Assembly (NCBI RefSeq): GCF_900113445.1
Contig: NZ_FOPJ01000008.1
Coordinates: 1-64,000 of the forward strand
Reading direction: 5' to 3'
Source of the DNA: Corynebacterium spheniscorum
Lineage (GTDB): Bacteria > Actinomycetota > Actinomycetes > Mycobacteriales > Mycobacteriaceae
Length of the DNA: 64,000 nt
Within the stretch, counting starts at the first letter, position 1, and the number at the start of each line of letters is the position of its first letter. Under the pieces are notes generated by a model. That model did no database searches. It was not told where the DNA came from and worked only from the letters and a program-made list of their open reading frames with translations. Made by a program: the position numbers and the translations under genes. This document shows positions 1-64,000 of this stretch, in pieces.

Positions 1-81
1 TGTAGGTGGGTGTCTAGGGGTATGACGAAAACATTTTCCTTAACCGAACAACACATCACAACGAGATAAAACCCCAGCTCA

Positions 82-123
82 GAGGCTGTGGATAATCACA
101 GCCTCAAATAGAAGTTATCCACA
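82..123. promoter_or_regulatory. Hairpin with two consensus DnaA boxes
   Basis: A perfect 9-bp inverted repeat (GAGGCTGTG at 82-90, CACAGCCTC at 97-105) encloses GATAAT. TGTGGATAA at 87-95 and TTATCCACA at 115-123 each match the 9-mer DnaA box consensus exactly and face each other. The preceding 60 bases are AT-rich. The hairpin also lies just downstream of the minus-strand methyltransferase gene and could act as its terminator, although the nearest T run is about 11 nt beyond the stem. No dnaA gene is in this window. Confidence 0.5.
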
Positions 124-151
124 GCCGTTCGCCCCTAATCCCTCCACGTCG

Positions 152-925
152 CTAGAGCTTGCGCAGCACAATCACCAGGTTGCTGACTAAAAATTCGCGC
201 ACTACCGGTATGTTCACTAACCACCATGCCCAGCTGGGGTGATAGCGCGGGAAGAGTAACTCCAGCTCAGCCTGCCCACGTGTGGCTACTTCTTTCGCCC
301 AGTGCATCCCCTCAGCACAAGACACTGCGAATAGAGAGTGTCCGAAAATATTTTTTGGTGGCCGCCCGTGGATTCTTTCATAGCGTTTCCGGGCGAACTC
401 TCCACCGAGATAGTGCGGCCACAATCCAGTTTCATGCCCACCGAAAGGTCCTAACCAGATGGTGTAACTAAGCACCACTAATCCGCCGCGGCGAGTAACG
501 CGCAGCATTTCCTCCCCCATCGCCCAGGGGCGTGGCACATGCTCCACCACATTGGAAGAAAAACTGAGGTCGAAGGCCTCATCTTTAAAGGGCAAGGCAT
601 GCCCACTAGCCCGAATTTGACGTGGTGGATACAACCCCGCGGCGGATAATTCTGAAGCATCGGGTTCCACCGCGGTATAGCTTGCCCCGCGTTGGTTGAA
701 GGCATCCGCAAAGTACCCGGGTCCACCGCCAACATCTAAGATGCTGCTTCCTTTTAAGGAAGTGCCCACACAATCCCGTCGCAGGTTCTCTAATTGGGTG
801 GCGGTATCTTCAGCCAAGCTGCGATAAAAATTTTCTGGATCCCGTTGTTCCTGCGGGAAAGAAAAAAGCAGCCTTAAAGAACGTGCCAGGGTGGCGGCGC
901 GGCGGGTATGTGGAAAAGAACTCAC
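152..925 (-). CDS. Class I SAM-dependent methyltransferase (Rv0224c-like)
   Basis: Predicted 257-residue soluble methyltransferase with a Rossmann fold. Motif I is DVGGGPG at residues 64-70, the acidic residue closing strand 2 is E87, and LPFKDEAFDLSFSSNVVEHV-type motifs at 111-130 are typical of methyltransferase family 11. Start is GTG. It is divergent from the glycosyltransferase gene 50 bp away and belongs to a cell-envelope block whose gene set and orientation match mycobacterial Rv0224c-Rv0228. That context suggests a glycolipid or lipoglycan acceptor, but the substrate is not visible in the sequence. Confidence 0.85.
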   Translation of the reverse strand: MSSFPHTRRAATLARSLRLLFSFPQEQRDPENFYRSLAEDTATQLENLRRDCVGTSLKGSSILDVGGGPGYFADAFNQRGASYTAVEPDASELSAAGLYPPRQIRASGHALPFKDEAFDLSFSSNVVEHVPRPWAMGEEMLRVTRRGGLVVLSYTIWLGPFGGHETGLWPHYLGGEFARKRYERIHGRPPKNIFGHSLFAVSCAEGMHWAKEVATRGQAELELLFPRYHPSWAWWLVNIPVVREFLVSNLVIVLRKL

Positions 926-975
926 GGCGGCGATTCTGCCATAGCCGCCTAAGCTAAGTAGCCTTAAGCGAAGTC

Positions 976-2091
976 ATGAAAATCCTGCTTCTTTGTTGGC
1001 GCGATACCCACCACCCCCAAGGCGGTGGCAGTGAACGCTACCTCGAAAGAGTCGCCAGCTACCTGGCAGCCCAAGGCCACGAGGTTATTTTCCGCACCGC
1101 CGCCTATACCGATGCCCCGCATCGCTCCCAACGAGATGGGGTACGTTTTTACCGTGCCGGCGGGAAATTCACGGTCTACCCACGCGCCTGGCTAGCCATG
1201 CTGGCCGGCAGAATGGGGTGCGGTGCCCTAAAGAATGTGGATGTGGTGGTGGATACCCAAAACGGCATCCCCTTCTTCGCACGCCTTTTCCTCCATAAAC
1301 CCACCGTGATTCTCACGCACCACTGCCACCGCGAACAATGGCCAGTAGCTGGGCCTTTCTTAGCGCGACTCGGCTGGTTCCTCGAATCCCGGGTATCACC
1401 CTGGCTACACCGCAGCTGCCGCTATGTGACGGTGTCACAACCTTCCGCCCAAGAACTCGTGGACCTAGGGGTAGATCCACAAAGAATCAGTATTATCCGC
1501 AATGGCGTGGACCCCATCCCAGCACACGTCCCCACCCTGGCTAAAGATGCCAAGATCCACCTCGTGACGTTGTCTCGGCTGGTGCCGCATAAACAAATCG
1601 AGCATGCCATCAAGGTGGTCAAAGAACTTCGCCAAAAAACCGGGTTGCCGCTGGTACTAGACATTATTGGTTCCGGCTGGTGGGAAGATGAACTTCGCCG
1701 TGTTGCTGCCAATGATGAAGCAATAGTGTTTCATGGGCATGTTAGTGAGGCCCATAAACACGCGCTCTTACACCGCGCCAGCATCCAACTATTGCCTTCC
1801 CGTAAAGAGGGCTGGGGCTTGGCGGTCATTGAAGCTGCCCAACATGCTGTGCCGACTATTGGGTATCGCAGTTCCGGTGGGCTCTGCGATTCCATTAGGG
1901 ACCAAGAATCCGGGTTATTAGCCAAGGACTATAAGGAGTTTGCCGCGCTAATCGCCACGCTTCTCCAGCAACCCCAACGAGCAGCGCAACTAGGTAAAGA
2001 AGCCTTGGCTTTAAGCCGCGGCTACTCCTGGGAGAAAACCGGCGAGGAATTCAGCGAGCTTTTAAGCGCGCTCCACCAGCAGGGCGAATGA
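976..2091 (+). CDS. GT4-family glycosyltransferase (Rv0225-like)
   Basis: 371-residue GT-B fold glycosyltransferase. The N-terminal half has the Gly-rich acceptor-side loop HHPQGGGSERY (12-22). The donor-binding half has the LVTLSRLVPHKQ strand/loop (196-207) and the EX7E signature E278...E286 in KEGWGLAVIEAA, characteristic of retaining GT4 enzymes. No transmembrane segment is seen, so it is probably cytoplasmic and uses a nucleotide sugar. Its 3' end overlaps the convergent membrane protein gene by 41 bp. By synteny with Rv0225 it probably acts in lipoglycan or glycolipid assembly; the exact linkage is unknown. Confidence 0.85.
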   Translation: MKILLLCWRDTHHPQGGGSERYLERVASYLAAQGHEVIFRTAAYTDAPHRSQRDGVRFYRAGGKFTVYPRAWLAMLAGRMGCGALKNVDVVVDTQNGIPFFARLFLHKPTVILTHHCHREQWPVAGPFLARLGWFLESRVSPWLHRSCRYVTVSQPSAQELVDLGVDPQRISIIRNGVDPIPAHVPTLAKDAKIHLVTLSRLVPHKQIEHAIKVVKELRQKTGLPLVLDIIGSGWWEDELRRVAANDEAIVFHGHVSEAHKHALLHRASIQLLPSRKEGWGLAVIEAAQHAVPTIGYRSSGGLCDSIRDQESGLLAKDYKEFAALIATLLQQPQRAAQLGKEALALSRGYSWEKTGEEFSELLSALHQQGE

Positions 2092-3616
2092 GCAACCACA
2101 CGCACAACAACGGCGGAATAAGCAGCCAACCAAGAGTCAGCCCAAGACCCAGCGGAGAAACCTTGGGGCGCTCCTGGGTTTCAGCGCCCGAGATTAATAA
2201 GGTGTTATCCCCATCAACTACCGCGGCGATGCCTAGGTCTGCGAGCCGCTGTTTATCACCGGCCTCCCAGGCAGCCACCGCCTGAGTAAAACGCGGGTTC
2301 GGTGGGTCCACCTCTTGGCCATCGACCACCAAAGAACCCACCACAACCATGGGGAGATCCTTAGTCCGTGGATCCACCATGGGGCGGCCCTGGTAATGAA
2401 CAATGCTGCTGGCCTGCGGGAAAAGAAGGTCACCGCCAAGGTCTCCGCCAAAGCCAGCATCACGTCGCGCCTGCAGCTCAGCCGGGTATTCAATGGGCGC
2501 TAATTGCCGGGTCTGCAGCGCTAAATCCGGTACCTGCCCAATAGCTAAAAGCACCACCGCCAGCGCCATCAACTTCGGGGAACGCGCCTTCGCGATCACC
2601 GCCCCCACCACAAATACCATCAACGGAAACACCAACATGAGGGTCTTTTGGGCATCGCGAAGCAACAACGCCCCCGGGATATTCAGCATCACCGCACGTG
2701 CCGCCTCCGGGGCTGCAAGAATCAGCAAGGGCCACCCAAAGCCCAATACCCCGCCCACCACTAGCGGCCAGGGCACCCGCACCTTAGTGCGCACCACCGC
2801 CACCAACAGCAAGGCCACGAGAAGCAGCCCTAAGATGGCGAAACCCTGCTGCCTACTGGGCGGCACCACCGCCGCATTCCAGATCCCACCTAGGCCCACT
2901 AATGCCCCTACGGTGCCCACATAGGCTTCAGAGTTAGGGGCGAAGGCCTGCAGCATGGCGTTAGTAAAGTGGGGTAGCTCCCGGATGCGCAGCACGCTGG
3001 GCACTAGCCAGGGCAAACTCATCAGCACCCCTAACCCCAAGCTAAGCCCAGCACGCCGCCACGTCCTACTTGCAAGTACGCCCACCACGGTTGCCGCCAA
3101 TGCGCCGGTGGGGGTTAAAGAAGCCAACCACATACACAGCACCACCCCAAGCAGCTGCCCCTTATACGCACACCACGCTAAGAGCGGTAAACACCAGGTA
3201 GCAGCCACTAAAGACCAATGCCCCTGAACAAGGCGTTCGGCAACGAAGGGATTCCACAGCACCACCGTGATCGCCCCGAATTGCGCCCAGCTACTTCCCC
3301 GCGCCCAGAGCGCAGCCCCTAAAGCCGCAGCCAAAGCCGAGCCGAACATGATCACCCGCACCAACCAGGTGGCCGGGAAAACCAGCCCAGCTAAAGCCAA
3401 TACCGCATCCTGTGGGGCATTACGCGCCGGCAGGTCCCCTAAGCCGAAGGCATTGTCACCTAAAAGCGGATGCGGAGTGATCACCATATCCCCCAGCCCG
3501 AAGAAGACGGCGGAAGAAAAGGTGTGCGCCTCCAGCGGCCAACATAGTGCGCCCAGGATCAGCGCAATGAGCACCCCGGCCCACAACCCCAACCACAACC
3601 CCAACGCGGGTTTCAT
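2051..3616 (-). CDS. Polytopic membrane protein (Rv0226c-like)
   Basis: 521 residues, almost entirely hydrophobic, with about a dozen predicted membrane segments and a soluble loop near residues 370-460 that includes PRTKDLPMVVVGS. Architecture resembles GT-C type or lipid-linked-sugar membrane enzymes, but no DD/DE catalytic loop can be identified with certainty. ATG overlaps the stop of the upstream DUF3068 gene (ATGA type), so the two are translationally coupled. Position matches Rv0226c next to Rv0225 and Rv0227c. Function in envelope glycan synthesis is inferred from context. Confidence 0.75.
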   Translation of the reverse strand: MKPALGLWLGLWAGVLIALILGALCWPLEAHTFSSAVFFGLGDMVITPHPLLGDNAFGLGDLPARNAPQDAVLALAGLVFPATWLVRVIMFGSALAAALGAALWARGSSWAQFGAITVVLWNPFVAERLVQGHWSLVAATWCLPLLAWCAYKGQLLGVVLCMWLASLTPTGALAATVVGVLASRTWRRAGLSLGLGVLMSLPWLVPSVLRIRELPHFTNAMLQAFAPNSEAYVGTVGALVGLGGIWNAAVVPPSRQQGFAILGLLLVALLLVAVVRTKVRVPWPLVVGGVLGFGWPLLILAAPEAARAVMLNIPGALLLRDAQKTLMLVFPLMVFVVGAVIAKARSPKLMALAVVLLAIGQVPDLALQTRQLAPIEYPAELQARRDAGFGGDLGGDLLFPQASSIVHYQGRPMVDPRTKDLPMVVVGSLVVDGQEVDPPNPRFTQAVAAWEAGDKQRLADLGIAAVVDGDNTLLISGAETQERPKVSPLGLGLTLGWLLIPPLLCVWLLIRPAGGARLKAR

Positions 3617-4659
3617 GCGCGCCTACGCCACCAGGAATAGAGCAGCACACCAGTGATGACCAGGGCCGCCATCTTCGCCACCCAAGAAATAATGCGCATC
3701 AGATGCAGGTTCTTAATCACCTTGGTGACTTCAGCTTCTTGGGCGGCAACGGTGTCTTTATCCCAATTCATATCGCCAATAAAAATGGCGCGCTTTTCCG
3801 CTTCCCCAGCATCAATACTCATCTGTGCTTCTACATAATCCAAGGCCCAGATCATCTCGATATGTTCCTTACGATCCACAATCCGCCCGGTTTTCGGCTC
3901 CACGAATAAGGTGCGATCCACCTGGTAGAAGGGCTTTAAACTGCGCTGCGCACCGGGATCGAGTTGGCGCGCAGCCAATTCTTCTTCATCAAAGAAATCC
4001 GCGGCCACGCCAGCTAGCTCAAGCCCCTGGGTGGGCACGGCGTGCGGCGGGATGTGTTGGTGGAATTCAAAAACCCTTAAAGACCCATCAGCGCGCGGCA
4101 GGTCGCGTCGGTCCACGAAATCAAGCGGATAGTGGTCGTGGATAATCGGGTCGAAATAGCTATAGGTACGCGGCAGGGTAATAAATGGGAAGCCGTGGTG
4201 CATACTTTGGCGCACTTCTGGGCCGAACTCAGCACGCTGGCCGAATAGCTCCACCGAGGAGATAGCAGTGGGATCCGCAATGGGGTAGGTGGAATCCCGC
4301 TGCAAGGTGACCTCCTCGGAGGTGCTTAAAAACACCTGGTTATCGGCCTTAAACTGCAGGTGCGAGTGAACCCGGGCCTGATTCTTCTTGGCCCCCGGCT
4401 CGCTACTCGCGTGTCCTTCGGCCACCACCTGTGCCTTACGCACCCCACATGCCAGGCGCTCACACCCTGCGCCGGCCTGAGCCACCCGATCTCGGAAAGC
4501 TGCTTCATCAAAAATCAAAGCGTCAGAAGCTTCGCTGTGGATGCTGCGGGAGAGATCGGTGGGGAAGGGTTTATAGTGTGCGAGGGTCGCCGGGGGCAGC
4601 CCGAAACCAAGAAGGAGGGTGAGGATAAGGCTTGCAAGCAGCGCCTTGGGTAAGGGCAT
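3613..4659 (-). CDS. DUF3068 domain membrane-anchored protein (Rv0227c-like)
   Basis: 348 residues: an N-terminal hydrophobic segment (about 5-27), a long extracytoplasmic domain with the DUF3068 pattern (LFGQRAEFGPEVRQSMHHGFPFITLP, then a YSYFDPIIHDHYPLDFV stretch) and a C-terminal transmembrane helix (about 322-345) ending in RRRA. DUF3068 proteins are restricted to Actinobacteria; an orthologue in Corynebacterineae has been linked to lipomannan maturation and lipoarabinomannan synthesis. Translationally coupled to the downstream membrane protein. Its start faces the divergent acyltransferase 36 bp away. Confidence 0.85.
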   Translation of the reverse strand: MPLPKALLASLILTLLLGFGLPPATLAHYKPFPTDLSRSIHSEASDALIFDEAAFRDRVAQAGAGCERLACGVRKAQVVAEGHASSEPGAKKNQARVHSHLQFKADNQVFLSTSEEVTLQRDSTYPIADPTAISSVELFGQRAEFGPEVRQSMHHGFPFITLPRTYSYFDPIIHDHYPLDFVDRRDLPRADGSLRVFEFHQHIPPHAVPTQGLELAGVAADFFDEEELAARQLDPGAQRSLKPFYQVDRTLFVEPKTGRIVDRKEHIEMIWALDYVEAQMSIDAGEAEKRAIFIGDMNWDKDTVAAQEAEVTKVIKNLHLMRIISWVAKMAALVITGVLLYSWWRRRA

Positions 4660-4695
4660 CTCGGGGTTCTATTCCTTGCAGTAGGATCGGCACGG

Positions 4696-5778
4696 ATGGC
4701 CCAATCCTACGCAACCAGGTTTGTGCCTTCTTTGGAAGGCTTACGCGGCATCGCTGCCCTGGGAATTTTGCTGACCCATGTGGCCTTCCAAACGCACCTA
4801 GATCCGCGCAGCCTCATCGGCGGGATGCTGGCGCGCTTCGATTTCTTCGTTGCGCTTTTCTTTTCCCTCTCCGCCTTTGTGCTGTGGCGCAAATACCGTG
4901 CCCACGGTACGCGTGGTTACCTGCGGCATCGCGCCAGCCGCATCCTGCCCGCCTACCTGGTGTGCGTTGTTACTATCCTGCTTTTCCTACCCGGGATGAA
5001 TGCGAGTGCCAGTGCGATCCTCGCGAACCTCACCCTCACCCAAGTCTTCCACCCAGATGCCCTCCTACCTGGGCTAACGCACCTCTGGTCGCTGTCTGTG
5101 GAGGTGAGTTTTTATCTCCTCCTACCGCTTCTCCTCTGGGGATTTCAACGCCTGAATGCCAGCGCCAGGCTGCTAGGGATTCTCGGGTTGGCGCTGCTTG
5201 GTCCCCTCTGGATCCTCAGCTGCGAAACACTTTTCCCCGGCGCGGAATTAAACCTCCAGCTCATCCCACTTTCTTATCTCCCCTGGTTGGCACTGGGGTT
5301 ATTTGCTGCCGAAGTTGAAACTCGAGTAATCCCACGCACCCGCAGCTGGAGTGCGCGCCGCGTCCTAATGCTGCGCCTTAGCGCCTGGGCAGGTGCGCTG
5401 CTGGTAGCGCTCGTCGCCTCCCGCGAAAGCTTCGGCCCCATCGGCCTCGTACACCCCAGCCCCACCGAATTTTTAGCGCGCATCCTCGCCGGTACGCTCT
5501 TCGCCGCGCTCATTCTGCTGCCCTACGCACTCATCCAAGAACACCGCACCCTGCTCACCACCCCCGCGGCGCTGAGGGTGGGACGCTGGAGCTACTCACT
5601 ATTCCTCTGGCACGTCGGCGTCCTCGCGCTCGTTTTCCCGCTGCTGGGCATCCCCCTATTTAGCGGGCATACGCTCCTCGTCGGCGCGCTGACCATCGCA
5701 CTGAGCCTGGTGATCAGCTGGGCAAGCTATGAGTGGATAGAAAAGCCCTGCCGCAGTTGGTTTCGGAGCAAGGCTTAG
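4696..5778 (+). CDS. Acyltransferase family 3 membrane protein (Rv0228-like)
   Basis: 360 residues with about ten membrane segments and the OafA/Acyl_transf_3 signature: SLEGLRGIAALGILLTH near the N-terminus (catalytic-type His in the first helix), the RFDFFVALFFSLSAFVLW segment, and RxxRILPAY. Such enzymes transfer acyl groups to sugars of extracytoplasmic glycans. TAGGAT at 4682-4687 is a good -10 box about 8 nt before ATG, so the transcript may be leaderless or nearly so. Context within the AftD block suggests acylation of arabinogalactan or lipoglycan; the acyl donor is not visible. Confidence 0.85.
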   Translation: MAQSYATRFVPSLEGLRGIAALGILLTHVAFQTHLDPRSLIGGMLARFDFFVALFFSLSAFVLWRKYRAHGTRGYLRHRASRILPAYLVCVVTILLFLPGMNASASAILANLTLTQVFHPDALLPGLTHLWSLSVEVSFYLLLPLLLWGFQRLNASARLLGILGLALLGPLWILSCETLFPGAELNLQLIPLSYLPWLALGLFAAEVETRVIPRTRSWSARRVLMLRLSAWAGALLVALVASRESFGPIGLVHPSPTEFLARILAGTLFAALILLPYALIQEHRTLLTTPAALRVGRWSYSLFLWHVGVLALVFPLLGIPLFSGHTLLVGALTIALSLVISWASYEWIEKPCRSWFRSKA

Positions 5779-5806
5779 CCCGAGACCTGCGGGTGCGGCT
5801 GCGCAG

Positions 5807-8800
5807 CTAAGCTGCGGTGTGTGGGTGCGGGGGTATGCCGCGCCGGGTTAGTTGGGGTGGCGCGGAGTCTGTGGACTTCTGGGGCGCGCTGAGAAAAAGC
5901 GCGCTGAGTGCCAGCAACAACAGCCAGGTGGTGATGGGTTCATCCCCGGCATAATGGGCCTGCGGCCAGGGGGAATGAGATAACCACAAGGCGGCGATGG
6001 TGGTGGTGCTGGCGATAAGTTGCGGCGGGTTAATCAGCGTGAACCTTAAAATGCCTAAGGTCAGCAGCCCAATAAGTAGCCCTGGCCAGCCGCCAATCAC
6101 CCCGAGGATAAGCACCAACAAGGGCGATACCCACAGATCTAGGCCCTGATGCGTGCTCAGTGGTGGAGCGTAGCGCGGAGTGTAACGGGGGGTGCGGATG
6201 AGGATAAATAGACAAGCAATGAGCGTGAGTAGGCCTAGTACTGCGCCTAGGGCTAAGCCCATTTGGTAGGGGCGTTGCCCACTAAACCCAAGCTCTAATG
6301 TGCCGCTATGACCTGCGGGGAGAAGAAAACCTTGGAAACCGCCATCCACACTGATCGCGGTGAGCGGGTTCGCGCTGAGTGGGTCGCCGAGTGTGGCATA
6401 GCTGCCGGGGTTAAAAGCACGTTTGGTCAGAAGAATGCGATCAGTATTACTGGCCGCAATATGTTCGCCTGGGGTGATGTGTTGAGTATGCGCGGTGGGG
6501 AAGTGGAAGCCTTCTTCTTGGAGCAACACCCAGGAAGCCTGTGCATGAAGCTCGTGGGTGCCTGGTTGCAGTTTGATCTCACCGCAGGAGGTGGTCTCTT
6601 GATCAATGGTGATGGGCGCGCACTCTTCGGAATGCACCTGCAGCCGCATGGGGCGTTGCAGCGTGAATTCCCGGCGCAAAGTGCCTACCTGCGGTAATGC
6701 ATCTTGGAAGAAGAAAGCCCGCACACTAGGGGGTGCCTCCGGTAATTGCAGGATCTGGGTGATGGGGTGGTTCTGGATGGCAATAGTGCTAATCCCCACA
6801 CCTGCTTCGCTCAGTTCCACCCGCACCCTCGTGCCCGAACCAGCCATGCGCACCGTGGTGGTTTCCTCACCCTTTAAGTCGCGCTGCAGGGTTTCCTCGC
6901 CACGGCTAATCCGCACCTGGGTATCCGCGGTGGGGCGAATGCTGAGCTCAACTAGGTCATCGTCGCCCTCCCACTCGAGTTCGATCCACCGCTTTTCTGG
7001 TGGGGTGCCGGGTGCCGGGAACCAGGCGGTATCAGGCTGCCCATCAACTGCGGCGGCAACAGAGTGTGCGGCCTGTGCGCCACCAAAACTATCCGGCTGG
7101 GAAGCAGCTGATCCGGCACGCACCGAACCACCTTTGTTGATCAACACACTACGAGTCCCAGCGGAGGGATAATCCGGCAGGCGATTATGCACCCCCTGGT
7201 GTTCTTCCCCGGCTAGTTGCGGGGCACTCAGCGGCCCGCGGCCATAGAGGGTGCGCGGGTTTTGCCCATAATTACGGCCAGTGTTTTGGGGAGTATCCGT
7301 TAATACCGTGGGGTTATCGCTGGCCGCCACCAGTTGGGTGCCGCTAAGCGGTGTGCCGGTGGCTGCCGCTAACCAAGGAAGTACCTCCCCACCACCAGCA
7401 ACGCGAAGAGTCTCACCTTCCACCAGCTGCATATCGGCCTGCGGGTCTAGCAAGAACACATCCGCGATCTGCCCGAAGCGTTGATGCTCCACCGGCAATG
7501 CCGCTAATGCCGTGGCTACCTTCCGGGAAATCTCTTTGGCATCCTCTTGGCCTTCGGGTGCTGGGGGAAGTACAAGATCATGGCGGATCACCACCGCCCC
7601 AATCCCCATGTTGGGCAGCACCTTCGCAGCAGCTTTAGGGTTTTCTTCCACCAACACCATCAGCCCATCAAGTTGGCGGATGGTCTCTGGTGGCACCAGG
7701 GGCACTGCGTCGCGTACCACCCAAGGGACTTCCAGAAGTGGTTGGAGCGGTTCATCGCGGGTCCACCCCCAGCTCTGGCGCGCAAAGTTGGTGGGCGGCC
7801 AGATCAGGGTGCGGGTGTCCTGGGCATGAGTATTGAGGTACTCCGCGGTGGCCTGCCACTCAGCCGGCACCTGGGAATAGTTCCCTTCCGGGAGCAGGCG
7901 TAGTGACCACAGTGGGGCGCTGAGTGAAGCCACCAACACAATCGCCAAAGCGCTAGCGGAAGAGCGGCGTTGGCTGCGGGAAGTGGCGGTGGCGCCGAAG
8001 AAGCTCAAGCCCAAGCACAAGGGGATGCGCACCAGCGGATCGAATTTATGCAGGTTGCGGGCAAAGGCCAAGGGGCCATCTAAAAGCGATTGATAATACT
8101 CACCAAAGGGGCCATGTGCGGCACCCAGAATGATCAGCCCCACACCGAGCATCAACAGGAGGCGCGGGTCGCGGCTCATACGCACGCGATACGCAAGGCC
8201 CGCGAGGCCCACGGCCACAAAAAGCAGGCTGAGGATAATGAAGATGGGTTCGCTGACCAGTAGGTTGCCGGCGCTGCGTTCAATATCAACAAAGGGCGCC
8301 CAACTGGTGGTACCGCGGAGGATTTCGGGAAGATTCAACCAGCGAGTAGTCACATAGGCCGATTCAATGAACTCAATAAAAGGCGGGGCATAGTGGCCTA
8401 ATACCAGCAGTGGAATAATCCACCATAAGCTCACCAACGCACAACCCAGCAGCCACGCGGCGGCAAATACCGCAATGCGTCTGCGACCCCTTAGGCCGCG
8501 GGCCCGCCACCAACTAGCCAATAACCAACAGGCCGCGGGGGTGCAGGCCGCCAAGGTAGCAGTGGCATTCACCGCACCCATGAGGGCCACCGGTATAACA
8601 CTGGCCGCTAAGGCGCGGGCCATACTCCTTTGCGCCTCGGTAATACTCAGGGTGCCAAGGATGACCCAGGGCGCCAACATCACCGGCCAGGTTTCTGAAG
8701 AAATTGTGCTTAAAGTACTCAGCGTGCGCGGGCTTAACGCAAAGGCGGTGGCAGCTAAGACCGGGAAGAGATAGGTGCGCGGGCGTGGGGATAGCGCAAG

Positions 8801-9175
8801 TGCCAGCTTGAACATCCCGGACCAGCCCACCGCGCAGACCAGCAGCCACCATAAACGTTGGGCAATATCCGGGGGCAGCGGGTGCGTAAGCAGGAAGAAG
8901 AGGCCCTGCGGGAAGAGGTAGCCATAGGCCTGGTTTTGGAGTTGGCCAAGGGGGAAAAGATCCGACCAGGGGTGCATCGCCCCAGCTAAAAAGCCGCCGG
9001 GGTTGACGCTTAAGTCATATTTGGTATCAGCGCTGAGGTTGCGCAGCGGGGTTTGGGCGAAGAGAAAACACCCCATGACAAGCCACGCGAGCAGGTGGAT
9101 ATGAAGCTCGCGTGGGCCAGAAGGCCTTAGGCCATGAGGCTTAGGGTTCGCGGGTGCCGTATTCCGGGCCGCCAA
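5807..9175 (-). CDS. aftD: Alpha-(1->3)-arabinofuranosyltransferase AftD
   Basis: About 1122 residues. The N-terminal third is a GT-C membrane domain beginning LLAWLVMGCFLFAQ followed by ADTKYDLSVNPGGFL, the acidic first periplasmic loop typical of AftD/DUF3367. A long periplasmic part with beta-sandwich (F5/8 type C-like) regions follows, then C-terminal membrane helices. AftD adds alpha-1,3 branching arabinose from decaprenyl-phospho-arabinose to arabinogalactan/LAM. The frame is open up to 9292, but a TTG at 9173-9175 is preceded 6 nt upstream by AGGAGG, while no ATG occurs before the first helix; I choose TTG. The start therefore lies inside DUF2613. Confidence 0.87.
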   Translation of the reverse strand: MAARNTAPANPKPHGLRPSGPRELHIHLLAWLVMGCFLFAQTPLRNLSADTKYDLSVNPGGFLAGAMHPWSDLFPLGQLQNQAYGYLFPQGLFFLLTHPLPPDIAQRLWWLLVCAVGWSGMFKLALALSPRPRTYLFPVLAATAFALSPRTLSTLSTISSETWPVMLAPWVILGTLSITEAQRSMARALAASVIPVALMGAVNATATLAACTPAACWLLASWWRARGLRGRRRIAVFAAAWLLGCALVSLWWIIPLLVLGHYAPPFIEFIESAYVTTRWLNLPEILRGTTSWAPFVDIERSAGNLLVSEPIFIILSLLFVAVGLAGLAYRVRMSRDPRLLLMLGVGLIILGAAHGPFGEYYQSLLDGPLAFARNLHKFDPLVRIPLCLGLSFFGATATSRSQRRSSASALAIVLVASLSAPLWSLRLLPEGNYSQVPAEWQATAEYLNTHAQDTRTLIWPPTNFARQSWGWTRDEPLQPLLEVPWVVRDAVPLVPPETIRQLDGLMVLVEENPKAAAKVLPNMGIGAVVIRHDLVLPPAPEGQEDAKEISRKVATALAALPVEHQRFGQIADVFLLDPQADMQLVEGETLRVAGGGEVLPWLAAATGTPLSGTQLVAASDNPTVLTDTPQNTGRNYGQNPRTLYGRGPLSAPQLAGEEHQGVHNRLPDYPSAGTRSVLINKGGSVRAGSAASQPDSFGGAQAAHSVAAAVDGQPDTAWFPAPGTPPEKRWIELEWEGDDDLVELSIRPTADTQVRISRGEETLQRDLKGEETTTVRMAGSGTRVRVELSEAGVGISTIAIQNHPITQILQLPEAPPSVRAFFFQDALPQVGTLRREFTLQRPMRLQVHSEECAPITIDQETTSCGEIKLQPGTHELHAQASWVLLQEEGFHFPTAHTQHITPGEHIAASNTDRILLTKRAFNPGSYATLGDPLSANPLTAISVDGGFQGFLLPAGHSGTLELGFSGQRPYQMGLALGAVLGLLTLIACLFILIRTPRYTPRYAPPLSTHQGLDLWVSPLLVLILGVIGGWPGLLIGLLTLGILRFTLINPPQLIASTTTIAALWLSHSPWPQAHYAGDEPITTWLLLLALSALFLSAPQKSTDSAPPQLTRRGIPPHPHTAA

Positions 9176-9341
9176 GGAGCGCCTCCTCAGAGGACAAAGC
9201 CTTACCTTCAGGCACCGAATCCTGGCCGCTGAATAAAGACACCCCAAACACAGCCACCACACCCAACACCACACCAACAACGGCGCTAGCAATCACTGGG
9301 CCAATGGTGCGGCGGTTTAAGGAATCAGATTCAAAAGCCAT
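9141..9341 (-). CDS. DUF2613 small membrane protein
   Basis: 66 residues starting MAFESDS, with one transmembrane helix (about residues 13-35, VIASAVVGVVLGVVAVFGVSLF) and a short extracytoplasmic tail ending GTREP. DUF2613 proteins are conserved just upstream of aftD in Corynebacteriales (Rv0236A in M. tuberculosis). Its 3' end overlaps the 5' end of aftD by 35 bp and carries the ribosome binding site for it, so the two are co-translated; a partner or assembly role for AftD is plausible but unproven. Confidence 0.85.
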   Translation of the reverse strand: MAFESDSLNRRTIGPVIASAVVGVVLGVVAVFGVSLFSGQDSVPEGKALSSEEALLGGPEYGTREP

Positions 9342-9402
9342 GGTGTATTCCGATCTTAGACGCAGCAGGCACAAAGCCAGGAGTACGCCTTAGTGTGAGG
9401 GG

Positions 9403-9942
9403 CTAGTCTTCCACGCCCGCCGGATCGACGCCCTCTTCAGAGTCCAGATCCTCTTCATCCTCATCATTTAATGGCGGAACAATGAAGACCGGGATACCTG
9501 CGTGGCTGACCACCGCATCCGCAGTAGAAGAGGTCCACAGGCTCTTAAACCCAGTCACCGCGCGGGTGCCGGTCACAATCACATCGGGGCGTAATTCCTT
9601 GGCGGCATCCACAATCGCCGACCAAATCGCCGTAGCGGTTTCCACCAAATGCGCGCGTGCCCGCAACCCCAGGGACTCCGCAAGTTCCACGCCCTCCCGG
9701 CAAATCCGGCGAGCCTCGGTATAGGCGGGGTCTTCTTCCTCCGCGCCGGCGGACCAATCAGCTTGGCGCAACCCAGACATGCTCACCGCTCGTGCTGCTT
9801 GGCGATGCAAAGGCTCCCAGGCGGTGAGGATCTCCACATGGCGGGGGCGTAGCAGATGCGCGGCATCAGTGAGCGCGCGTTTTGCCTGATCTGAGCCGTC
9901 ATAGGCGATCAGCATGGTCATCGCGGTATCTTCTTGGCTCAT
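9403..9942 (-). CDS. Universal stress protein (UspA family)
   Basis: 179 residues with a single Usp domain: N-terminal MLIAYDGSDQAKRAL, and the near-C-terminal nucleotide-binding pattern VTGTRAVTGFKSLWTSSTADAVVSHAGIPVFIV, a variant of the G2xG9xG(S/T) ATP-binding motif in which the second part is diverged. The C-terminus is a 20-residue acidic tail (DEDEEDLDSEEG). AGGAAG lies 6 nt before the ATG. Monocistronic by spacing; function (stress or nucleotide-dependent regulation) is known only at family level. Confidence 0.85.
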   Translation of the reverse strand: MSQEDTAMTMLIAYDGSDQAKRALTDAAHLLRPRHVEILTAWEPLHRQAARAVSMSGLRQADWSAGAEEEDPAYTEARRICREGVELAESLGLRARAHLVETATAIWSAIVDAAKELRPDVIVTGTRAVTGFKSLWTSSTADAVVSHAGIPVFIVPPLNDEDEEDLDSEEGVDPAGVED

Positions 9943-10126
9943 TATTCACTTCCTGTGTGAGAAGGGGGGTGTGTCTGGTCCAGCTGTATTCAGGGCGCGA
10001 GAAGGCCCGCGGGGCATAGTGTACGCATTGCATCACCACGATGCGGAGTAAAAGGACATATCGCAGGGGGCACCCCGGTACGTAGGGGTTGGTAATTTAG
10101 CCCACATTTCAGGCACACTGCAACAC

Positions 10127-11350
10127 ATGAGTTTTGCTGAGCCCACACCCACGCCGAAAGCCACGCGCTGGCTCTTCGCCACACTCAGCGTACTGGGGCT
10201 CAGCAGCATCGGGGTGCTCAGCGCCTGCGCCCAAAGCAGCACTGGCCTGGGCCAACCAAGCCCTAGTGCAACAGCCGCGCAAAGCACCACCGCCATCACA
10301 ACTACCAGCACCACCACCACAACCATCACCACTACTGTGGCAGCCCCGCAGGTCGATCCCGACACCCTTCGCGCGCAGGTCGCTTCCTTAATGTTTGTGG
10401 GGGTGCGCAACTTCGAGGAAGCCCACCGCGCCCTCGAACTCGGCGCCGGCGGACTATTCATCCCCAGCTGGGCAGATCCGGGCCTACTCACCACCCCCGG
10501 CCGTAATATCCAGGCACTTCGCGAAGAATTCCCGGATTTCCCCTTCGAGGTCGCCATTGATTTTGAAGGTGGGCGTGTCCAACGCCACCAAGAAGTGCTC
10601 GGCTCCTGGCCCTCCCCACGCGAACTCGCCGCCAACCACAGCCCCGAAGATGTCCGCGCCATTGCCCACAGCATCGGCGCCAGCTTGCACGCCCACGGCA
10701 TCACCATCGATTTCGCCCCGGTGCTTGATCTTGATGGCGGTGGCCTCGAAGTAGTCGGCGACCGCGCCTTTTCCACCGACCCACACACCGCCGCCAGCTA
10801 TGCCACCGCCTTTGCCGAAGGGCTTAGCGATGCTGGGGTGCACGCGGTTTTCAAACACTTCCCCGGCCATGGCCGCGCCACCGGCGATACTCACCTCGGA
10901 TTGGCCAGCACCCCGCCACTAGAAGAGATGAAAAAACTCGACCTCATCCCCTATGGAGAAAGCCTCAGCAATAGCCGCGGCGCCGGGGTCATGGTTGGGC
11001 ATATGATCGTCCCCGGACTCGGCGACCCCAGCACCCCCGGCAGCCTCAACCCCGCCACCTACCGGCTCCTGCGCGAAGGCATCTACCCCGGCGGCCGCCC
11101 CTTCAACGGCCCGGTTATCACCGATGATCTCTCCGGCATGAAAGCCATCAGCGATCTCATGGGAACCACCGAAGCCGTCCGCCGCGCCCTGATCGCCGGC
11201 GCTGATCAAGCACTCTGGTCCAGTGGCGACCACCTCGAAGAATGCATTGATGCTGTGCTCGAGACCGTGGCTACAGGTGAGCTTTCCGCGCGCGACATTG
11301 CAGAAAAATCACGTCGGGCACACCCGCATCTTCCGCACGCGAGTAGCTAG
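10127..11350 (+). CDS. Glycoside hydrolase family 3 lipoprotein (NagZ-like beta-N-acetylglucosaminidase)
   Basis: 407 residues. The signal peptide ends in lipobox LSAC (Cys34), followed by a Ser/Thr-rich linker (41-72) and a single GH3 N-terminal barrel. KHFPGHG (243-249) and the D-T-H loop at 254-256 (GDTHLGL) are the NagZ hallmarks, where His acts as general acid/base partner; ITDDLSG (331-337) carries the nucleophile Asp. Expected to release GlcNAc from peptidoglycan fragments at the outer face of the membrane. The Thr-rich linker would space the enzyme away from the membrane. Confidence 0.88.
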   Translation: MSFAEPTPTPKATRWLFATLSVLGLSSIGVLSACAQSSTGLGQPSPSATAAQSTTAITTTSTTTTTITTTVAAPQVDPDTLRAQVASLMFVGVRNFEEAHRALELGAGGLFIPSWADPGLLTTPGRNIQALREEFPDFPFEVAIDFEGGRVQRHQEVLGSWPSPRELAANHSPEDVRAIAHSIGASLHAHGITIDFAPVLDLDGGGLEVVGDRAFSTDPHTAASYATAFAEGLSDAGVHAVFKHFPGHGRATGDTHLGLASTPPLEEMKKLDLIPYGESLSNSRGAGVMVGHMIVPGLGDPSTPGSLNPATYRLLREGIYPGGRPFNGPVITDDLSGMKAISDLMGTTEAVRRALIAGADQALWSSGDHLEECIDAVLETVATGELSARDIAEKSRRAHPHLPHASS

Positions 11351-11415
11351 AACCCCAGCCAAGTTCATCGCCTAAAAGTAGGAATTTCTGGGCCCTGAGC
11401 AGTACTCTAAGGGCT

Positions 11416-13116
11416 GTGAATAAGCCCGCCACCAAAACCACCACCCACCGCCGCGGCTGGATCATCGCTCTCGGGGTCCTCCTCGGCGTCCTCATCGCCG
11501 GTGGCGTCGCTTTCGCCCTGGACCATGCCGTCAATGGCGATAAGGTACCCCGCGGGGTAGCAGTAGGTGGCGTAGAGATCGGCCGCATGGACCGCGCCGA
11601 CGCCCAAGCCACCCTAGAACGCGAACTCAAAGATAAGGTCAGCGCACCAATCAAGATTCGCGCCGGGGAATTAGAAACCAGCGTGCTTCCCGGCGAAGCC
11701 GGCATCACCCCGAATTGGAAAGCCACCGTGGATTCCACTGGAAAGATGTCCTATAACCCCATTACCTGGGTGATGGACTTCTTCCGCCAACGCGAAATAC
11801 CCATCTCCAGTGATGCCGACCCACAACTCTTAGATGCCGCAGTGCATCGCATCACCGAAGATCTTCACCGCGAACCCGCTGATGCCTCCATCAACCTCGC
11901 TGAGGGCAAAGCCGAGCTCATCCCCGCTGTGACCGGCCAAAGCGTTGATCCCCGCTTGGTGGAGGTGGACCTTTTAACCGGCTGGTTGGATCCGGAAGGC
12001 ATTGATCTTGAGGCGAAGGAAAACCCACCAGCTATTGGTGATTCCGTTGCCCAAAAGATTATTAATGGCCCCGCCAAGCGCGCCCTTTCTGCCCCTATTG
12101 TGTTGCACGGCCAAGACGGTATTGATGGTGTGATTCCCCCGGAAAGAATCGGCGAGATCCTGCACTTCCATCCCGAACCGGACACCAAAAAGATCCAGCC
12201 CGAGGTGGATGTTGAAGCCGCCCACGGCATTCTTAATGAAGCCCTCGCCGCCACCGAGCAGGAACGCCAAAACGCGCGCATCGGATACTCCGGTGGCCAA
12301 CGGGTGATCACCCCGCACGTGGATGGCCTGAAAATTAATTGGGAAGAAAGCCTCGCCGATTTCCCCGAACGCGTTATCGGTGAATCCCCCAAAGAATGGG
12401 ATGCCAGCTATGTTGAGGATCCCGCTAGCTTCACCACCGAAGATGCCCAACACGCCACCTTCGATGAAGTAGTTGGCGAGTTCAGCACCAGCGGTTTCGC
12501 CGCGGCTTCTGGGCATAACATCCAACTCACCGCCGCCACCGTTAATGGCGCCATTGTCGCCCCGGGTGAGGTGTTCTCACTCAATGGCTACACCGGGCCC
12601 CGTGGTACCGCCCAAGGCTATGTGGAATCCGGCATTATCCTCAACGGCCATGCCGATAAAGCCGTCGGCGGTGGTATTAGCCAATTCGCCACCACCTTGT
12701 ATAACGCCGCTTATTTCGCCGGCATGCAAGATGTCGCGCACACCGCACATAGTTACTACATTTCTCGCTACCCAGCAGGACGTGAAGCCACCGTTTATGA
12801 AGGTGCCATTGACCTGCAATTCAAAAACACCTCGCCCTACCCGGTACGCATCGACACCTACTTCGGTGATGGTGCCATCACCGTCAAACTCATGGGCGTG
12901 AAAACCGTGAGCGTGGAATCCATTAATGGTGGCCGCTGGGCACCCACCCAACCTCAGCGCATCACCTTAAGCGGTAGCGATTGCGTACCCAGTGGTGGGG
13001 CGCCTGGATTTACCACCTCCGATACCCGCATTATCCGGGATTTGGCTGGTAATGAGATTTCCCGCAATACCACCACCACGGTGTATGACCCCTCGCCGAT
13101 TGTGCGCTGCGAGTAA
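11416..13116 (+). CDS. VanW family protein with peptidoglycan-binding-like repeats
   Basis: 566 residues, GTG start. One N-terminal membrane helix (about 14-36) is followed by YoaR-like putative peptidoglycan-binding domains (about 45-340) and a C-terminal VanW domain (about 345-500) containing VVGEFST, VAPGEVFSLNGYTGPR and the GGGISQFATTLYNAAYFAG signature. A short C-terminal region has two cysteines (DCVPSGGAP, IVRCE) that could form a disulfide. VanW domains occur in vancomycin clusters and as stand-alone wall proteins; the activity is unresolved. Ends shortly before a strong terminator. Confidence 0.85.
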   Translation: MNKPATKTTTHRRGWIIALGVLLGVLIAGGVAFALDHAVNGDKVPRGVAVGGVEIGRMDRADAQATLERELKDKVSAPIKIRAGELETSVLPGEAGITPNWKATVDSTGKMSYNPITWVMDFFRQREIPISSDADPQLLDAAVHRITEDLHREPADASINLAEGKAELIPAVTGQSVDPRLVEVDLLTGWLDPEGIDLEAKENPPAIGDSVAQKIINGPAKRALSAPIVLHGQDGIDGVIPPERIGEILHFHPEPDTKKIQPEVDVEAAHGILNEALAATEQERQNARIGYSGGQRVITPHVDGLKINWEESLADFPERVIGESPKEWDASYVEDPASFTTEDAQHATFDEVVGEFSTSGFAAASGHNIQLTAATVNGAIVAPGEVFSLNGYTGPRGTAQGYVESGIILNGHADKAVGGGISQFATTLYNAAYFAGMQDVAHTAHSYYISRYPAGREATVYEGAIDLQFKNTSPYPVRIDTYFGDGAITVKLMGVKTVSVESINGGRWAPTQPQRITLSGSDCVPSGGAPGFTTSDTRIIRDLAGNEISRNTTTTVYDPSPIVRCE

Positions 13117-13121
13117 TTAAC

Positions 13122-13166
13122 TCAACCCCCGCAGAGTGTTTTTCAAGCTGTGTGGGGTTGATTTTT
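13122..13166 (+). terminator. Rho-independent terminator after the VanW gene
   Basis: TCAACCCC (13122-13129) pairs with GGGGTTGA (13154-13161), followed by a T5 run. The loop is long (24 nt), but the arms are perfect and it sits immediately after the stop codon. Confidence 0.65.
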
Positions 13167-13173
13167 GCCCTTA

Positions 13174-13190
13174 AGTGAATATGATTCACT
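13174..13190. promoter_or_regulatory. Palindromic operator candidate upstream of the MFS gene
   Basis: AGTGAAT-ATG-ATTCACT is a perfect 7-bp inverted repeat with a 3-nt centre, about 100 bp before the MFS start codon. Size and symmetry fit a TetR/MarR-type dimer site. No regulator gene is adjacent, so a trans-acting repressor would be needed. Confidence 0.45.
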
Positions 13191-13288
13191 ATTGACTAAG
13201 GAGTACCTATAGTCAGATTTGTTGCTGCAGTATCCCCCAAACCCCCAAAGCCCCGAACGATGAGGCAGAAAGCGCCCAATAACCCATC

Positions 13289-14560
13289 ATGACCGAAGCA
13301 CAACCGAATGCTCAGTCCCCGGTAGCACACACCCCTGGTGCCGCACCGGATCAATTCAAGCTCGTCTCGATCATCGTGTTCCTGGCCTTCTTAGGCCAAA
13401 TGATCCTCAACCCCGTGATCGCACCACTATCGCGTTCCTTGGATCTCCAAGAATGGCATGTGGGCGCCATGATCTCGCTGGCTGCCGTCGCTCTGGCGCT
13501 ACTCAGCCAATTCTGGGGTCGCCGTTCCCTTAAAGTCGGGGCCAAAAAAGTTTTTATCCTCTCCACCCTGCTCGCCGCCGCAGCACTGGTGCTCTTCGCC
13601 GTGATCAGCTGGTTCGGCATGAAAGGCATGCTCGCCGGCACGACCTTATTCCTGCTCATGCTGCTGACCCGCGGCATCTTCTATGGTGGCGCGATCTCTG
13701 CGATCAACCCCACCGCCATGGCCTATATCACCAGCACCACCAGTGATGAGAAAGCCCGACTACGCCAACTCGGCGCCATCGGCGCCATGCAGGCCCTCAG
13801 CGGCATGATCGGTGCTTTCCTTGGTGGCGCATTAGGAGCCATCAGCCTCATGGCACCGCTTATCCTCATGCCCATTATGGTGCTTTGCGCAACCACCTTG
13901 GTGGCCGTGAAAATGCATCCCTACCGCGATGATCAGCTCATCGAGCAGCCAGCGCGCATTAGCTACACCGATAAGCGCGTGTACCCCTTCCTCATCGCTG
14001 GGTTCCTGCTCTTTATTGCCTTCGGCACCCTTACCCTCATCGTTGGTTTTGTGGTGCAAGACCGCTTCGGTTTAGATGCCGGCGCAACGGCCGGTTACTC
14101 CGCTGGTTTTATCCTGCTGGCCTCGGTGGTTATGGTCATCACCCAAGCTGTGGTGCTGCCCAAACTTAATTTAAGTGCCCGCACGCTACTGCGCCTGGGC
14201 CTTTCCATCATGCTGGTGGCCTTCATCGTGCTGCTGATTCCTGCTGGTTATTTCCTCTTCGCAGTCGGCTACTTCCTCGGTGGTGCCGGTGCTGGCCTGG
14301 CGATCCCTGGTTATAGCACTGGCCCCACCCTGCTAGCCACCAAGGAAGAACAAGGCGGTATTGGCGGGATCATTAACGCCACCAATGGCTGGACCTATGC
14401 CATCGCCCCGATTCTTTCCACTTCGCTTTATGGATGGAATCCGGAAAGCCCATTTATTATGTGCGTGGTTTTATTGGCCATCGCGGTGCTCTTCTGTTTC
14501 TTGCATCCCACTTTGCGCAGCTCCAAGATCGCCCAAACCCCAGCCCCGGTAGCTGCCTAA
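13289..14560 (+). CDS. MFS transporter
   Basis: 423 residues, 12 predicted membrane helices in two six-helix halves. The loop between helices 2 and 3 reads FWGRRSLKVGAKKVFI, a form of the MFS G-x-x-x-D/R-R-x-G-R/K-K motif. Resembles drug:H+ antiporter-1 type efflux proteins; substrate cannot be assigned. Preceded by the palindrome at 13174-13190, suggesting it is controlled on its own. Confidence 0.85.
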   Translation: MTEAQPNAQSPVAHTPGAAPDQFKLVSIIVFLAFLGQMILNPVIAPLSRSLDLQEWHVGAMISLAAVALALLSQFWGRRSLKVGAKKVFILSTLLAAAALVLFAVISWFGMKGMLAGTTLFLLMLLTRGIFYGGAISAINPTAMAYITSTTSDEKARLRQLGAIGAMQALSGMIGAFLGGALGAISLMAPLILMPIMVLCATTLVAVKMHPYRDDQLIEQPARISYTDKRVYPFLIAGFLLFIAFGTLTLIVGFVVQDRFGLDAGATAGYSAGFILLASVVMVITQAVVLPKLNLSARTLLRLGLSIMLVAFIVLLIPAGYFLFAVGYFLGGAGAGLAIPGYSTGPTLLATKEEQGGIGGIINATNGWTYAIAPILSTSLYGWNPESPFIMCVVLLAIAVLFCFLHPTLRSSKIAQTPAPVAA

Positions 14561-14641
14561 GTACAGCGCCTACCCCAATTGTGGACAGACGTACCATGGG
14601 TGGGGAAGTACATGCGGCAGAAGATGGGGAGATGACATTCA

Positions 14642-15505
14642 TTGAGCACCGCACTTGTCCTTGGCGCTAGCGGCTATCTGGGGCGATATCTCGTGGCAGA
14701 ATTAGCTGCCCGCGGTTATCGCGTGCGCGCACTGGTTCGGAACAAAGAGCGCGCCGAAGCACCCGACCCGCATGGGGCACCTGCACTAGCGGGACTGGTC
14801 GATGAATGGGTAGTCGGCGATATTAGAGATCCACAGATCAGCAGGGGCCTTAGCGAAGGGGCCTGCCATGTGTTCAGCGCATTGGGGGTTACCCACCAAA
14901 AGGCAAGCCCATGGGAGATTGATTTCTTAGGCAACCTCGCGGTCCTTCGCGATGCGGAACAACAGGGTGTGCAGACCTTCTCCTATGCCAGTGCACTGGG
15001 GGTCGAAGAAGGCCTCACCGCGGTGAAACGCTGCAAATACGCCTTTGAAGAAGTCTTGTTGCGCAGCCGCGTGAAAGGCTATATCTCGCGGCCTTCTGGC
15101 TATTTCTCTGATTTATCTGCGATCTTCGGCATGGCGAAAAAGGGTCGAGTCCTGCAGATCGGGGAGGGCACGCACCGCATGAACCCCATCCACGGGGCCG
15201 ACCTAGCAGCCTTTATGGTCGATCACCTGGAGGGTGCACCAGCGGTATACCCAGTTGGTGGGCCGGAAGTGTTTTATGCCCATGAGATTCCAGAACTTGC
15301 CTTCGAGGTTTTAGGTACCACGCCGCGCACGCACACTGTCCCCTTTGGGGTTGCGGAAGGTGCCGTGAAGGTGGTTTCAAAGCTTAAGCCCTCTTTCCAG
15401 GACACCGGGAAGTTCATTCTTTCCACGATGAGCAAAGATGCGGTGGGGGAGAAGACCGGCAACCGAACACTGCGGGAGTATTTCCTGGAATTAGCCGACG
15501 CTTAA
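14642..15505 (+). CDS. NAD(P)-binding SDR-like epimerase/reductase
   Basis: 287 residues starting at TTG, beginning STALVLGASGYLGRYL, the extended/atypical SDR nucleotide motif GxSGxLG (GAxGxxG type). VRNKERAE after strand 2 (Arg-containing) favours NADP(H). The canonical YxxxK is not clear, placing it with atypical SDRs (NmrA/complex-I-type). GGGGAG at 14624-14629 is 12 nt from TTG, a long spacing, so the start is tentative. No operon partner. Confidence 0.75.
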   Translation: MSTALVLGASGYLGRYLVAELAARGYRVRALVRNKERAEAPDPHGAPALAGLVDEWVVGDIRDPQISRGLSEGACHVFSALGVTHQKASPWEIDFLGNLAVLRDAEQQGVQTFSYASALGVEEGLTAVKRCKYAFEEVLLRSRVKGYISRPSGYFSDLSAIFGMAKKGRVLQIGEGTHRMNPIHGADLAAFMVDHLEGAPAVYPVGGPEVFYAHEIPELAFEVLGTTPRTHTVPFGVAEGAVKVVSKLKPSFQDTGKFILSTMSKDAVGEKTGNRTLREYFLELADA

Positions 15506-15936
15506 CTGGTGCTATTAAAGCGCTTCATGGAATGTGCTCCCTTATTGCTGCACTGCATTATGTATTCGCGGGGGCCTGATGCGAGGAAAATTTTTGGGCG
15601 GTAGTTTAGGGCTCCCCGGGCTAGCTGGGAAGGGGCTGGCAGCGCCTCCTGTCAGCTAGGAATGCTTGTGATGCGGGCTGGCAAAAGGCTGGCAACTATG
15701 CCCTGGGAACTGCACTTATGGGGTGTGATCCTTAAAGTGGTAGGCAGTTGCAATTATGTTAGCGTTGGTGCTCAACGACCATTGACACTTCATCTGCTGA
15801 TACCCGATAAACCACGGCAGCTAGATAAACCCCCACAGCAAATTACTCTGGGGGTCTATTTCTAGTGTGCACGGTTATTTGGGGTGCGCATTTCCTATCC
15901 CTGCGAGACTAAGAAAAGCCTAATATCCTCCATATC
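15506..15936. other. Intergenic stretch without a supported gene
   Basis: 430 bp. No frame here has coding character I can support. It includes the terminator-like hairpin at 15829-15858 and the short region upstream of the next membrane protein gene. Confidence 0.5.
15829..15858 (+). terminator. Terminator-like hairpin
   Basis: ACCCCC (15829-15834) pairs with GGGGGT (15850-15855), followed by a weak T-rich tail (CTATTTCT). It is over 300 bp from the end of the SDR-like gene, so the transcript it ends is unclear. Confidence 0.45.
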
Positions 15937-16377
15937 ATGCCCATTCAGGAATCAACCCACACCCAATGGCACCCCATCCCACACAACAAGGAAGAAGTCG
16001 CCCGACTCTTCCTCCCCGATAGTCCGCGCTCTACCTTCAACCTCATTGCCTTGCCGCTACTGCCCACCGTGGGGGCGTTGCTGGTTTATAGCGCGGTCTT
16101 CAACAAACCCAGCGGTGGTTTCGGTGGAGCGATGGTGGTGCTCTTCCTCAGTGTGCTGGGGATGATGGCGCAATTTTTTATTAGCAGCCAAGTAGGTTCG
16201 GCGGCCGCAAAAATTTCGAGGAACCCGTGGTGGCTAAAAGCTGCCCACGGTGTGGTTGCGGTGCTCACCATGTGGGTGCCTTATAGCTTGGTTTTTCCTG
16301 GTGGCGTACACGCCCTCAGCGCGGCCGTGGCGGCGGTGATGATTGAAGCAGTGTTTTTGTGCTGGCTTTTTCGCTGA
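15937..16377 (+). CDS. Small membrane protein, intact copy of a duplicated gene
   Basis: 146 residues with a soluble N-terminus and four predicted membrane helices. The core GGFGGAMVVLFLSVLGMMAQFF is closely matched by a broken copy at 17930-18260, and both copies are followed by a minus-strand ABC permease of the same family. I do not recognise the family. Convergent with the permease remnant; the CCCCC/GGGGG hairpin at 16391-16403 separates them. Confidence 0.6.
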   Translation: MPIQESTHTQWHPIPHNKEEVARLFLPDSPRSTFNLIALPLLPTVGALLVYSAVFNKPSGGFGGAMVVLFLSVLGMMAQFFISSQVGSAAAKISRNPWWLKAAHGVVAVLTMWVPYSLVFPGGVHALSAAVAAVMIEAVFLCWLFR

Positions 16378-16390
16378 AGCTAAACAACAA

Positions 16391-16403
16391 CCCCCTGTGG
16401 GGG
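16391..16403. terminator. Bidirectional hairpin between convergent genes
   Basis: CCCCC-TGT-GGGGG immediately downstream of the membrane protein stop codon, and downstream of the minus-strand permease remnant. Strong but short stem without a clear T run. Confidence 0.35.
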
Positions 16404-16407
16404 CGGA

Positions 16408-16635
16408 TCAGATACGTTCGCTGCGGCCGAAGATATAGAGTCCCACGCCAACACAGCAACTAATGATAAGCACACTGGTGATGCAGGGCCACAAGATACG
16501 TTCAGCTTCCGCGCCGCGGGCTAAAGCTAGGGCAGTGGAGGCAAGGCCGGTGGGTAGATAGTGCAAGGCGCGCACCCACATTCCGCCTAGGGCTAAAAGC
16601 ACATAGACGGCGAGCCTACTCCTGCTGACGCCATC
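16408..16635 (-). pseudogene. ABC-2 permease, C-terminal fragment only
   Basis: The last ~75 codons match the C-terminus of the intact permease at 18276-19100: VLLALGGMWVRALHYLPTGL against VLMALGGLWVSASHYLPTAL, then ILWPC and an identical GLYIFGR..ERI end. Upstream of this the frame runs into unrelated sequence, which on the opposite strand is part of another ABC gene. A truncated second copy of the permease, so no functional product is expected. Confidence 0.75.
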
Positions 16636-16903
16636 ATAAGTCCATAATCCCGATGTCCTCAAAGAACGCGACGCAGAAGGCGTGCCCGTCATCTTTTCCT
16701 CGCACCAACTCGACCTGGTGGAGCGGCTTTGTGACCGCGTCGGCAGTATCCGCGAAGGCCACATGGTCGCCAGCGATACCATCCCCAACCTGCGACAACA
16801 AGATCAACAGGTCATCGATATCCGCCTCCTCAACGCGTTGCCCGGCTGGACGCAGCATCTCCCCGCCGCCATCACCACACCCCACGGAGGCCACCATGCA
16901 TGA
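16635..16903 (+). pseudogene. ABC transporter ATPase, 3' fragment
   Basis: An open frame without a start encodes the C-terminal part of a NatA-like ATPase: VLKERDAEGVPVIFSSHQLD, containing the switch His, then LVERLCDRVGSIREGHMVA. Walker A, signature and Walker B are all missing. It joins the permease remnant, which lies on the other strand, abruptly at about 16635, marking a rearrangement junction. The stop overlaps the start of the next fragment as in an intact operon. Confidence 0.75.
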
Positions 16904-17090
16904 TGTACTTCTGATCGCTCGCAGAGAGTTCGAAGTCAGGTTCTTCAAAAACGCGCCGACCTCCATTGCGGTGACCATCCTGCTCACCATCGGGGGAATG
17001 TTCTTCATCACCTGGCTCAGCAAAACGCCGACGCCCCACCGTGCACCTCGGCACCCCCTTCCGCAGGGAAGCAAGCTCGTCAGAATCTAA
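16896..17090 (+). pseudogene. ABC-2 permease, 5' fragment
   Basis: Starts MHDVLLIARREFEVRFFKNA, the conserved N-terminus of NatB-like ABC-2 permeases, with one membrane helix (about residues 23-40). After roughly 45 codons it runs into unrelated sequence and stops at 64 residues, whereas intact members have about 400. Overlap with the upstream ATPase fragment preserves the original operon order. Confidence 0.7.
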
Positions 17091-17147
17091 AATGCGACGT
17101 TCTGCAACGGGGTGCACTGAAATTGGCCAAAAGTTCAAGCTCAGCCA

Positions 17148-17375
17148 CTAAGGCTGGACCCTAAACTCTCTTCCAGATGCGCCCTCCTGCGAGGACGAGC
17201 GCTCTTCATTCGGTAAGTCCTTGGCTTTTGGGGTGAGCAGAACTGATAGTAAGCAGCCGATGCCCACAATCACCGCGATTTTTACTGCCCAGAGGGATTC
17301 GCCACTAATCCAGCCAATGACAGCAACTACGCTGATTACGGCGAGCGCACTGAGTAGGAACTTTTCCTTGTTCAT
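17148..17375 (-). CDS. Small two-helix membrane protein
   Basis: 75 residues, ATG preceded by GAGGAGGG 8 nt upstream. Two hydrophobic helices (about 6-24 and 29-48) are followed by a charged tail. It lies directly downstream of a broken gene for a small Cys-containing secreted protein on the same strand. The size and arrangement would suit an immunity or accessory protein for a secreted peptide, but no sequence match is recognised. Confidence 0.55.
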   Translation of the reverse strand: MNKEKFLLSALAVISVVAVIGWISGESLWAVKIAVIVGIGCLLSVLLTPKAKDLPNEERSSSQEGASGREFRVQP

Positions 17376-17394
17376 ATCTTGACCCTCCTCTTTA

Positions 17395-17710
17395 CTATCC
17401 GCGAATGGCATTAAGGTCACACGTCGCGTATCCACTAAGGCCAACTACAGCAGCACCTTCTCCTAAGGCTTTCGCGATCGTGCTAACACCAGTTGCATAC
17501 GGAATCCCTGCAGCAGTGATTCCTGCCAAGCATTTAGCCCACGCTCGATTCTGAGAAGCTTGGGCATTCGAAATTCCGAACTCAGGCGGCAAACCGACAC
17601 ACCCTGCCCCTGCTGGATATCCTGCGGCATGACAGTCCGCGGCACCGGCTACCAACAAGCAAGGTCGTTGACACCAGTGAGATCGCTACAAGAGACTCCT
17701 TCTTAGTGAT
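17395..17710 (-). pseudogene. Frameshifted small secreted four-cysteine protein
   Basis: Two overlapping minus-strand frames join into one secreted protein. The first encodes a signal peptide (TKKESLVAISLVSTTLLV), the second continues AGAADC and a mature part of about 75 residues with four Cys, Gly/Ala-rich and ending LNAIRG. Removing one base in the GTTGGTAGCC stretch near 17650 would fuse the frames and produce an Ala-x-Ala cleavage site. The expected start codon position is ATC, not ATG/GTG. Possibly a bacteriocin-like or toxin-like peptide; family not recognised. Confidence 0.55.
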
Positions 17711-17777
17711 TGAAGTGTTCTGGGTTTTGTTCCTAGGTATTTATCTTGTGTGTGATTGTCCCAGAGGGCTTGGCGTG

Positions 17778-17814
17778 AACCCCAAACGATGCTTCGACCT
17801 TGATGGGGTTTTGT
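17778..17814 (+). terminator. Terminator-like hairpin
   Basis: AACCCCA (17778-17784) pairs with TGGGGTT (17804-17810), followed by TTG. It lies in a ~220-bp non-coding gap between the broken secreted-protein gene and the broken membrane-protein gene. Confidence 0.4.
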
Positions 17815-17929
17815 AGTCTAACGAGGCATGCAGCCTCGAGAACGCCGCCCAGACACCATTTTAGCGGTTTTCATTTGCTTGTGAAGTACGTAGGTTGTGG
17901 GCGCGCTGGCGATGCCGGCGGATGATCTG

Positions 17930-18260
17930 TTTTTGCGGAGGGTCTGCTGCAGCTTGGGTGCCATCGCCTTTTATGGGGGGTGTGTGCTGAGGCAACTGGT
18001 GGGGTTGGCGGAGTGATGGTGGTGCTCTTTTTAACCCTGGTGGGGATGCTGGCCCAATTCTTTGCGGCCAGCCAGGTTAATGCACTGGCCCCGAAATTCT
18101 CCCGGAGCCAATCCATGCACATGTTGGTGGCAATAGTGGCTATGGCCTTGCCTTATAGTTTGGCTTTCCGCGGTGTGTTTGCGACCTTAGGCAGCGCGGG
18201 GCGATCGCGGTGGTAATTGAAGTGGTGTTTTTAAAGCTGCTCTATCTTAGGCGGCGCTGA
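17930..18260 (+). pseudogene. Broken copy of the small membrane protein gene
   Basis: Aligns by eye with the C-terminal two thirds of the 15937-16377 protein: GGVGGVMVVLFLTLVGMLAQFF, PYSLAFRG, VIEVVFLKLL then stop. At least two frameshifts are needed (around 17980 and 18195-18205) and no start codon is in register. It is followed, as in the other copy, by a minus-strand permease of the same family. Confidence 0.75.
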
Positions 18261-18275
18261 CTACGCCCAGGGTGT

Positions 18276-19100
18276 TTAGATGCGCTCATTTCGGCCAAAA
18301 ATGTAGAGGCCGGCACCAGCGCAACACAGGGTGATTGCCGTAGCGCTGACACATGGCCAGAGGATATGTTCGGCCGCAGCACCTTGGGCGATGCTTAAAC
18401 CACTGGTGGCTAAAGCGGTGGGTAGGTAATGCGAAGCGCTGACCCACAGGCCACCTAAAGCCATCAGCACGTAGATGAGGAAACCTACCCCAGCTGAGGC
18501 CATCATGTTCTTCCATATCGCTGCAGCTAGAGCGATGAATCCGAGGATCACCAGGAAGCTTAAGCACCACAGCGCAGTACCGGCAGCAAGCTGGCCATTA
18601 AAGGGAGTATCGGGGAATATGAGCTTGGTGACTGCCCAGGTGCTGCGGCTGCCGAGGGCGGTGGCTAGTACAAGCAGCACAGTGATACGTAGAAAGTGCG
18701 CGAGGAAATAGGCTGAGCGCCCAATATTGCGGCTGAGGATGAAGGCTGCTTGCCCACCAAGGGAATATGCGGAGCTGAGGTAGTTCGCCACAATGACTAT
18801 CGCAGTGAAGCTAAAAAGCTGGGTGAGGTTATTGAACCACTGCCCATAGGCTTCCTGCCAGGAAGGTTCCGGCATAGTGGCGGCAACTAAATCTTTGGTG
18901 GCCGCGTCAGCGAAGGTATTGATGAGATCGGGGAGGTATTTTGCGGTAAGTGGGGAAAGCACCGCTAAGAATATGGCGATGAGGACCAGTGCCCAGCTGC
19001 TTAAAAAGCGGGGGAGGAAGCGAAGCACATGGGTGAGCAGGAGCTTAAAGCCTTGGAAATGCGAGCCTGCGGTAGGCCGCTGCTGGGTTGCCAGGGTCAT
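18276..19100 (-). CDS. ABC-2 type transporter permease
   Basis: 274 residues, starting at MTLATQQ; AAAGGA is 7 nt before the ATG, and that ATG overlaps the ATPase stop codon (ATGA). About six membrane helices, with a long first extracytoplasmic loop. Forms an exporter with the upstream ATPase under likely PadR control. Its C-terminal third has a truncated duplicate at 16408-16635. Substrate unknown. Confidence 0.8.
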   Translation of the reverse strand: MTLATQQRPTAGSHFQGFKLLLTHVLRFLPRFLSSWALVLIAIFLAVLSPLTAKYLPDLINTFADAATKDLVAATMPEPSWQEAYGQWFNNLTQLFSFTAIVIVANYLSSAYSLGGQAAFILSRNIGRSAYFLAHFLRITVLLVLATALGSRSTWAVTKLIFPDTPFNGQLAAGTALWCLSFLVILGFIALAAAIWKNMMASAGVGFLIYVLMALGGLWVSASHYLPTALATSGLSIAQGAAAEHILWPCVSATAITLCCAGAGLYIFGRNERI

Positions 19101-19975
19101 GCTGAGGTCCTTTCGCCTTGCGTGAGGTGGGTATAAAGGTGCTGTAAATCCGCGGATAAGCGCTGGCACTGCACGGTGTGGATACCTGCATCTTTGAGTG
19201 CCGTCATGATGATGTGCTCAGCTTCGCCCACGATCTCGGAGGGAGCTCGAAGCTGGAGTGTGCTGGTTGGGGGAGTGAAGCGATCGAGGAGTTCCGGTAG
19301 GGAACCTTGGGCTAGTAGCCGGCCGCTGTCGAGGATTCCGACATGTGTGCAGACCTGTTGGACATCGCCAAGTAGGTGTGAGGAGAAGAAGACGGTGGCG
19401 TGATCGCGCAGGTCACGGATAAGGGCGAGGACATCGGCGCGGCCGAGCGGGTCGAGTGCGGAGGTGGGTTCGTCGAGGATGATGAGTTGAGGTGCGCCGA
19501 TAAGTGTGGAGGCGATGCCGAGGCGTTGTTTCATGCCGCGGGAGAAGCCACCGATTTTATTGTGCGTGTTTTTTAGTCCCACGAGTTCGAGGAGGCCGCT
19601 GGCGCGATCGGCGGCGAGATCTGCTGGGACGCCGGAGATTTGGCCGAGGAAGATGAGGGTTTCGCGGGCAGTCATCCAGGGATTAAGCGCTGGAACATCC
19701 GGAAGATAGGCCACCCCGGCGGTGGGTTGTGGTGGCAGGGTTCCACGTGAAACCCCCAGGATGCGCGCACTACCGGCGGTGGCGGCGCTTAAGCCTAGAA
19801 GGATGCGGATGGTGGTGGTTTTGCCGGCACCATTAGCGCCGATGAAGCCATAGATGCTGCCGGTGGGGACCGCTAAGTTGAGGTCCTGGAGGACGACGTG
19901 GTGGTGGAAAGACTTGCTGAGATTGTGGGTGCTGATCACAAGTGCGGTGTCGGTGGTGGTCTCAGGGTGGGGCAT
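19097..19975 (-). CDS. ABC transporter ATP-binding protein
   Basis: 292 residues with Walker A GANGAGKTT (about 44-52), signature FSRGMKQRL, Walker B LIILDEPTSALDP and switch histidine FFSSHLL. This is the CcmA/NatA/DrrA-type ATPase of ABC-2 exporters. Coupled to the permease by an ATGA overlap and 2 bp from the upstream PLDc_N gene, so it is part of a five-gene unit starting with PadR. Confidence 0.9.
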   Translation of the reverse strand: MPHPETTTDTALVISTHNLSKSFHHHVVLQDLNLAVPTGSIYGFIGANGAGKTTTIRILLGLSAATAGSARILGVSRGTLPPQPTAGVAYLPDVPALNPWMTARETLIFLGQISGVPADLAADRASGLLELVGLKNTHNKIGGFSRGMKQRLGIASTLIGAPQLIILDEPTSALDPLGRADVLALIRDLRDHATVFFSSHLLGDVQQVCTHVGILDSGRLLAQGSLPELLDRFTPPTSTLQLRAPSEIVGEAEHIIMTALKDAGIHTVQCQRLSADLQHLYTHLTQGERTSA

Positions 19976-19977
19976 GC

Positions 19978-20340
19978 TTAATTCCTGGGGTGCCCGTAGA
20001 GATCCTCAATCACCGAGCTGGTAGGAGTGTGAGCTGTGGTGTCGGGATGAGGGGTAGAAAGCTCGGTGGCGTGGCGGCGTTGTTCGCGCAGATTCTTTTT
20101 AGCTACCAGGACGACTGCTAGCACCACCAGGGCGCCGAGAACATTGCCGAAAACCAGCACCAAGCCCCAGATCAATTTGGAGGCGCCTTGGAGCTGGGGT
20201 TCTGGGTAGCGGATGAGCGCTAGCAGGGTGTAGATAAATAGCGCGGCGTAGAGCACCGCGATGGCGATAAGTGCCCACAAAGCACCTTGGCTTAGCTCGC
20301 TGAGCTCGAAGGGTAATTCGGTGTGGATTCCGGGCCTCAT
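19978..20340 (-). CDS. PLDc_N domain membrane protein
   Basis: 120 residues with two membrane helices (about 18-42 and 57-80). The sequence between them, RYPEPQLQGASKLIWGLVLVFGNVLGALVVL, is typical of the phospholipase D nuclease N-terminal (PLDc_N) module, here without any PLD catalytic HKD motif. Start overlaps the stop of the DUF5808-like gene. Such small proteins accompany ABC-2 exporters in several actinobacterial operons; an accessory role is inferred. Confidence 0.7.
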   Translation of the reverse strand: MRPGIHTELPFELSELSQGALWALIAIAVLYAALFIYTLLALIRYPEPQLQGASKLIWGLVLVFGNVLGALVVLAVVLVAKKNLREQRRHATELSTPHPDTTAHTPTSSVIEDLYGHPRN

Positions 20341-21044
20341 GAACCGATCACATTCTTTCTTTCACTTTCCAAAACGCGTTGGAGATTGTTGAGCGCGGAC
20401 TTCACGGTGCCCACGCAGGTGCCGATCATCACCAGGGGCAGGGCTACTTGGCCGGCAAGGAGTGGCCAGGCAGGTTTATCTGGGGAATGCGTGCTTTGAT
20501 GCATGGCTCCGAGGACACCAAGGATGAGACATTGCAGGCTCAAAGCATTGGCGCTGGCCATCACCGTGGGGCCGGAGTTTTCGCGCTGGGTTTCAAGGCG
20601 ATGCCATAAGGCAGTGGCATAGGAGAAGGCCATGGGCAGGGCCAGTGCTTTAGTGCTGGTGCTAAAGCGATCTGGGCGCCACTTTTTGCCCCAGTGGCTA
20701 GCAACCGGGCCGCGGTGGCGGTAAATGCTTAAAGCCAGCACCGTGTTGATGGCGGTGAGTACTACCGGACCGTTTTCCAAGGCAGTGTGGGTGCTTTGGG
20801 GGATGTATTCTTCTAAGTCCGGGATGGAATCATCGGGGCGAATAAAACCGCAGCGAACAGCGAGCGCCCCGAGGTTGAGGTCCCATCCGAGGCCGGCGTT
20901 GCGGGGGATGAAAAGGGCGGGGTTTTCAGGATCGAAGTTTCTTTGGCGGACCTCTTCGGAGGTGATGGCGCCAACCCCGAAGGGCACGCCTAGGAGGTAG
21001 CGTTGGCCGTTTTCATCAGTTCGAAGAAATGGGGGCAGGGGCAT
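20337..21044 (-). CDS. Membrane protein with N-terminal DUF5808-like motif
   Basis: 235 residues. A conserved-looking N-terminal motif, NPALFIPRNAGLGWDLNLGAL, resembles the short DUF5808 motif (lf.P...G.Gw.lN) found with DUF1648/SdpI-like proteins; four or so membrane helices follow. Overlaps the PadR gene by 29 bp and the next gene by 4 bp, so it is translationally coupled on both sides. Function unknown. Confidence 0.6.
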   Translation of the reverse strand: MPLPPFLRTDENGQRYLLGVPFGVGAITSEEVRQRNFDPENPALFIPRNAGLGWDLNLGALAVRCGFIRPDDSIPDLEEYIPQSTHTALENGPVVLTAINTVLALSIYRHRGPVASHWGKKWRPDRFSTSTKALALPMAFSYATALWHRLETQRENSGPTVMASANALSLQCLILGVLGAMHQSTHSPDKPAWPLLAGQVALPLVMIGTCVGTVKSALNNLQRVLESERKNVIGS

Positions 21045-21417
21045 GGCTGTCCTCGGAGAATTCGGTGGTGCTGGGCTGCGCTTCGGTAGCTGCGGTGGGA
21101 GCTTCTGCGCCTGGAGCTTCTGCGCTTGGGAAGAGGAGTTCGTTCATGACCTCCACGAGTTCCACCCATTCGGCCTTGAGATCGCGTAAACGTTGGGTGC
21201 CTGCCCAGCTCAATGTGTAGATTTTCCGGGGTGGGCCGACGGGGGATTCTTCCCACGCATGCTCGATGAGCCCCAGCTTTTTTAGGCGGGTAAGTAGTGG
21301 GTAGAGGGTGCCGGCGCTGAGTTCGAGTGGGCAGCGTTCGAGCAGCTCTGCGCCATAGGCGGGTTCGCGTTGTAATTCTGCGAGAATCAGGAGCTCAAGA
21401 TAGCCTTTACGCAGCAT
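21016..21417 (-). CDS. PadR family transcriptional regulator
   Basis: About 133 residues from MLRKGYLELLILAELQREPAYGAELLER, the standard PadR winged-helix opening; wing residues GTLYPLLTRLKKLGLIEH...PPRKIYTLSWAG follow. The frame extends 14 codons upstream to 21459, but homologues begin at MLRKGYLE. A C-terminal Ala/Glu/Pro-rich tail of about 35 residues is atypical. First gene of the exporter operon, probably a repressor of it that responds to a compound the pump removes. Confidence 0.85.
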   Translation of the reverse strand: MLRKGYLELLILAELQREPAYGAELLERCPLELSAGTLYPLLTRLKKLGLIEHAWEESPVGPPRKIYTLSWAGTQRLRDLKAEWVELVEVMNELLFPSAEAPGAEAPTAATEAQPSTTEFSEDSHAPAPISSN

Positions 21418-21629
21418 CGGTTCATGGCTATGAGCTGAGGTATTCCTCGAGTAATGCATGAGCGTCTCCTGGGGTGGTGGTTAGCAACAACCGGGTACTA
21501 TGCATTGCATGATAGCAGTCTGGAATGAGGGTTGCTAGCGCGGTTTCGGTGGGGCGTGGAGGGGGCTTATGCGTGGAAAAGTTTGTAACGGTTGCCACTA
21601 AGGGTTTGCGAATGGCGTTCACAGATGTC

Positions 21630-21648
21630 TAAGGTGAGCCTATGGTTA
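21630..21648. promoter_or_regulatory. DtxR-like iron box on leaderless ecfT promoter
   Basis: TAAGGTGAGCCTATGGTTA matches the DtxR consensus TTAGGTTAGCCTAACCTAA at 13 of 19 positions, with the core AGGTGAGCCTA conserved. It covers a -10 box TAAGGT (21630-21635) exactly 6 nt before the ATG, so the ATG is the expected transcription start (leaderless). DtxR-Fe2+ binding would block RNA polymerase and ribosome alike. Confidence 0.5.
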
Positions 21649-22409
21649 ATTCTGGTGTGCTGGTTGAGCATGCCCAGGTCCAACTTGAGGACGCTCCTGG
21701 GAGAAAGATGCGATGGCCGATTTTTCGGTTAGATCCACGAACCACCATCTTGATGGTCCTTGCCATTAACTTGGTGGCTTTTACCACGGCTTCCACGGAA
21801 TTAGTGCTGGCTTGTGCGGCGCTTACCGCGGTCTTTGTATATGCGGTGGCGAAGCCGAAGCATTGCTTGTGGTGGACCCTGGCCTTAGTGGTCTTCCTCT
21901 TCTGTTGGCTAGCGGTACCCACGCTTGCACCAGCACGCTGGTCCTTCCTTCTTAGCTACGGGGCTTATTGGTTCGTGCGTTTTTCCTTAGCTGCTGGGTG
22001 GGGAATCTTTGCGGCTAGTTCCTTGCGGGTCCCCGATGTCGCCGCAGTACTTACCCGCATGCGCGCCCCACAGTGGATCCATGTGCCGACCCTGGTGATG
22101 TTGCGATTCTTTCCCGTGGCCATCGCGGAGCTTCGCGCCATCTCGGAGGCCATGGTGCTACGTGGGCTGAAACCCGGTGCCGGTGGACTGGTATTACACC
22201 CGCTAAAAACCGGGGAATTAATGATGATTCCCTTCTTGGCCTCTAGTGCCCGTATTGCAGATGAGCTGTCCGCAGCAGCCTTGATTAAGGGCGTGGGTAT
22301 TGAGAAGAACCGCACTAGCATTGTGAACCTGAAATTTAGGATCGGCGATGCCATTGCGATTGGCTGCTTAGTTGCCATGCTGGTGTGGAAGCTGGTGGAA
22401 CTACTATGA
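21642..22409 (+). CDS. ECF transporter transmembrane component EcfT
   Basis: 255 residues, about six membrane helices, CbiQ/EcfT family. The two Ala-Arg-Gly coupling-helix signatures are present in variant form: AISEAMVLRGLKPG (around 170-183) and SARIADELSAAALIKGVG (around 205-222). Couples the ATPases to interchangeable substrate-binding S components. Stop overlaps the ATPase start (ATGA). Leaderless, with a DtxR-like box in its promoter. Confidence 0.88.
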   Translation: MVNSGVLVEHAQVQLEDAPGRKMRWPIFRLDPRTTILMVLAINLVAFTTASTELVLACAALTAVFVYAVAKPKHCLWWTLALVVFLFCWLAVPTLAPARWSFLLSYGAYWFVRFSLAAGWGIFAASSLRVPDVAAVLTRMRAPQWIHVPTLVMLRFFPVAIAELRAISEAMVLRGLKPGAGGLVLHPLKTGELMMIPFLASSARIADELSAAALIKGVGIEKNRTSIVNLKFRIGDAIAIGCLVAMLVWKLVELL

Positions 22410-23947
22410 GTGACTCCACTATGGGAGGCGCGCAGCCGCAGGATGAGCGCATCCGGGTGAGCTTAAAAAACGTTGATTATTACTACCGCGGTGACTTCGA
22501 CGAGGAAGTCGATGCTGCGGCGGAAGCTATAGAAAGAAGCCACTTAGGCTGCATTAATGACATCAACTTTGAGGTCCGCAGCGGTGAAATCGTGGTGTTA
22601 TGCGGCGCTAGCGGTAGCGGTAAATCCACCGTGATCCGCACCATTAATGGCTTGGCCACGAAATTCCACCAAGGTGTATTGAAGGGCACCGTCACGGTCA
22701 ATGGCCAAGATATGGCCACTGTGGAACTCAATGATGTGTGCCGACTATCAGCCACCGTCTTTCAAAACCCCCGCACCCAATTCTTCACCACCGATGTGCG
22801 CAGCGAAATGGCGTTGCCTTTGGAAAATATTGGGATGGATCCGCAGATCATCTGCCAGAAAATCGCGGATGTAACTGCTAAAACCAAGCTGCAGTGGGCC
22901 TTAGACCGCCAACTATCTGGGCTATCCGGTGGCCAATTACAAAGAGTGGCCTGCGCCTGTGCGCTGTGTATGGATGTGCCGGTGATTCTTTTTGATGAAC
23001 CCACCAGCAACCTGGATGTGGAATCCATTGAAGAATTCGCGGTCTTACTCAGAGAACTGAAAGAGGCTGGCGCGGCCATTATTGTGGCAGAACACCGCCT
23101 GCACTTCTTAGCTGGTCTGGCAGATACCGTGTACCGCTTAGAAGCAGGAAGGATCGTCGAAACCTTCAGCGGCGAAGAATTCTTTGCACTCAGCAGCCAA
23201 GAATGTCGCGAACGTGGATTAAGGGCACGCACCCTGCCGAACCCACAATTACCGACACCGCCGATGAGCGGCGAAGGTTTGGTGGCTGAGAATGTCCGAT
23301 TTTCCTATGGGGACACCACGATCCTTGATATTGACAAGGTGAGCTTCCCAGCTGGGGCCATCACCATCTTGTCTGGCCCTAATGGGGCGGGGAAGACCAC
23401 CTTTGCGCGAGTGATCTGCGGATTAGCGAAACCAGAGTCTGGGGCAATTTTCCGGCTGAATGGGAAAGCCATGAGCAGCAGCAAGAGGAATCACAGCTGC
23501 GCCATTGTGATGCAGGATGCCAGGCGACAACTCTTCTCGGAAAGTGTTTATGAAGAAGTGCGCTTGGGGCAGGAAAAAATTTGTGATGAGGAAACCGCCA
23601 AGCAGTTGCTGAAGCGACTGGACCTGGAGGTGTGCGCGGAGGCGCATCCGCTTGCGACCTCTGGCGGGCAGCAACAACGACTGGTTATTGCTGCGGCTTT
23701 GGGAAGTAAACGCAAAGTGGTGATTTTCGATGAACCCACCTCAGGGGTGGACTATCGACAACTCAACCGCATCGGCAGCTTGCTGCGGGAACTCGCGGAT
23801 TCCAGGGCGGTGGTCATCGTGATTACCCATGACCGTGAATTCATGGCCGAATGCGGGGACTACGAGTTCGCTATTCCCAAACTCCTCGGCGTAGGCGGAC
23901 ATCAGGACAGCCAGAACCTGATGCCCTCAAAGCCGAGCAGAACCTAA
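22406..23947 (+). CDS. ECF transporter fused double ATPase (EcfA-EcfA')
   Basis: 513 residues, two tandem ATPase domains. Domain 1: Walker A GASGSGKST (about 67-75), LSGGQLQRVA, Walker B VILFDEPTSNLD. Domain 2: GPNGAGKTT, SGGQQQRLVIA, VVIFDEPTSGVD. Domain 1 carries an extra charged insertion DFDEEVDAAAEAIER before the first strand pair, unusual for EcfA. ATG chosen at 22406 for overlap with ecfT. Energises uptake by the two MptD-like S components downstream. Confidence 0.9.
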   Translation: MSDSTMGGAQPQDERIRVSLKNVDYYYRGDFDEEVDAAAEAIERSHLGCINDINFEVRSGEIVVLCGASGSGKSTVIRTINGLATKFHQGVLKGTVTVNGQDMATVELNDVCRLSATVFQNPRTQFFTTDVRSEMALPLENIGMDPQIICQKIADVTAKTKLQWALDRQLSGLSGGQLQRVACACALCMDVPVILFDEPTSNLDVESIEEFAVLLRELKEAGAAIIVAEHRLHFLAGLADTVYRLEAGRIVETFSGEEFFALSSQECRERGLRARTLPNPQLPTPPMSGEGLVAENVRFSYGDTTILDIDKVSFPAGAITILSGPNGAGKTTFARVICGLAKPESGAIFRLNGKAMSSSKRNHSCAIVMQDARRQLFSESVYEEVRLGQEKICDEETAKQLLKRLDLEVCAEAHPLATSGGQQQRLVIAAALGSKRKVVIFDEPTSGVDYRQLNRIGSLLRELADSRAVVIVITHDREFMAECGDYEFAIPKLLGVGGHQDSQNLMPSKPSRT

Positions 23948-24057
23948 AAAGACATGGCTCACCCCAAACTCCATATCTTTTCTAGACCCCCGCTTGATGC
24001 TGATGTTCCTTAACTCAGTATTGAGCCACTAAGCAGCAGAAAGGCTGTGACTAAGCC

Positions 24058-24654
24058 ATGAAATCCAAACTCAGCACGCGCGACCTCATTAATATCGGCG
24101 TGTTTACCGTCATCTACGTCATCATCTTCTTCGGACTGGGAATGCTCGGCATCTTCAGCCCCCAAATGATGCTGGTGGGCTTCGCCGCAGCCATCCTCCT
24201 TAACGGCTATGTGTTCATCTTGTTGCTAGCGCGCTCTCCGAAGATGTTCACGCTCACCATCTTGGGGCTTTTATCCGGCATCGTCATGGTGCTCACCGGT
24301 CACCCATGGTTTTTGGTGATCACCACCCCGGTATTGGGCCTCATTGCTGACTTCATTGCCACCAGCGGTGGGACAGCCAAGCGCTTGGAACCCAAGCGAG
24401 CAATGCTGGCCTATGCAGTCTTCACCCTGTGGTATATCTTCCCGCTGCTACCGATGTTCTTTGCGGCAGATGACTACTTCGGCAAAATCGAAGCAGAAAT
24501 GAGCGTGGAATACGCAGATAGCATGCGCGAACTCTTCACGGTGCCGGTATTCGCAGGTTGGTGTGTTGCGATCTTCATTCTTGGCCTTGCCGGTGGCTGG
24601 CTGGGTGTGAAGGCCTGGAGTAAGCACTTTAAGCGCGCCGGTTTGAGTAGCTAG
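24058..24654 (+). CDS. MptD/Trep_Strep family ECF S component, copy 1
   Basis: 198 residues, about five to six helices, beginning KLSTRDLINIGVFTVIYVIIFF. The TRDLI-x-x-G-x-F-T start and the closing GGWLGVKAWSKHFKRAGL are typical of the TIGR02185 (MptD) family of S components. An AAAGG ribosome site precedes the ATG, so unlike its paralogue it has a leader. 110 bp after the ATPase gene, so it may be co-transcribed. The ligand is not readable from sequence. Confidence 0.85.
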   Translation: MKSKLSTRDLINIGVFTVIYVIIFFGLGMLGIFSPQMMLVGFAAAILLNGYVFILLLARSPKMFTLTILGLLSGIVMVLTGHPWFLVITTPVLGLIADFIATSGGTAKRLEPKRAMLAYAVFTLWYIFPLLPMFFAADDYFGKIEAEMSVEYADSMRELFTVPVFAGWCVAIFILGLAGGWLGVKAWSKHFKRAGLSS

Positions 24655-24669
24655 AAGGCTCCGTTGAGG

Positions 24670-24705
24670 TTGTGGGGTGTGCGCACTGTGATGTGCACCC
24701 CACAA
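24670..24705 (+). terminator. Hairpin between the two S-component genes
   Basis: TTGTGGGGTG (24670-24679) pairs perfectly with CACCCCACAA (24696-24705). A T run is missing, so termination may be partial; it separates the upstream transcription unit from the independent promoter of the second S component. Confidence 0.45.
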
Positions 24706-24718
24706 CGTTAAACAAAGC

Positions 24719-24737
24719 GTAGGCTCGCCTAAACTAA
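24719..24737. promoter_or_regulatory. DtxR-like iron box on leaderless promoter of S component 2
   Basis: GTAGGCTCGCCTAAACTAA matches TTAGGTTAGCCTAACCTAA at 15 of 19 positions, the best such site in the window. The -10 box TAAACT (24730-24735) lies inside it and is 6 nt from the ATG at 24742, predicting a leaderless, iron-repressed transcript. Confidence 0.6.
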
Positions 24738-24741
24738 AGTC

Positions 24742-25335
24742 ATGTTTAGGAAGCTTACGACCCGCGACCTCATTAATGCGGGTATCTTCACCCTGATTTA
24801 CCTCGCCGTTTTCGCCGTCATTGACCTAATCGGCGTGGGCGGGGTGTATTTGATGTTCATTGGCTGGTTCCTGCCTATTTTGCTCAATGGCATTGTCGTC
24901 ATTCTTTATATCTCCCGGGTCCCGAAGATCGGGGCGATGACAATTTTAAGCTTCTTTATGGGCCTGGGCTTTGGATTGGCCTATGGGCTCTACACCTTCA
25001 TCGGCTCGGTGATCTTAGGGTTCATCGCTGATGTGGTGGCTACCAACGCTGGTAAAGAAACAAAACTACAACCAGCTCGCGCCATCTTGGGCTACGCCAT
25101 CTTGTCGATGATCACTGCACTGCCGATTGCCTCAGTACTGTGGCACTCCGATATTTATTTCAACGCTGTGAGCAGCTCGGTGGACCAGCAATTCTCTGAT
25201 CAACTAAGAGAACTTTTAAGCCCCATGGTGGTGCTTGCTGCCATCGGGGCGCTCTTTGTGGTGGCACTGATCGGCGGTTGGATTGGAGTGAAGGCGTGGC
25301 GGAAACACTTCCGCAGAGCCGGACTGGCCGGATAG
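24742..25335 (+). CDS. MptD/Trep_Strep family ECF S component, copy 2
   Basis: 197 residues, paralogous to the preceding S component: KLTTRDLINAGIFTLIYLAVF at the start and GGWIGVKAWRKHFRRAGLAG at the end. Independent leaderless promoter inside a DtxR-like box. Iron control points to a cargo such as heme or a metal chelate; this is inference, as TIGR02185 members have mixed or unknown ligands. Confidence 0.85.
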   Translation: MFRKLTTRDLINAGIFTLIYLAVFAVIDLIGVGGVYLMFIGWFLPILLNGIVVILYISRVPKIGAMTILSFFMGLGFGLAYGLYTFIGSVILGFIADVVATNAGKETKLQPARAILGYAILSMITALPIASVLWHSDIYFNAVSSSVDQQFSDQLRELLSPMVVLAAIGALFVVALIGGWIGVKAWRKHFRRAGLAG

Positions 25336-25442
25336 CAGAACGAGACTGTGTGCCTGGCGAGCTCAAGTAGTTACTCGGCTGCTGGTTATAGTGGGAGATG
25401 ACGTGAGTGTCGTAGCCGCAGACTAAAAGAAAAGGGGTCCAA

Positions 25443-26123
25443 GTGGAGCGTCCGAGAGTGGGCAATAAAACGGGCCCCAAACCGCAACTATCGGCCAATG
25501 ATATTGCCGAGTGCGCCCTGAAAATAGGGGTGGACAATTTCACCATCGGACAGGTGGCAAAGGAACTCGGGGTGGTTCCTTCCGCGGTTTATCGCCACGT
25601 AGAAAGCCGCGAAGATATTGTTATCCGCGCTTTTATTAGGGCCGGCCGACAATTACAACAAGTGCCCACAGATTTAAGCTGGCAAGGCATTCTGCGCTGG
25701 ATGGCCGATGATATGTGGCGACTCTTTGACCGCTACCCAGGGTTAGCGCCAGCGATCTTCACCACCCCAGGTGCACATATTGGTGTGCAGAAATATTTCG
25801 ATGATGTAGTCACAGCACTCATGGATGCGGACTTCCCAGGGGATCGCGGCCGAGCGCTCTTTGCCATGGATATGGTGGGCGATTCGGTGACCGTATCGAG
25901 GGTGTTCCATGAGCACCTCACCTCCGTGGGAGAAGACGGCATGACTGGTTTGGAGCGCGCAAAGAAAATTTTCCAAACCCGCACCTATGTGCCCGCGAAT
26001 ATCAAGCTGGCCTTCGCGCCGGAAGAATCCTGGATGGCTCGGGATGGGTTGAATGTGCAGTTGGAGTTCATTATTGAAGCCCTGGAAGTGATTCCACCAC
26101 GCCCGGAATACTCGCGTTACTAA
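25443..26123 (+). CDS. TetR-type transcriptional regulator
   Basis: 226 residues, GTG start with AAGGGG upstream. The HTH reads FTIGQVAKELGVVPSAVYRHVESREDIVIRAFI (about 36-70), the TetR recognition-helix arrangement with the YRHV/F hallmark; the C-terminal part is a TetR-like ligand domain. It follows the ECF genes in the same direction but with a 107-bp gap, so it may be independent. Target not evident. Confidence 0.8.
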   Translation: MERPRVGNKTGPKPQLSANDIAECALKIGVDNFTIGQVAKELGVVPSAVYRHVESREDIVIRAFIRAGRQLQQVPTDLSWQGILRWMADDMWRLFDRYPGLAPAIFTTPGAHIGVQKYFDDVVTALMDADFPGDRGRALFAMDMVGDSVTVSRVFHEHLTSVGEDGMTGLERAKKIFQTRTYVPANIKLAFAPEESWMARDGLNVQLEFIIEALEVIPPRPEYSRY

Positions 26124-26234
26124 TAAATCCTGGAAGGCGCGGCAAACGGGGGAAGAATGCCGGGCCTGCAGCAATTTTTGTGTGCGGGGGAGCGCCCGAT
26201 CTCGAGGGAAGCTCTGAGAAGGAAAGAATGAGGC

Positions 26235-26571
26235 TTAGGCGATCTCGTTGATGCGCAGCTGCAGGCCTTCGGGGTCGGTGAGGATGAGGTGGCGGCCGTA
26301 GTCCTCGCTGTGGATGGTGCCGGGCTGGAAACCCGCGGCCTGCACCTTTTCTTGGAAGGATTCCAGGGAATCAGTGGTTTCGAAGGAAAGCTCGAAAGCG
26401 GGGGAGTTCTCGCCCTCCTGCTGGGGGTGGAGAGCGAAGGAACCGCCGGCGGCTTCGAGTTCGCGCCAGACGGGGGGAGGACGTCTGCTCATTGAGGGTG
26501 AGGCCGAGGGCAGCGTAGAACTTTTCGGCCTGCGGGAGGTCGCCGCAGTAGCGAATAGAGAGGAGTTTCAT
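26235..26571 (-). pseudogene. VOC/glyoxalase-fold protein, frameshifted in a C6 run
   Basis: Two frames give a standard ~110-residue VOC protein when joined: MKLLSIRYCGDLPQAEKFYAALG... up to NEQTSSP, then VWRELEAAGG...HLILTDPEGLQLRINEIA. The break is at a run of six C on the minus strand (around 26476-26481); five C would keep the frame intact. Either a recent inactivation, a slippage-controlled (phase-variable) gene, or a homopolymer sequencing error. No enzymatic substrate can be assigned to the VOC fold. Confidence 0.8.
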
Positions 26572-26645
26572 GAAGGGACCTTTCTTTGTAGGTGGTGGGG
26601 GATGATTGTACTCCGAAGGTAATAGATTTCTTGTGAATTGAGTAA

Positions 26646-26768
26646 CTATTTTCTTTGGGTGATGAGGTAGAGGGCGGCGAGGAGGGGGAGAGTGGCGCAG
26701 CCGGCGATGACGGTGGTGGCCGCGGGGTGGTGGCGGAAGTTCTTATAGTGGAAAAGAAGTTCGCGCAT
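26646..26768 (-). CDS. Possible 40-residue single-helix protein
   Basis: MRELLFHYKNFRHHP, then one hydrophobic helix (about 19-37) and a TQRK tail. Positive-inside N-terminus is consistent with a small membrane protein, but the ribosome site (GGAAA) is weak and no homologue is recognised. Confidence 0.3.
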   Translation of the reverse strand: MRELLFHYKNFRHHPAATTVIAGCATLPLLAALYLITQRK

Positions 26769-26795
26769 GAGTTTCCGGGGTCCTTCGCTGCCGCC

Positions 26796-26816
26796 TCACC
26801 CTCTTTTTGAGGGTGA
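26796..26816. terminator. Perfect short hairpin
   Basis: TCACCCTC-TTTTT-GAGGGTGA: 8-bp perfect stem with a 5-nt loop. On the plus strand A-rich sequence follows; it could end a transcript from either side. The surrounding 26584-27147 gap holds no clear gene other than the tiny frame noted. Confidence 0.4.
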
Positions 26817-26993
26817 CTTAAAAAATTATTGGGATTATTGTGCGGGATTTGGCGGCGATCGAACAGATGTTGAGGGTATGGCGTGTTTTTGGGAATCCAT
26901 CGGAGCGGTTAGTGTGCGAAGGTTATTAGGGCTGATGTGTTGAAGGTTGCGGGTGTGTGATCTTCCTTGTGTTGAACGTTTTTACCTTGGAAG

Positions 26994-27012
26994 GGATGTT
27001 AGGCTCACCTGC
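26994..27012. promoter_or_regulatory. Weak DtxR-like site
   Basis: Read on the minus strand, GCAGGTGAGCCTAACATCC matches the DtxR consensus at 13 of 19 positions and shares the 11-mer AGGTGAGCCTA with the ecfT box. TATAGT follows at about 27014. It is 135 bp before the small protein gene at 27148. Confidence 0.3.
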
Positions 27013-27147
27013 ATATAGTTTTGCTGGCATAAAAGACCTCGGATGTGGTGTTTGAGCTGGGTTTTTGAGTTGGTGGCCTGGTCAGTGCTCCGGAACTCGC
27101 GAGGTTGCGGTTCTTAATACTCGTTCATAGAAGGAAGGTGTGGCGGT

Positions 27148-27303
27148 ATGGGTTTTTGGGTCATGGTTTTATGCGCAGTGGCCGCGATAGTTCTGGTGGT
27201 AAGCGGCCTTCGCAAGCGTGAGGATCCCAAGGTTGCGTGGTCCGCGATTGGGCTGGGTGTTGTGTTAGCGATTGTGGCGGTTGTGTTGGGCTACCCGAAG
27301 TGA
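27148..27303 (+). CDS. 51-residue two-helix membrane protein
   Basis: MGFWVMVLCAVAAIVLVVSG, a short KRED loop, then AWSAIGLGVVLAIVAVVLG, ending YPK. Two membrane helices, GGAAGG about 10 nt upstream. A frameshifted relative lies at 30079-30184, fused to the second copy of the large repeat, so this gene was part of the duplicated unit. Function unknown. Confidence 0.55.
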   Translation: MGFWVMVLCAVAAIVLVVSGLRKREDPKVAWSAIGLGVVLAIVAVVLGYPK

Positions 27304-27641
27304 CACTGCCCGCGGCAAGTGTCGGGGTGGTGGCGATCGGGGCGCTGGCGGGGCTGGTTGATCTCTCACGCGCATAGGCGTTGCGCAGCTCTTTGGAACC
27401 CGCCCATCGCGGCAGAATACAACAGGCTTCTGGATTCGTTGCTGGTGTGGACGGGGCTTGAGGGAGGCTCTCGCCTCATACGTCCTCGACGGCGGACGAA
27501 TCCGGATGGGTGGGCGATCAGTCGCGCGTCGGCGTGCGGTGCCTAATCCAGGAGGGGTGAGGAGAGCCCTGACCTATTTTTAATGCGATGCGCGAGTATT
27601 GATCTATATTGAAATCAATCGTTCAGCCCGTCTCGACCTTT

Positions 27642-27860
27642 GATCGGGAGTGGGCTGGATCTCTTTTAGTAGTGGGGGTGGGTATGCATTTTGTTCACTA
27701 ACCCGACAGCTACGGCCAATTAAGAACAAGGACCGGTTCTGGACTGCTGCCGAAGTAGGCAGCGGAACCGGTCATATTGCTAAGGAGCGTGACACACTCC
27801 GCCTAGCCCTTGGCCCCAACAACCCTCCGGCTCAGTACTAGTAATACGGGGCAATCTAGT
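27642..27860 (+). repeat. Direct repeat copy 1 flanking the GntR-ABC cassette
   Basis: About 219 bp, collinear with 30130-30343. The longest identical run is 26 nt (27750-27775). It contains a hairpin: GACCGGTTC (27731-27739) with GAACCGGTC (27765-27773), and inner GCTGCC (27746-27751) with GGCAGC (27758-27763). One frame is open through both copies and shares EVGSGTGH, but I see no translation signal that would support a protein. Confidence 0.75.
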
Positions 27861-27929
27861 TATCTTTTAGCCGTGCAGTAGGCCCCAGTTGCAGGCGTGC
27901 AGGGGTCTTTTGGCCACGCCTCTAGAATG

Positions 27930-27960
27930 CCTACTGTTCATGTACACTATGAACAGTAGG
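27930..27960. promoter_or_regulatory. Perfect 12-bp-arm operator of the GntR cassette
   Basis: CCTACTGTTCAT (27930-27941) and ATGAACAGTAGG (27949-27960) are perfect inverted repeats around GTACACT. TACACT (27943-27948) is a good -10 box in the centre, and the right arm runs into the AGGAGG ribosome site. This is where a YtrA-type GntR dimer would autoregulate the operon. Confidence 0.75.
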
Positions 27961-27968
27961 AGGTGCTG

Positions 27969-28346
27969 ATGGACATCATCGTGAGCAATGCGAGTTCACA
28001 GCCGATCTATGCCCAAATCAAAGATCAGCTTAAAGCTGCGATCATGAACGGGCAGCTGTCTGAAGGTGAAAAGTTACCCTCAATTCGCAGGTTGGCATCC
28101 CAGCTCAGGGTGTCTGTCATCACGACGAAGCGTGCTTATGACGAGCTGGAAGTTGAAGGCTTTATCAACACGATGCAAGGGCGCGGCAGTTTCGTGGCAT
28201 CGAAAAATATCGATCTGTTGAAGGAAGCGCATCGCCAAAAAGTAGAAGATCAGTTGCGAGCTGCTCTGGAATTGGCTGCTGCTGCGGGGCTGTCTCTCCA
28301 AGATTTAAAGGATCTGATCGATTTGTTAGGAGCAGCAGATGAATAG
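27969..28346 (+). CDS. GntR family regulator, YtrA subfamily
   Basis: 125 residues, ATG 5 nt after AGGAGG. Winged HTH: QPIYAQIKDQLKAAIMNGQLSEGEKLPSIRRLASQLRVSVITTKRAYDELEVEGFI, the GntR signature; the remaining ~50 residues form a short helical dimerisation tail, the mark of the YtrA subfamily, which lacks a large ligand domain. The stop overlaps the ATPase gene start. YtrA regulators usually repress linked ABC transporters that respond to wall-active antibiotics or amphipathic peptides. Confidence 0.88.
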   Translation: MDIIVSNASSQPIYAQIKDQLKAAIMNGQLSEGEKLPSIRRLASQLRVSVITTKRAYDELEVEGFINTMQGRGSFVASKNIDLLKEAHRQKVEDQLRAALELAAAAGLSLQDLKDLIDLLGAADE

Positions 28347-29184
28347 TATCGCTATCTCGGGGCTGATGAAGTCATACCCGAGCTTCACTCTCGGCCCGAT
28401 AGACTTTAATGTCCCGCAGGGGGCCATTGTTGGTTTTGTAGGCGAGAATGGTGCAGGTAAGTCCACCACTCTGCGTCTGATTCTCGGTCTGGCAATCCCG
28501 GACGCTGGAAACATTAGCGTGCTGGGTGAACGTGCTGATCTCAGTAACCCGGCTCCGCGTGAGCGCATCGGGGTTGTCTTCGACGACATTAGCCTGCCGG
28601 GTAGTTTCACCGTCGCGAATGCCAACCGGTTCGGCAAGCGACTCTATAAACAATGGGATGAAAGAACCTTCGCTGATTACTGTCAGCGCTTTAACCTACC
28701 GACAAGCAAGAAAATCAGCGAGCTTTCGCGTGGCATGCGCATGAAATTGGGATTAGCGACGGCACTTTCACACGAAGCCGAGTTACTGATTTTCGACGAA
28801 GCCACCAGTGGCCTTGACCCGGTAATTCGTGACGAAATACTCGACATCATGCTCGAGTTCATCCAGGACCCCTCGCATTCGATCCTCTTTTCTTCCCATA
28901 TTGTCTCCGATATCGATAAGGCCGCCGACTACATCGCCTTCATTCACGAGGGCAAGCTTAAGTTCATGGAGCAAAAGGATGAGCTCCTCGACTCCTGGCG
29001 GTTGGTCTCGCTAACCAACGACCAAGCTGACCAGGTTGAACCCACTCAGGTGTTAGGGCGACGTCGCCATGACTTTGGTCAAGAGCTCATCATCCGCTCT
29101 GAAGCCGTACCTGCCCGGGCTCAAGCGAGTAGACCAACCGTCGAAGACATCATGGTCTACACCATTAAAGGAGAACATCGATGA
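28339..29184 (+). CDS. ABC transporter ATP-binding protein
   Basis: 281 residues: Walker A GENGAGKST (about 34-42), signature LSRGMRMKLGLA, Walker B LLIFDEATSGLDP (Ala replaces the usual Pro of DEPTSGLD) and switch LFSSHI. C-terminal extension of about 70 residues. Overlaps gntR by 8 bp and the permease by 4 bp, so the three genes are one translationally coupled unit. Likely an exporter or sensor of antimicrobial peptides, by analogy with YtrA/PmtR-linked transporters. Confidence 0.88.
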   Translation: MNSIAISGLMKSYPSFTLGPIDFNVPQGAIVGFVGENGAGKSTTLRLILGLAIPDAGNISVLGERADLSNPAPRERIGVVFDDISLPGSFTVANANRFGKRLYKQWDERTFADYCQRFNLPTSKKISELSRGMRMKLGLATALSHEAELLIFDEATSGLDPVIRDEILDIMLEFIQDPSHSILFSSHIVSDIDKAADYIAFIHEGKLKFMEQKDELLDSWRLVSLTNDQADQVEPTQVLGRRRHDFGQELIIRSEAVPARAQASRPTVEDIMVYTIKGEHR

Positions 29185-29810
29185 AAGCCGTGCTCTACAA
29201 GGACTTCACCGTCAACCGCAACTACCTGCTCATCCTCGCAGTAATCACCCTTGTATTGAGCGGGCTGAGCATTTACATGCGCGAGCCGGTCATCTTCCTT
29301 TTCCTCTTCGCCATGATCGGCCTGCTGTACTTCACCGCGGTCTTCGCTCGTGATGCTGAATCGAACGTCAACCGTACTCTCCTTGCTGGCCCAATCACTA
29401 AAACTCTGCTCGTCAACGCCAACTACCTTGCCCTCGTGATCCTGGGGGTAGTGGCGTTCGTTGTCTCTGGCATCGTGGTGACCGTGATGACATCAATGCC
29501 CTGGCAAGATGCCGTGTTCTTTGCTAGCGGATCATTCACCATCACGCTATTACTGAGCATCATCCAATTACCACTGTTCTACAAATTTGGCCCCGACAAA
29601 GCCAGACTCTTTTATATCGCAGTCTTCATCCTCGTCTTCGCGGGCTCCCAATTCCTCGGTGATCACAAAGACAGTCTCTATGAATGGGTTGCACAGATCC
29701 TCACCCTTCCAGCACTCGCCAACGCGGGCATCCTCCTAGGAAGCACCCTTGTGCTCGCGGTCATTTCGCTGGTAGCGAGTAGAGCAATCATGGCACAGAA
29801 AGAATTCTAA
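29181..29810 (+). CDS. ABC-2 transporter permease
   Basis: 209 residues, six predicted membrane helices, starting MKAVLYKDFTVNRNYLLIL, the amphipathic opening of ABC2_membrane_5-type permeases found with GntR-ABC operons. Ends just before the second flanking repeat unit. Partner of the preceding ATPase, probably as a dimer of each. Confidence 0.8.
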   Translation: MKAVLYKDFTVNRNYLLILAVITLVLSGLSIYMREPVIFLFLFAMIGLLYFTAVFARDAESNVNRTLLAGPITKTLLVNANYLALVILGVVAFVVSGIVVTVMTSMPWQDAVFFASGSFTITLLLSIIQLPLFYKFGPDKARLFYIAVFILVFAGSQFLGDHKDSLYEWVAQILTLPALANAGILLGSTLVLAVISLVASRAIMAQKEF

Positions 29811-30078
29811 CCACCACCAAACTTGCCAAAAGAGGCACAAGGCAACAGTCTGCGTCCGCCATTACACACTCTCACCGGCTGCATTGTTTGCACCTCTGAT
29901 GGCACGGTCGAGGACCATGATGGAGGGCTCATATCGCGGAAGCTTTGTCCGAAGGACACGATGGTAAAACCAAGCCCTTCGAAGTTTTGGCTCATTTGAA
30001 CGACTCTCCACCTTTCGTAGGCGATCCCCCGGATGGTGAATCGGTCTAAGAGTAGGTTCAAAAAGAAGGTATGGCGGT
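29811..30078. other. Gap without a supported gene
   Basis: 268 bp between the permease and the small-gene remnant. No frame has both a start signal and a recognisable product. It may be debris of an older gene. Confidence 0.4.
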
Positions 30079-30184
30079 ATGGGTTCTTGGCGTGGTTTTC
30101 TGCGCGGTGGACGCGATAGCTTTGGTGGTGATCGGGCTGGATCTCTTTCAGCGGTGGGGGATGGGCACACATTTTGTCCATTAA
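30079..30184 (+). pseudogene. Remnant of the 51-residue membrane protein gene
   Basis: The leader and start (GGTATGGCGGTATGGGTTCTTGG) align with 27140-27160, but two bases are missing after the fourth codon. Shifting frame restores VVFCAVDAIALVVIGL, matching VMVLCAVAAIVLVVSGL. The remnant then runs straight into repeat copy 2, lacking the ~340 bp of spacer found between gene and repeat in copy 1. Confidence 0.65.
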
Positions 30185-30343
30185 CCCGAAAGCTACGCCT
30201 GATTAAGAGCAAGGACCGGCCCTGGGCTCCTACCGAAGTAGGCAGCGGAACCGGTCATGTTGCTAAGAAGCATAACAAACTCCGCCCAGTCCTTAGACAC
30301 AACAATCCTCCTGGTCAGTACCAGTAATACGGGCCAATCTAGT
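30130..30343 (+). repeat. Direct repeat copy 2 flanking the GntR-ABC cassette
   Basis: Diverged copy of 27642-27860 in the same orientation, 2.5 kb away; identical 26-nt run at 30233-30258. The hairpin is altered but still possible: GACCGG (30214-30219) with CCGGTC (30251-30256) and inner CCTAC (30229-30233) with GTAGG (30238-30242). Confidence 0.75.
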
Positions 30344-30434
30344 CGCTTACCCGGGCAACGGACCCGTACGCCGAGCGGTAGCGGAGGCTACAAGCCTATG
30401 GCAGAATGCGATCAACCCAAGGAAGGAGACTAAG

Positions 30435-30614
30435 ATGCCTGACTTTTCTTGGACTATGTTCGGGTTAATATTCGTGCTGGTTCTCGCAGTCACACTCACC
30501 TTGATGAGGGTGATGCCTAAAATAAAGGCCAATCGCGAGCAATCACGAAAGCATGACGGGGGTGGCGGGTCGGCCGAAACAGCCGAATCCAGTCGGAATC
30601 ATCATCTCGACTGA
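30435..30614 (+). CDS. 59-residue single-pass membrane protein
   Basis: MPDFSW then a helix (about residues 7-28, MFGLIFVLVLAVTLTLMRVM) and a charged, Gly/Ser-rich cytoplasmic-type tail ending NHHLD. A strong AAGGAAGGAG ribosome site lies 5 nt before the ATG, which is the main support. No family recognised. Confidence 0.55.
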   Translation: MPDFSWTMFGLIFVLVLAVTLTLMRVMPKIKANREQSRKHDGGGGSAETAESSRNHHLD

Positions 30615-30726
30615 CAACCCGTTGCCCGTCCACTAATCAAGAGAAAGATATTCCAGAGCTCATTGCATAGCTCTAACGTGCACGGCCACAGGTGCCGATT
30701 GACACTGTGGCGCTCGAGAACAGATT

Positions 30727-30963
30727 ATGTGCACACAGCTAGGTGAAAGCAGGAGAAACCGAAAGTTGGAGACACCGAGCCTTGCCTCGCGCTGCACCAA
30801 GATCCTCGGCTTTCTGAGCCTGATCATTCTCGTTTGGCTAGCTCGGCTAGGTTTTGACGCAGCTATGGCCCATCACCACGGGAATTGTTTGAGCGTCTTT
30901 TTCGATACCAACGTCTTTAGCACCAACTTCGGTTTTAGAACCTCGGAGTACACCTGCTCCTAG
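30727..30963 (+). CDS. Possible 78-residue single-helix protein
   Basis: Hydrophobic segment ILGFLSLIILVWLARLGF (about 27-44) followed by an extracytoplasmic-type tail with two Cys. An alternative TTG at 30766 has AGGAG 10 nt upstream and may be the true start. Weak support; neighbours are also small membrane proteins. Confidence 0.4.
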   Translation: MCTQLGESRRNRKLETPSLASRCTKILGFLSLIILVWLARLGFDAAMAHHHGNCLSVFFDTNVFSTNFGFRTSEYTCS

Positions 30964-31083
30964 GTTTCCTTGAGAGCTAACGACGGGCTTCGAGGGAAGG
31001 GTAGTAGATATCGGGGGCCCGCTCCGGACCCCAAACCATCCCCTAGCGGCTGTTGCACAACTTTTCCTCTAACGCAGCCGACC

Positions 31084-31646
31084 ATAATCTGAAGAGCCGT
31101 CAATGCCGCGAAGAATCGGTACACCCCGACTCACTGCCTTTCGCATCTCTCATTGACGCCGTGCACAGTGGTATTGAGCTGTACCATCTACGTATCAACC
31201 TTCAACCAATGTGGAGATCATAAACATTGTTCTGGGCATTCGGTGCCGTAGCAGTCAATTTTCTTGTTGCGGGTGTTCTGTTGTTTATGCTGGGTGTGCG
31301 CTCCCGCGATGGACTGGCCCTGAGTAGCTTGTGGGGCATACGTACGAAGCGGACGATGGTTGACGCAGAGACGTTCGCCAAAGCCAATCGAGCCATCTGG
31401 CGTAGCTACATATTTCAGGGGTACGTGTCTGTTATCTCCGGTATCGCTACCCTCGTTGTAGGACTGGTGAATGACGAAGCTTATGTACTCCTGGTCATTA
31501 TCGCTCTCGGCAGCGCCCTAGCTATCCTCACATCGACAATCTCCGGGTACTTCAAAGCACACCGGAGCATTCGATAACCCCCGAGACCCCGTCATAATCC
31601 TAAGAGCCCTTTTTATGCATGACACCCCGCCAGAATCCGAAGAGCC
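31084..31646 (+). repeat. Three dispersed copies of a 15-bp motif
   Basis: ATAATCTGAAGAGCC at 31084-31098, ATAATCCTAAGAGCC at 31594-31608 and AGAATCCGAAGAGCC at 31632-31646 share AATCxxAAGAGCC. Two bracket the SdpI-like gene, and the last is 52 bp from the encoded CCA end of the tRNA gene. Role unknown; possibly ends of former insertions. Confidence 0.4.
31227..31577 (+). CDS. SdpI-like membrane protein
   Basis: 116 residues, TTG start with GGAGAT 9 nt upstream. Three membrane helices; between the first and second is GIRTKRTMVDAETFAKANRAIW, matching the SdpI-family motif GIRTPxTLxxxxxWxxxxR. SdpI proteins give immunity to the SdpC toxin in Bacillus, but most actinobacterial members have unknown roles. 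It sits in the accessory stretch beside tRNA-Gly. Confidence 0.7.
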   Translation: MFWAFGAVAVNFLVAGVLLFMLGVRSRDGLALSSLWGIRTKRTMVDAETFAKANRAIWRSYIFQGYVSVISGIATLVVGLVNDEAYVLLVIIALGSALAILTSTISGYFKAHRSIR

Positions 31647-31697
31647 TGCTTAATGGCATGGGTCGAACTTCTTCCCTAGCCATAATGGTCGTACAAA

Positions 31698-31771
31698 TGG
31701 AGCCGATGACGGGAATCGAACCCGCGTATTCAGCTTGGGAAGCTGATGTTCTACCATTGAACTACATCGGC
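31698..31771 (-). tRNA. tRNA-Gly(CCC)
   Basis: Complete cloverleaf on the minus strand: acceptor GCCGATG/CATCGGC, D arm GTTCAATGGTAGAAC, anticodon stem TCAGC/GCTGA with loop TTCCCAA (anticodon CCC), T arm GGG-TTCGATT-CCC with the TTCGA loop. CCA is encoded (31698-31700). Discriminator is U. The adjoining accessory region makes it a likely integration target. Confidence 0.97.
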
Positions 31772-31897
31772 GCAGGTCACAACGGTTATGTTGGATAACT
31801 ATCCGGTGCAACACACTGCTAAGGGATTCTAGCACTATTACCTAGCCTGCCCGCAACACCCCTGCCCCGCGTTCTTAGTTAGTGCATAGATGACCGT

Positions 31898-32479
31898 ATG
31901 CTGGGGGGCGTGCTTCTCTCAGATCGTGATATTAGGGCCGCCATCGAGTCCGGCGAGCTGGGGATTGATCCTTTCGATCCAGCTTTGATTCAGCCGTCGA
32001 GCGTGGATGTGCGGATGGACCGTTTCTTCCGGGTGTTCAATAACTCCAAGTACACCCACATTGATCCCAAGCAAGAAATGGATGAACTCACCAGCCTCGT
32101 TGAGGTAGAAGAAGATGAGTCCTTCGTCTTGCATCCCGGTGAATTCGTGTTGGCCTCCACCTTGGAGCGCTTCACCTTGCCACCGCACCTAGCAGGACGC
32201 CTAGAAGGTAAATCCTCCCTCGGGCGCCTTGGGCTGCTCACGCACTCCACTGCTGGATTCATTGATCCTGGTTTTGATGGCTACATCACCTTAGAGCTAT
32301 CCAATGTCGCTAATCTGCCGATCGTGCTCTATCCCGGCATGAAGGTCGGTCAGCTCGCACTCTTTGGCATGTCCTCGCCAGCAGAGGTTCCCTATGGTTC
32401 CTCCGCACTTGGTTCCAAGTATCAAGGACAGCGCGGTCCCACGCCCTCCAAGGCGTACCTGAACTTCCGCGATTCTTAA
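31898..32479 (+). CDS. dcd: dCTP deaminase (probably bifunctional dCTP deaminase/dUTPase)
   Basis: 193 residues. Trimeric dUTPase-fold enzyme: [21 protein letters not shown] at the N-terminus, [25 protein letters not shown] (substrate phosphate loop), and catalytic Glu in GYITLELSN. Actinobacterial homologues convert dCTP directly to dUMP. Homologues begin at the LLSD motif, so a GTG at 31910 may be the real start; neither start has a convincing ribosome site. Lies 127 bp after tRNA-Gly. Confidence 0.92.
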
Positions 32480-32985
32480 GCTCCAAGAACCAAGCTCCCA
32501 CGTTTGAGTACCTCCCACGAGGTGGCCGCCTCTAAGCACTATCCACCGCGTGCGGGGTGTACTCATCCAATGTATTATGTGACCAGCACTTTCTGCTCCT
32601 ATGTCACCCCCTACAATCCGCCCATTTAGTGATTTTCCGAGGCTAACTATATCGAAGTGAGGGTTGGTGGCAATTACTAATGACAGGCAACTCATTAAAC
32701 CCTTAGTTGGCGTCTAAGTAAGCTAATGGGGAAAGATATACGCAAAAGGTCCCTGCTTTGGCAGGTTGCTGCCTAGTCTGCAGCCAGTGATATGTTCTTC
32801 GCTCTCGCACCGTTTGTTTGAGAGGATCCCAGGCCGGCCACCGCGTACACGCTACGCGATAGTCGATCGAGGTTCCCCTGACCGCGGTGTTTAAGGGTAT
32901 TTAGTGCTTGTCTGCTGGTTGTCCATACGGTCCAGGTGGTAGCGCGCCCTGGGGTGACAACATTGATGCGACAAGGAGCTCCACT
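32480..32985. other. Intergenic region between dcd and ugd
   Basis: About 500 bp without a supported gene. It includes a plausible promoter region and ends in the AAGGAG ribosome site at 32973-32978. The frame of ugd is open further upstream to a TTG at 32908, but that extension (Gly/Pro-rich) has no ribosome site. Confidence 0.45.
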
Positions 32986-34311
32986 ATTAATATCACGATG
33001 CTCGGCACCGGTTATCTCGGTGCGACCCATGCGGCATGTATGGCAGAACTAGGCCATAATGCGCTGGGCGTAGATGTTGATGCCAAAAAAATTGAAGAAC
33101 TATCCCAGGGTCGGGTGCCTTTCCATGAGCCCGGCCTGCCGGAAGTTCTCAGCCGCAATATTGAGGCCGGTCGCCTTAGCTTCAGCACCTCCTATGAGGA
33201 TGCTGCGAAATTCGCCACGGTGCACTTCCTCGGCGTAGGAACCCCCCAAAGCAAAGATGGCTTGGGAGCTGACCTGAGCTATGTCTACTCCGTCATTGAA
33301 AACTTGGTGCCGCTGTTAGAAGGCGATCACCTGATTCTCGGCAAATCCACCGTGCCGGTAGGAACCGCGGAGAAACTCCAAGAGTTAGCTGATTCGCTCA
33401 CCAAACCGGGCAGCAGCGTTGAGATCGCCTGGAACCCAGAGTTCTTAAGGGAAGGTTTCGCGGTTAAAGACACGCTCACCCCAGACCGCATTGTGGTGGG
33501 TGTCAATACTCATCGTGAGCATTCCAAGGCAGAGGACGTGTCCCGCGAGGTATATGCCAAGGCGATTGCCAATGACACTCCTTTTATTGTCACTAACCTG
33601 CCCACCGCAGAGCTGGTGAAGGTCGCCGCGAACGCCTTCTTGGCCACCAAAATCTCCTTCATTAACGCGGTCTCTGAAGTCTGCGAGGTCGCCGGCGCTG
33701 ATATCACCCAGCTAGCCGAAGCGATCGGCAAGGACGATCGCATTGGCCCGAAGTTCCTGCGTGCCGGTTTAGGTTTCGGCGGTGGCTGCTTGCCGAAGGA
33801 TATTCGCGCTTTCATCGCACATGCCGAAGAACTCGGGGTGGGCCAAGCCTTAAACTTCCTGCGAGAAGTTGATGATGTGAACCTGCGTCGCCGCCAACGC
33901 GTGGTCGATCTAGCGCGCAGCACAGCCGGCGGGAACCTCGAAGGCCGCAAGGTAGCCATGTTGGGGGCTGCCTTTAAACCGGATTCGGATGATATTCGTG
34001 ATTCCCCAGCACTAGAGGTGGCGGCACACATGGCATCGGAAGGAGCACAGGTCACTGTGTTTGATCCTTATGCCATGAAGAATGCGCAGCAAAAATTCCC
34101 GGAGCTTAGCTATGCCGAAAACACCGCTGATGCACTGCGCGGTGCCGATGTGGTGGTGCTGGGCACAGAGTGGAAGGAATTTAAAGAACTAGATCCCCAA
34201 GCTGCCGCGAAGCTGGTCAACCAGCGCAATATGATTGATGCGCGAAATGTGTTGCCGCTGGATAAGTGGCGTGACGCCGAGTGGACAGTTATTTCTCTCG
34301 GCCGCGCCTAA
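32986..34311 (+). CDS. UDP-glucose 6-dehydrogenase
   Basis: About 441 residues. N-terminal Rossmann motif GTGYLG, TxxxFLGVGTP loop, STVPVGT, and catalytic Cys in GLGFGGGCLPKDIRAF; C-terminal UDP-binding domain with GAAFKPDSDDIRDSP. Oxidises UDP-glucose to UDP-glucuronate (a GDP-mannose dehydrogenase cannot be fully excluded). The first strand reads INITMLGTG; AAGGAG is 7 nt before the ATT codon of this Ile, so an AUU start is likely. The first ATG (32998) would cut into strand 1. Confidence 0.88.
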   Translation: MNITMLGTGYLGATHAACMAELGHNALGVDVDAKKIEELSQGRVPFHEPGLPEVLSRNIEAGRLSFSTSYEDAAKFATVHFLGVGTPQSKDGLGADLSYVYSVIENLVPLLEGDHLILGKSTVPVGTAEKLQELADSLTKPGSSVEIAWNPEFLREGFAVKDTLTPDRIVVGVNTHREHSKAEDVSREVYAKAIANDTPFIVTNLPTAELVKVAANAFLATKISFINAVSEVCEVAGADITQLAEAIGKDDRIGPKFLRAGLGFGGGCLPKDIRAFIAHAEELGVGQALNFLREVDDVNLRRRQRVVDLARSTAGGNLEGRKVAMLGAAFKPDSDDIRDSPALEVAAHMASEGAQVTVFDPYAMKNAQQKFPELSYAENTADALRGADVVVLGTEWKEFKELDPQAAAKLVNQRNMIDARNVLPLDKWRDAEWTVISLGRA

Positions 34312-34375
34312 TACACAGCAGCCCGAACATCCAAGCCCTAGGGCTAAAGCCCCCGTTACAAAGCCTCCGCCAGCG

Positions 34376-34413
34376 CCCCGCGACAATGCAGCGGCACCGC
34401 GCGCGGGGGTTTA
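34376..34413. terminator. Terminator between convergent ugd and yibE/F genes
   Basis: CCCCGCG (34376-34382) pairs with CGCGGGG (34402-34408), followed by GTTT. It overlaps the end of the minus-strand gene and could serve both directions. Confidence 0.5.
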
Positions 34414-35688
34414 GTCATGCTCGGGGACTGTGAAAGCTGCAATCAACGTCGTAACCGGAACCGCCAGGGTTAAGGCCAACGCACCCACCCCAGAGCGCAG
34501 CAGCTCAGTGGTCATAATGTCGCTGGTTAGGGTGTCAATAAAGGGCCGCTCCGATACCGAGACCAACAAGAGCATCGGCAAAGCCGCACCGGTATAGGTC
34601 AACACCAGGGTGTACACCATTGAGGCAATATGGTCCCGGCCCACCCGCATGGCACCAAAGAAAAGCCGCAAAGGGCCAGCACTTGGGTCGATCTCGGAAA
34701 GCTCATTAATCGTGGAGGCCTGTGAAATGGTGACGTCATTAAGCACACCCAAGGCGCCAATCACGAAGCCGCAGAGCATCAACCCGGTGACGGACACTTC
34801 CGGTAAATAAAGCAGGATCCTCAAGTTATCTTCTGATCCCAATCCGCGCAGCTGATTAGTGCTAATTGCATAGTGCGCCAACACTCCAGCTAAGCCGAGA
34901 GCCACCAGGGTGCCGCCTAAAGCAGAAGCGGATTTCCAATTCCAGCCGTGCACCAAAAACACCACGGGAATAAGGATCAACGCCCCGGACACCATGGCGG
35001 CAAAAAGCGGGTTCTTGCCGTGCACCAACACCGGTAAGAGGAACCCTGCCACCACCAGGAAGGTAATCGCCAGACCCCCAAGTGCTCGCACACCCCGCCA
35101 GGCGGCAAAGGCAATGATTGCGGCGATAATAATGATCGCCCAGATAATCAGCACGGTGTGGCGGTCATAGTCAGCAAAGGCATAGACCACCGCACCATCA
35201 CTATTTATGGTTTCCGAAAGCCGAATATGGGCGCCTTGTTCCAAGGTGGGTTCCCCGGCCTGGCCGTGGGTGATTAACAAGGTGTGCTTCCCAGCGCTTT
35301 GGCCGCTGGTGATATCCACAATGGCGCGATCACAACGCTCGGAGGTTTCCTCCAAGGAATTCACCGGCGAGGAATCAAAGGCCACACCTAAAGAAGGTGA
35401 AGAACACGGCCCCTGGTCAACATGGCTAATCACGCCATCAACTAGGGTTTGGTTCATGGGGTAGGTGGCGCGAAACTCTGGGGAAATATTGGCGGGAGCA
35501 TCCCCGGGCCACAACTTAATGCCACCGATAATCCCAAACAGCCCGAATAGGGCAATGAAGATGCTCAGAGCAATCCGCCACACGCGGGTATGCGGATGCG
35601 TCTGCGGGTGGATGGCACTGCTGCTGGTGTGCGGTGCATCGTGGTTATTCTCGCGTACCTCATCGGCGCGCACACTATGCTTGCCCAT
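34411..35688 (-). CDS. YibE/F family membrane protein
   Basis: 425 residues: a cytoplasmic tail, one helix (about 36-58), a ~110-residue extracytoplasmic domain and seven or so C-terminal helices with the YibE/F pattern GVLNDVTISQASTINELSEIDP and RVGRDHIASMVYTLVLTYTGAALPMLLL. Widespread in Gram-positive bacteria; function unknown. Monocistronic. Confidence 0.88.
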   Translation of the reverse strand: MGKHSVRADEVRENNHDAPHTSSSAIHPQTHPHTRVWRIALSIFIALFGLFGIIGGIKLWPGDAPANISPEFRATYPMNQTLVDGVISHVDQGPCSSPSLGVAFDSSPVNSLEETSERCDRAIVDITSGQSAGKHTLLITHGQAGEPTLEQGAHIRLSETINSDGAVVYAFADYDRHTVLIIWAIIIIAAIIAFAAWRGVRALGGLAITFLVVAGFLLPVLVHGKNPLFAAMVSGALILIPVVFLVHGWNWKSASALGGTLVALGLAGVLAHYAISTNQLRGLGSEDNLRILLYLPEVSVTGLMLCGFVIGALGVLNDVTISQASTINELSEIDPSAGPLRLFFGAMRVGRDHIASMVYTLVLTYTGAALPMLLLVSVSERPFIDTLTSDIMTTELLRSGVGALALTLAVPVTTLIAAFTVPEHD

Positions 35689-35796
35689 CAGCCTTTACGG
35701 CTCCTCCCTATTGGCGATCCAACATATGGATAAGTAGCTAGAGCCACCCATCCTAATGGCCTAAGACAAAAGTGCCGCCCAAAGCACGACCAACCA

Positions 35797-37080
35797 CTAA
35801 TGCCGGTAGGCGCTAAGGAAGTGCTCCAGGCGATCCAGAGCATTCTCCAACTGCGAAGCCCACGGCAAAGTCACCACGCGGAAGTGATCCGGGTGCGGCC
35901 AATTAAAGCCCGTGCCCTGCACCATCAGGATCTTTTCCTTCTTCAAGATGTCCAGCATCAGCTGCGTGTCATCTTTAATGTCATAGACTTCCGGATCCAG
36001 CCTCGGGAAGGCATAAAGCGCACCCATCGGTTTCACACAGCTCACCCCCGGAATGGAGTTGAGCTTCTCATAGGCAATATTGCGCTGCTTCAGCAGCCGC
36101 CCACCCTCACAGGTCAGCTCATAAATGGATTGGCGCCCACCCAAAGCCACCTGGATGCCGTGCTGGGCTGGCACATTGGGGCACAGTCGCGTTCCGGCAA
36201 GTAATTCCAGGCCCTCAATAAAGCCGTGGGCGTGGCTCTTCGGACCGGTCAGCACCATCCAGCCACTGCGATACCCCGCCACGCGGTAGGCCTTAGAAAG
36301 CCCGTTATAGGTGATGCACAAAAGATCCGGGGCAAGGGAAGCGATGCTGATATGTTCCGCGTCATCATAAAGAATGCGGTCATAAATCTCATCCGCCAGA
36401 ATCAGCAATTGGTGTTCGCGCGCAATATCCACAATTTGCTGCAATACCTTGCGCGGATACACCGCCCCGGTGGGATTATTGGGGTTAATCACCACAATTG
36501 CTTTGGTGCGTTCGGTGACTTTGGAGCGAATATCCTCAATCGATGGATTCCACTCATCTTCTTCATCGCAAAGATAATGCACCGGCGTTCCCCCAGCTAG
36601 GGAGGTCGCGGCGGTCCAGAGCGGATAATCCGGGGCGGGGATGAGCACCTCATCGCCATCATCGAGCAGCGCCTGGGTGGTCATGGTGATTAACTCAGAA
36701 ACACCATTGCCCAAGAACACATCGTCGACATCGAAATCCGGGAAACCATCAATAACTTCATAGCGAGTCACAATGGCGCGCCGCGCCGCCAAAATACCCT
36801 TCGAGGTGGAATACCCCTGCGAAGTCGGAAGGGCGGCGATCATATCGCGCATAATCACATCGGGGGCATCGAAACCGAAAATAGCGGGATTCCCGGTATT
36901 CAATTTCAAAATGCGGTGCCCATCTAATTCCATGCGCTCCGCCTCAGCCGCCACCGGCCCGCGGATCTCATAAAGCACATCCTTCATCTTTGAAGATTGA
37001 TCAAAGATGCGCGGCTTGCGCTTCACTCCCCGCGGCTTCTCGGAGGGGTTTTCGGTCTTCGGCTCTTTTTCGCTCGTCAC
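35797..37080 (-). CDS. alaT: Alanine aminotransferase-like PLP enzyme (AlaT-type)
   Basis: 427 residues, class I/II fold-type I aminotransferase. NPNNPTGAVYP contacts the substrate/PLP, LADEIYD supplies the PLP pyridine Asp, and the Schiff-base Lys is in YNGLSKAYRVAGYRSGW; the substrate Arg is in the C-terminal HFRVVTLP. An N-terminal charged extension of about 25 residues precedes RIFDQSSKMKDVLYEIRGPV, typical of AlaA/AlaT enzymes (pyruvate + glutamate to alanine + 2-oxoglutarate). Confidence 0.85.
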   Translation of the reverse strand: MTSEKEPKTENPSEKPRGVKRKPRIFDQSSKMKDVLYEIRGPVAAEAERMELDGHRILKLNTGNPAIFGFDAPDVIMRDMIAALPTSQGYSTSKGILAARRAIVTRYEVIDGFPDFDVDDVFLGNGVSELITMTTQALLDDGDEVLIPAPDYPLWTAATSLAGGTPVHYLCDEEDEWNPSIEDIRSKVTERTKAIVVINPNNPTGAVYPRKVLQQIVDIAREHQLLILADEIYDRILYDDAEHISIASLAPDLLCITYNGLSKAYRVAGYRSGWMVLTGPKSHAHGFIEGLELLAGTRLCPNVPAQHGIQVALGGRQSIYELTCEGGRLLKQRNIAYEKLNSIPGVSCVKPMGALYAFPRLDPEVYDIKDDTQLMLDILKKEKILMVQGTGFNWPHPDHFRVVTLPWASQLENALDRLEHFLSAYRH

Positions 37081-37278
37081 CCGCCCTATTCTGCCATGTA
37101 CGCCGCGCCCGCGTGCGCCTTCCGGTCGCTTAAGTTCACGCAGGCAAAATTAAGCTACGCCCGAGATCGGTCTTCCCCCGCTTAATAAAAATTGCTGCGG
37201 CATAGCGCGGCACTTGGGGTGAGGCACGCACCTGGAAAGCCTTAGCACCCGAGCTCGACTAAAGCTCAGCCAGGGACT

Positions 37279-38040
37279 TTAACTACGACGATCAATCCAT
37301 TCGCGAACCAGGTCAGTGACATTGGTGCTGATCTCGTGTTGGCGTTCGCGTTTTTGCATGCGCACGGCGGTGCGATGCGCCTCGTCGAGGGCCTTGAGCT
37401 CTTGGATGCGTTGGCGGTCGAGTTGGCGTGGGGAGGGCACGTACCAGGAGGCGGGGCCTACTTTGATGAAGAACAGGAGGAAGAAGAGGATCGGGATGAA
37501 GCTCATGATGATCGCCACCAGCGCGGAGGAGGCGAAGAGCAAATCCGCCATGATCATGCCGCAGAGCGTGATCACGCTGCCGATGCCGAAGATACCAAGG
37601 CGAGTAACCAGGCCACTGCGATGCATGCGGGTGACTTCGGCGGCGGTGTAGCGGCGTTCTTCGATGGGGCCGGAAGAAATCGGGGTGCCGGTATGCGGGT
37701 TGAGTAGCTGGGAGGGCATCACCGAGGGCGGGAGCGGGCCGGGTTGGTTGAGGTCGAAGTTTAGGGCGGAGCTCACCAGGGGGTGTTTGCTTAGCGGGAC
37801 GGGGGTGAAGGGATCTTGGGGGAGGTCCTTGAAGATATCGCTGAGGTCATCGTAGGTGAGGGCTTCGGCGACTTGGCGGGAGCGATCATCGTATTCCTGC
37901 AGGCTAAGGCGGCCCTCGGACATTGCCTGGCTGAGCGCATCGATGGCGGTGGCGCGCTCTTTATCGCAGATCCGCAACTGGCCTTTTTGGTTGGGGCGGG
38001 AATCGGCGGGGCGGTGTCGGGGGCTACTCATGGGCACCAT
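37279..38040 (-). CDS. DUF1707 domain membrane protein
   Basis: 253 residues. DUF1707 at about 22-73: LRICDKERATAIDALSQAMSEGRLSLQEYDDRSRQVAEALTYDDL, a short helical module common in actinobacteria. Then a Pro-rich linker, two membrane helices (about 148-190) and a basic C-terminal coiled tail rich in Arg/Gln/Lys. Function unknown. MSSPRHR at 38031 is an alternative start. Confidence 0.85.
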   Translation of the reverse strand: MVPMSSPRHRPADSRPNQKGQLRICDKERATAIDALSQAMSEGRLSLQEYDDRSRQVAEALTYDDLSDIFKDLPQDPFTPVPLSKHPLVSSALNFDLNQPGPLPPSVMPSQLLNPHTGTPISSGPIEERRYTAAEVTRMHRSGLVTRLGIFGIGSVITLCGMIMADLLFASSALVAIIMSFIPILFFLLFFIKVGPASWYVPSPRQLDRQRIQELKALDEAHRTAVRMQKRERQHEISTNVTDLVREWIDRRS

Positions 38041-38165
38041 AGTAGCAGCGGAAAAACGGTGCTGACTAGGGCTAAGTCGAGGTAGTTGGGGGTGGTGTCT
38101 GGTGGGGTTAGGGGTGGGGTTAGGGAGGTTATGGGGGAGTGCATCAGGGGTGTCTCAGGGGTACG

Positions 38166-39404
38166 TCAGGGGTGCGTAGGGGAAGTCATGTAGGGCGCGT
38201 CATCACCGTCGAGGTTCAGGTCATATGGTGTGCGGGCGGGTTGGCGGCGGATGAAAAGAGAGGCCAAGAATAAGAGGAAGCCACCGATAAAAGCCATGGC
38301 GCCTACGCCCAGCATGAAGCCACTGACCCAGCCGCCGGCGGCCAGGGTGCCCCAGATGCCTTGGCTGTTGTTAAGTGCTGCTGCTTGGGTTTGGTTATGG
38401 GGTGTGGAGTGGAAGTCTTCTGGACGGGAGCCCTCTGTGCGAGAGTCCGCTCCTTGCGTGCCTTCCTCAGCCGGCATGGTGGCCAGCGGGTTAGTAGGGG
38501 AGGGCGAGGCAGGTGCAGGTGGCGGCGGCGGTGGTGGTGCGGGAGCCGCGGGTGCGGCGGGAGCTGCGGGTGCGGCGGGGGCCGCGGGTGCTGGGTGGGT
38601 GCGCGCCGGGATGGGCGCGAGACCAGGAGCTGCTATTGCACCTTGGGTGCTTAGTGCACCTTGGGTGCTTGGTGCGCCTTGGGTGCTTGGTGTGGGAGCG
38701 GTCGGTGCCCGCACAACCTGCGGGGCCACACCTACTGCGTGGTAATGCGCTTCCTTCGGGTCAACCGCGGGAGTTTCCTTAATGCCCTGTGGTAGGCCGG
38801 CAGGGTGTGGCGTCCCATTATCGCCATGAATCACCTGATCCAAGCCGCGGAGTGCTTCCCCTAATTCCTTGAAGGCAGCACCTAAACCATGGGACTCATC
38901 CACGGCGAGTTCCCCATCATTACCCACCAAGAAGCCCAGCACATAGGTTTCTTTCGCGCCATCTTCTTCTGCCACATGGAAGGTGAGCTGGTAGCGCCCA
39001 GCCTCAGAAAACCACCACTCCACTGCGGATTCATGGTTCTGAAGGTAGAGCGCGCGCTCTAGGTTGGCCGAATCCACACCCAGGACCCACTCGCCTTCAT
39101 CATTAAGCACCGCGCTAATGAGCCGTCCGGGACCATCCACGCGTTCCACGCTGATGGTGAAAGGCCCATCTGTGGGCAATACCCCATCAAAGTTGATAGT
39201 GGGAAGCCGCCACCAGTCTTCTTCTTTTTCTGCGACAGGTAGGAACTCAACCTCCGCGGCGGCAGGTGCGGTGGTGCTGCTTTCAACACTGCTGACTGTT
39301 TCCGCTGCCCACGCAGAGGCAACGCCCGCACTGGCCAAGGTGCCACTGATAGCCAAGGTCGTGCTGCACCCCAGCGCCTTCACATAATCCATAGCCTTAA
39401 GCAT
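38166..39404 (-). CDS. Surface protein with degenerate choice-of-anchor M-type repeat
   Basis: 412 residues, last gene of the metal-uptake operon. Signal peptide, one repeat domain (about 55-185) related to its operon neighbours, an Ala/Pro-rich stalk (about 230-310) and a C-terminal helix with RRQP after it. Unlike all sister domains, the His pair of HxHxxWxF is replaced: NHESAVEWWFSEAGRY. The C-terminal LAAGG just before the helix resembles a decayed LAxTG sorting signal. Overlaps the permease gene by 8 bp. Probably structural or regulatory rather than metal-binding. Confidence 0.75.
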   Translation of the reverse strand: MLKAMDYVKALGCSTTLAISGTLASAGVASAWAAETVSSVESSTTAPAAAEVEFLPVAEKEEDWWRLPTINFDGVLPTDGPFTISVERVDGPGRLISAVLNDEGEWVLGVDSANLERALYLQNHESAVEWWFSEAGRYQLTFHVAEEDGAKETYVLGFLVGNDGELAVDESHGLGAAFKELGEALRGLDQVIHGDNGTPHPAGLPQGIKETPAVDPKEAHYHAVGVAPQVVRAPTAPTPSTQGAPSTQGALSTQGAIAAPGLAPIPARTHPAPAAPAAPAAPAAPAAPAPPPPPPPAPASPSPTNPLATMPAEEGTQGADSRTEGSRPEDFHSTPHNQTQAAALNNSQGIWGTLAAGGWVSGFMLGVGAMAFIGGFLLFLASLFIRRQPARTPYDLNLDGDDAPYMTSPTHP

Positions 39405-40260
39405 TAGCCGCTACCTTTCGCCTCAAGAGCAGTCCATGACGCGGCGCGAAAAGCCACGCTGCCAGGAAGAACACCGTCACCGTTAAAACAATCGTGGCGC
39501 CAGTGGGGATATCCAACGCCCAAGAAAAATACAGCCCAATAAAAGACGCGGCCGCTCCGATGAGTGCAGAGAGCACCATCATGATGCTCAAACGATCACT
39601 GAGCATCCGCGCGGTGGCCGCCGGGGTGACCAGCAAAGCCAGCACCAAAATATTGCCGATGGTGCTAATCGAGATCACCACCGCAGCGGTCACCGCCAGG
39701 TATAAAACAATGTCTAAAAAGAACACCGGAAGGTTCATGGCTTGGGCGGATTCGCGATCCAAGGCCACCGCGCTTAAGGGGCGCTGCAAAATAATCAGCA
39801 GGCTAACTACCACAAACCCCACCCCAGCAACCGCATACACCTGGCTATTGGATACCCCAGTTAAAGACCCGAAAAGGAAGGAAGTTAAAGACGCGGTATA
39901 CCCATCAATCCTGGAGATCACCACCAACCCCACCGCAAAAGCAGCGGCGAAGAAAATGCCAATCAGGGTGTCTTCTTTAATGCGGCGGCGTTGTGAAAAG
40001 GTTGCGACTAATAAGGCCACTACCGCCCCAGCAACCGCCCCGCCAAGCAAAACGCTGCCCTGTAAAGCAAAGGCGATCGCAATGCCGGGGAAAACTGCGT
40101 GTGCCACGGCATCACCAATAAAAGCCATGGAGCGCAACACCACATGGGTGCCCACCACCGCGCACACAATCGCCGATAACATCGCCACAATGAGGGCTTT
40201 GGGTAAAAAGCCCAACGCCGGATTCATTAAATCTGCCAAGAAATCACCAAAACTCAGCAT
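39397..40260 (-). CDS. Metal ABC transporter permease (anchored-repeat type)
   Basis: 287 residues, about eight helices, ABC-3 (ZnuB/MntB/TroC) family; includes GDAVAHAVFPGIAIAF, the conserved coupling region, and DRESAQAMNLP. The family is named computationally 'anchored repeat-type ABC transporter, permease subunit'. Overlaps the ATPase gene by 7 bp. Imports Zn or Mn with the linked lipoprotein. Confidence 0.9.
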   Translation of the reverse strand: MLSFGDFLADLMNPALGFLPKALIVAMLSAIVCAVVGTHVVLRSMAFIGDAVAHAVFPGIAIAFALQGSVLLGGAVAGAVVALLVATFSQRRRIKEDTLIGIFFAAAFAVGLVVISRIDGYTASLTSFLFGSLTGVSNSQVYAVAGVGFVVVSLLIILQRPLSAVALDRESAQAMNLPVFFLDIVLYLAVTAAVVISISTIGNILVLALLVTPAATARMLSDRLSIMMVLSALIGAAASFIGLYFSWALDIPTGATIVLTVTVFFLAAWLFAPRHGLLLRRKVAANA

Positions 40261-41123
40261 GCTTCTTCCCTTTCGGCAAGCGGGCTAATCCCCACGGTTC
40301 TCAATAGCGGTGAATGCGCACTCACCGCGAAGGTTTCCATCCACACGCTGGGGGTATGTAGCTGTGCGGGGGTTCCCACGGCTTTCAGTTCCCGATTAAG
40401 CAACACCAGGCGCGAACAGGCATCCATCGCTTCGCCCAAATTATGGGTACTCATCACAATCGCAGTACCTTCGGTCGCTAATGATTGAAAAAGCTCCACC
40501 AATAACTCCGCCGAAGGCATATCTAGCCCGCTAAAAGGCTCATCAAGCAGCAACAACTTAGGGGTATTCACCAATGCGCGGGCCACTAATACGCGTTGGC
40601 GTTGCCCACCCGATAACTCCGCAATCGGTCGATTATCTAAGTCTTTAAGACGCACCCGATCCAATGCCGCCGCAACCGCCGCATAATCTTCTTTCCGCTG
40701 CGGTTTCCACCACCCGCGGCTACCAATACCGCGCGCATTCAGCACACAATCATGCACACTAATCGGGAATTCCCAGGCAAACTCATGGCGCTGCGGCACA
40801 TACCCCACCGCATGGCGCCGCGCACGTACTTGGGTTGCCCCAGCAATGCTGATCTCACCGTGGGCAGGAAGAAGTCCCAATATCGCGCGCAATAAAGTGG
40901 TTTTACCCGCACCATTAGGCCCGATGAGCCCAATGAATTCACCTTCAAAAATATCCAGCTCAATATCGCGCAGCACTTCCCGGCCACCCAAACTCACCGC
41001 CAGGTCTTTGACCGATAGCAGCGGCATCTCAGTATCTTTCCTCGCATCAAGCACGCATCCCGAGACCCGCGGGTTGGGCTGGTTATCTTCGTGCTGTTGC
41101 TGTGTGCTTGGGGTAGACATCAC
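40254..41123 (-). CDS. Metal ABC transporter ATP-binding protein (anchored-repeat type)
   Basis: 289 residues: Walker A GPNGAGKTT (about 71-79), LSGGQRQRVLVA, Walker B LLLLDEPFSGLD (the F after DEP is typical of ZnuC/MntA), switch MSTHNL. A 30-residue N-terminal extension precedes MPLLSVKDLAV, which is a plausible alternative start. Overlaps the upstream surface-protein gene by 4 bp. Confidence 0.92.
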   Translation of the reverse strand: MMSTPSTQQQHEDNQPNPRVSGCVLDARKDTEMPLLSVKDLAVSLGGREVLRDIELDIFEGEFIGLIGPNGAGKTTLLRAILGLLPAHGEISIAGATQVRARRHAVGYVPQRHEFAWEFPISVHDCVLNARGIGSRGWWKPQRKEDYAAVAAALDRVRLKDLDNRPIAELSGGQRQRVLVARALVNTPKLLLLDEPFSGLDMPSAELLVELFQSLATEGTAIVMSTHNLGEAMDACSRLVLLNRELKAVGTPAQLHTPSVWMETFAVSAHSPLLRTVGISPLAEREEAC

Positions 41124-42226
41124 CGCACCGAACCTTCAGCTGAGTCGGTGTTTTCTTGGGCACGTTGTGCTGCTGCCTTATGTTTCTTTTGGTTAGCCCG
41201 CCAGCCAAGGCCCGCCACCGCAGCTAAGACAATCAGTGCGGCGAGCCCGGCAAACACCCACCACACCGCACGGTTATCGGATACCTCGTGGGTAGAAGAA
41301 GCATCAGCCTTGGGGCTTTCACCGTTGGTGTTTTTACCTTTAGCGTTTGCTTGCCCAGCACTTCCAGGAAGCTCACCTTCCCACTTCGCGTCTTTTACCT
41401 CATCAGAGTTGGGGTCCACCCCAATGGCGAACTTCAACACCACCGGTAAACTTTGGCCCACACCCTGGGCAGACGTGGTCTGCACATTCAATGCCACCAG
41501 GTGCACCCCAGGTTCGCTAAACACCCAATTGGCATGCGTATGGGTATTAAGCTCCACCCAAATATTTTGGGGTTGATCATCTGTCCACAACACCTTCGGT
41601 GCGGCGAAACCACCGGATTGCAGGAATAAAGAATGCTTGCCCGGGCCCTGGTGACCGAGGAGCTTGAGGTTCACACCTTGGGCGGAACCATCGGACAAAC
41701 TCGGGGCTTGGGTTGACCACCCCAACCACGGCACCCCAGGGACCTCTGTTTGGGGAAGCACCCACACCTTCTGCCCAGGCTGGGCACCAATGAAGTGATA
41801 ATTCGGATCATCCGGGAGATCTAAGGCGGCTTTCTCATCAGCATGGAAAACCACATCCTCGATATGCCGCCACACCGGGGTGATGGCGGAATCATCACGC
41901 ACCAAGAACACTAAATTGCCCTGCTCATCAAGCTGCGGCCCTAAATCCGCATGCCCATGATCAAACGCCACGCGGGTACCTAAAGGCGCATGTTCCTCAT
42001 TGGCGTCCACATGTTGATGTAGCGCTGGGTCCTCCTGCGCCAAAGCTTGAGGCATAGCTGCTTCTGATGACCACGTCGTTGGTAATCCCACTGCGCTAAA
42101 ACCAATGGGGTTAAGCACCACAGCGGAACTAAAAAGCACAGCGCATAGAGTTCTTCCCACCCGTTTTCGGTGGGGACGTGCTGCTACTGCAATGGACTGG
42201 GGGTGGTGGGCATTGGGCTTCGTCAT
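41120..42226 (-). CDS. Membrane-anchored choice-of-anchor M repeat protein
   Basis: 368 residues: signal peptide, one repeat domain (about 75-285) opening RVAFDHGHADLGP and closing HTHANWVFSEPGVHLVALNV, a Gly/Ser/Asn linker, then a helix (about 318-342) with a basic, Gln/Ala-rich cytoplasmic tail and no LPxTG-like motif. The paired His residues in both ends of the domain suggest metal binding close to the membrane, as an acceptor for the importer. 4 bp downstream of the lipoprotein gene. Confidence 0.8.
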   Translation of the reverse strand: MTKPNAHHPQSIAVAARPHRKRVGRTLCAVLFSSAVVLNPIGFSAVGLPTTWSSEAAMPQALAQEDPALHQHVDANEEHAPLGTRVAFDHGHADLGPQLDEQGNLVFLVRDDSAITPVWRHIEDVVFHADEKAALDLPDDPNYHFIGAQPGQKVWVLPQTEVPGVPWLGWSTQAPSLSDGSAQGVNLKLLGHQGPGKHSLFLQSGGFAAPKVLWTDDQPQNIWVELNTHTHANWVFSEPGVHLVALNVQTTSAQGVGQSLPVVLKFAIGVDPNSDEVKDAKWEGELPGSAGQANAKGKNTNGESPKADASSTHEVSDNRAVWWVFAGLAALIVLAAVAGLGWRANQKKHKAAAQRAQENTDSAEGSVR

Positions 42227-42230
42227 TGTG

Positions 42231-43976
42231 TTATTCCTTCGCTAAACATTCCTTGAGGCTGCGGGCATTGGCTTCCATTAACTCCACATAGGTGCGCACA
42301 TCCTCGGTGAAGCTATCGCCATAAATCCGGCAAATATCTACATGCGCACGCTTGGCCATCTCTGAAAGATTCGTGGCACGGCCTTCTAATTGCGGTTCTA
42401 AAAACACCGCCGGTACCTGGAGGTTCTCTAGGGTGCGGGTAAGCGCAATGAGATCCCGCGCACTAGGTTCCACAGCTGGGTTGGGGCTAATAAAACCAGC
42501 GACCTTTAACCCATAGGCTTTGGCCAAATAGCCATAGCCATCATGGGTAGTCACCAAATAGCGTTTATCTGCTGGGATCTGTGAGATCTGCTCCCGCACA
42601 TAGCTGTCTAGTTGATTAAGCCGGGCAATATAGGCCTGTGCATTGCGGGTATAGTCCGGTGCCCCATCTGGGTCAATGGCAATCAGGTGATCACGGATTA
42701 CCTTCACATAAGCGATCGCATTGCCCACGTCATGCCATAAGTGCGGATCCCATTCACCATGCACATGCTTGCCCAGCACTGCCTGGGCCAACATGTAGGT
42801 TTCTGAACCTGGGCGCCCGAGAAAACGAAAAGCCGGTGTGGCAGGGATCTGCTGTAAGGCACTGCCTGGAATAGAAATGATGGAGTCTTCCAGGCGGTGC
42901 CGTTCATTTGTGGCGGAATGCGTGTGATGCTCGTGCGCCCCGTGCTCGTGCGCCCCGTGCTCGTGCGCCCCGTGCTCGTGAGTCTCGTGGTCATGCCCCT
43001 CGTGCCCGTGCTCGTGGGCACCGTGCTCATGCGCTCCGATTTCATCGCCGTGGATCAAGAGCTCATGGTTATCCACATCAACAGCAATATCCTGGTGTCC
43101 CTGGTCAATAATCGTGGTGTGTGCATCCACCCCGGCAACCGTGTGCGGATCTATGCCTACAGCAAAACGCACCGTGCCATGGGCGATCTCCGGGGCATTA
43201 TCGACGTGCGCAAAACGCGCTGATAAATCCAACTCATACACACCCGGCTTGCTAAAAGCCCAGCTCATATGCGTATGAGCGGCGGCAGGCAACACAATCC
43301 GATCCCGCTCATTAACCCCATCAGCGGAATTGAAATACACCACCGGCTGCCCAAAGGTTCCCGTTAAATAAGCAGCCACATCACCTGGGCCGCGCACCGC
43401 CGTAGCCTTCAACTCAATAGAGTTCGCAGCATCAGCACTACCAAGAAGCTCCCCAGGTTGGGTGCCAATAATCCGCATCCCCAACCACACGGTATCTAAG
43501 GAGACATCTTCTACCAGCGGAATAATATTTGCCCCATGCTCACTGGCTTCCTCAGCGATACGCACCACCGGGGTGCCTGGCCGGGAAGATTCCGTGATGG
43601 CCTGAAACAAAGACTGCTGCTCTAAGAGCAGATAATTCATGAACGCAATATCGGCATTCGCCACATTGCGCACCGTGCGCAAACTCGGCTCATAGGCATG
43701 CGGATCCGCACCCGGAGGCATTAAAGAGGTCACCCGCGCACGATCCCCAGCCACGTTTTTTGCTAAATCCGCAATCAACGCAGTCGAGGTCACCACATCA
43801 ACCACGCCATCATCACGCTGCGGGGCAGCCTCAAAGCTCCCCTGATCCGCGCATGCCGAAACAACCAGCAAGCTCGCGCTTAAAACACCAATGAGCCTGC
43901 GCCTAAAGCGGCGCGTAGCTCTGGTCGAATCCTGCTGAAAGGCACCCCTGGTGCCGGCGCGGTTTAAGCGGACCAC
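42231..43976 (-). CDS. Metal-binding lipoprotein with nested repeat domain and His-rich loop
   Basis: 581 residues. Lipobox VSAC (Cys42). The N-terminal TroA/ZnuA lobe (about 55-155, with PPGADPHAYEPS) is interrupted by a choice-of-anchor M domain (about 160-275, HTHMSWAFSKPGVYELDLS) and a His-rich segment (about 315-352, tandem HEHGA units), after which the second lobe resumes (WDPHLWHDVGN, TTHDGYGYLAKAYGL, FLEPQLE). The His/Asp/Glu set fits Zn or Mn. Known computationally as anchored-repeat ABC transporter substrate-binding protein. Overlaps the upstream gene by 13 bp. Confidence 0.88.
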   Translation of the reverse strand: MVRLNRAGTRGAFQQDSTRATRRFRRRLIGVLSASLLVVSACADQGSFEAAPQRDDGVVDVVTSTALIADLAKNVAGDRARVTSLMPPGADPHAYEPSLRTVRNVANADIAFMNYLLLEQQSLFQAITESSRPGTPVVRIAEEASEHGANIIPLVEDVSLDTVWLGMRIIGTQPGELLGSADAANSIELKATAVRGPGDVAAYLTGTFGQPVVYFNSADGVNERDRIVLPAAAHTHMSWAFSKPGVYELDLSARFAHVDNAPEIAHGTVRFAVGIDPHTVAGVDAHTTIIDQGHQDIAVDVDNHELLIHGDEIGAHEHGAHEHGHEGHDHETHEHGAHEHGAHEHGAHEHHTHSATNERHRLEDSIISIPGSALQQIPATPAFRFLGRPGSETYMLAQAVLGKHVHGEWDPHLWHDVGNAIAYVKVIRDHLIAIDPDGAPDYTRNAQAYIARLNQLDSYVREQISQIPADKRYLVTTHDGYGYLAKAYGLKVAGFISPNPAVEPSARDLIALTRTLENLQVPAVFLEPQLEGRATNLSEMAKRAHVDICRIYGDSFTEDVRTYVELMEANARSLKECLAKE

Positions 43977-44977
43977 AGTCGACGAGTCGCAAAGACTAAG
44001 CCAGCGCCCAACACGATGACACCTAAGCCCAGCCCAGCAATCGGTAAGGAGAACACACTACTGCCGGTATTCGGCAATTGCTTCGGTCCTGTCGAAGGAG
44101 CTCCAGGCGCCGAGGGAGCTCCAGGTGCCGAGGGAGCTCCAGGCGCCGAGGGGGCTCCAGGTGCCGAGGGAGCTGCCGCTGAAGGAGCATTCGAAGCCCC
44201 ACTAGCAGCAGCGCCGTCAGTAGCTCCCGCCCCGCCGCTTCCTACCTCCCAGGTGTAGGTCGCAGTCGCACTGCTAGCCTGCACCCCACTATTGGAGGTC
44301 CCGGCTGCCCGCACCTTCATCACATAGGTCCCCGGCGCATCAAAAGCCCAGTTCACATGCACATGCGCGGCTTGTTCCTGCCGGATCACCGAACCACTAC
44401 GCAGCACCATCGCACCATCAGTGGTCATCCCATGGAACCCTCCAAAAGCCTCCTGCTGGAATACAAACACATTCCCCGGCCCGGAAACTTCTTCAAAAAC
44501 CAGGTCAATGCTCTCAAAACCACCCTCGCGCACACCCTGGGTATCCCACCCCGGCCACGGCAAGTTCGCTTGCTGCGTTTGCGGCAGGAAATACGTAGCG
44601 CGCTCCACCCCCGGAATACTCTGCGTCTGCTCGGTATAGGCGTGATCGCCCACCTTGATCGTCACCGTCGACGGATCTCGCAGCACATGCGAGCCGGTCA
44701 CATCCTCCTTCAAGCTCATCACCAGCCCGCCGGCCCCATCGGTACCCACATTAAAGGCATCCATATGGCCGTGATCGAGCACCACACGATCCTGCGCTTG
44801 AGCGCTTGGGAGGGGAGCTATCCCCGAGATCGTGCTTCCCAGCGGGGGCACGCCCCCAACGCTGAGCAGGCTTCCCGCCACAACGACACTCGCCGCGCGC
44901 AACGCGAGTCCGCGGTAGCGCACCGGTGCTTTGTTCACCGAAGAAGATAGGGCAGGGGTATGTAAGTCCTGAAGCAC
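43964..44977 (-). CDS. LPNTG-anchored choice-of-anchor M repeat protein
   Basis: 337 residues, first gene of the operon. Signal peptide (about 23-62, ends AQAQ), one repeat domain (about 64-245) opening VVLDHGHMDAFN and closing HVHVNWAFDAPGTYVMKV, an Ala/Pro/Ser stalk with five APSAPG units (about 268-300), and a complete sortase signal: LPNTG, a 24-residue helix and FATRRLWSA. Should be linked to the wall by a class A/C/D-type sortase. No sortase gene is in the window. Confidence 0.85.
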   Translation of the reverse strand: MLQDLHTPALSSSVNKAPVRYRGLALRAASVVVAGSLLSVGGVPPLGSTISGIAPLPSAQAQDRVVLDHGHMDAFNVGTDGAGGLVMSLKEDVTGSHVLRDPSTVTIKVGDHAYTEQTQSIPGVERATYFLPQTQQANLPWPGWDTQGVREGGFESIDLVFEEVSGPGNVFVFQQEAFGGFHGMTTDGAMVLRSGSVIRQEQAAHVHVNWAFDAPGTYVMKVRAAGTSNSGVQASSATATYTWEVGSGGAGATDGAAASGASNAPSAAAPSAPGAPSAPGAPSAPGAPSAPGAPSTGPKQLPNTGSSVFSLPIAGLGLGVIVLGAGLVFATRRLWSA

Positions 44978-45028
44978 TGTGCTTGATTCCTTGTATCTCG
45001 TTAGGGTTGCTAGCGCACCTTACTGGTA

Positions 45029-45071
45029 TTGAACGTCATTTCAAACTAAGCCCTAGTGGGAATCGTTGTCA
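45029..45071. promoter_or_regulatory. Candidate metal-repressor (Zur-type) operators in divergent promoter
   Basis: TGGGAATCGTTGTCA (45057-45071) has the TGnnAA-n3-TTnnCA dyad of Fur-family sites and agrees with the actinobacterial Zur core TGAAAATGATTTTCA at 10 of 15 positions. A second dyad, TTGAA-n6-TTCAA, lies at 45029-45044. Both are between the divergent surface-protein genes. Confidence 0.45.
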
Positions 45072-45208
45072 ACATTGCTCAGCCTTAAAAACTTGCAACC
45101 AGGACTCTCTTGGGGAAATAAAAAATATTAATGGAAATCTTGCCCAATAGTACTGTGGTGGGGTAGCTTCATGGCCAAACTGAAAACCATTACCGAAAGG
45201 AAGCTTCT

Positions 45209-48200
45209 GTGCCTTCCCAACCCCGAGGTCGCTTCACCCGCACCTCATTAGCCCTAGGTAGTGCACTGATGCTGAGCATCAGCACGCCCTACGCCTGGGC
45301 TGGCCCCGATGACCACCGCCACGTCGCCACCGAAGCCCACGTCGATTCCCCCAAAGCCTTCTGGGATCCCGACACCAATAACTTCACCTTCAAAACCGAA
45401 CACGGTGGCACCCTTCGCCCCATCGAAGAATCCGTGCACTGGATCGGCAAAGGCCAAGGCCAACCACAACAATTCGTCTACACCGTCGATGGCCGCATGC
45501 ACTCTGAGGCCCTCGGCAAACCAGGCGACCTGCTCTACTGGGCACCCGCCCTCGTGAGCGGCCGTTACCCCATTTGGGTTGGCTACGGTGCCGATACCTC
45601 CATCCCGGCCGAAAACTTCAAAGACGGAGAATTCACCCTCGATATTGTTGGCTTCGAAGGCCCCGGCCGAATGGAACTTTTCGGTGATTCCGGTGGGGAA
45701 GGCGGCATCAACCGCGTTTGGTCCTCCCATGATCCTGGACTGCGCTCCACCTCCATTGCACCCGGTAACCACACCCATATCAACACCACCTTCACCAAGC
45801 CTGGCCGCTATGTGGTGCACTACCGCGCTACTGCCCGCGATAAACAAGGCAACCTCATTGCCTCTGCACCCCAGGCTCTAAGTTGGCAGGTCGGTGGCCG
45901 TAAACCGTCTCCCCAAGGCATCGGCGACGTCACCGAAGCCTATAACAAGGCACCTTCTTCCACTGCTGGCTCCGCCAGCTTCAACCCCACCTTCAGCATG
46001 CGCCCGCATAAGGCTGAAGGCGATATCACCCCAGGTGCGCAGTACCTCACCGATCTGGAATTTAGCACCGGCAACCCCCAAGATTCAGGCACCGCCGTCT
46101 TCTACATTGATGGCTACTACCTCACCGAGGTACCCGTTAGTGGTGGTAGCGCTAGCTGGGCTGAAATGATCGGGTCCTATTCCTCCCAGTTTCAGGTGGT
46201 CTATATCCCCGATAATGATCAAGGCAGCCCACGGTGGGTATCAGCACCACTGAACTATGATCGCAACCAGCCGGGCGTCAGCATCAGTGAAACCGCCACC
46301 GAGTTTCCCACCCCAGCTACCCAAGACCCGCCACCGGCTTTCGATCTTTCCGACAAAATCATCGAAGACCGCGGGGTCACGGTCACCTCTGAACCGGTGG
46401 ATGCGGAAAACCGCACCTTCAAAATCAGCGTGATCCCCAATGATCCACGCCTTACGCTGCGCGTTGATGGTGGCTTCTATGCGATTAATGATCGCACCGG
46501 TAAGCCCTATCCCAACCCGGATTGCTCCGTGCAATTTACCTCCTCGCCTTCCCAACGCACCGCGATTCGAAGCGATGAGGTCTGTAGCCCCAAAGACACT
46601 GTGCTGATCCTCAAAGCCATCCCGGATTCATTGAGCTCAGCAGGAGCCGGGGTTGTCCAACCGGTATTAGAAAAGCGCCTTAGCGAAGCTGCTTTCAGCA
46701 CCACCTTTGAGCTATCCGAGGCACCCTTCGTACCCCAAGATGGCAGCCCAGCTATCACCCCTTCCACACCAGCACCTTCACCTAGTGAAGTCACCACGAG
46801 CAGCAGTGTTGCGCCACCGCCACCGCCGCCTGCGCCAAAAACTCCGAAACTAGAACCAGTAGAGGTGCTGCGCGAGAAGGTGGAATTAGACCGCGGCCAC
46901 ATCGATCTTGGCCCGGTGCCCACCGAAAATGGCCTGGAATTCGTGCTTAATGATGACACCCGCAGCATCGTTAAGGAACATGTCGCACGCGACCCCGAAT
47001 CCGTGACCATGATCGTGGATCCCTACTTCAAAACCCCACTTCCCGACAACGTGGAAAACACCCCCTACGCCTTTATGGGTAACTCCGGGGATTCCGTTTG
47101 GCTGGTGAGCCAAGTCCAACGCGACAACCGCCTGTGGCCAGGTTTTTCCACCGAACATGTCGGCGGCAAAGCCTTCAATATTGAAATCGAACCGGTCTCA
47201 GCACCCGAAGGCGCCAAATGGTGGGCCTACACCCAAGGACTCATGGGAATCGCCGAACGCCTGGCCTCCTATGAAACCAAAACCACCATCATTCGCGATA
47301 CCCCCATCCACCTGCACAACAACTGGGTATTCACCAAACCCGGCACCTATGTCATGCGCATGCGGGCGATCGAACACGGCAATCCAGAAAACGCCACCGA
47401 ACCAAAGCTCATCACCTTTGAAGTACGCGACCGCGCACCCGAAGTAGAGCCCGAAAGCAGCACCGAAACCACTGCGGCACCGCTGCCTGAAACCACCTCT
47501 GAACACAGCTCGGAAGCTCCTCAACCGGAACCCCAACCCGAACCAAGTTCAGATCCGGAACCCACTGACACACCGGAGATCTCGACTACTCCGAGCACCC
47601 CGACAACCTCGGTCACCACCGAAACTTCGGAGTCCCCAGTAGTCAGTGATGAGCCAAGCCCTTCAACAAGTGAAACCGCCACCACTGAGGAAACCTCTAC
47701 CGCCGCACCGGAGACTGAAGTACCAAACCCGAGCCCTAGCAGCACTCCATCTACTTCCTCGACCTCTGCTCCCCATGCGGATGAGCTGGACCCGCGCGTT
47801 GCCGAGAAGGTGTGGATCCGAGAAGGCCATGCCGATATCGGACCGATGGTTAATGAGCAGGAACGCTCGCTTTCTAACCCAGAGATCATGGTCGGTCATG
47901 ATGACGCCAGCTACCCCGGCGGTCACCGTCACTTCCTAGCGGATAACACGGTCTTCGTCGTGGAGAAGCACTTTAAACACACCTTGACCGAAGACACCGC
48001 GAAGGCCATGCCTTATCACGCCCATGCTGGTGACGTTGTGTATCTACTGCCTCAAACCCAAGAAGGCAATAGCCTCTGGCCTGGTTTCTCCACCCAGCAC
48101 ACAGGCGATGGCAAAGCCTATGACATCACCATCGTCCCGAAGGAACTCCCCCAAGGCGCACAGTGGTGGGCCTACACCCAAGGAGCCCTCGGCGGGGTAG

Positions 48201-48691
48201 GCCAGGTGCTAGCTGGTAGCGATGGCAGCCACGTGATTGCCAACTCCGAGCCCATGCACCTGCACGCGAATTGGCTGTTCACCAAGCCCGGCATCTACAC
48301 CATGGATGTCAGTGCCAACGAGCACGACAACCCAGACAACACTGTGGCCGCACGTACCGTGACCTTCTTGGTTGATAGTGATGGCAAGGTGAGCTCCATT
48401 GGGACCGAAGCACCCAGTACTGCCCCAGGAGCCCCGGCACCTAGTACCACTCACCCCACTTCATCTAAGGCCCCCGGCGCGCCGCTAAGCAGTAGCTCCG
48501 CAGCACCTGCACCTAGTGCACCGAGCTCCCCTGGTGCACCCAAGGCCCCCAACGCTCAGGCAGGCACTGGCCCTAAGAGCGGAATCCTGGCAGCCACCGG
48601 TGCGAATGCTGGTTGGATGATCGCCCTGGCGCTGCTGGCAATGGGACTTGGTCTAGGAACCTTCGGCTACAAGCGAATGAAGGAAGCATAA
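45209..48691 (+). CDS. Large surface protein with three choice-of-anchor M repeats and LAATG signal
   Basis: 1160 residues; GAAAGGAAG 9 nt before GTG. Signal peptide (ends AWA, about 31); repeat domains at about 34-228 (HTHINTTFTKPGRY), 558-739 (HLHNNWVFTKPGTY) and 865-1057 (HLHANWLFTKPGIY); an Ig-like or less conserved part at 230-530; Ser/Thr/Glu/Pro stalks at about 535-555 and 745-860; then LAATG, a helix and YKRMKEA. LAxTG is the motif of actinobacterial class E sortases. Corresponds to the computational family TIGR03773 (transporter-associated surface protein). Divergent from the importer operon. Confidence 0.85.
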   Translation: MPSQPRGRFTRTSLALGSALMLSISTPYAWAGPDDHRHVATEAHVDSPKAFWDPDTNNFTFKTEHGGTLRPIEESVHWIGKGQGQPQQFVYTVDGRMHSEALGKPGDLLYWAPALVSGRYPIWVGYGADTSIPAENFKDGEFTLDIVGFEGPGRMELFGDSGGEGGINRVWSSHDPGLRSTSIAPGNHTHINTTFTKPGRYVVHYRATARDKQGNLIASAPQALSWQVGGRKPSPQGIGDVTEAYNKAPSSTAGSASFNPTFSMRPHKAEGDITPGAQYLTDLEFSTGNPQDSGTAVFYIDGYYLTEVPVSGGSASWAEMIGSYSSQFQVVYIPDNDQGSPRWVSAPLNYDRNQPGVSISETATEFPTPATQDPPPAFDLSDKIIEDRGVTVTSEPVDAENRTFKISVIPNDPRLTLRVDGGFYAINDRTGKPYPNPDCSVQFTSSPSQRTAIRSDEVCSPKDTVLILKAIPDSLSSAGAGVVQPVLEKRLSEAAFSTTFELSEAPFVPQDGSPAITPSTPAPSPSEVTTSSSVAPPPPPPAPKTPKLEPVEVLREKVELDRGHIDLGPVPTENGLEFVLNDDTRSIVKEHVARDPESVTMIVDPYFKTPLPDNVENTPYAFMGNSGDSVWLVSQVQRDNRLWPGFSTEHVGGKAFNIEIEPVSAPEGAKWWAYTQGLMGIAERLASYETKTTIIRDTPIHLHNNWVFTKPGTYVMRMRAIEHGNPENATEPKLITFEVRDRAPEVEPESSTETTAAPLPETTSEHSSEAPQPEPQPEPSSDPEPTDTPEISTTPSTPTTSVTTETSESPVVSDEPSPSTSETATTEETSTAAPETEVPNPSPSSTPSTSSTSAPHADELDPRVAEKVWIREGHADIGPMVNEQERSLSNPEIMVGHDDASYPGGHRHFLADNTVFVVEKHFKHTLTEDTAKAMPYHAHAGDVVYLLPQTQEGNSLWPGFSTQHTGDGKAYDITIVPKELPQGAQWWAYTQGALGGVGQVLAGSDGSHVIANSEPMHLHANWLFTKPGIYTMDVSANEHDNPDNTVAARTVTFLVDSDGKVSSIGTEAPSTAPGAPAPSTTHPTSSKAPGAPLSSSSAAPAPSAPSSPGAPKAPNAQAGTGPKSGILAATGANAGWMIALALLAMGLGLGTFGYKRMKEA

Positions 48692-48733
48692 AACCTAGCC
48701 CGAACCTCAACCGCAGTACCTAGGTCCGCACAC

Positions 48734-48791
48734 AAAAATTTTCCCTCTGAACTAGACGCATTCGGCGTTAAAGCTCAGAGGGAAAATTTTT
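48734..48791. terminator. Strong bidirectional terminator
   Basis: AAAAATTTTCCCTCTGA (48734-48750) pairs perfectly with its complement at 48775-48791, with A and T runs at either side, between the convergent surface-protein and EtfD-like genes. Confidence 0.85.
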
Positions 48792-48826
48792 TATGCCGCC
48801 ACACCACATGACGACCAGCTGGTGGC

Positions 48827-51800
48827 CTAGTCGTTATCGGACTCGGAATCCTCAGCAGGTTTCGCCACTGGTTTCGGAACTGCCGGGGTCGCCGCGCCGG
48901 GAGGTGGCACCGCAGCACCAGGAGTGGGTACCGCTGAACCGGGGGCTGCAGGCTTTGGTGTTTGTGGCTTAGGGGCACTCGACTTTGGAGTCGCGGCAGC
49001 AGGCTTCGGGACCGATGGGCTCGGCACCGTCGGTTTGGATGCCGCTGGCTTAGGAGCAGCCGGTGATGGTGTTGCCACCTTTGGTGTCGTTGAAGCGGGC
49101 TTCGGAACCGTCGGAGTGGGAACACTGGGCTTTGGCGCCGCCGGCATTGGTGCCACTGGCTTTGGTGCCGCCGGCTTAGGCGTGGCCGCGCCGGGAACAG
49201 CCGGGGTTGGCGTGCTTGGTTGTGGTGCCGGTTTTGGCACCGCAGGCTTAGGCGTCACCGGACCAGGTACCCCAGCGCCAGGAGTTGGCGCACTCGGTGC
49301 AGGTGCACTTGGTGTAGGCACATTCGGAGATGGCACTACAGGCTTAGGAGTCACAGGTTTTGGTGCACCCGGTTTGGGCGTAGATGCTCCCGGGGCAGCC
49401 GGGGTTGAACTACCCGGGGCCGCCGGAGTTGGAACACCGGGCTTTGGGGCCGTTGCCTTCGGGGCAGCGGGCTTTGGAGCCACTGGCTTTGGTGCCGCAG
49501 GCTTAGGCGTGGCCGCACCCGGAACCGGTGGCGTAGGAGCTGACGCCTTTGGAGCCGCTGGCTTTGGTGCCATGGGCTTCGGGGCTACAGGTTTCGGTGT
49601 GGCCGCTCCGGGCATAGGTAGGCCACCAGGGGCCGGAACCCCACCAGGAGCCGGAACCCCACCAGGCGTAGGAACTCCAGGTGCCGCAGGTTTCCCAGTT
49701 AATGCGCTGTCGCTAGGCGACTCGCGCTTAATGGGGGTAGGCGTGGCAGACCCCGGGGAAGGCACTGCCGCACCGGGAGTGGGAAGCGGAGTAGTCGTTC
49801 TCGGGGAGGCGCCCGGAACCTTCCTATCTGCAGCCGCATCCTTTGTGGCTGGCGTGCCACCTTCGGGCCCTAAGCCCGGCATGGGTAGAGCCGTGGGCTT
49901 CTTAGGTGCGGTATCGCGGATGGGTCTATCGAGGAACTCTGGGGGATGCGGGGTGGGCAGTTGGCCATCGACCAGGATGGAGTCGCGCAGCATCTGGGCG
50001 ACGTCGCGGACCTGCGGACGCTGATCCTTGGGTTGGTCATCGCGCAGGGCGCGCACTCCGCCGCTCATCATGGTGTTGCAGAAGGGGCAGCCCACGACAA
50101 TGGTTTCCGCGCCGGTATCGAGGGCTTCTTTGGTGCGGAACTCATTAATGCGGGTGCCGAGCTTTTCCTCCATGAACATGCGCGCGCCACCAGCGCCGCA
50201 ACAAAAGGCCTCGTTGTGGGAGTGCGGCATCTCGCTAATGGAAGCACCGGTAGCGCCAATGAGTTCCCGCGGTGGGTCGAAGACCTGGTTGTGGCGGCCC
50301 AGGAAGCAGGGGTCGTGGTAGGTGATGGGGCGACGGTTCTCCGGGCCACGCGGGATGGGGGTAAGGCGTTTCTCGCGCACCAAGCGATTCAGCAGCTGGG
50401 TGTGGTGGAAGACATCGAAGTGGCCATCGAAGTCCGGGTATTCGCGGCGGAAAGTATTAAAGCAGTGCGGGCAGGTAGTGATGATTTTGCGTTGGCCGGC
50501 AGGAACGCCCTCGAAGGTGTTATTGAGGGTTTCGATATTTTCCGCGGCCAGCATTTGGAAGAGGAACTCATTGCCCGCGCGGCGCGCCGGGTCGCCGGTG
50601 CAGGTTTCGCCCTTGGAAAGCACCGCGAATTTCACGCCGGCGGTGTGCAGGAGCTCCACCACCGCGCGGGTGGTTTTCACGCCATCTTCATCAAAGGCGC
50701 CGGCACACCCCACCCAGAAGAGGTACTCCAGGTCAGCGAAGCTATCGACATCCTCACCGAAGATCGGCACCTCGAGGCCATCGCGGCGGGCAGCGGTGAT
50801 CCAATCTTCGCGTTCCTTGCGATTACGCCCCCAGGGGTTGCCCTTGGTTTCTAGGGCGCGGAACATGGTGCCCAGTTCGCCGGGGAATTCAGAATCGCTT
50901 AACACCCGGAAGCGGCGTAGTGCCGCCACATGGTCGATGTGCTCAATATCGACGGGGCATTGGTCCACACACGCACCGCAATTGGTGCAGCTCCACAGCA
51001 CATCATCGGTGACAATATCGCCGGCTAGTTTCAGCACATCCACCCCGGCATGTGGGTTATCAACATTGAGTGCCGCCTCGTTGATCTCGGCAGCTGCTTG
51101 TGGATTCAATGCTGCTTCCCGAATATCCATCATGAGCAGCTTCGGGTTCAGGGGCTTGTGGGTATTCCACGCGGGGCAGAGATCCTGACAGCGACCGCAC
51201 TCCGTGCAGGTGGCGGCATCCAGGCGCATCTTCCAGGAAAGATCTTCTAAGTGGCCGGCACCTAGTTGATCATCTTCTCCCACATTTTCTAGGGTGAGGA
51301 CCTCGCCTTCAGCGGTGCGCATGGGTGCCAGCGCCCCAAGGCCACCATCATCGCGTTTGAAGAAGATATTGAAGAAGGCGAGGATGCGGTGCCAGGCCAC
51401 GCCCCAGGTGAGGTTGAGGCCCACCAGAGCCAAAAAGGCCATGCCGGCGAGCAGCTTGAGCAAGGCGAAGCAGCTGATGAGCACGGGGCTTTCGGGCAGC
51501 AGCCGCGCGATCTGGGCGGAGAGCAGATCCGCGATGGGATGCGCGTGACCGTAGGTGGCGGTTTTCGCTGCTTTGACTAGCAGCATGCCTAGGCCTTCGA
51601 GGAAAACAATCGCCTCAATGGAGCGTGCCGCCCAGGCTTGGGAACCGTAGAAACGCGAGGAGCGATCCTTATGCCCAAGCCTTAGCCGCACCACAATTAA
51701 GGCCAGGATGCCGAGCACGGTGAAGATGGCGAGGAGTTCTTCTACCCCGTGGTAGAAGGTCCAGGTGCGTAGGAAGGGCCAGCCGCCGGCGGGCCAGAAG

Positions 51801-52090
51801 GTTTGGATATAGGACTCGAACCACACCACCACGCCGAAGAGGAAGCCGACCATCACCACCCAGTGCGCAATGAGTACCAGGGGTTTACCCTTCATCCGGG
51901 TATGTCCAAAAACCTCAACGAGCATGCGCACAAAGCGCTTGGGGAGGTGGTGGAATCGCTCCGGTGCACTGCTGGTGCCTTGGGAGACAAAACGCCAGAG
52001 CTTCCACAATCCGCGCAGGAATATGGCCCACGCGGGAAGGGACAACACGATGCCCAAAATGCCGAGCAGTGTTGTGGGGGAGGAGATCAT
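48827..52090 (-). CDS. EtfD-like iron-sulfur membrane oxidoreductase with long Pro/Ala tail
   Basis: 1087 residues. N-terminal membrane domain (about 1-240) of NarI-like heme/quinone type; two 4Fe-4S motifs, CTECGRCQDLCP (about 297-308) and CTNCGACVDQCP (about 357-368); two CCG-type clusters (CPHCFNTF, HDPCFLGRHN, FCCGAGG, CPFCNTMM). This is the Rv0338c/EtfD family, which takes electrons from electron-transfer flavoprotein to the quinone pool during fatty acid oxidation. Residues ~735-1087 are a low-complexity tail of APKP/AxPxP units, longer than expected for the family. Confidence 0.88.
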   Translation of the reverse strand: MISSPTTLLGILGIVLSLPAWAIFLRGLWKLWRFVSQGTSSAPERFHHLPKRFVRMLVEVFGHTRMKGKPLVLIAHWVVMVGFLFGVVVWFESYIQTFWPAGGWPFLRTWTFYHGVEELLAIFTVLGILALIVVRLRLGHKDRSSRFYGSQAWAARSIEAIVFLEGLGMLLVKAAKTATYGHAHPIADLLSAQIARLLPESPVLISCFALLKLLAGMAFLALVGLNLTWGVAWHRILAFFNIFFKRDDGGLGALAPMRTAEGEVLTLENVGEDDQLGAGHLEDLSWKMRLDAATCTECGRCQDLCPAWNTHKPLNPKLLMMDIREAALNPQAAAEINEAALNVDNPHAGVDVLKLAGDIVTDDVLWSCTNCGACVDQCPVDIEHIDHVAALRRFRVLSDSEFPGELGTMFRALETKGNPWGRNRKEREDWITAARRDGLEVPIFGEDVDSFADLEYLFWVGCAGAFDEDGVKTTRAVVELLHTAGVKFAVLSKGETCTGDPARRAGNEFLFQMLAAENIETLNNTFEGVPAGQRKIITTCPHCFNTFRREYPDFDGHFDVFHHTQLLNRLVREKRLTPIPRGPENRRPITYHDPCFLGRHNQVFDPPRELIGATGASISEMPHSHNEAFCCGAGGARMFMEEKLGTRINEFRTKEALDTGAETIVVGCPFCNTMMSGGVRALRDDQPKDQRPQVRDVAQMLRDSILVDGQLPTPHPPEFLDRPIRDTAPKKPTALPMPGLGPEGGTPATKDAAADRKVPGASPRTTTPLPTPGAAVPSPGSATPTPIKRESPSDSALTGKPAAPGVPTPGGVPAPGGVPAPGGLPMPGAATPKPVAPKPMAPKPAAPKASAPTPPVPGAATPKPAAPKPVAPKPAAPKATAPKPGVPTPAAPGSSTPAAPGASTPKPGAPKPVTPKPVVPSPNVPTPSAPAPSAPTPGAGVPGPVTPKPAVPKPAPQPSTPTPAVPGAATPKPAAPKPVAPMPAAPKPSVPTPTVPKPASTTPKVATPSPAAPKPAASKPTVPSPSVPKPAAATPKSSAPKPQTPKPAAPGSAVPTPGAAVPPPGAATPAVPKPVAKPAEDSESDND

Positions 52091-52404
52091 GGCTGAAGTG
52101 AACCTCTGGGCTGTGCTTTTCTTTTAGGTATGGGGTTTTAGGTATGGGGGTTTGCTGGCGTGGTTGGGCGATGGCGCGTGCCTTTGCCAGGTTGAGGCGA
52201 GGAGGAAGTGAAGCGTTCTTCGCTCCTTCACCACCTTAGAGCCCAGCAAGGGTCAGACCGTAGCGGCCAGCTGTGCACAGCGGACTATAAGGCATCGCAG
52301 CAATGTCCCCACAGTTCAGGCAAAGCTAAGTTCGATGCGCCGTGGGGTCGTCTAGAGAGCAGCGCCGCACCAGGCACCGCACGACACCACCGCGGCAGGG
52401 GGTT

Positions 52405-52418
52405 TAGGCTAGCGAACA
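52405..52418 (+). promoter_or_regulatory. Leaderless-type promoter box
   Basis: TAGGCT at 52405-52410 is 7 nt before ATG (52418), placing the transcription start at or one base before the start codon. The 52091-52404 stretch upstream holds no supported gene. Confidence 0.45.
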
Positions 52419-53032
52419 TGCACACAACCCCAAAGGTCATCCCCAATCGCCCGCTCTTTGTCTCCGCCACCCAAGAAGAAGCCGTCCACCTGCCCAAAGA
52501 ATGCGCCCTCATCGTCACCGGCATCGGCACGCTGAACGCCACCATTACGCTCATGGACCTGCTGATTAGCGAACGCGAACAAGGCCGCACCCCCTCGCGC
52601 CTCATTAACTTCGGTACGGTCGGCGCCCTCCAGGATGGCCTGCACGGCATCTATGAAGTCAACCGCTGCCACCAGCATGACTTCGACCACGAGATCATCT
52701 CCGAGATGAATGGTAAGCCCTACCCCAACCACATCGACCTACCCACCAGCGGCCTGCTCGAAGAAAAGCGCCTCGCCACCGGTGATGCCTTCATCCACCG
52801 CCGCGAAGACCGCGAACGCATCGCCCGCGAAGCTGAGCTGGTGGATATGGAAGGCTACGCCATCGTGCGCGTCGCCCAGCACCTCGGCCTGCCCGTCACC
52901 CTCATCAAACAGGTCTCTGACCAGGCCAATGAAGATTCTGCAGCGCTCTGGGATGAGGCCGTGGAACTCGGCGCCCGCGAGCTCGCACAGGTGGCTTTCC
53001 ACGTCGCCGAGGAACTAGAAAAGCGCAGCTAG
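52418..53032 (+). CDS. Nucleosidase (MTA/SAH or related phosphorylase-fold)
   Basis: 204 residues from MHTTPKVIPNRPLFVSATQEEA; the frame is open further upstream but homologous sequence starts here. PNP/UDP phosphorylase fold: VTGIGTLNAT (base/phosphate loop), NFGTVGAL, the ribose-binding VDMEGYAIVRVA (Met-Glu pair) and the KQVSDQANEDS loop containing the catalytic Asp. Cleaves an N-glycosidic bond of a nucleoside such as methylthioadenosine or S-adenosylhomocysteine; specificity not certain. Confidence 0.85.
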   Translation: MHTTPKVIPNRPLFVSATQEEAVHLPKECALIVTGIGTLNATITLMDLLISEREQGRTPSRLINFGTVGALQDGLHGIYEVNRCHQHDFDHEIISEMNGKPYPNHIDLPTSGLLEEKRLATGDAFIHRREDRERIAREAELVDMEGYAIVRVAQHLGLPVTLIKQVSDQANEDSAALWDEAVELGARELAQVAFHVAEELEKRS

Positions 53033-53167
53033 GTGCGGCCTGCGCCGAGGTTGTGCTTTCCCCGAGACCCGCACCACCGGCAGCGCCACGCAAAACTTCG
53101 GTAGGGCAGTGCTTCCCCAGCTATGCCTCACCACAAAATTATTTTGGCGCGAATCCCCAAAGCTAAA

Positions 53168-53205
53168 AAGGGCGATGATGCCTTCACACTCGCATCATCG
53201 CCCTT
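53168..53205. terminator. Bidirectional terminator
   Basis: AAGGGCGATGATGC (53168-53181) with GCATCATCGCCCTT (53192-53205): a 14-bp perfect stem with 10-nt loop, flanked by A and T runs, between the convergent nucleosidase and AI-2E genes. Confidence 0.85.
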
Positions 53206-53251
53206 AAGCTTTTCGCCCTAGATTATCCGTGGTTAGGAGGGGTCTTCGTGG

Positions 53252-54730
53252 TTAGGAGGGGTCTTCCTCAATCACAGTTTTAGCTTCAAAGACCTTCGGG
53301 GCGACGGTAGATTCCGAACGCCCGCGGCGGCGCTTCCCCGAAAGGTTGGTTAAGCGCCCACGCACCGCATTAAATGCTTCTTGGCTGGTTAAGGTCTTGC
53401 CCTTCGAGGTCGCTATCTCAATATCATCGATGGTGATTTCCCCTGCGCGTAGCGACACCAGCTCCGAGTGATAGCGCAACCACACCGCGATGGTGGCAGC
53501 CACCGGCACGGCCAAGAAGGCACCAATAATGCCAAAGAGGGTGCCGCCCACCGTCACCGCCAAAAGCACAATGGCGGCATGCAGGTCCATGGCCTTGGAC
53601 TGCAGGATCGGGGAAAGAATATTGGATTCGAGTTGCTGCACCACCAGGATCAGCAATAGGGCCAATAGCGCATTGGTAAAGCCATTGGATACCAGCGCAA
53701 TCACCACAGCCAAGAAGCCGGCGGAAACCGCACCAATAATCGGGATGAAGCCGGCGAAGAAGGTAATCACCGCGAGCGCCAACGCCATCGGTACCTTCAG
53801 CAGCACCAAACCAATACCAATAAAGACGGCATCCACTAGCGAGACCGCAGCTTGCGCGCGGATGAACCCAGCCAGGGTATTCCAGGTGCGCGAGAGCACC
53901 TCGGTGAGGTGCCAGCCCACATTGTTGCCGGTGAATTTACGCAGCCAGGGCAGGAACTTCGTGCCATCTTTGAGGAAGAAGAACACCAACACCATGGTCA
54001 CCGCGGCCGTCACTGCAAAGGAAGAGGCCGTGGATAGGCCACTAAATACCCCAGAGGCAATGCGGCTGGAGTGATCTTGCAAGAAGGCAGTGACCTCGTT
54101 GACCATTTCATCAACGCGGTTAGATTCCAGGTTCAACGGCGGGCCTTGGATCCATTCCACAAAGCGGCGGCCACCTTCGGTAGCGCGATCCACCACCTGC
54201 TGGAATTGGGAGGTCACCGAAGGCGCAATGCCTGCGAAGACACCAAAGAGGACGGCGATGGTTCCCACCATCGTCACCACCACCGCCAAAGAGGCGGGGA
54301 TCTTATGGTCCCGCATCCACTTCACTGGCGGCCACAGCACGGTGCAGATCAACAGGGCCAGCAGGATAGGCAGCACGCCCTTCCATACGGAACCAAGGAT
54401 CTTAAAGGCAAACACCGCGGCGATGACCACGATGATGAAGCGCAAAGCCCAGCCGGCGAACCAGCGGCCATCGCGGCCCAAAATCAGGGCGCGGTCAATG
54501 GGGTGCTCTTCGCCATCATCCTCAGCCACCATGCCTTCTACAGCTTGGGCGAGGATCGATGGGGTATCGGCAGCTTCGGCGCGGGCACTGCGCGCCTGAG
54601 TTGCAGCGCTTGCTGCCTTAGGTCGGGGGCCCTTCGGGCTGGTGGTGGAGGACTGTTCAGAAGCCTGTTCTGATGTTTGTCCAGGTTCGTTGGCGTTCAT
54701 GGGCTCCGATTCTCCCATATGCTTGTTCAT
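53252..54730 (-). CDS. AI-2E family transporter
   Basis: 492 residues, about eight helices between residues 85 and 415; DGTKFLPWLRKFTG, FFAGFIPIIGAVSAGFLAVVIAL and LQSKAMDLHAAIVLLAVTVGG are family hallmarks (TqsA/YdiK/PerM). The N-terminal ~60 residues are disordered Ser/Gln/Ala-rich, and the C-terminal ~75 are basic. Members export quorum signals or act as Na+/H+ antiporters; specific role here unknown. The 3' end of the gene contains a short direct repeat GTGGTTAGGAGGGGTCTTC at 53228-53265. Confidence 0.85.
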   Translation of the reverse strand: MNKHMGESEPMNANEPGQTSEQASEQSSTTSPKGPRPKAASAATQARSARAEAADTPSILAQAVEGMVAEDDGEEHPIDRALILGRDGRWFAGWALRFIIVVIAAVFAFKILGSVWKGVLPILLALLICTVLWPPVKWMRDHKIPASLAVVVTMVGTIAVLFGVFAGIAPSVTSQFQQVVDRATEGGRRFVEWIQGPPLNLESNRVDEMVNEVTAFLQDHSSRIASGVFSGLSTASSFAVTAAVTMVLVFFFLKDGTKFLPWLRKFTGNNVGWHLTEVLSRTWNTLAGFIRAQAAVSLVDAVFIGIGLVLLKVPMALALAVITFFAGFIPIIGAVSAGFLAVVIALVSNGFTNALLALLLILVVQQLESNILSPILQSKAMDLHAAIVLLAVTVGGTLFGIIGAFLAVPVAATIAVWLRYHSELVSLRAGEITIDDIEIATSKGKTLTSQEAFNAVRGRLTNLSGKRRRGRSESTVAPKVFEAKTVIEEDPS

Positions 54731-54837
54731 TTATGGAATTGTTGGGCGCAAAATTGTCGCGAAGACCAAATCCCTAGGCGCAGGCCACAACGCACCTCAG
54801 GTGCACAGGCTGCTCAAGCCGTCGCTAAATATAAAAA

Positions 54838-54874
54838 GCACGGCACCTCACCAACCACAGTGAAAGTGCCGTGC
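54838..54874 (-). terminator. Terminator of the aldolase gene
   Basis: GCACGGCAC (54838-54846) with GTGCCGTGC (54866-54874); read on the minus strand the stem is followed by TTTTTATATTT. Classic rho-independent structure 25 bp after the stop. Confidence 0.85.
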
Positions 54875-54898
54875 CTAAGGCAATCGAGCGGGGCCTAC

Positions 54899-55786
54899 TT
54901 AGGCGATAGATGCCTGGTAGATGCCCTCAATGGACTCAGCCAGAGTCTTATTGAAGTCCTCATCAGACTGATCCGCAGACAGCCCCTCGGTGAGCGCGCG
55001 AGAGAAGGACGCGATCAGGCCGGGGTTGCGGGAGAGACGCTCATTAGCATCAGTGCGTTCATAGCCACCGGAAAGGGCGACCACACGCATCACGCGCGGG
55101 TGCTCAATCAGCGGGGTGTAGAAGCCATCCTCGGTGGGGATGGTGACCTTCAGCATCACCTGCTGGTCCTCGGGCAGTTCATCCAAGCAGCGCTTAATCT
55201 CATCGCGCATCATCTTTTCGGCCTCAGCCTTATCCGGGGCGTTGATATCAACTTCCGGCTCAATGATCGGCACCAGGCCGTGGCTAAGAATCTGCTTGCC
55301 GACCTCAAATTGCTGCTCAATGACAGCCTTAATGCCCTCAGCATTGGCCTCATGGATCACCGAACGCATCTTGGTGCCATAAATGCCCTTTTCCACGGCG
55401 CGCTTGCACAGCTCGTCCAGGCCGGGGTTATCCTTCATGACCTGCACGCCATTTTCCTTATCTGCCAGGCCCTTATCGGTCTTCAGCAGCGGCACAATGC
55501 CCTTCTTTTCCCACAGGTACTGCGCGGTGGGGATGCCATCAATCTCACGATCCATGGTCATCTCGAAGAGAATCGCGGCGAGGATCTTCTCGGAGGTAAA
55601 GGAAGGCGAGGTGATGATGCGGGTGCGCATTTGGTGCACCAGGTCGAACATCTCATCTTCGCCCTGATAAGCATCTTCCGGAATGCCATAGAGGCGCAGG
55701 GCCTTGGGGGTGGAGCCGCCGGATTGATCCAGTGCAGCAATAAAGCCCTTGCCTTCGCGCATTACTTCAGTTTGCTTTTCGCTCAT
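54899..55786 (-). CDS. Class I fructose-bisphosphate aldolase
   Basis: 295 residues. [22 protein letters not shown] at the N-terminus and [42 protein letters not shown] (Schiff-base Lys region) and RVVALSGGY (phosphate loop) mark the bacterial class I family as in Staphylococcus. Splits fructose-1,6-bisphosphate without a metal. C. glutamicum is known for a class II enzyme, so this is either a replacement or a second aldolase. Monocistronic. Confidence 0.93.
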
Positions 55787-55966
55787 GGGGGTTAGCCTCC
55801 AAAAAATCTTGTCGAACCTCGTGTCCGTCAGGTGCCCCTTCGAGGGTAGGGCGCTTTCGCCAGCTTGTCGACGCCCATTACCCCCTAAGGTGTTAAGGAT
55901 CTCAAAACTTTGTGCCTTAGGGCTTTAGTCGAGACCCGCCTCCCGCAGCCCCCATACATACTCATA

Positions 55967-55987
55967 CTTGAGTGGGGTGCGCTCAAG
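55967..55987. promoter_or_regulatory. HAIR element 1 (HspR operator), distal
   Basis: CTTGAGT-n7-GCTCAAG differs from the HAIR consensus CTTGAGT-n7-ACTCAAG at one position. About 275 bp before dnaK, in the 475-bp gap between the aldolase gene and dnaK. Confidence 0.7.
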
Positions 55988-56083
55988 CCGCGCCGGTTTT
56001 GTGCAAGGCGCGAGTAGAATTTCCAAAATCTTTAGCGCTATGACCTGCGCAAACAAAAATTTTCCAAAAAAGTTGAGCGAAGT

Positions 56084-56110
56084 GGGAACAACTTTGAGGG
56101 TTGCCCCGTT
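56084..56110 (+). promoter_or_regulatory. Candidate SigH-type promoter of dnaK
   Basis: GGGAAC (56084-56089) and GTT (56108-56110) with 18-nt spacing fit the actinobacterial SigH pattern GGAA-n18/19-GTT. It lies just upstream of HAIR element 2, so HspR could occlude the start region. Confidence 0.4.
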
Positions 56111-56124
56111 GTGCTTAGTGTCAG

Positions 56125-56145
56125 GTTGAGTGACATCGACTCAAG
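56125..56145. promoter_or_regulatory. HAIR element 2 (HspR operator)
   Basis: GTTGAGT-n7-ACTCAAG: one mismatch to the HAIR consensus, correct 7-nt spacing. Confidence 0.8.
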
Positions 56146-56190
56146 GCCCTCGCACATTCTGTTAGGGTCGCGAGGGGCCAACACCCTTTA

Positions 56191-56211
56191 GTTGAGTGCG
56201 ATGCAATCAAC
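56191..56211. promoter_or_regulatory. HAIR-like element 3 (HspR operator), proximal
   Basis: GTTGAGT-n7-AATCAAC: a weaker HAIR match but itself symmetrical (AGTTGA...TCAACT), 51 bp before the dnaK start. Confidence 0.55.
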
Positions 56212-56262
56212 TGAAGATGTACAGCCCAAGATGAAACAACAAAACAGGAGGACTTAATCAGC

Positions 56263-58110
56263 ATGGGACGCGCAGTAGGAATTGATCTCGGTACCACCAA
56301 CTCGGTGGTCGCCGTTCTGGAAGGTGGCGAACCCACCGTCATCGCTAACGCTGAAGGCGCTCGCACCACCCCCTCGGTGGTTGCCTTCGCAAAGAACGGT
56401 GAAGTGCTGGTTGGCCAATCCGCCAAGAACCAGGCAGTCACCAACGTGGACCGCACCATTCGTTCCGTCAAGCGCCATATCGGCAGCGACTGGTCTGTCG
56501 ATATTGACGATAAGAAGTACACCCCGCAGGAAATCTCCGCCCGCACGCTCATGAAGTTGAAGCGCGACGCGGAAGCCTACCTGGGTGATGAGGTAACCGA
56601 CGCGGTTATTACCGTTCCCGCTTACTTCGAAGACGCACAGCGCCAGGCCACCAAGGAAGCCGGCCAGATCGCCGGCCTGAATGTCCTGCGCATCGTTAAC
56701 GAGCCCACCGCAGCAGCCCTGGCCTATGGCCTGGAAAAGGGCGATAAGGAACAAACCATCCTGGTCTTCGACCTTGGTGGCGGTACCTTCGACGTCTCGC
56801 TGCTAGAAATCGGCGATGGTGTGGTCGAGGTTATGGCCACCGCTGGTGATAATAAGCTCGGCGGCGATGACTGGGATCAGCGCATCGTTGACTGGCTGGT
56901 CGAAAAGTTCAAGGCCGCCAATGGCATTGATCTGACCAAGGACAAGATGGCTCTGCAGCGTCTGCGTGAAGCAGCCGAGAAGGCCAAGATTGAGCTCTCT
57001 GCTTCCCAGAGCGCCAATATCAACCTTCCCTACATCACCGTCGATGCCGAGAAGAACCCGCTCTTCTTGGATGAGACCCTGTCTCGCACCGAATTCCAGC
57101 GCATCACCGAAGACCTGCTGGCCCGCACCAAGGCCCCCTTCAACCAGGTCATCAAGGATGCCGATATGTCCGTCAAGGACATCGACCACGTCGTGCTGGT
57201 TGGTGGCTCCACCCGTATGCCGGCTGTTTCCGACATGGTCAAGGAACTCACCGGTGGCCGTGAACCCAATAAGGGTGTGAACCCCGATGAGGTTGTGGCT
57301 GTGGGTGCTGCCCTGCAGGCTGGTGTGCTCCGCGGTGAAGTCAAGGACGTTCTGCTCCTGGATGTCACCCCGCTGTCCCTGGGTATTGAAACCAAGGGTG
57401 GCGTGATGACCAAGCTCATCGAACGCAACACCACCATCCCGACCAAGCGTTCCGAGACCTTCACCACCGCTGAAGATAATCAGCCTTCGGTGCAGATCCA
57501 GGTCTTCCAGGGTGAGCGTGAAATCGCTTCCGCTAATAAGCTGCTCGGCTCCTTCGAGCTCGGCGGTATTGCTCCGGCTCCGCGCGGTATCCCGCAGATC
57601 GAGGTGACCTTCGACATCGACGCCAATGGCATCGTGCACGTCACCGCGAAGGACAAGGGCACCGGCAAGGAAAACACCATCAAGATCCAAGATGGTTCCG
57701 GTCTGTCCCAGGAAGAAATTGATCGCATGATCAAGGACGCCGAGGCTCACGCCGAAGAGGATAAGAAGCGCCGCGAGGAGCAGGAAACCCGCAACTCCGC
57801 CGAGTCCATGGTCTACCAGACCCGCAAGTTCTTGGAGGATAACTCCGACAAGGTCTCCGAAGACATCAAGGAGAAGGTCGAAAAGGCCGCTGGTGAAGTG
57901 GAAGAAGCCCTCAAGGGTGATGACCTGGACGCCATCAAGTCCTCGGTAGAGAAGCTCTCCACCGAATCGCAGGAAATGGGTAAGGCTATCTACGAGGCAC
58001 AGGCTAACGCCGGTGCCACCCAGGCTGACGCTGGTAGCGAAAGCGCTGAAGGTGCCGATAGCGATGTCGTCGACGCTGAAGTTGTCGACGAGGAGGATGA
58101 CAACAAGTGA
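56263..58110 (+). CDS. dnaK: Chaperone DnaK (Hsp70)
   Basis: 615 residues. N-terminal ATPase: [13 protein letters not shown] (phosphate 1), [32 protein letters not shown] (phosphate 2), [10 protein letters not shown]; substrate domain [17 protein letters not shown]; helical lid and acidic tail ending EEDDNK. CAGGAGG 9 nt before ATG. First gene of the heat-shock operon; the stop overlaps grpE by 4 bp. Repressed by HspR through the HAIR sites upstream, with DnaK acting as HspR co-repressor in actinobacteria. Confidence 0.98.
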
Positions 58111-58847
58111 CCTACCCCGACGAGGGCCAAGCGAAGATGCCCGATAACCCCGGGGATCCCGCAGCCACCGACCCGGAGGCCACCAGCCCAGAGCAGGCCG
58201 AGGCTGCCGCTGATGCGGTAGCCGACGCCCAGGCGGAAGCCCGTGCCGAAGGTAAAGAAACCTTCGACCCGGAAGCCGTCTTAGAAGAAGAAGCCGAAGC
58301 AGAGGTGCAACGCCTAAGCGCCGAGGATGAAGTCCTAGGCACCGAAGCACCAGCTGAAGGAGCTGATCCTTTAAGCAGCTTGCAAGAGCAATTAGAGGAA
58401 CGCACCGATGATCTCAAGCGAGTAACCGCTGAGTATGCCAACTACCGTCGGCGTACCGAGCGGGAACGCGGTCAGATCGCCGAAACCGCTAAAGCCCAGG
58501 TACTGAGCAGCTTGCTGCCGATCCTGGATGACCTGGAACTAGCCCGCCAACATGGTGATCTAGAAGAAGGTCCGCTGCGGGCTTTCGCCGATAAGCTGCA
58601 GAACACTCTCGGCGGCTTCAAGCTCACCCCCTTCGGTGAACCCGGTGAGGACTTCGATCCTGAGATCCATGAAGCAGTTCAGGATCTTTCGGAAGGTGAC
58701 CACAAGGTATTGGGCACTGTCTTACGTCGCGGTTTCCGCGTCGGTGAGAAAGTAGTGCGCACCGCCATGGTGATCATTGCGGATCCTCAAGACAACAATG
58801 ATGGTGCAACTGGCACCCAAGGTGCTACTGGCACCGAGGAATCCTAA
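58107..58847 (+). CDS. grpE: Nucleotide exchange factor GrpE
   Basis: 246 residues, GTG start overlapping the dnaK stop. A long acidic, Ala/Glu-rich disordered N-terminus (about 1-95) precedes the coiled-coil [26 protein letters not shown] and the C-terminal beta domain with the [15 protein letters not shown]...[21 protein letters not shown] signature. The disordered arm is longer than in E. coli GrpE (197 residues). Promotes ADP release from DnaK. Confidence 0.97.
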
Positions 58848-58876
58848 ACATTTCCAGCTAGGCGAGAACACCCGCG

Positions 58877-58909
58877 CTGCTACTACCCCTTAGCCCGGGG
58901 TAGTAGCAG
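58877..58909 (+). terminator. Strong hairpin between grpE and dnaJ
   Basis: CTGCTACTACCCC (58877-58889) and GGGGTAGTAGCAG (58897-58909): 13-bp perfect stem, 7-nt loop, no T run. Likely a partial terminator or an mRNA stability element that sets dnaJ-hspR below dnaK-grpE levels. Confidence 0.6.
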
Positions 58910-59050
58910 ACCGTGGGGAACTCCCCGAAACCTATTAGCCATAGATTTTTATAAAACTTTAGAAATACTCGATAAATTTGAATTAGCCCTGAGCTACCTA
59001 GCTAAGGACAACGCAACATCCGCTAGCGGATAGAAAGGAGGAGATGCCCA

Positions 59051-60256
59051 GTGGCACAGCGAGAATGGGCAGACAAGAACTATTACGCGGATCTGGGGGT
59101 CTCCTCATCTGCAACGGATGAGGAAATTAAAAAGGCCTACCGCAAACTGGCACGCGCTAACCACCCCGATAAGAACCCGGGTGACAAAGCTGCCGAAGAG
59201 CGCTTTAAGAAAGCCGCCGAAGCCTACGATGTCCTTGGGGATCCCAAGAAGCGTAAAGAATACGACGATCTAAAAGCGATGCTCGGAAGCGGTGGCGCTT
59301 TCCGTGGCTTCGGGAATGCGGGGCCCGGCTTTCCGGGAGGGTTTCGCGGCACGGAAGAAGAATTCGACCTCTCGGACATCTTCGCCCGAGCCCGAGCAGC
59401 ACGATCCGGTGGAGGACCTGCTGAAGACGGCGGTCTGGGCGATTTCCTCGGTGGCGTTTTCAACCGCGGCGGCAGTGCTCGCCACGCAACTCGGCCGTCG
59501 CGGGGGGCGGACGTCGAAACCGACATCACCCTGGAATTCCGGGAAGCGGCGAAAGGGACCACGATTCCCGTCCAACTAAGCGGGAATGTGCCCTGTAACG
59601 CCTGCCATGGTTCCGGCTCTACCTCCGGAAACCCCTCTAATTGTGGGGATTGCCATGGCACCGGATTCACATCCGAAACCAAGGGTGCCTTCGGGTTCTC
59701 TGCACCGTGTACGACCTGCCATGGCACCGGCCAGGTGATCACCGATCCCTGTAGTACCTGCTCTGGTAGTGGCACAGTGCACCGCACTCGCTCCATTACC
59801 GTGCGGATCCCCGCAGGTGTGGAAGATGGCCAAAAGGTGCGGCTAGCTGGGCAAGGTGAAGCTGGACGTAATGGGAAGCCAGCTGGTGACCTCTTTGTCA
59901 CCGTGCATGTGAAACCGGATGAGGTGTTCCGCCGCAGCGGTGATGATCTGGAAGTCAATGTGCCAGTTTCCTTCAGCGAACTCGCCTTAGGCGACACCAT
60001 TACGGTGCCGACCTTAGATAATGCGGTTCGGGTCAAAGTCCCAGCCGGTACCCCAGATGGGCAGATCCTTCGGGTTCGTGGGCGTGGTATTCCGGCCCGT
60101 GGGAGCTCCAAGAAGGCGGGTGACCTACTGGTGACCGTACGAGTGCAGGTTCCGAGCAACTTGGATCCAGCGGCTCGAAGTGCACTACGTACCTATGCCC
60201 AAGCGGAAAAGGATGCTGGGTTTAACCCCCGTGAGGGCTGGGCTGGGGCTCGCTAA
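59051..60256 (+). CDS. dnaJ: Chaperone DnaJ (Hsp40)
   Basis: 401 residues, GTG start with AAAGGAGGAG 12 nt upstream. J domain (about 9-75) with HPD in [11 protein letters not shown], Gly/Phe region (about 80-105), zinc region with four CxxCxGxG-type motifs ([32 protein letters not shown]), C-terminal substrate domains. Full type A DnaJ. Delivers substrates to DnaK and stimulates its ATPase. Confidence 0.97.
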
Positions 60257-60405
60257 CTCGCGTGTATAAACCATGCGCGTGATGCCTCAACCCTTATCCC
60301 GCACCGATTCACCCCAGGCCGTGAGTGCCAAACCTCAGCCAGCGGGTCTCGGATAAGCAAGAATACAAAGAAACAACGCAGATTCTTCGAGGAGGTGAAC
60401 ACCTA

Positions 60406-60894
60406 ATGAGCCAAGCGCAGAACCAACAAGGTGAACAAGGTGATGTGGCAGCCCGAATCCAGGCGAATTTCCCGCCCAAGGATTTAGGTGAGGTGTTCGT
60501 CATCTCGGTGGCTGCGGAGCTGGCGGGGATGCATGCGCAGACGCTGCGCACCTATGACCGCATTGGGCTGGTCTCGCCGAAGCGTACCCGTGGTGGTGGC
60601 AGGCGGTATTCCCGGCAGGATGTGGCGATGCTGCGGTTTATTCAAAAGCTCAGCCAGGATGATGGGGTGAACCTGGCGGGGATTAAATCCATTATTGAAT
60701 TGAGCGAAAAGAACGCGCATCTGCATCATGAAAATGAGCAATTGGCGGAGGAAAACCGCCGGCTCCGCGAGGAACTCTTAAGAGAAAAGCAAAGGTCATC
60801 GCGGCCGCGTGGGGAGATTGTGCATGTGCCCCGCTCCACGGCGGTGGTGATGTGGGATCGTGAGGCCAGCCGGCGGCGTCCCCGCAGCTCCTAG
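60406..60894 (+). CDS. hspR: Heat-shock repressor HspR
   Basis: 162 residues; AGGAGGTG 8 nt before ATG fixes the start. MerR-type winged helix: VFVISVAAELAGMHAQTLRTYDRIGLVSPKRTRGGGRRYS, then a coiled-coil (HHENEQLAEENRRLREELLREKQ). C-terminal basic tail. Binds HAIR inverted repeats; three such sites precede dnaK, closing an autoregulatory loop as hspR is the last gene of the operon. Confidence 0.95.
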   Translation: MSQAQNQQGEQGDVAARIQANFPPKDLGEVFVISVAAELAGMHAQTLRTYDRIGLVSPKRTRGGGRRYSRQDVAMLRFIQKLSQDDGVNLAGIKSIIELSEKNAHLHHENEQLAEENRRLREELLREKQRSSRPRGEIVHVPRSTAVVMWDREASRRRPRSS

Positions 60895-60992
60895 CTGGAA
60901 TTAAAGCCAAGAATAGAGGGCGAGAAGTTGAAGAGATACTGCTCGCCCTTCGTTTTGCTTCCTGAGTGCACAAGCCTCACAGCGTGCTGGGT

Positions 60993-61439
60993 TTATGCAG
61001 CTGGGGCTAGCTGTTTGCGGAGTGCTGAGATGAAAGCATTGGGGTCATCCACCGATACGCGGTAGGTATTTCCGTTGGCTAGGGTGATCAGCAGGTTCGG
61101 CGCTCCGACGTGGAAAGACCAACCGAGGCCGCCGACATGGGCACCGAAGGTGTTGCGCTCAAAAAATGGTGAAGACGTGACGCGACTGGCGTTCTTGATG
61201 TCTGCGACTGGAATGGTTTTGACGGGAATGCCGGAGATATCGACCTTCAACTTATCTTCACTAAGTTGCGCCCCGATAGAGAAAAGCGCCAAAGCTACAA
61301 AGAGGATTCCGCTGATCAGCATTCCAATCTTGTCGCCTTGATTGAGCAAGTAGGCGAAGATTCCCGCTACGACCAGCAAGATGATTATTCGTCCTAGGTT
61401 ATAACCGAAGACGCGGGAGTTGCATTTTGTAGTATTCAC
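60993..61439 (-). CDS. Membrane protein with PH-like C-terminal domain
   Basis: About 148 residues from a GTG that follows AAAGGAAA by 11 nt. Two helices (about 12-32 and 36-55) are followed by a ~85-residue soluble domain (IPVKTIPVADIKNASRV...NLLITLANGNTYRVSVDDPNAFISALR) with the strand pattern of bacterial PH domains. The frame stays open 40 codons further upstream without homologous-looking sequence. Function unknown. Confidence 0.65.
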   Translation of the reverse strand: MNTTKCNSRVFGYNLGRIIILLVVAGIFAYLLNQGDKIGMLISGILFVALALFSIGAQLSEDKLKVDISGIPVKTIPVADIKNASRVTSSPFFERNTFGAHVGGLGWSFHVGAPNLLITLANGNTYRVSVDDPNAFISALRKQLAPAA

Positions 61440-61559
61440 GGTCTTCGGGGTTTCCTTTCTTGATGCGGTGGGCAATGAGACAGGAAGACAAGAAGTGCAC
61501 TTAGAGGGGTAGAGCCAAGTCGCCTTCCTGTTCTGGGAATGCTGGTGGCCACACCCCAA

Positions 61560-62197
61560 CCCCTCACGAGGATTCCGGATTGTGTCGGACGGTGTAGCGG
61601 GAGGAAGAGCCCAAGATGTGGGATCTAGGGGTAGTGCTACCGAGGGGTATCGGGTTTGTGTCCTTCAGCTGTGTGGGGCTTGCTAACTCATATAACGTGA
61701 TAACTGCAGGGGTGGCAGAGGTGCTGCCGTCTTGAGAATCCTTTGCTTTAGATGGTTAAAGAAATACTGCTTGACATGTAGGTTTGCGGTTAAAAGAAGA
61801 GTAGCTCAAGCGTTGTGGCGTAGGCCAGGCTTGTCTGGGGAAAAACTTTCCACACCACTGTCTGTTCCCCAACCAAAATACTTATTGAGCTGCGAGTTCC
61901 TTGTGATGCAAAGGTGCAATATTGCAACCCGATCCGGGGGTGGTTTGAGGGGTTTGTCTGGGGCTGATCGCATGTGGTTGGCGATAGGGACATCGAGGGG
62001 CGTGGGGAACCTGCGCTCTGCGGAACTTCAGGTTTCCTCATTGATTGGGACTGCACATCGGGATGCTGCGGGTGATGGCCACGTAGATAGTGCGAGAAAC
62101 AATTACCTTGTATGCACCCACCGTTGGGGTTTTAAACACCATGGTTGGGGGTAATCGCCAAGCCAGAAACACGAGAATGTGGTGCTTAAGTTTTATT
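61560..62197. other. Gap without a supported gene
   Basis: About 640 bp. Frames here lack ribosome sites and coding character. It ends in a TATTAT box directly against the next gene's first ATG. Confidence 0.4.
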
Positions 62198-63307
62198 ATG
62201 TTCGGCATGACTTTCAAGCAGCCGCCTACTTCCACAGCGCCGCACGGCACCCCAGCCCCGATGTCCCCCGGGGCCTTTACTATGAAGGTCCTCCAGGGCA
62301 TCTCTGTTGCAGTGGTGGTGGCGTTGGTCCCCCAAGCCCTCCTCGGTGAACTTTTCCGCGCATTATTGCCGGTATTCCCTCAAGGTCAAACCATCATCCA
62401 GCTGGTGTCGCTGGCATCGTCTTTGATGCCGGTGCTCATCGGTGTGCTGGTGGCTAAACAATTCGGGCTTTCGCAGATCCAAACCGCATCAGTGGGTATT
62501 GCTGCAACCTGTGGTTCTGGTGTGGCAATGCCGGATCCGAATGGTGGTTTCCACCTTCAGGGCACCGGGTTGGTGATTAATACCGGTATTACCGCAGCTC
62601 TTGCGGTGCTGGTGATTCTGCTGATTGGGGACCGACTGAAGAACTACACGATCTTGTTGCTCTCCACGATCGTGGTGGTGGTTGCCGGCGGTATTGGTTG
62701 GGTGGTTACCTTCCCGATCGTCAAGGTCTTCACCATGTGGCTCGGCGGGCTGGTCAATGGCGCTACCCAATTGCAGCCGGTACCGATGGGAATTTTGTTG
62801 GCGGTCCTCTTTGCGATCATGATTGTCTCCCCGGTATCTACCGTGGGTGTGGCTACCGCGATCTATATGGCTGGGGTGGCCTCTGGTACTGCCAACCTAG
62901 GTGTGGTTGCAGCTGGCTTCGGTCTGTTGGTGGCTGGCTGGAAGGTGAACGGTTTTGCCACCTCCTTGCTGCACGTTTTGGGTTCGCCGAAGGTGCAGAT
63001 GGCCAATATGCTTTCCCGTCCGGTGTCCTTCTTGCCGATGCTCTGTACTGCCGCTGTGCTTGGCGGTATTGGTGGTGCCGTGGGGATTTCCGGTACTCCG
63101 ATTTCCGCAGGCTTCGGTATTTCTGGCTTGGTTGGCCCGCTAGCTGCCCTGAATGCGGAAGGGTGGGGTTGGACCCCGCTGAACCTGGGCATTGTGGTCG
63201 TGATGTTTGTGGTGCTGCCGATTGTGCTCTCGGTGGGATTCCAATTCCTCTTCGCCAAGGTCCTGGGTTGGGTGGATGAAGAAAACTACCGCCTGAGCTT
63301 CGACTAA
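62198..63307 (+). CDS. PTS EIIC-type membrane transporter (PTS_EIIC_2 family)
   Basis: 369 residues from the first reasonable ATG (a second ATG follows at 62207). About ten helices; GxxVAMPDPNGG (near 105-117), a conserved Pro/Gly loop, and ISAGFGISGLVGPLAAL, typical of the PF13303 group. These proteins look like PTS membrane subunits but usually lack linked EIIA/EIIB domains, as here, and may work as stand-alone carriers. Substrate unknown. Ends before a strong terminator. Confidence 0.75.
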   Translation: MFGMTFKQPPTSTAPHGTPAPMSPGAFTMKVLQGISVAVVVALVPQALLGELFRALLPVFPQGQTIIQLVSLASSLMPVLIGVLVAKQFGLSQIQTASVGIAATCGSGVAMPDPNGGFHLQGTGLVINTGITAALAVLVILLIGDRLKNYTILLLSTIVVVVAGGIGWVVTFPIVKVFTMWLGGLVNGATQLQPVPMGILLAVLFAIMIVSPVSTVGVATAIYMAGVASGTANLGVVAAGFGLLVAGWKVNGFATSLLHVLGSPKVQMANMLSRPVSFLPMLCTAAVLGGIGGAVGISGTPISAGFGISGLVGPLAALNAEGWGWTPLNLGIVVVMFVVLPIVLSVGFQFLFAKVLGWVDEENYRLSFD

Positions 63308-63352
63308 AACCAGCGTGCGTAGGCACATCCTGCGTCAATAACTGAGATTGCT

Positions 63353-63405
63353 CCCCACTAGCTGGACTGGTGACAACCAGCTCCACACCTAGTGGGGGGT
63401 TTTTC
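63353..63405 (+). terminator. Terminator of the PTS EIIC-like gene
   Basis: CCCCACTAG (63353-63361) pairs with CTAGTGGGG (63389-63397), followed by GGTTTTTC. An inner AGCTGG/CCAGCT pair inside the loop could form an alternative stem. Confidence 0.85.
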
Positions 63406-63868
63406 TTGTGTGCGCGTGCAAATCGGGGTTTAAGTAGCAAAATGTGTGTCTGGTTTTCGATATTCGCGCTGCTCAGAAGGGGTCGATCGGGCTTTTATAA
63501 GGTGCGGTAGCTGGTAGCTGCTTAAGCTACGAGCAAAGCGGCACCAAAGCCACGTGTTGACCGGCCCCCGGGGCGTGGAACCCGCACTGGCTTGTCCACG
63601 CCAGTTCGCAGCTAATAAATCAGGGTCAATGAGCCGGCTAGCAGGGCTTATTCCATGTGTGAGGTGGAACCGTCTACGACGTTATTTCTGGTGACGGCTA
63701 AGGAATTGACGGCAGACCCAGGCGACCTTTAGTGTGAACCGCAGCCAACTGCTGTCAATTCCGGTAACTAAGCGTCCCGCCAAAAAGGGAGAGCTGCTCG
63801 GCTTCGTAGCTAGACCGCAGCATGCCCCCGCCCAACCAATGTCAGGATGATTAGTGGGAAAACCCCGG
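63406..63868. other. Gap without a supported gene
   Basis: 463 bp. Contains an 8-bp inverted repeat GGCGTGGA/TCCACGCC around 63572-63601. Reading frames on both strands look like non-coding or degraded sequence. Confidence 0.35.
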
Positions 63869-64000
63869 ATGTTCGCTTCCACGTCCGCCATCGCGCCGCT
63901 GGTGCCTAGAAGGGCGGTGCCTCGCGTAGGTGCTGAAGAGCTTTTGAAAAATGAACTGGTCGCTGCAACTGGGGTTGTGGTGCAGCTAGATCTGCCAGCA
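63869..64000 (+). CDS. Partial frame open to the window edge
   Basis: 44 codons starting MFASTSAIAPLVPRR and continuing VGAEELLKNELVAATGVVVQLDLPA without a stop. Alternating helix/strand character looks protein-like, but no ribosome site is visible and too little is present to name a family. Confidence 0.3.
   Translation, partial: MFASTSAIAPLVPRRAVPRVGAEELLKNELVAATGVVVQLDLPA

Follow-up and report, generated by a model that had tools for sequence, protein, structure and literature searches.

A repeat pair around a GntR-ABC cassette in Corynebacterium spheniscorum is very probably a duplicated relic of AbiF-associated RNA genes

Results

Structure of the locus

The window, by which we mean the whole stretch of 64,000 nucleotides that was analysed, holds a YtrA-type GntR regulator gene and its ABC transporter genes bracketed, as the original prediction had it, by two diverged, collinear repeats (Table 1). 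The copies, 27638-27860 and 30120-30343, are ~83% identical within their own genome and keep almost the same register, with 83% identity over 187 nt between 27674-27860 and 30157-30343 (offset 2483) and 80% between 27638-27678 and 30120-30160 (offset 2482); blastn aligns them at 82.6% over 224 columns and, with an E-value of 1.4e-59 for a copy against the whole genome, chance is excluded by far. Copy 2 aligns from about 10 nt before its proposed start at 30130. Two further details also proved right: a run of 26 nt is identical amid the drifted rest (27750-27775 and 30233-30258) and coincides with the 5' arm and loop of the RNA element called B' below, and copy 2 is joined to a duplicate of a 51-residue gene (27131-27209 versus 30062-30138, 82% over 79 columns) that is truncated and frameshifted. 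The boundary of the putative duplication unit is deduced from these two separate matching stretches.

The full-length repeat occurs as this sole pair in the genome, the third, partial match being 58 bp of element A alone (C21:120289). The full repeat was absent from all 200 relatives, even as a single copy, and hence neither an empty nor an amplified form was observed; a plasmid search with the repeat gave no match. Deletion or amplification between the 83%-identical copies is possible, and we saw no sign of either.

Table 1. Features of the repeat-flanked locus, in window coordinates
Feature	Position	Strand	Remarks
Repeat copy 1, putative duplication unit	27131..27860	+	51-aa gene (27148-27303), spacer, element A, IS1249-like end, element B', tail
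Element A, copy 1	27610..27676	+	AbiF-type RNA hairpin; CM R2 76.5 bits; 12/13 consensus pairs
Worn IS1249-type terminal repeat, copy 1	27680..27704	-	5/25 mismatches vs copy-2 sequence
Element B', copy 1	27716..27785	-	AbiF-type RNA; CM R1 76.3 bits; 12/14 consensus pairs
Inverted repeat before gntR	27931..27959		CTACTGTTCAT-N7-ATGAACAGTAG; putative autoregulatory operator
YtrA-type GntR regulator	27963..28346	+	Nearest family PmtR, 122 bits (cut-off 200)
ABC ATPase	28339..29184	+	Nearest family PmtA, 237 bits (cut-off 350)
ABC2_membrane_5 permease	29181..29810	+	Family match
Phage terminase large subunit gene fragment	29870..30070	-	PHROG 2699, E 5.3e-8
Repeat copy 2	30062..30343	+	5' piece of 51-aa gene joined within element A (3' half kept), followed by IS1249-like end and B'
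Element A, copy 2	30120..30162	+	5' half lost at fusion with 51-aa gene piece
Solo IS1249-type terminal repeat, copy 2	30163..30187	-	2/22 mismatches vs L156 element end
Element B', copy 2	30199..30268	-	Canonical AbiF-type RNA; CM R1 86.7 bits; 14/14 consensus pairs
tRNA-Gly(CCC)	31698..31771	-	Conserved anchor, edge of variable island

The GntR-ABC cassette

An inverted repeat on the gntR side is recognisable before all nine homologous cassettes viewed, and the one in the window is probably an autoregulatory operator. The nearest families of the regulator and the ATPase are PmtR and PmtA of phenol-soluble-modulin export, whose curated cut-offs are not reached; the cassette resembles that exporter in combining an ABC ATPase and a permease with a GntR regulator of the YtrA type, and differs from it in these scores and in having a single ATPase/permease pair. 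The "resistance-type" label given to it earlier finds no direct support in these matches. At E<=1e-60 the cassette was found in 2 of 131 Corynebacterium genomes, its own included, the nearest named relatives belong to Actinomycetaceae (75-80%), and by these comparisons it was probably imported. It adjoins the phage terminase debris, within a variable island at tRNA-Gly: 20 relatives compared at the dcd anchor had none of the 11 queried window genes left of tRNA-Gly, in a comparison for which matches to the ECF ATPase needed at least 40% and those to the ABC ATPase at least 45% identity to be kept.

Two RNA elements and the end of an insertion sequence

The repeat contains two hairpin RNA elements that face each other, A on the plus and B' on the minus strand, and their decay is complementary, with a good A in copy 1 and a good B' in copy 2. 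The former has a normally spaced -10 box (TATATT) and a predicted fold of -22.4 kcal/mol (z -3.3), and the latter has a UUCG loop and the -10 sequence TATGCT; the B' of copy 1 is worn, its -10 mutated (CACGCT), its apical stem re-registered and its UUCG loop gone. Counted by eye, B' carries about nine changes from the consensus in copy 1 and one in copy 2 (binomial p 0.02, post hoc). The survivors in the genome are the A of copy 1, the B' of copy 2 and a further A on contig C21; all three have a plausible -10 box and are possibly expressed. The pair counts of the genome's own elements (26/28 and 24/26) are slightly under those of intact and other orphan loci. No AbiF (Abi_2/HEPN RNase) gene adjoins the window elements, no AbiF remnant was detectable in the stretches searched around them, and the single Abi_2 match in the genome, of 23 bits, lies on another contig (C9). 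Two candidates were rejected: a known Rfam RNA, the repeat having no Rfam match, and one long RNA across the whole repeat, because elsewhere A and B' are found apart from each other, with flanks that fail to align.

A single terminal inverted repeat of IS1249, an IS256-related element, separates A from B'. The copy-2 sequence has 2/22 mismatches to the end of the L156 element, with 0 such matches expected by chance, and 1/22 to an end that adjoins an IS1249 fragment at another place in the genome; it resembles an IS1249 terminus and differs from the element in that one end is left and the transposase (NF033544) is absent from the window repeats, all seven partial matches in the genome being on other contigs. 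The transposase of the L156 element scores 528 bits in that family. In genome G107 a whole IS1249, with that score of 528 bits, splits B' from abiF, and an uninterrupted counterpart exists in G208.

A and B' across Corynebacterium

In 131 Corynebacterium genomes, CM matches numbered 38 for B' (31 genomes) and 44 for A (38 genomes). Abi_2 follows on the same strand within 600 nt downstream of 18/38 B' and 18/44 A, the distance being 94-123 nt in 29 of these 36; 72 Abi_2 places entered the tally, and the rest, inspected by eye, held none within 600 nt behind an RNA match. Directly downstream of A, Abi_2 is recognised in L006, L008 and L025 with E-values of 2e-47 to 6e-51. By tblastn, 77 loci (33 B' and 40 A fetched, and four own) divide into 26 with an intact AbiF, 11 with a remnant and 40 with none adjacent. 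The 82 CM matches include five left out of these loci, namely the four elements of G100 (three B' and one A), which were viewed in L128, and the A of G014, which stands in tandem behind its B' before the same AbiF; the 30-bit B_G056 and B_G117, which lack a -10 box, are possible false matches and were counted anyway, the second of them resembling a plain terminator hairpin.

All 26 intact AbiF have the HEPN motif R-N-x3-H, and a -10 box of the form TANNNT precedes all 26 intact loci (background 5.5-5.8%). Consensus pairs form in 97.5% of cells for B' and 97.0% for A, and the covariation score of each is reached by 0 of 500 shuffles, the true register scoring highest. On viral contigs bearing AbiF, B' is present in 5/5, and on actinobacterial plasmids B' or A stands just before AbiF in the 4/4 examined, these being the best 2 of 250 and the best 2 of 202 records. 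At intact loci, A and B' lie upstream of the toxin gene, in its orientation and with a predicted promoter, and on sequence evidence they are two RNA types without an Rfam match that belong to AbiF systems.

The excerpts of PMC12373285 describe RCd22 of Clostridioides difficile as located before abiF, binding the AbiF protein and acting both in cis and in trans, an antitoxin similar to type III RNA antitoxins. Intact A and B' loci resemble it in having, immediately before the gene of an Abi_2/AbiF HEPN RNase, a structured RNA with its own promoter and hairpin motif(s), and the tandem B' and A of G014 recall the two RCd22 motifs of that text; they differ in being of two subtypes, in lacking an adjacent toxin in the window and at 40 of the 77 loci, and in being unmatched to the abiF motif RF03085. 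For the latter, window copy 1 gave no match at E<=5 and L016 and L025 (one B' and one A locus) gave none at E<=10, nor was there any at the gathering score in 16 loci or in the window; because of this, it is the position, the partner protein and the hairpin form that speak for a shared mechanism, and by analogy A and B' may bind and restrain the AbiF RNase. The PbAbiF-ncRNA complex (Zilberzwige-Tal et al., via the excerpts of PMC12373285), a forerunner type of Cas13, joins an AbiF homodimer to two RNA copies, as would be expected of the single-hairpin A or B'; a link of Cas13 to AbiD/F also appears in the excerpts of PMC12165695.

Discussion

We consider it very probable that the two ~215-bp repeats are copies of one relic, namely two AbiF-associated RNA genes in convergent orientation, A on the plus and B' on the minus strand, from which the AbiF genes have gone. 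Each RNA would once have stood, with its own -10 box, before an AbiF gene and, by analogy, have restrained that RNase; the likely route of loss here would be the insertion of an IS1249-type element at the B'/abiF junction and then an adjacent deletion, after which a single IS end remained between the two elements. The whole unit, with the 51-aa gene at its start, was duplicated; half of A and, with it, about 430 bp in all would have gone from copy 2, and the GntR-ABC cassette and phage debris would have ended up between the copies. Since the searched stretches hold no detectable AbiF remnant, its former presence here can only be inferred, and the presumed original layout, two convergent AbiF systems, was nowhere seen intact. 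The original prediction instead saw a mobile resistance cassette that used the repeats for recombination or integration and was inserted or duplicated through them. The duplication stands, as does the apparent foreignness of a cassette that is rare in the genus (2/131) and bracketed by repeats; the repeats as its vehicle do not, as AbiF RNAs together with an IS end account for their content, and the 82 matches to A and B' lie mostly away from the cassette, in many genomes that lack it. Furthermore, the three genes between the repeats that were scanned include no recombinase, and the cassette of G097, the only other Corynebacterium to have one, has no flanking direct repeat of at least 30 nt, although it does lie 5-6 kb from an intact AbiF/B' locus. 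We regard the mobile cassette as a very unlikely explanation of the repeats.

Whether orphan RNAs in general are relics or retained antitoxins is a separate matter, and here we favour relics. The somewhat probable reading is that every orphan, those of the window included, is neutral debris whose toxin was inactivated first, by deletion or IS insertion, and whose RNA has not decayed yet: AbiF remnants persist at 11 of the 77 loci, IS1249-type ends lie beside elements in G107, G076, G100 and the window, and decay is visible in the B' of copy 1 and the A of copy 2. Against it speak 39 loci without a trace of AbiF in 2 kb (less at contig ends), mostly with near-perfect hairpins and in some cases common to several species, five of them beside the same gene, which exceeds what quick decay would lead one to expect. 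The alternative, that orphan A and B' are selected as trans-acting RNA antitoxins, conferring immunity or anti-addiction against AbiF from phages and plasmids, is possible but rather doubtful. It gains from the majority of loci (40/77) being without an adjacent AbiF, even if one of the 40, G107, keeps its AbiF behind IS1249; from half of the orphan-bearing genomes (15/30) having no Abi_2 match of at least 40 bits; from the AbiF systems with A or B' found on viral contigs and plasmids; from the trans activity of RCd22 (excerpts of PMC12373285); and from the complementary decay in the window, which leaves one A and one B' with a -10 box. A -10 box is retained in 28 of the 40 orphans, but the rtcB-side orphans in five species have none. 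The hairpins of the 36 non-own orphans appear as intact as the cognate ones (171/178 and 279/287 pairs, against 161/164 and 172/178 at intact loci), but these counts are biased toward the model, which also selects the matches. Within the window, B' has not changed more slowly between the copies than the tail (7/57 versus 6/45 sites). In four pairs of orphan orthologs, the core differs at 11/172 sites and the flanks at 122/1226 (Fisher p 0.16), a fifth pair, B_G013b/B_G077b (core 5/43), and two hardly alignable flanks having been left out; this is suggestive of selection at most and, being nonsignificant, fits neutral debris as well.

Orphan antitoxins, or anti-addiction modules, that possibly guard against incoming toxins are familiar from protein toxin-antitoxin systems; the likeness lies in an antitoxin without its toxin, the difference in the antitoxin here being RNA. 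The titles and abstract openings retrieved from openly licensed PMC literature contained nothing on orphan RNA antitoxins or on AbiF in Corynebacterium. A puzzling repeat has thereby led to two Rfam-unmatched RNA types of a defence system thought ancestral to Cas13. At its broadest, and a shade more speculatively than the selection of orphans as such, Corynebacterium might harbour widespread solitary, toxin-free A and B' antitoxins that disarm in trans the Cas13-related AbiF RNases of phages and plasmids, the window locus being one station with the two RNA types split between its copies. The question of whether an antitoxin RNA alone can protect a cell against an AbiF from a mobile element has become testable, and in the sampled genomes A and B' RNAs without an adjacent toxin are at least as frequent as those with one.

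The repeats as RNA elements

The two direct repeats that flank the GntR-ABC cassette are, we conclude, duplicated orphan RNA elements of the AbiF type, that is, hairpins without an adjacent gene for the HEPN RNase AbiF, and they bear the scar of an insertion sequence. The original prediction of a diverged pair with a 26-nt run of identity and a piece of the 51-aa gene ahead of copy 2 was borne out in all three respects, the copies aligning at ~83% identity over 224 columns. As this piece precedes copy 2, the duplicated unit probably extended from ~27131 to 27860, and ~430 bp would then have been lost inside copy 2. The full repeat occurs as this pair alone in the source genome (2.46 Mb searched). 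Repeat-derived matches were found in 37 of 201 genomes (200 relatives and the source genome); none of the 200 relatives holds the complete repeat, and those with matches share one of two short stretches, A and B.

Features of the window and RNA elements of the source genome
Feature	Position	Strand	Bits	−10 box	Remarks
Copy 1	27638-27860
Copy 2	30120-30343
26-nt identity	27750-27775 = 30233-30258
Stretch A in relatives	within 27620-27678
Stretch B in relatives	within 27722-27787
Copy-1 A		+	76.5	TATATT	looks sound
Copy-1 B'		−		lost (CACGCT)	consensus apical stem lost, alternative stem folds
Copy-2 A		+			halved
Copy-2 B'		−	86.7	TATGCT	14/14 pairs; stem U-A replaces usual C-G; looks sound
Further A, contig C21			65.9		sound
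IS1249-like end	30166-30187	−
51-aa gene piece	30062-30138			aligns with 27131-27209
Cassette	27963-29810				GntR-ATPase-permease
Palindrome	27931-27959				probable GntR operator (predicted)
Terminase large subunit fragment	29870-30070	−			phage gene
Two overlapping frames	26235-26571	−			resemble a frameshifted glyoxalase-type gene; 26235-26492 without family match

Alignment of the loci showed that each stretch forms a hairpin whose edges are conserved; beyond these edges the loci do not align with one another. We took B', the reverse complement of B, as the RNA strand because of its UUCG-type loop, its T-rich 3' tail and its orientation, which is that of the AbiF gene behind it. Paired cells make up 97.5% in B' and 97.0% in A, with 6 and 13 cells, respectively, changed on both sides, and the covariation score was equalled in 0 of 500 shuffles for either element. 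Shifting the partner by 1-3 columns abolishes the covariation, a comparison in which structures derived from the same sequences favour the true register. Rfam gave no match for copy 1 at E<=5; at E<=10, the single B' locus and the single A locus searched gave weak matches to unrelated families alone, and the known abiF motif (RF03085) was absent from these results. The AbiF-RNA system is of a known kind; the A and B' types, having no Rfam match, and their frequent orphan state form a new variation within it.

Association with AbiF

An Abi_2 (PF07751) gene stands immediately 3' of A in three of the inspected stretches (L006, L008, L025; E 2e-47 to 6e-51). Across 131 Corynebacterium genomes, the covariance models gave 38 hits in 31 genomes for B' (R1) and 44 hits in 38 genomes for A (R2), and PF07751 was matched in 89; a same-strand Abi_2 match followed within 600 nt in 18/38 and 18/44 cases, and the distance from RNA to domain was 94-123 nt in 29 of 36 associations. 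With 26 intact AbiF proteins as tblastn queries against 77 loci, AbiF was intact in 26, truncated or broken in 11 and not adjacent in 40, the last group including G107, whose AbiF sits beyond an IS1249. All 26 intact proteins carry the HEPN motif R-N-x3-H. A −10-like TANNNT precedes the RNA at near-constant spacing in 26/26 intact, 9/11 remnant and 28/40 orphan loci, the background at random places being 5.5-5.8%. One AbiF, in G014, is preceded by B' and A in tandem.

Of five viral contigs with genes for relatives of a B'-type AbiF, all contain B' (42-88 bits), immediately ahead of the AbiF match in L212-L214 and ahead of a gene interrupted by ~1.5-2 kb in L215 and L216; A was found in none of the five. 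Among four plasmids inspected, B' lies just ahead of an 'Abi family protein' in those of Arthrobacter and Rhodococcus pyridinivorans, and A in those of R. fascians and Mycolicibacterium (one plasmid each). The RNA/AbiF pairs therefore travel on mobile elements.

In five species (L167, L169, L172, L174, L175), a solitary A of near-identical sequence, without a −10 box, occupies the same place. The gene next to it encodes RtcB RNA ligase (tested in L023 and G051; 364 bits in the latter), setting an RNA-repair enzyme next to an RNase-antitoxin-type RNA.

Probable loss of AbiF and the fate of the RNAs

Near A and B' of the window, tblastn with the 26 intact AbiF queries found no remnant of the gene, and the sole Abi_2 match in the source genome (23 bits) is on another contig, C9. 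Between A and B', GGGTTAATGGACAAAATGTGTG differs at 2 of 22 positions from the end of an IS1249 element, with 0 such matches expected by chance, and by 1 mismatch from an end adjoining an IS1249 fragment elsewhere in the source genome. In G107, B' is followed immediately by an IS1249 (528 bits), whose two ends and 8-bp target duplication were seen by eye, and G208 holds the uninterrupted counterpart with AbiF intact. The orphan elements of G076 and G100 also have IS1249-like ends beside them, and in G106 such an end is found ~0.8 kb upstream of the locus with the AbiF remnant. In the ancestor of the window, an IS probably inserted at the B'/abiF junction, an adjacent deletion following.

In Clostridioides difficile, abiF is preceded by the RNA RCd22, which binds AbiF and can neutralise the protein both in cis and in trans (PMC12373285). 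A and B' resemble this system in position, partner protein and form, and by analogy should bind and neutralise AbiF in the same manner. That toxin-less RNAs are kept for protection would fit the number of orphans, their intact hairpins, their −10 boxes, the sharing of some among several species and the mobility of AbiF itself; we nevertheless consider it rather unlikely, as certain orphan groups lack a −10 box, the detection model favours intact hairpins, and the orphan core differs at 11/172 sites against 122/1226 in the flanks, a conservation that is not significant (p 0.16).

The cassette and its island

The cassette between the repeats is probably an import. Its regulator and ATPase match PmtR and PmtA best, both under the cut-off; at E<=1e-60 the ATPase is present in 2 of the 131 Corynebacterium genomes, the source genome being one of them, and its named relatives at 75-80% are Actinomycetaceae. 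The near-perfect palindrome ahead of gntR is shared with the homologous cassettes of Actinomycetaceae and G097, being recognisable, in some with a few changes, in all nine viewed. The terminase fragment separates the ABC genes from copy 2. In G097 (L080), the cassette has one part of a type IIG restriction-methylation protein on each side and lies within a defence island with matches to JetA, JetB and JetC (Wadjet) and a DUF262-like protein (HEC-06/Orf5/SspE matches), and an AbiD/F protein and B' lie 5-6 kb away.

Nineteen of 20 relatives have a tRNA-Gly(CCC) upstream of dcd, at a distance of no more than 0.7 kb in 18 of the 19, and none of the window genes queried from the left side of this tRNA gene is present at that place in the 20; the conserved anchor and the absent genes thus mark a variable island. 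A or B' elements occur there in 3 of the 20 relatives (L118, L128, L130). In L128 (G100), two AbiF genes are accompanied by a truncated third and by several RNAs of the A/B' type, of which some are solitary, so that AbiF may have a hot spot beside this tRNA gene.
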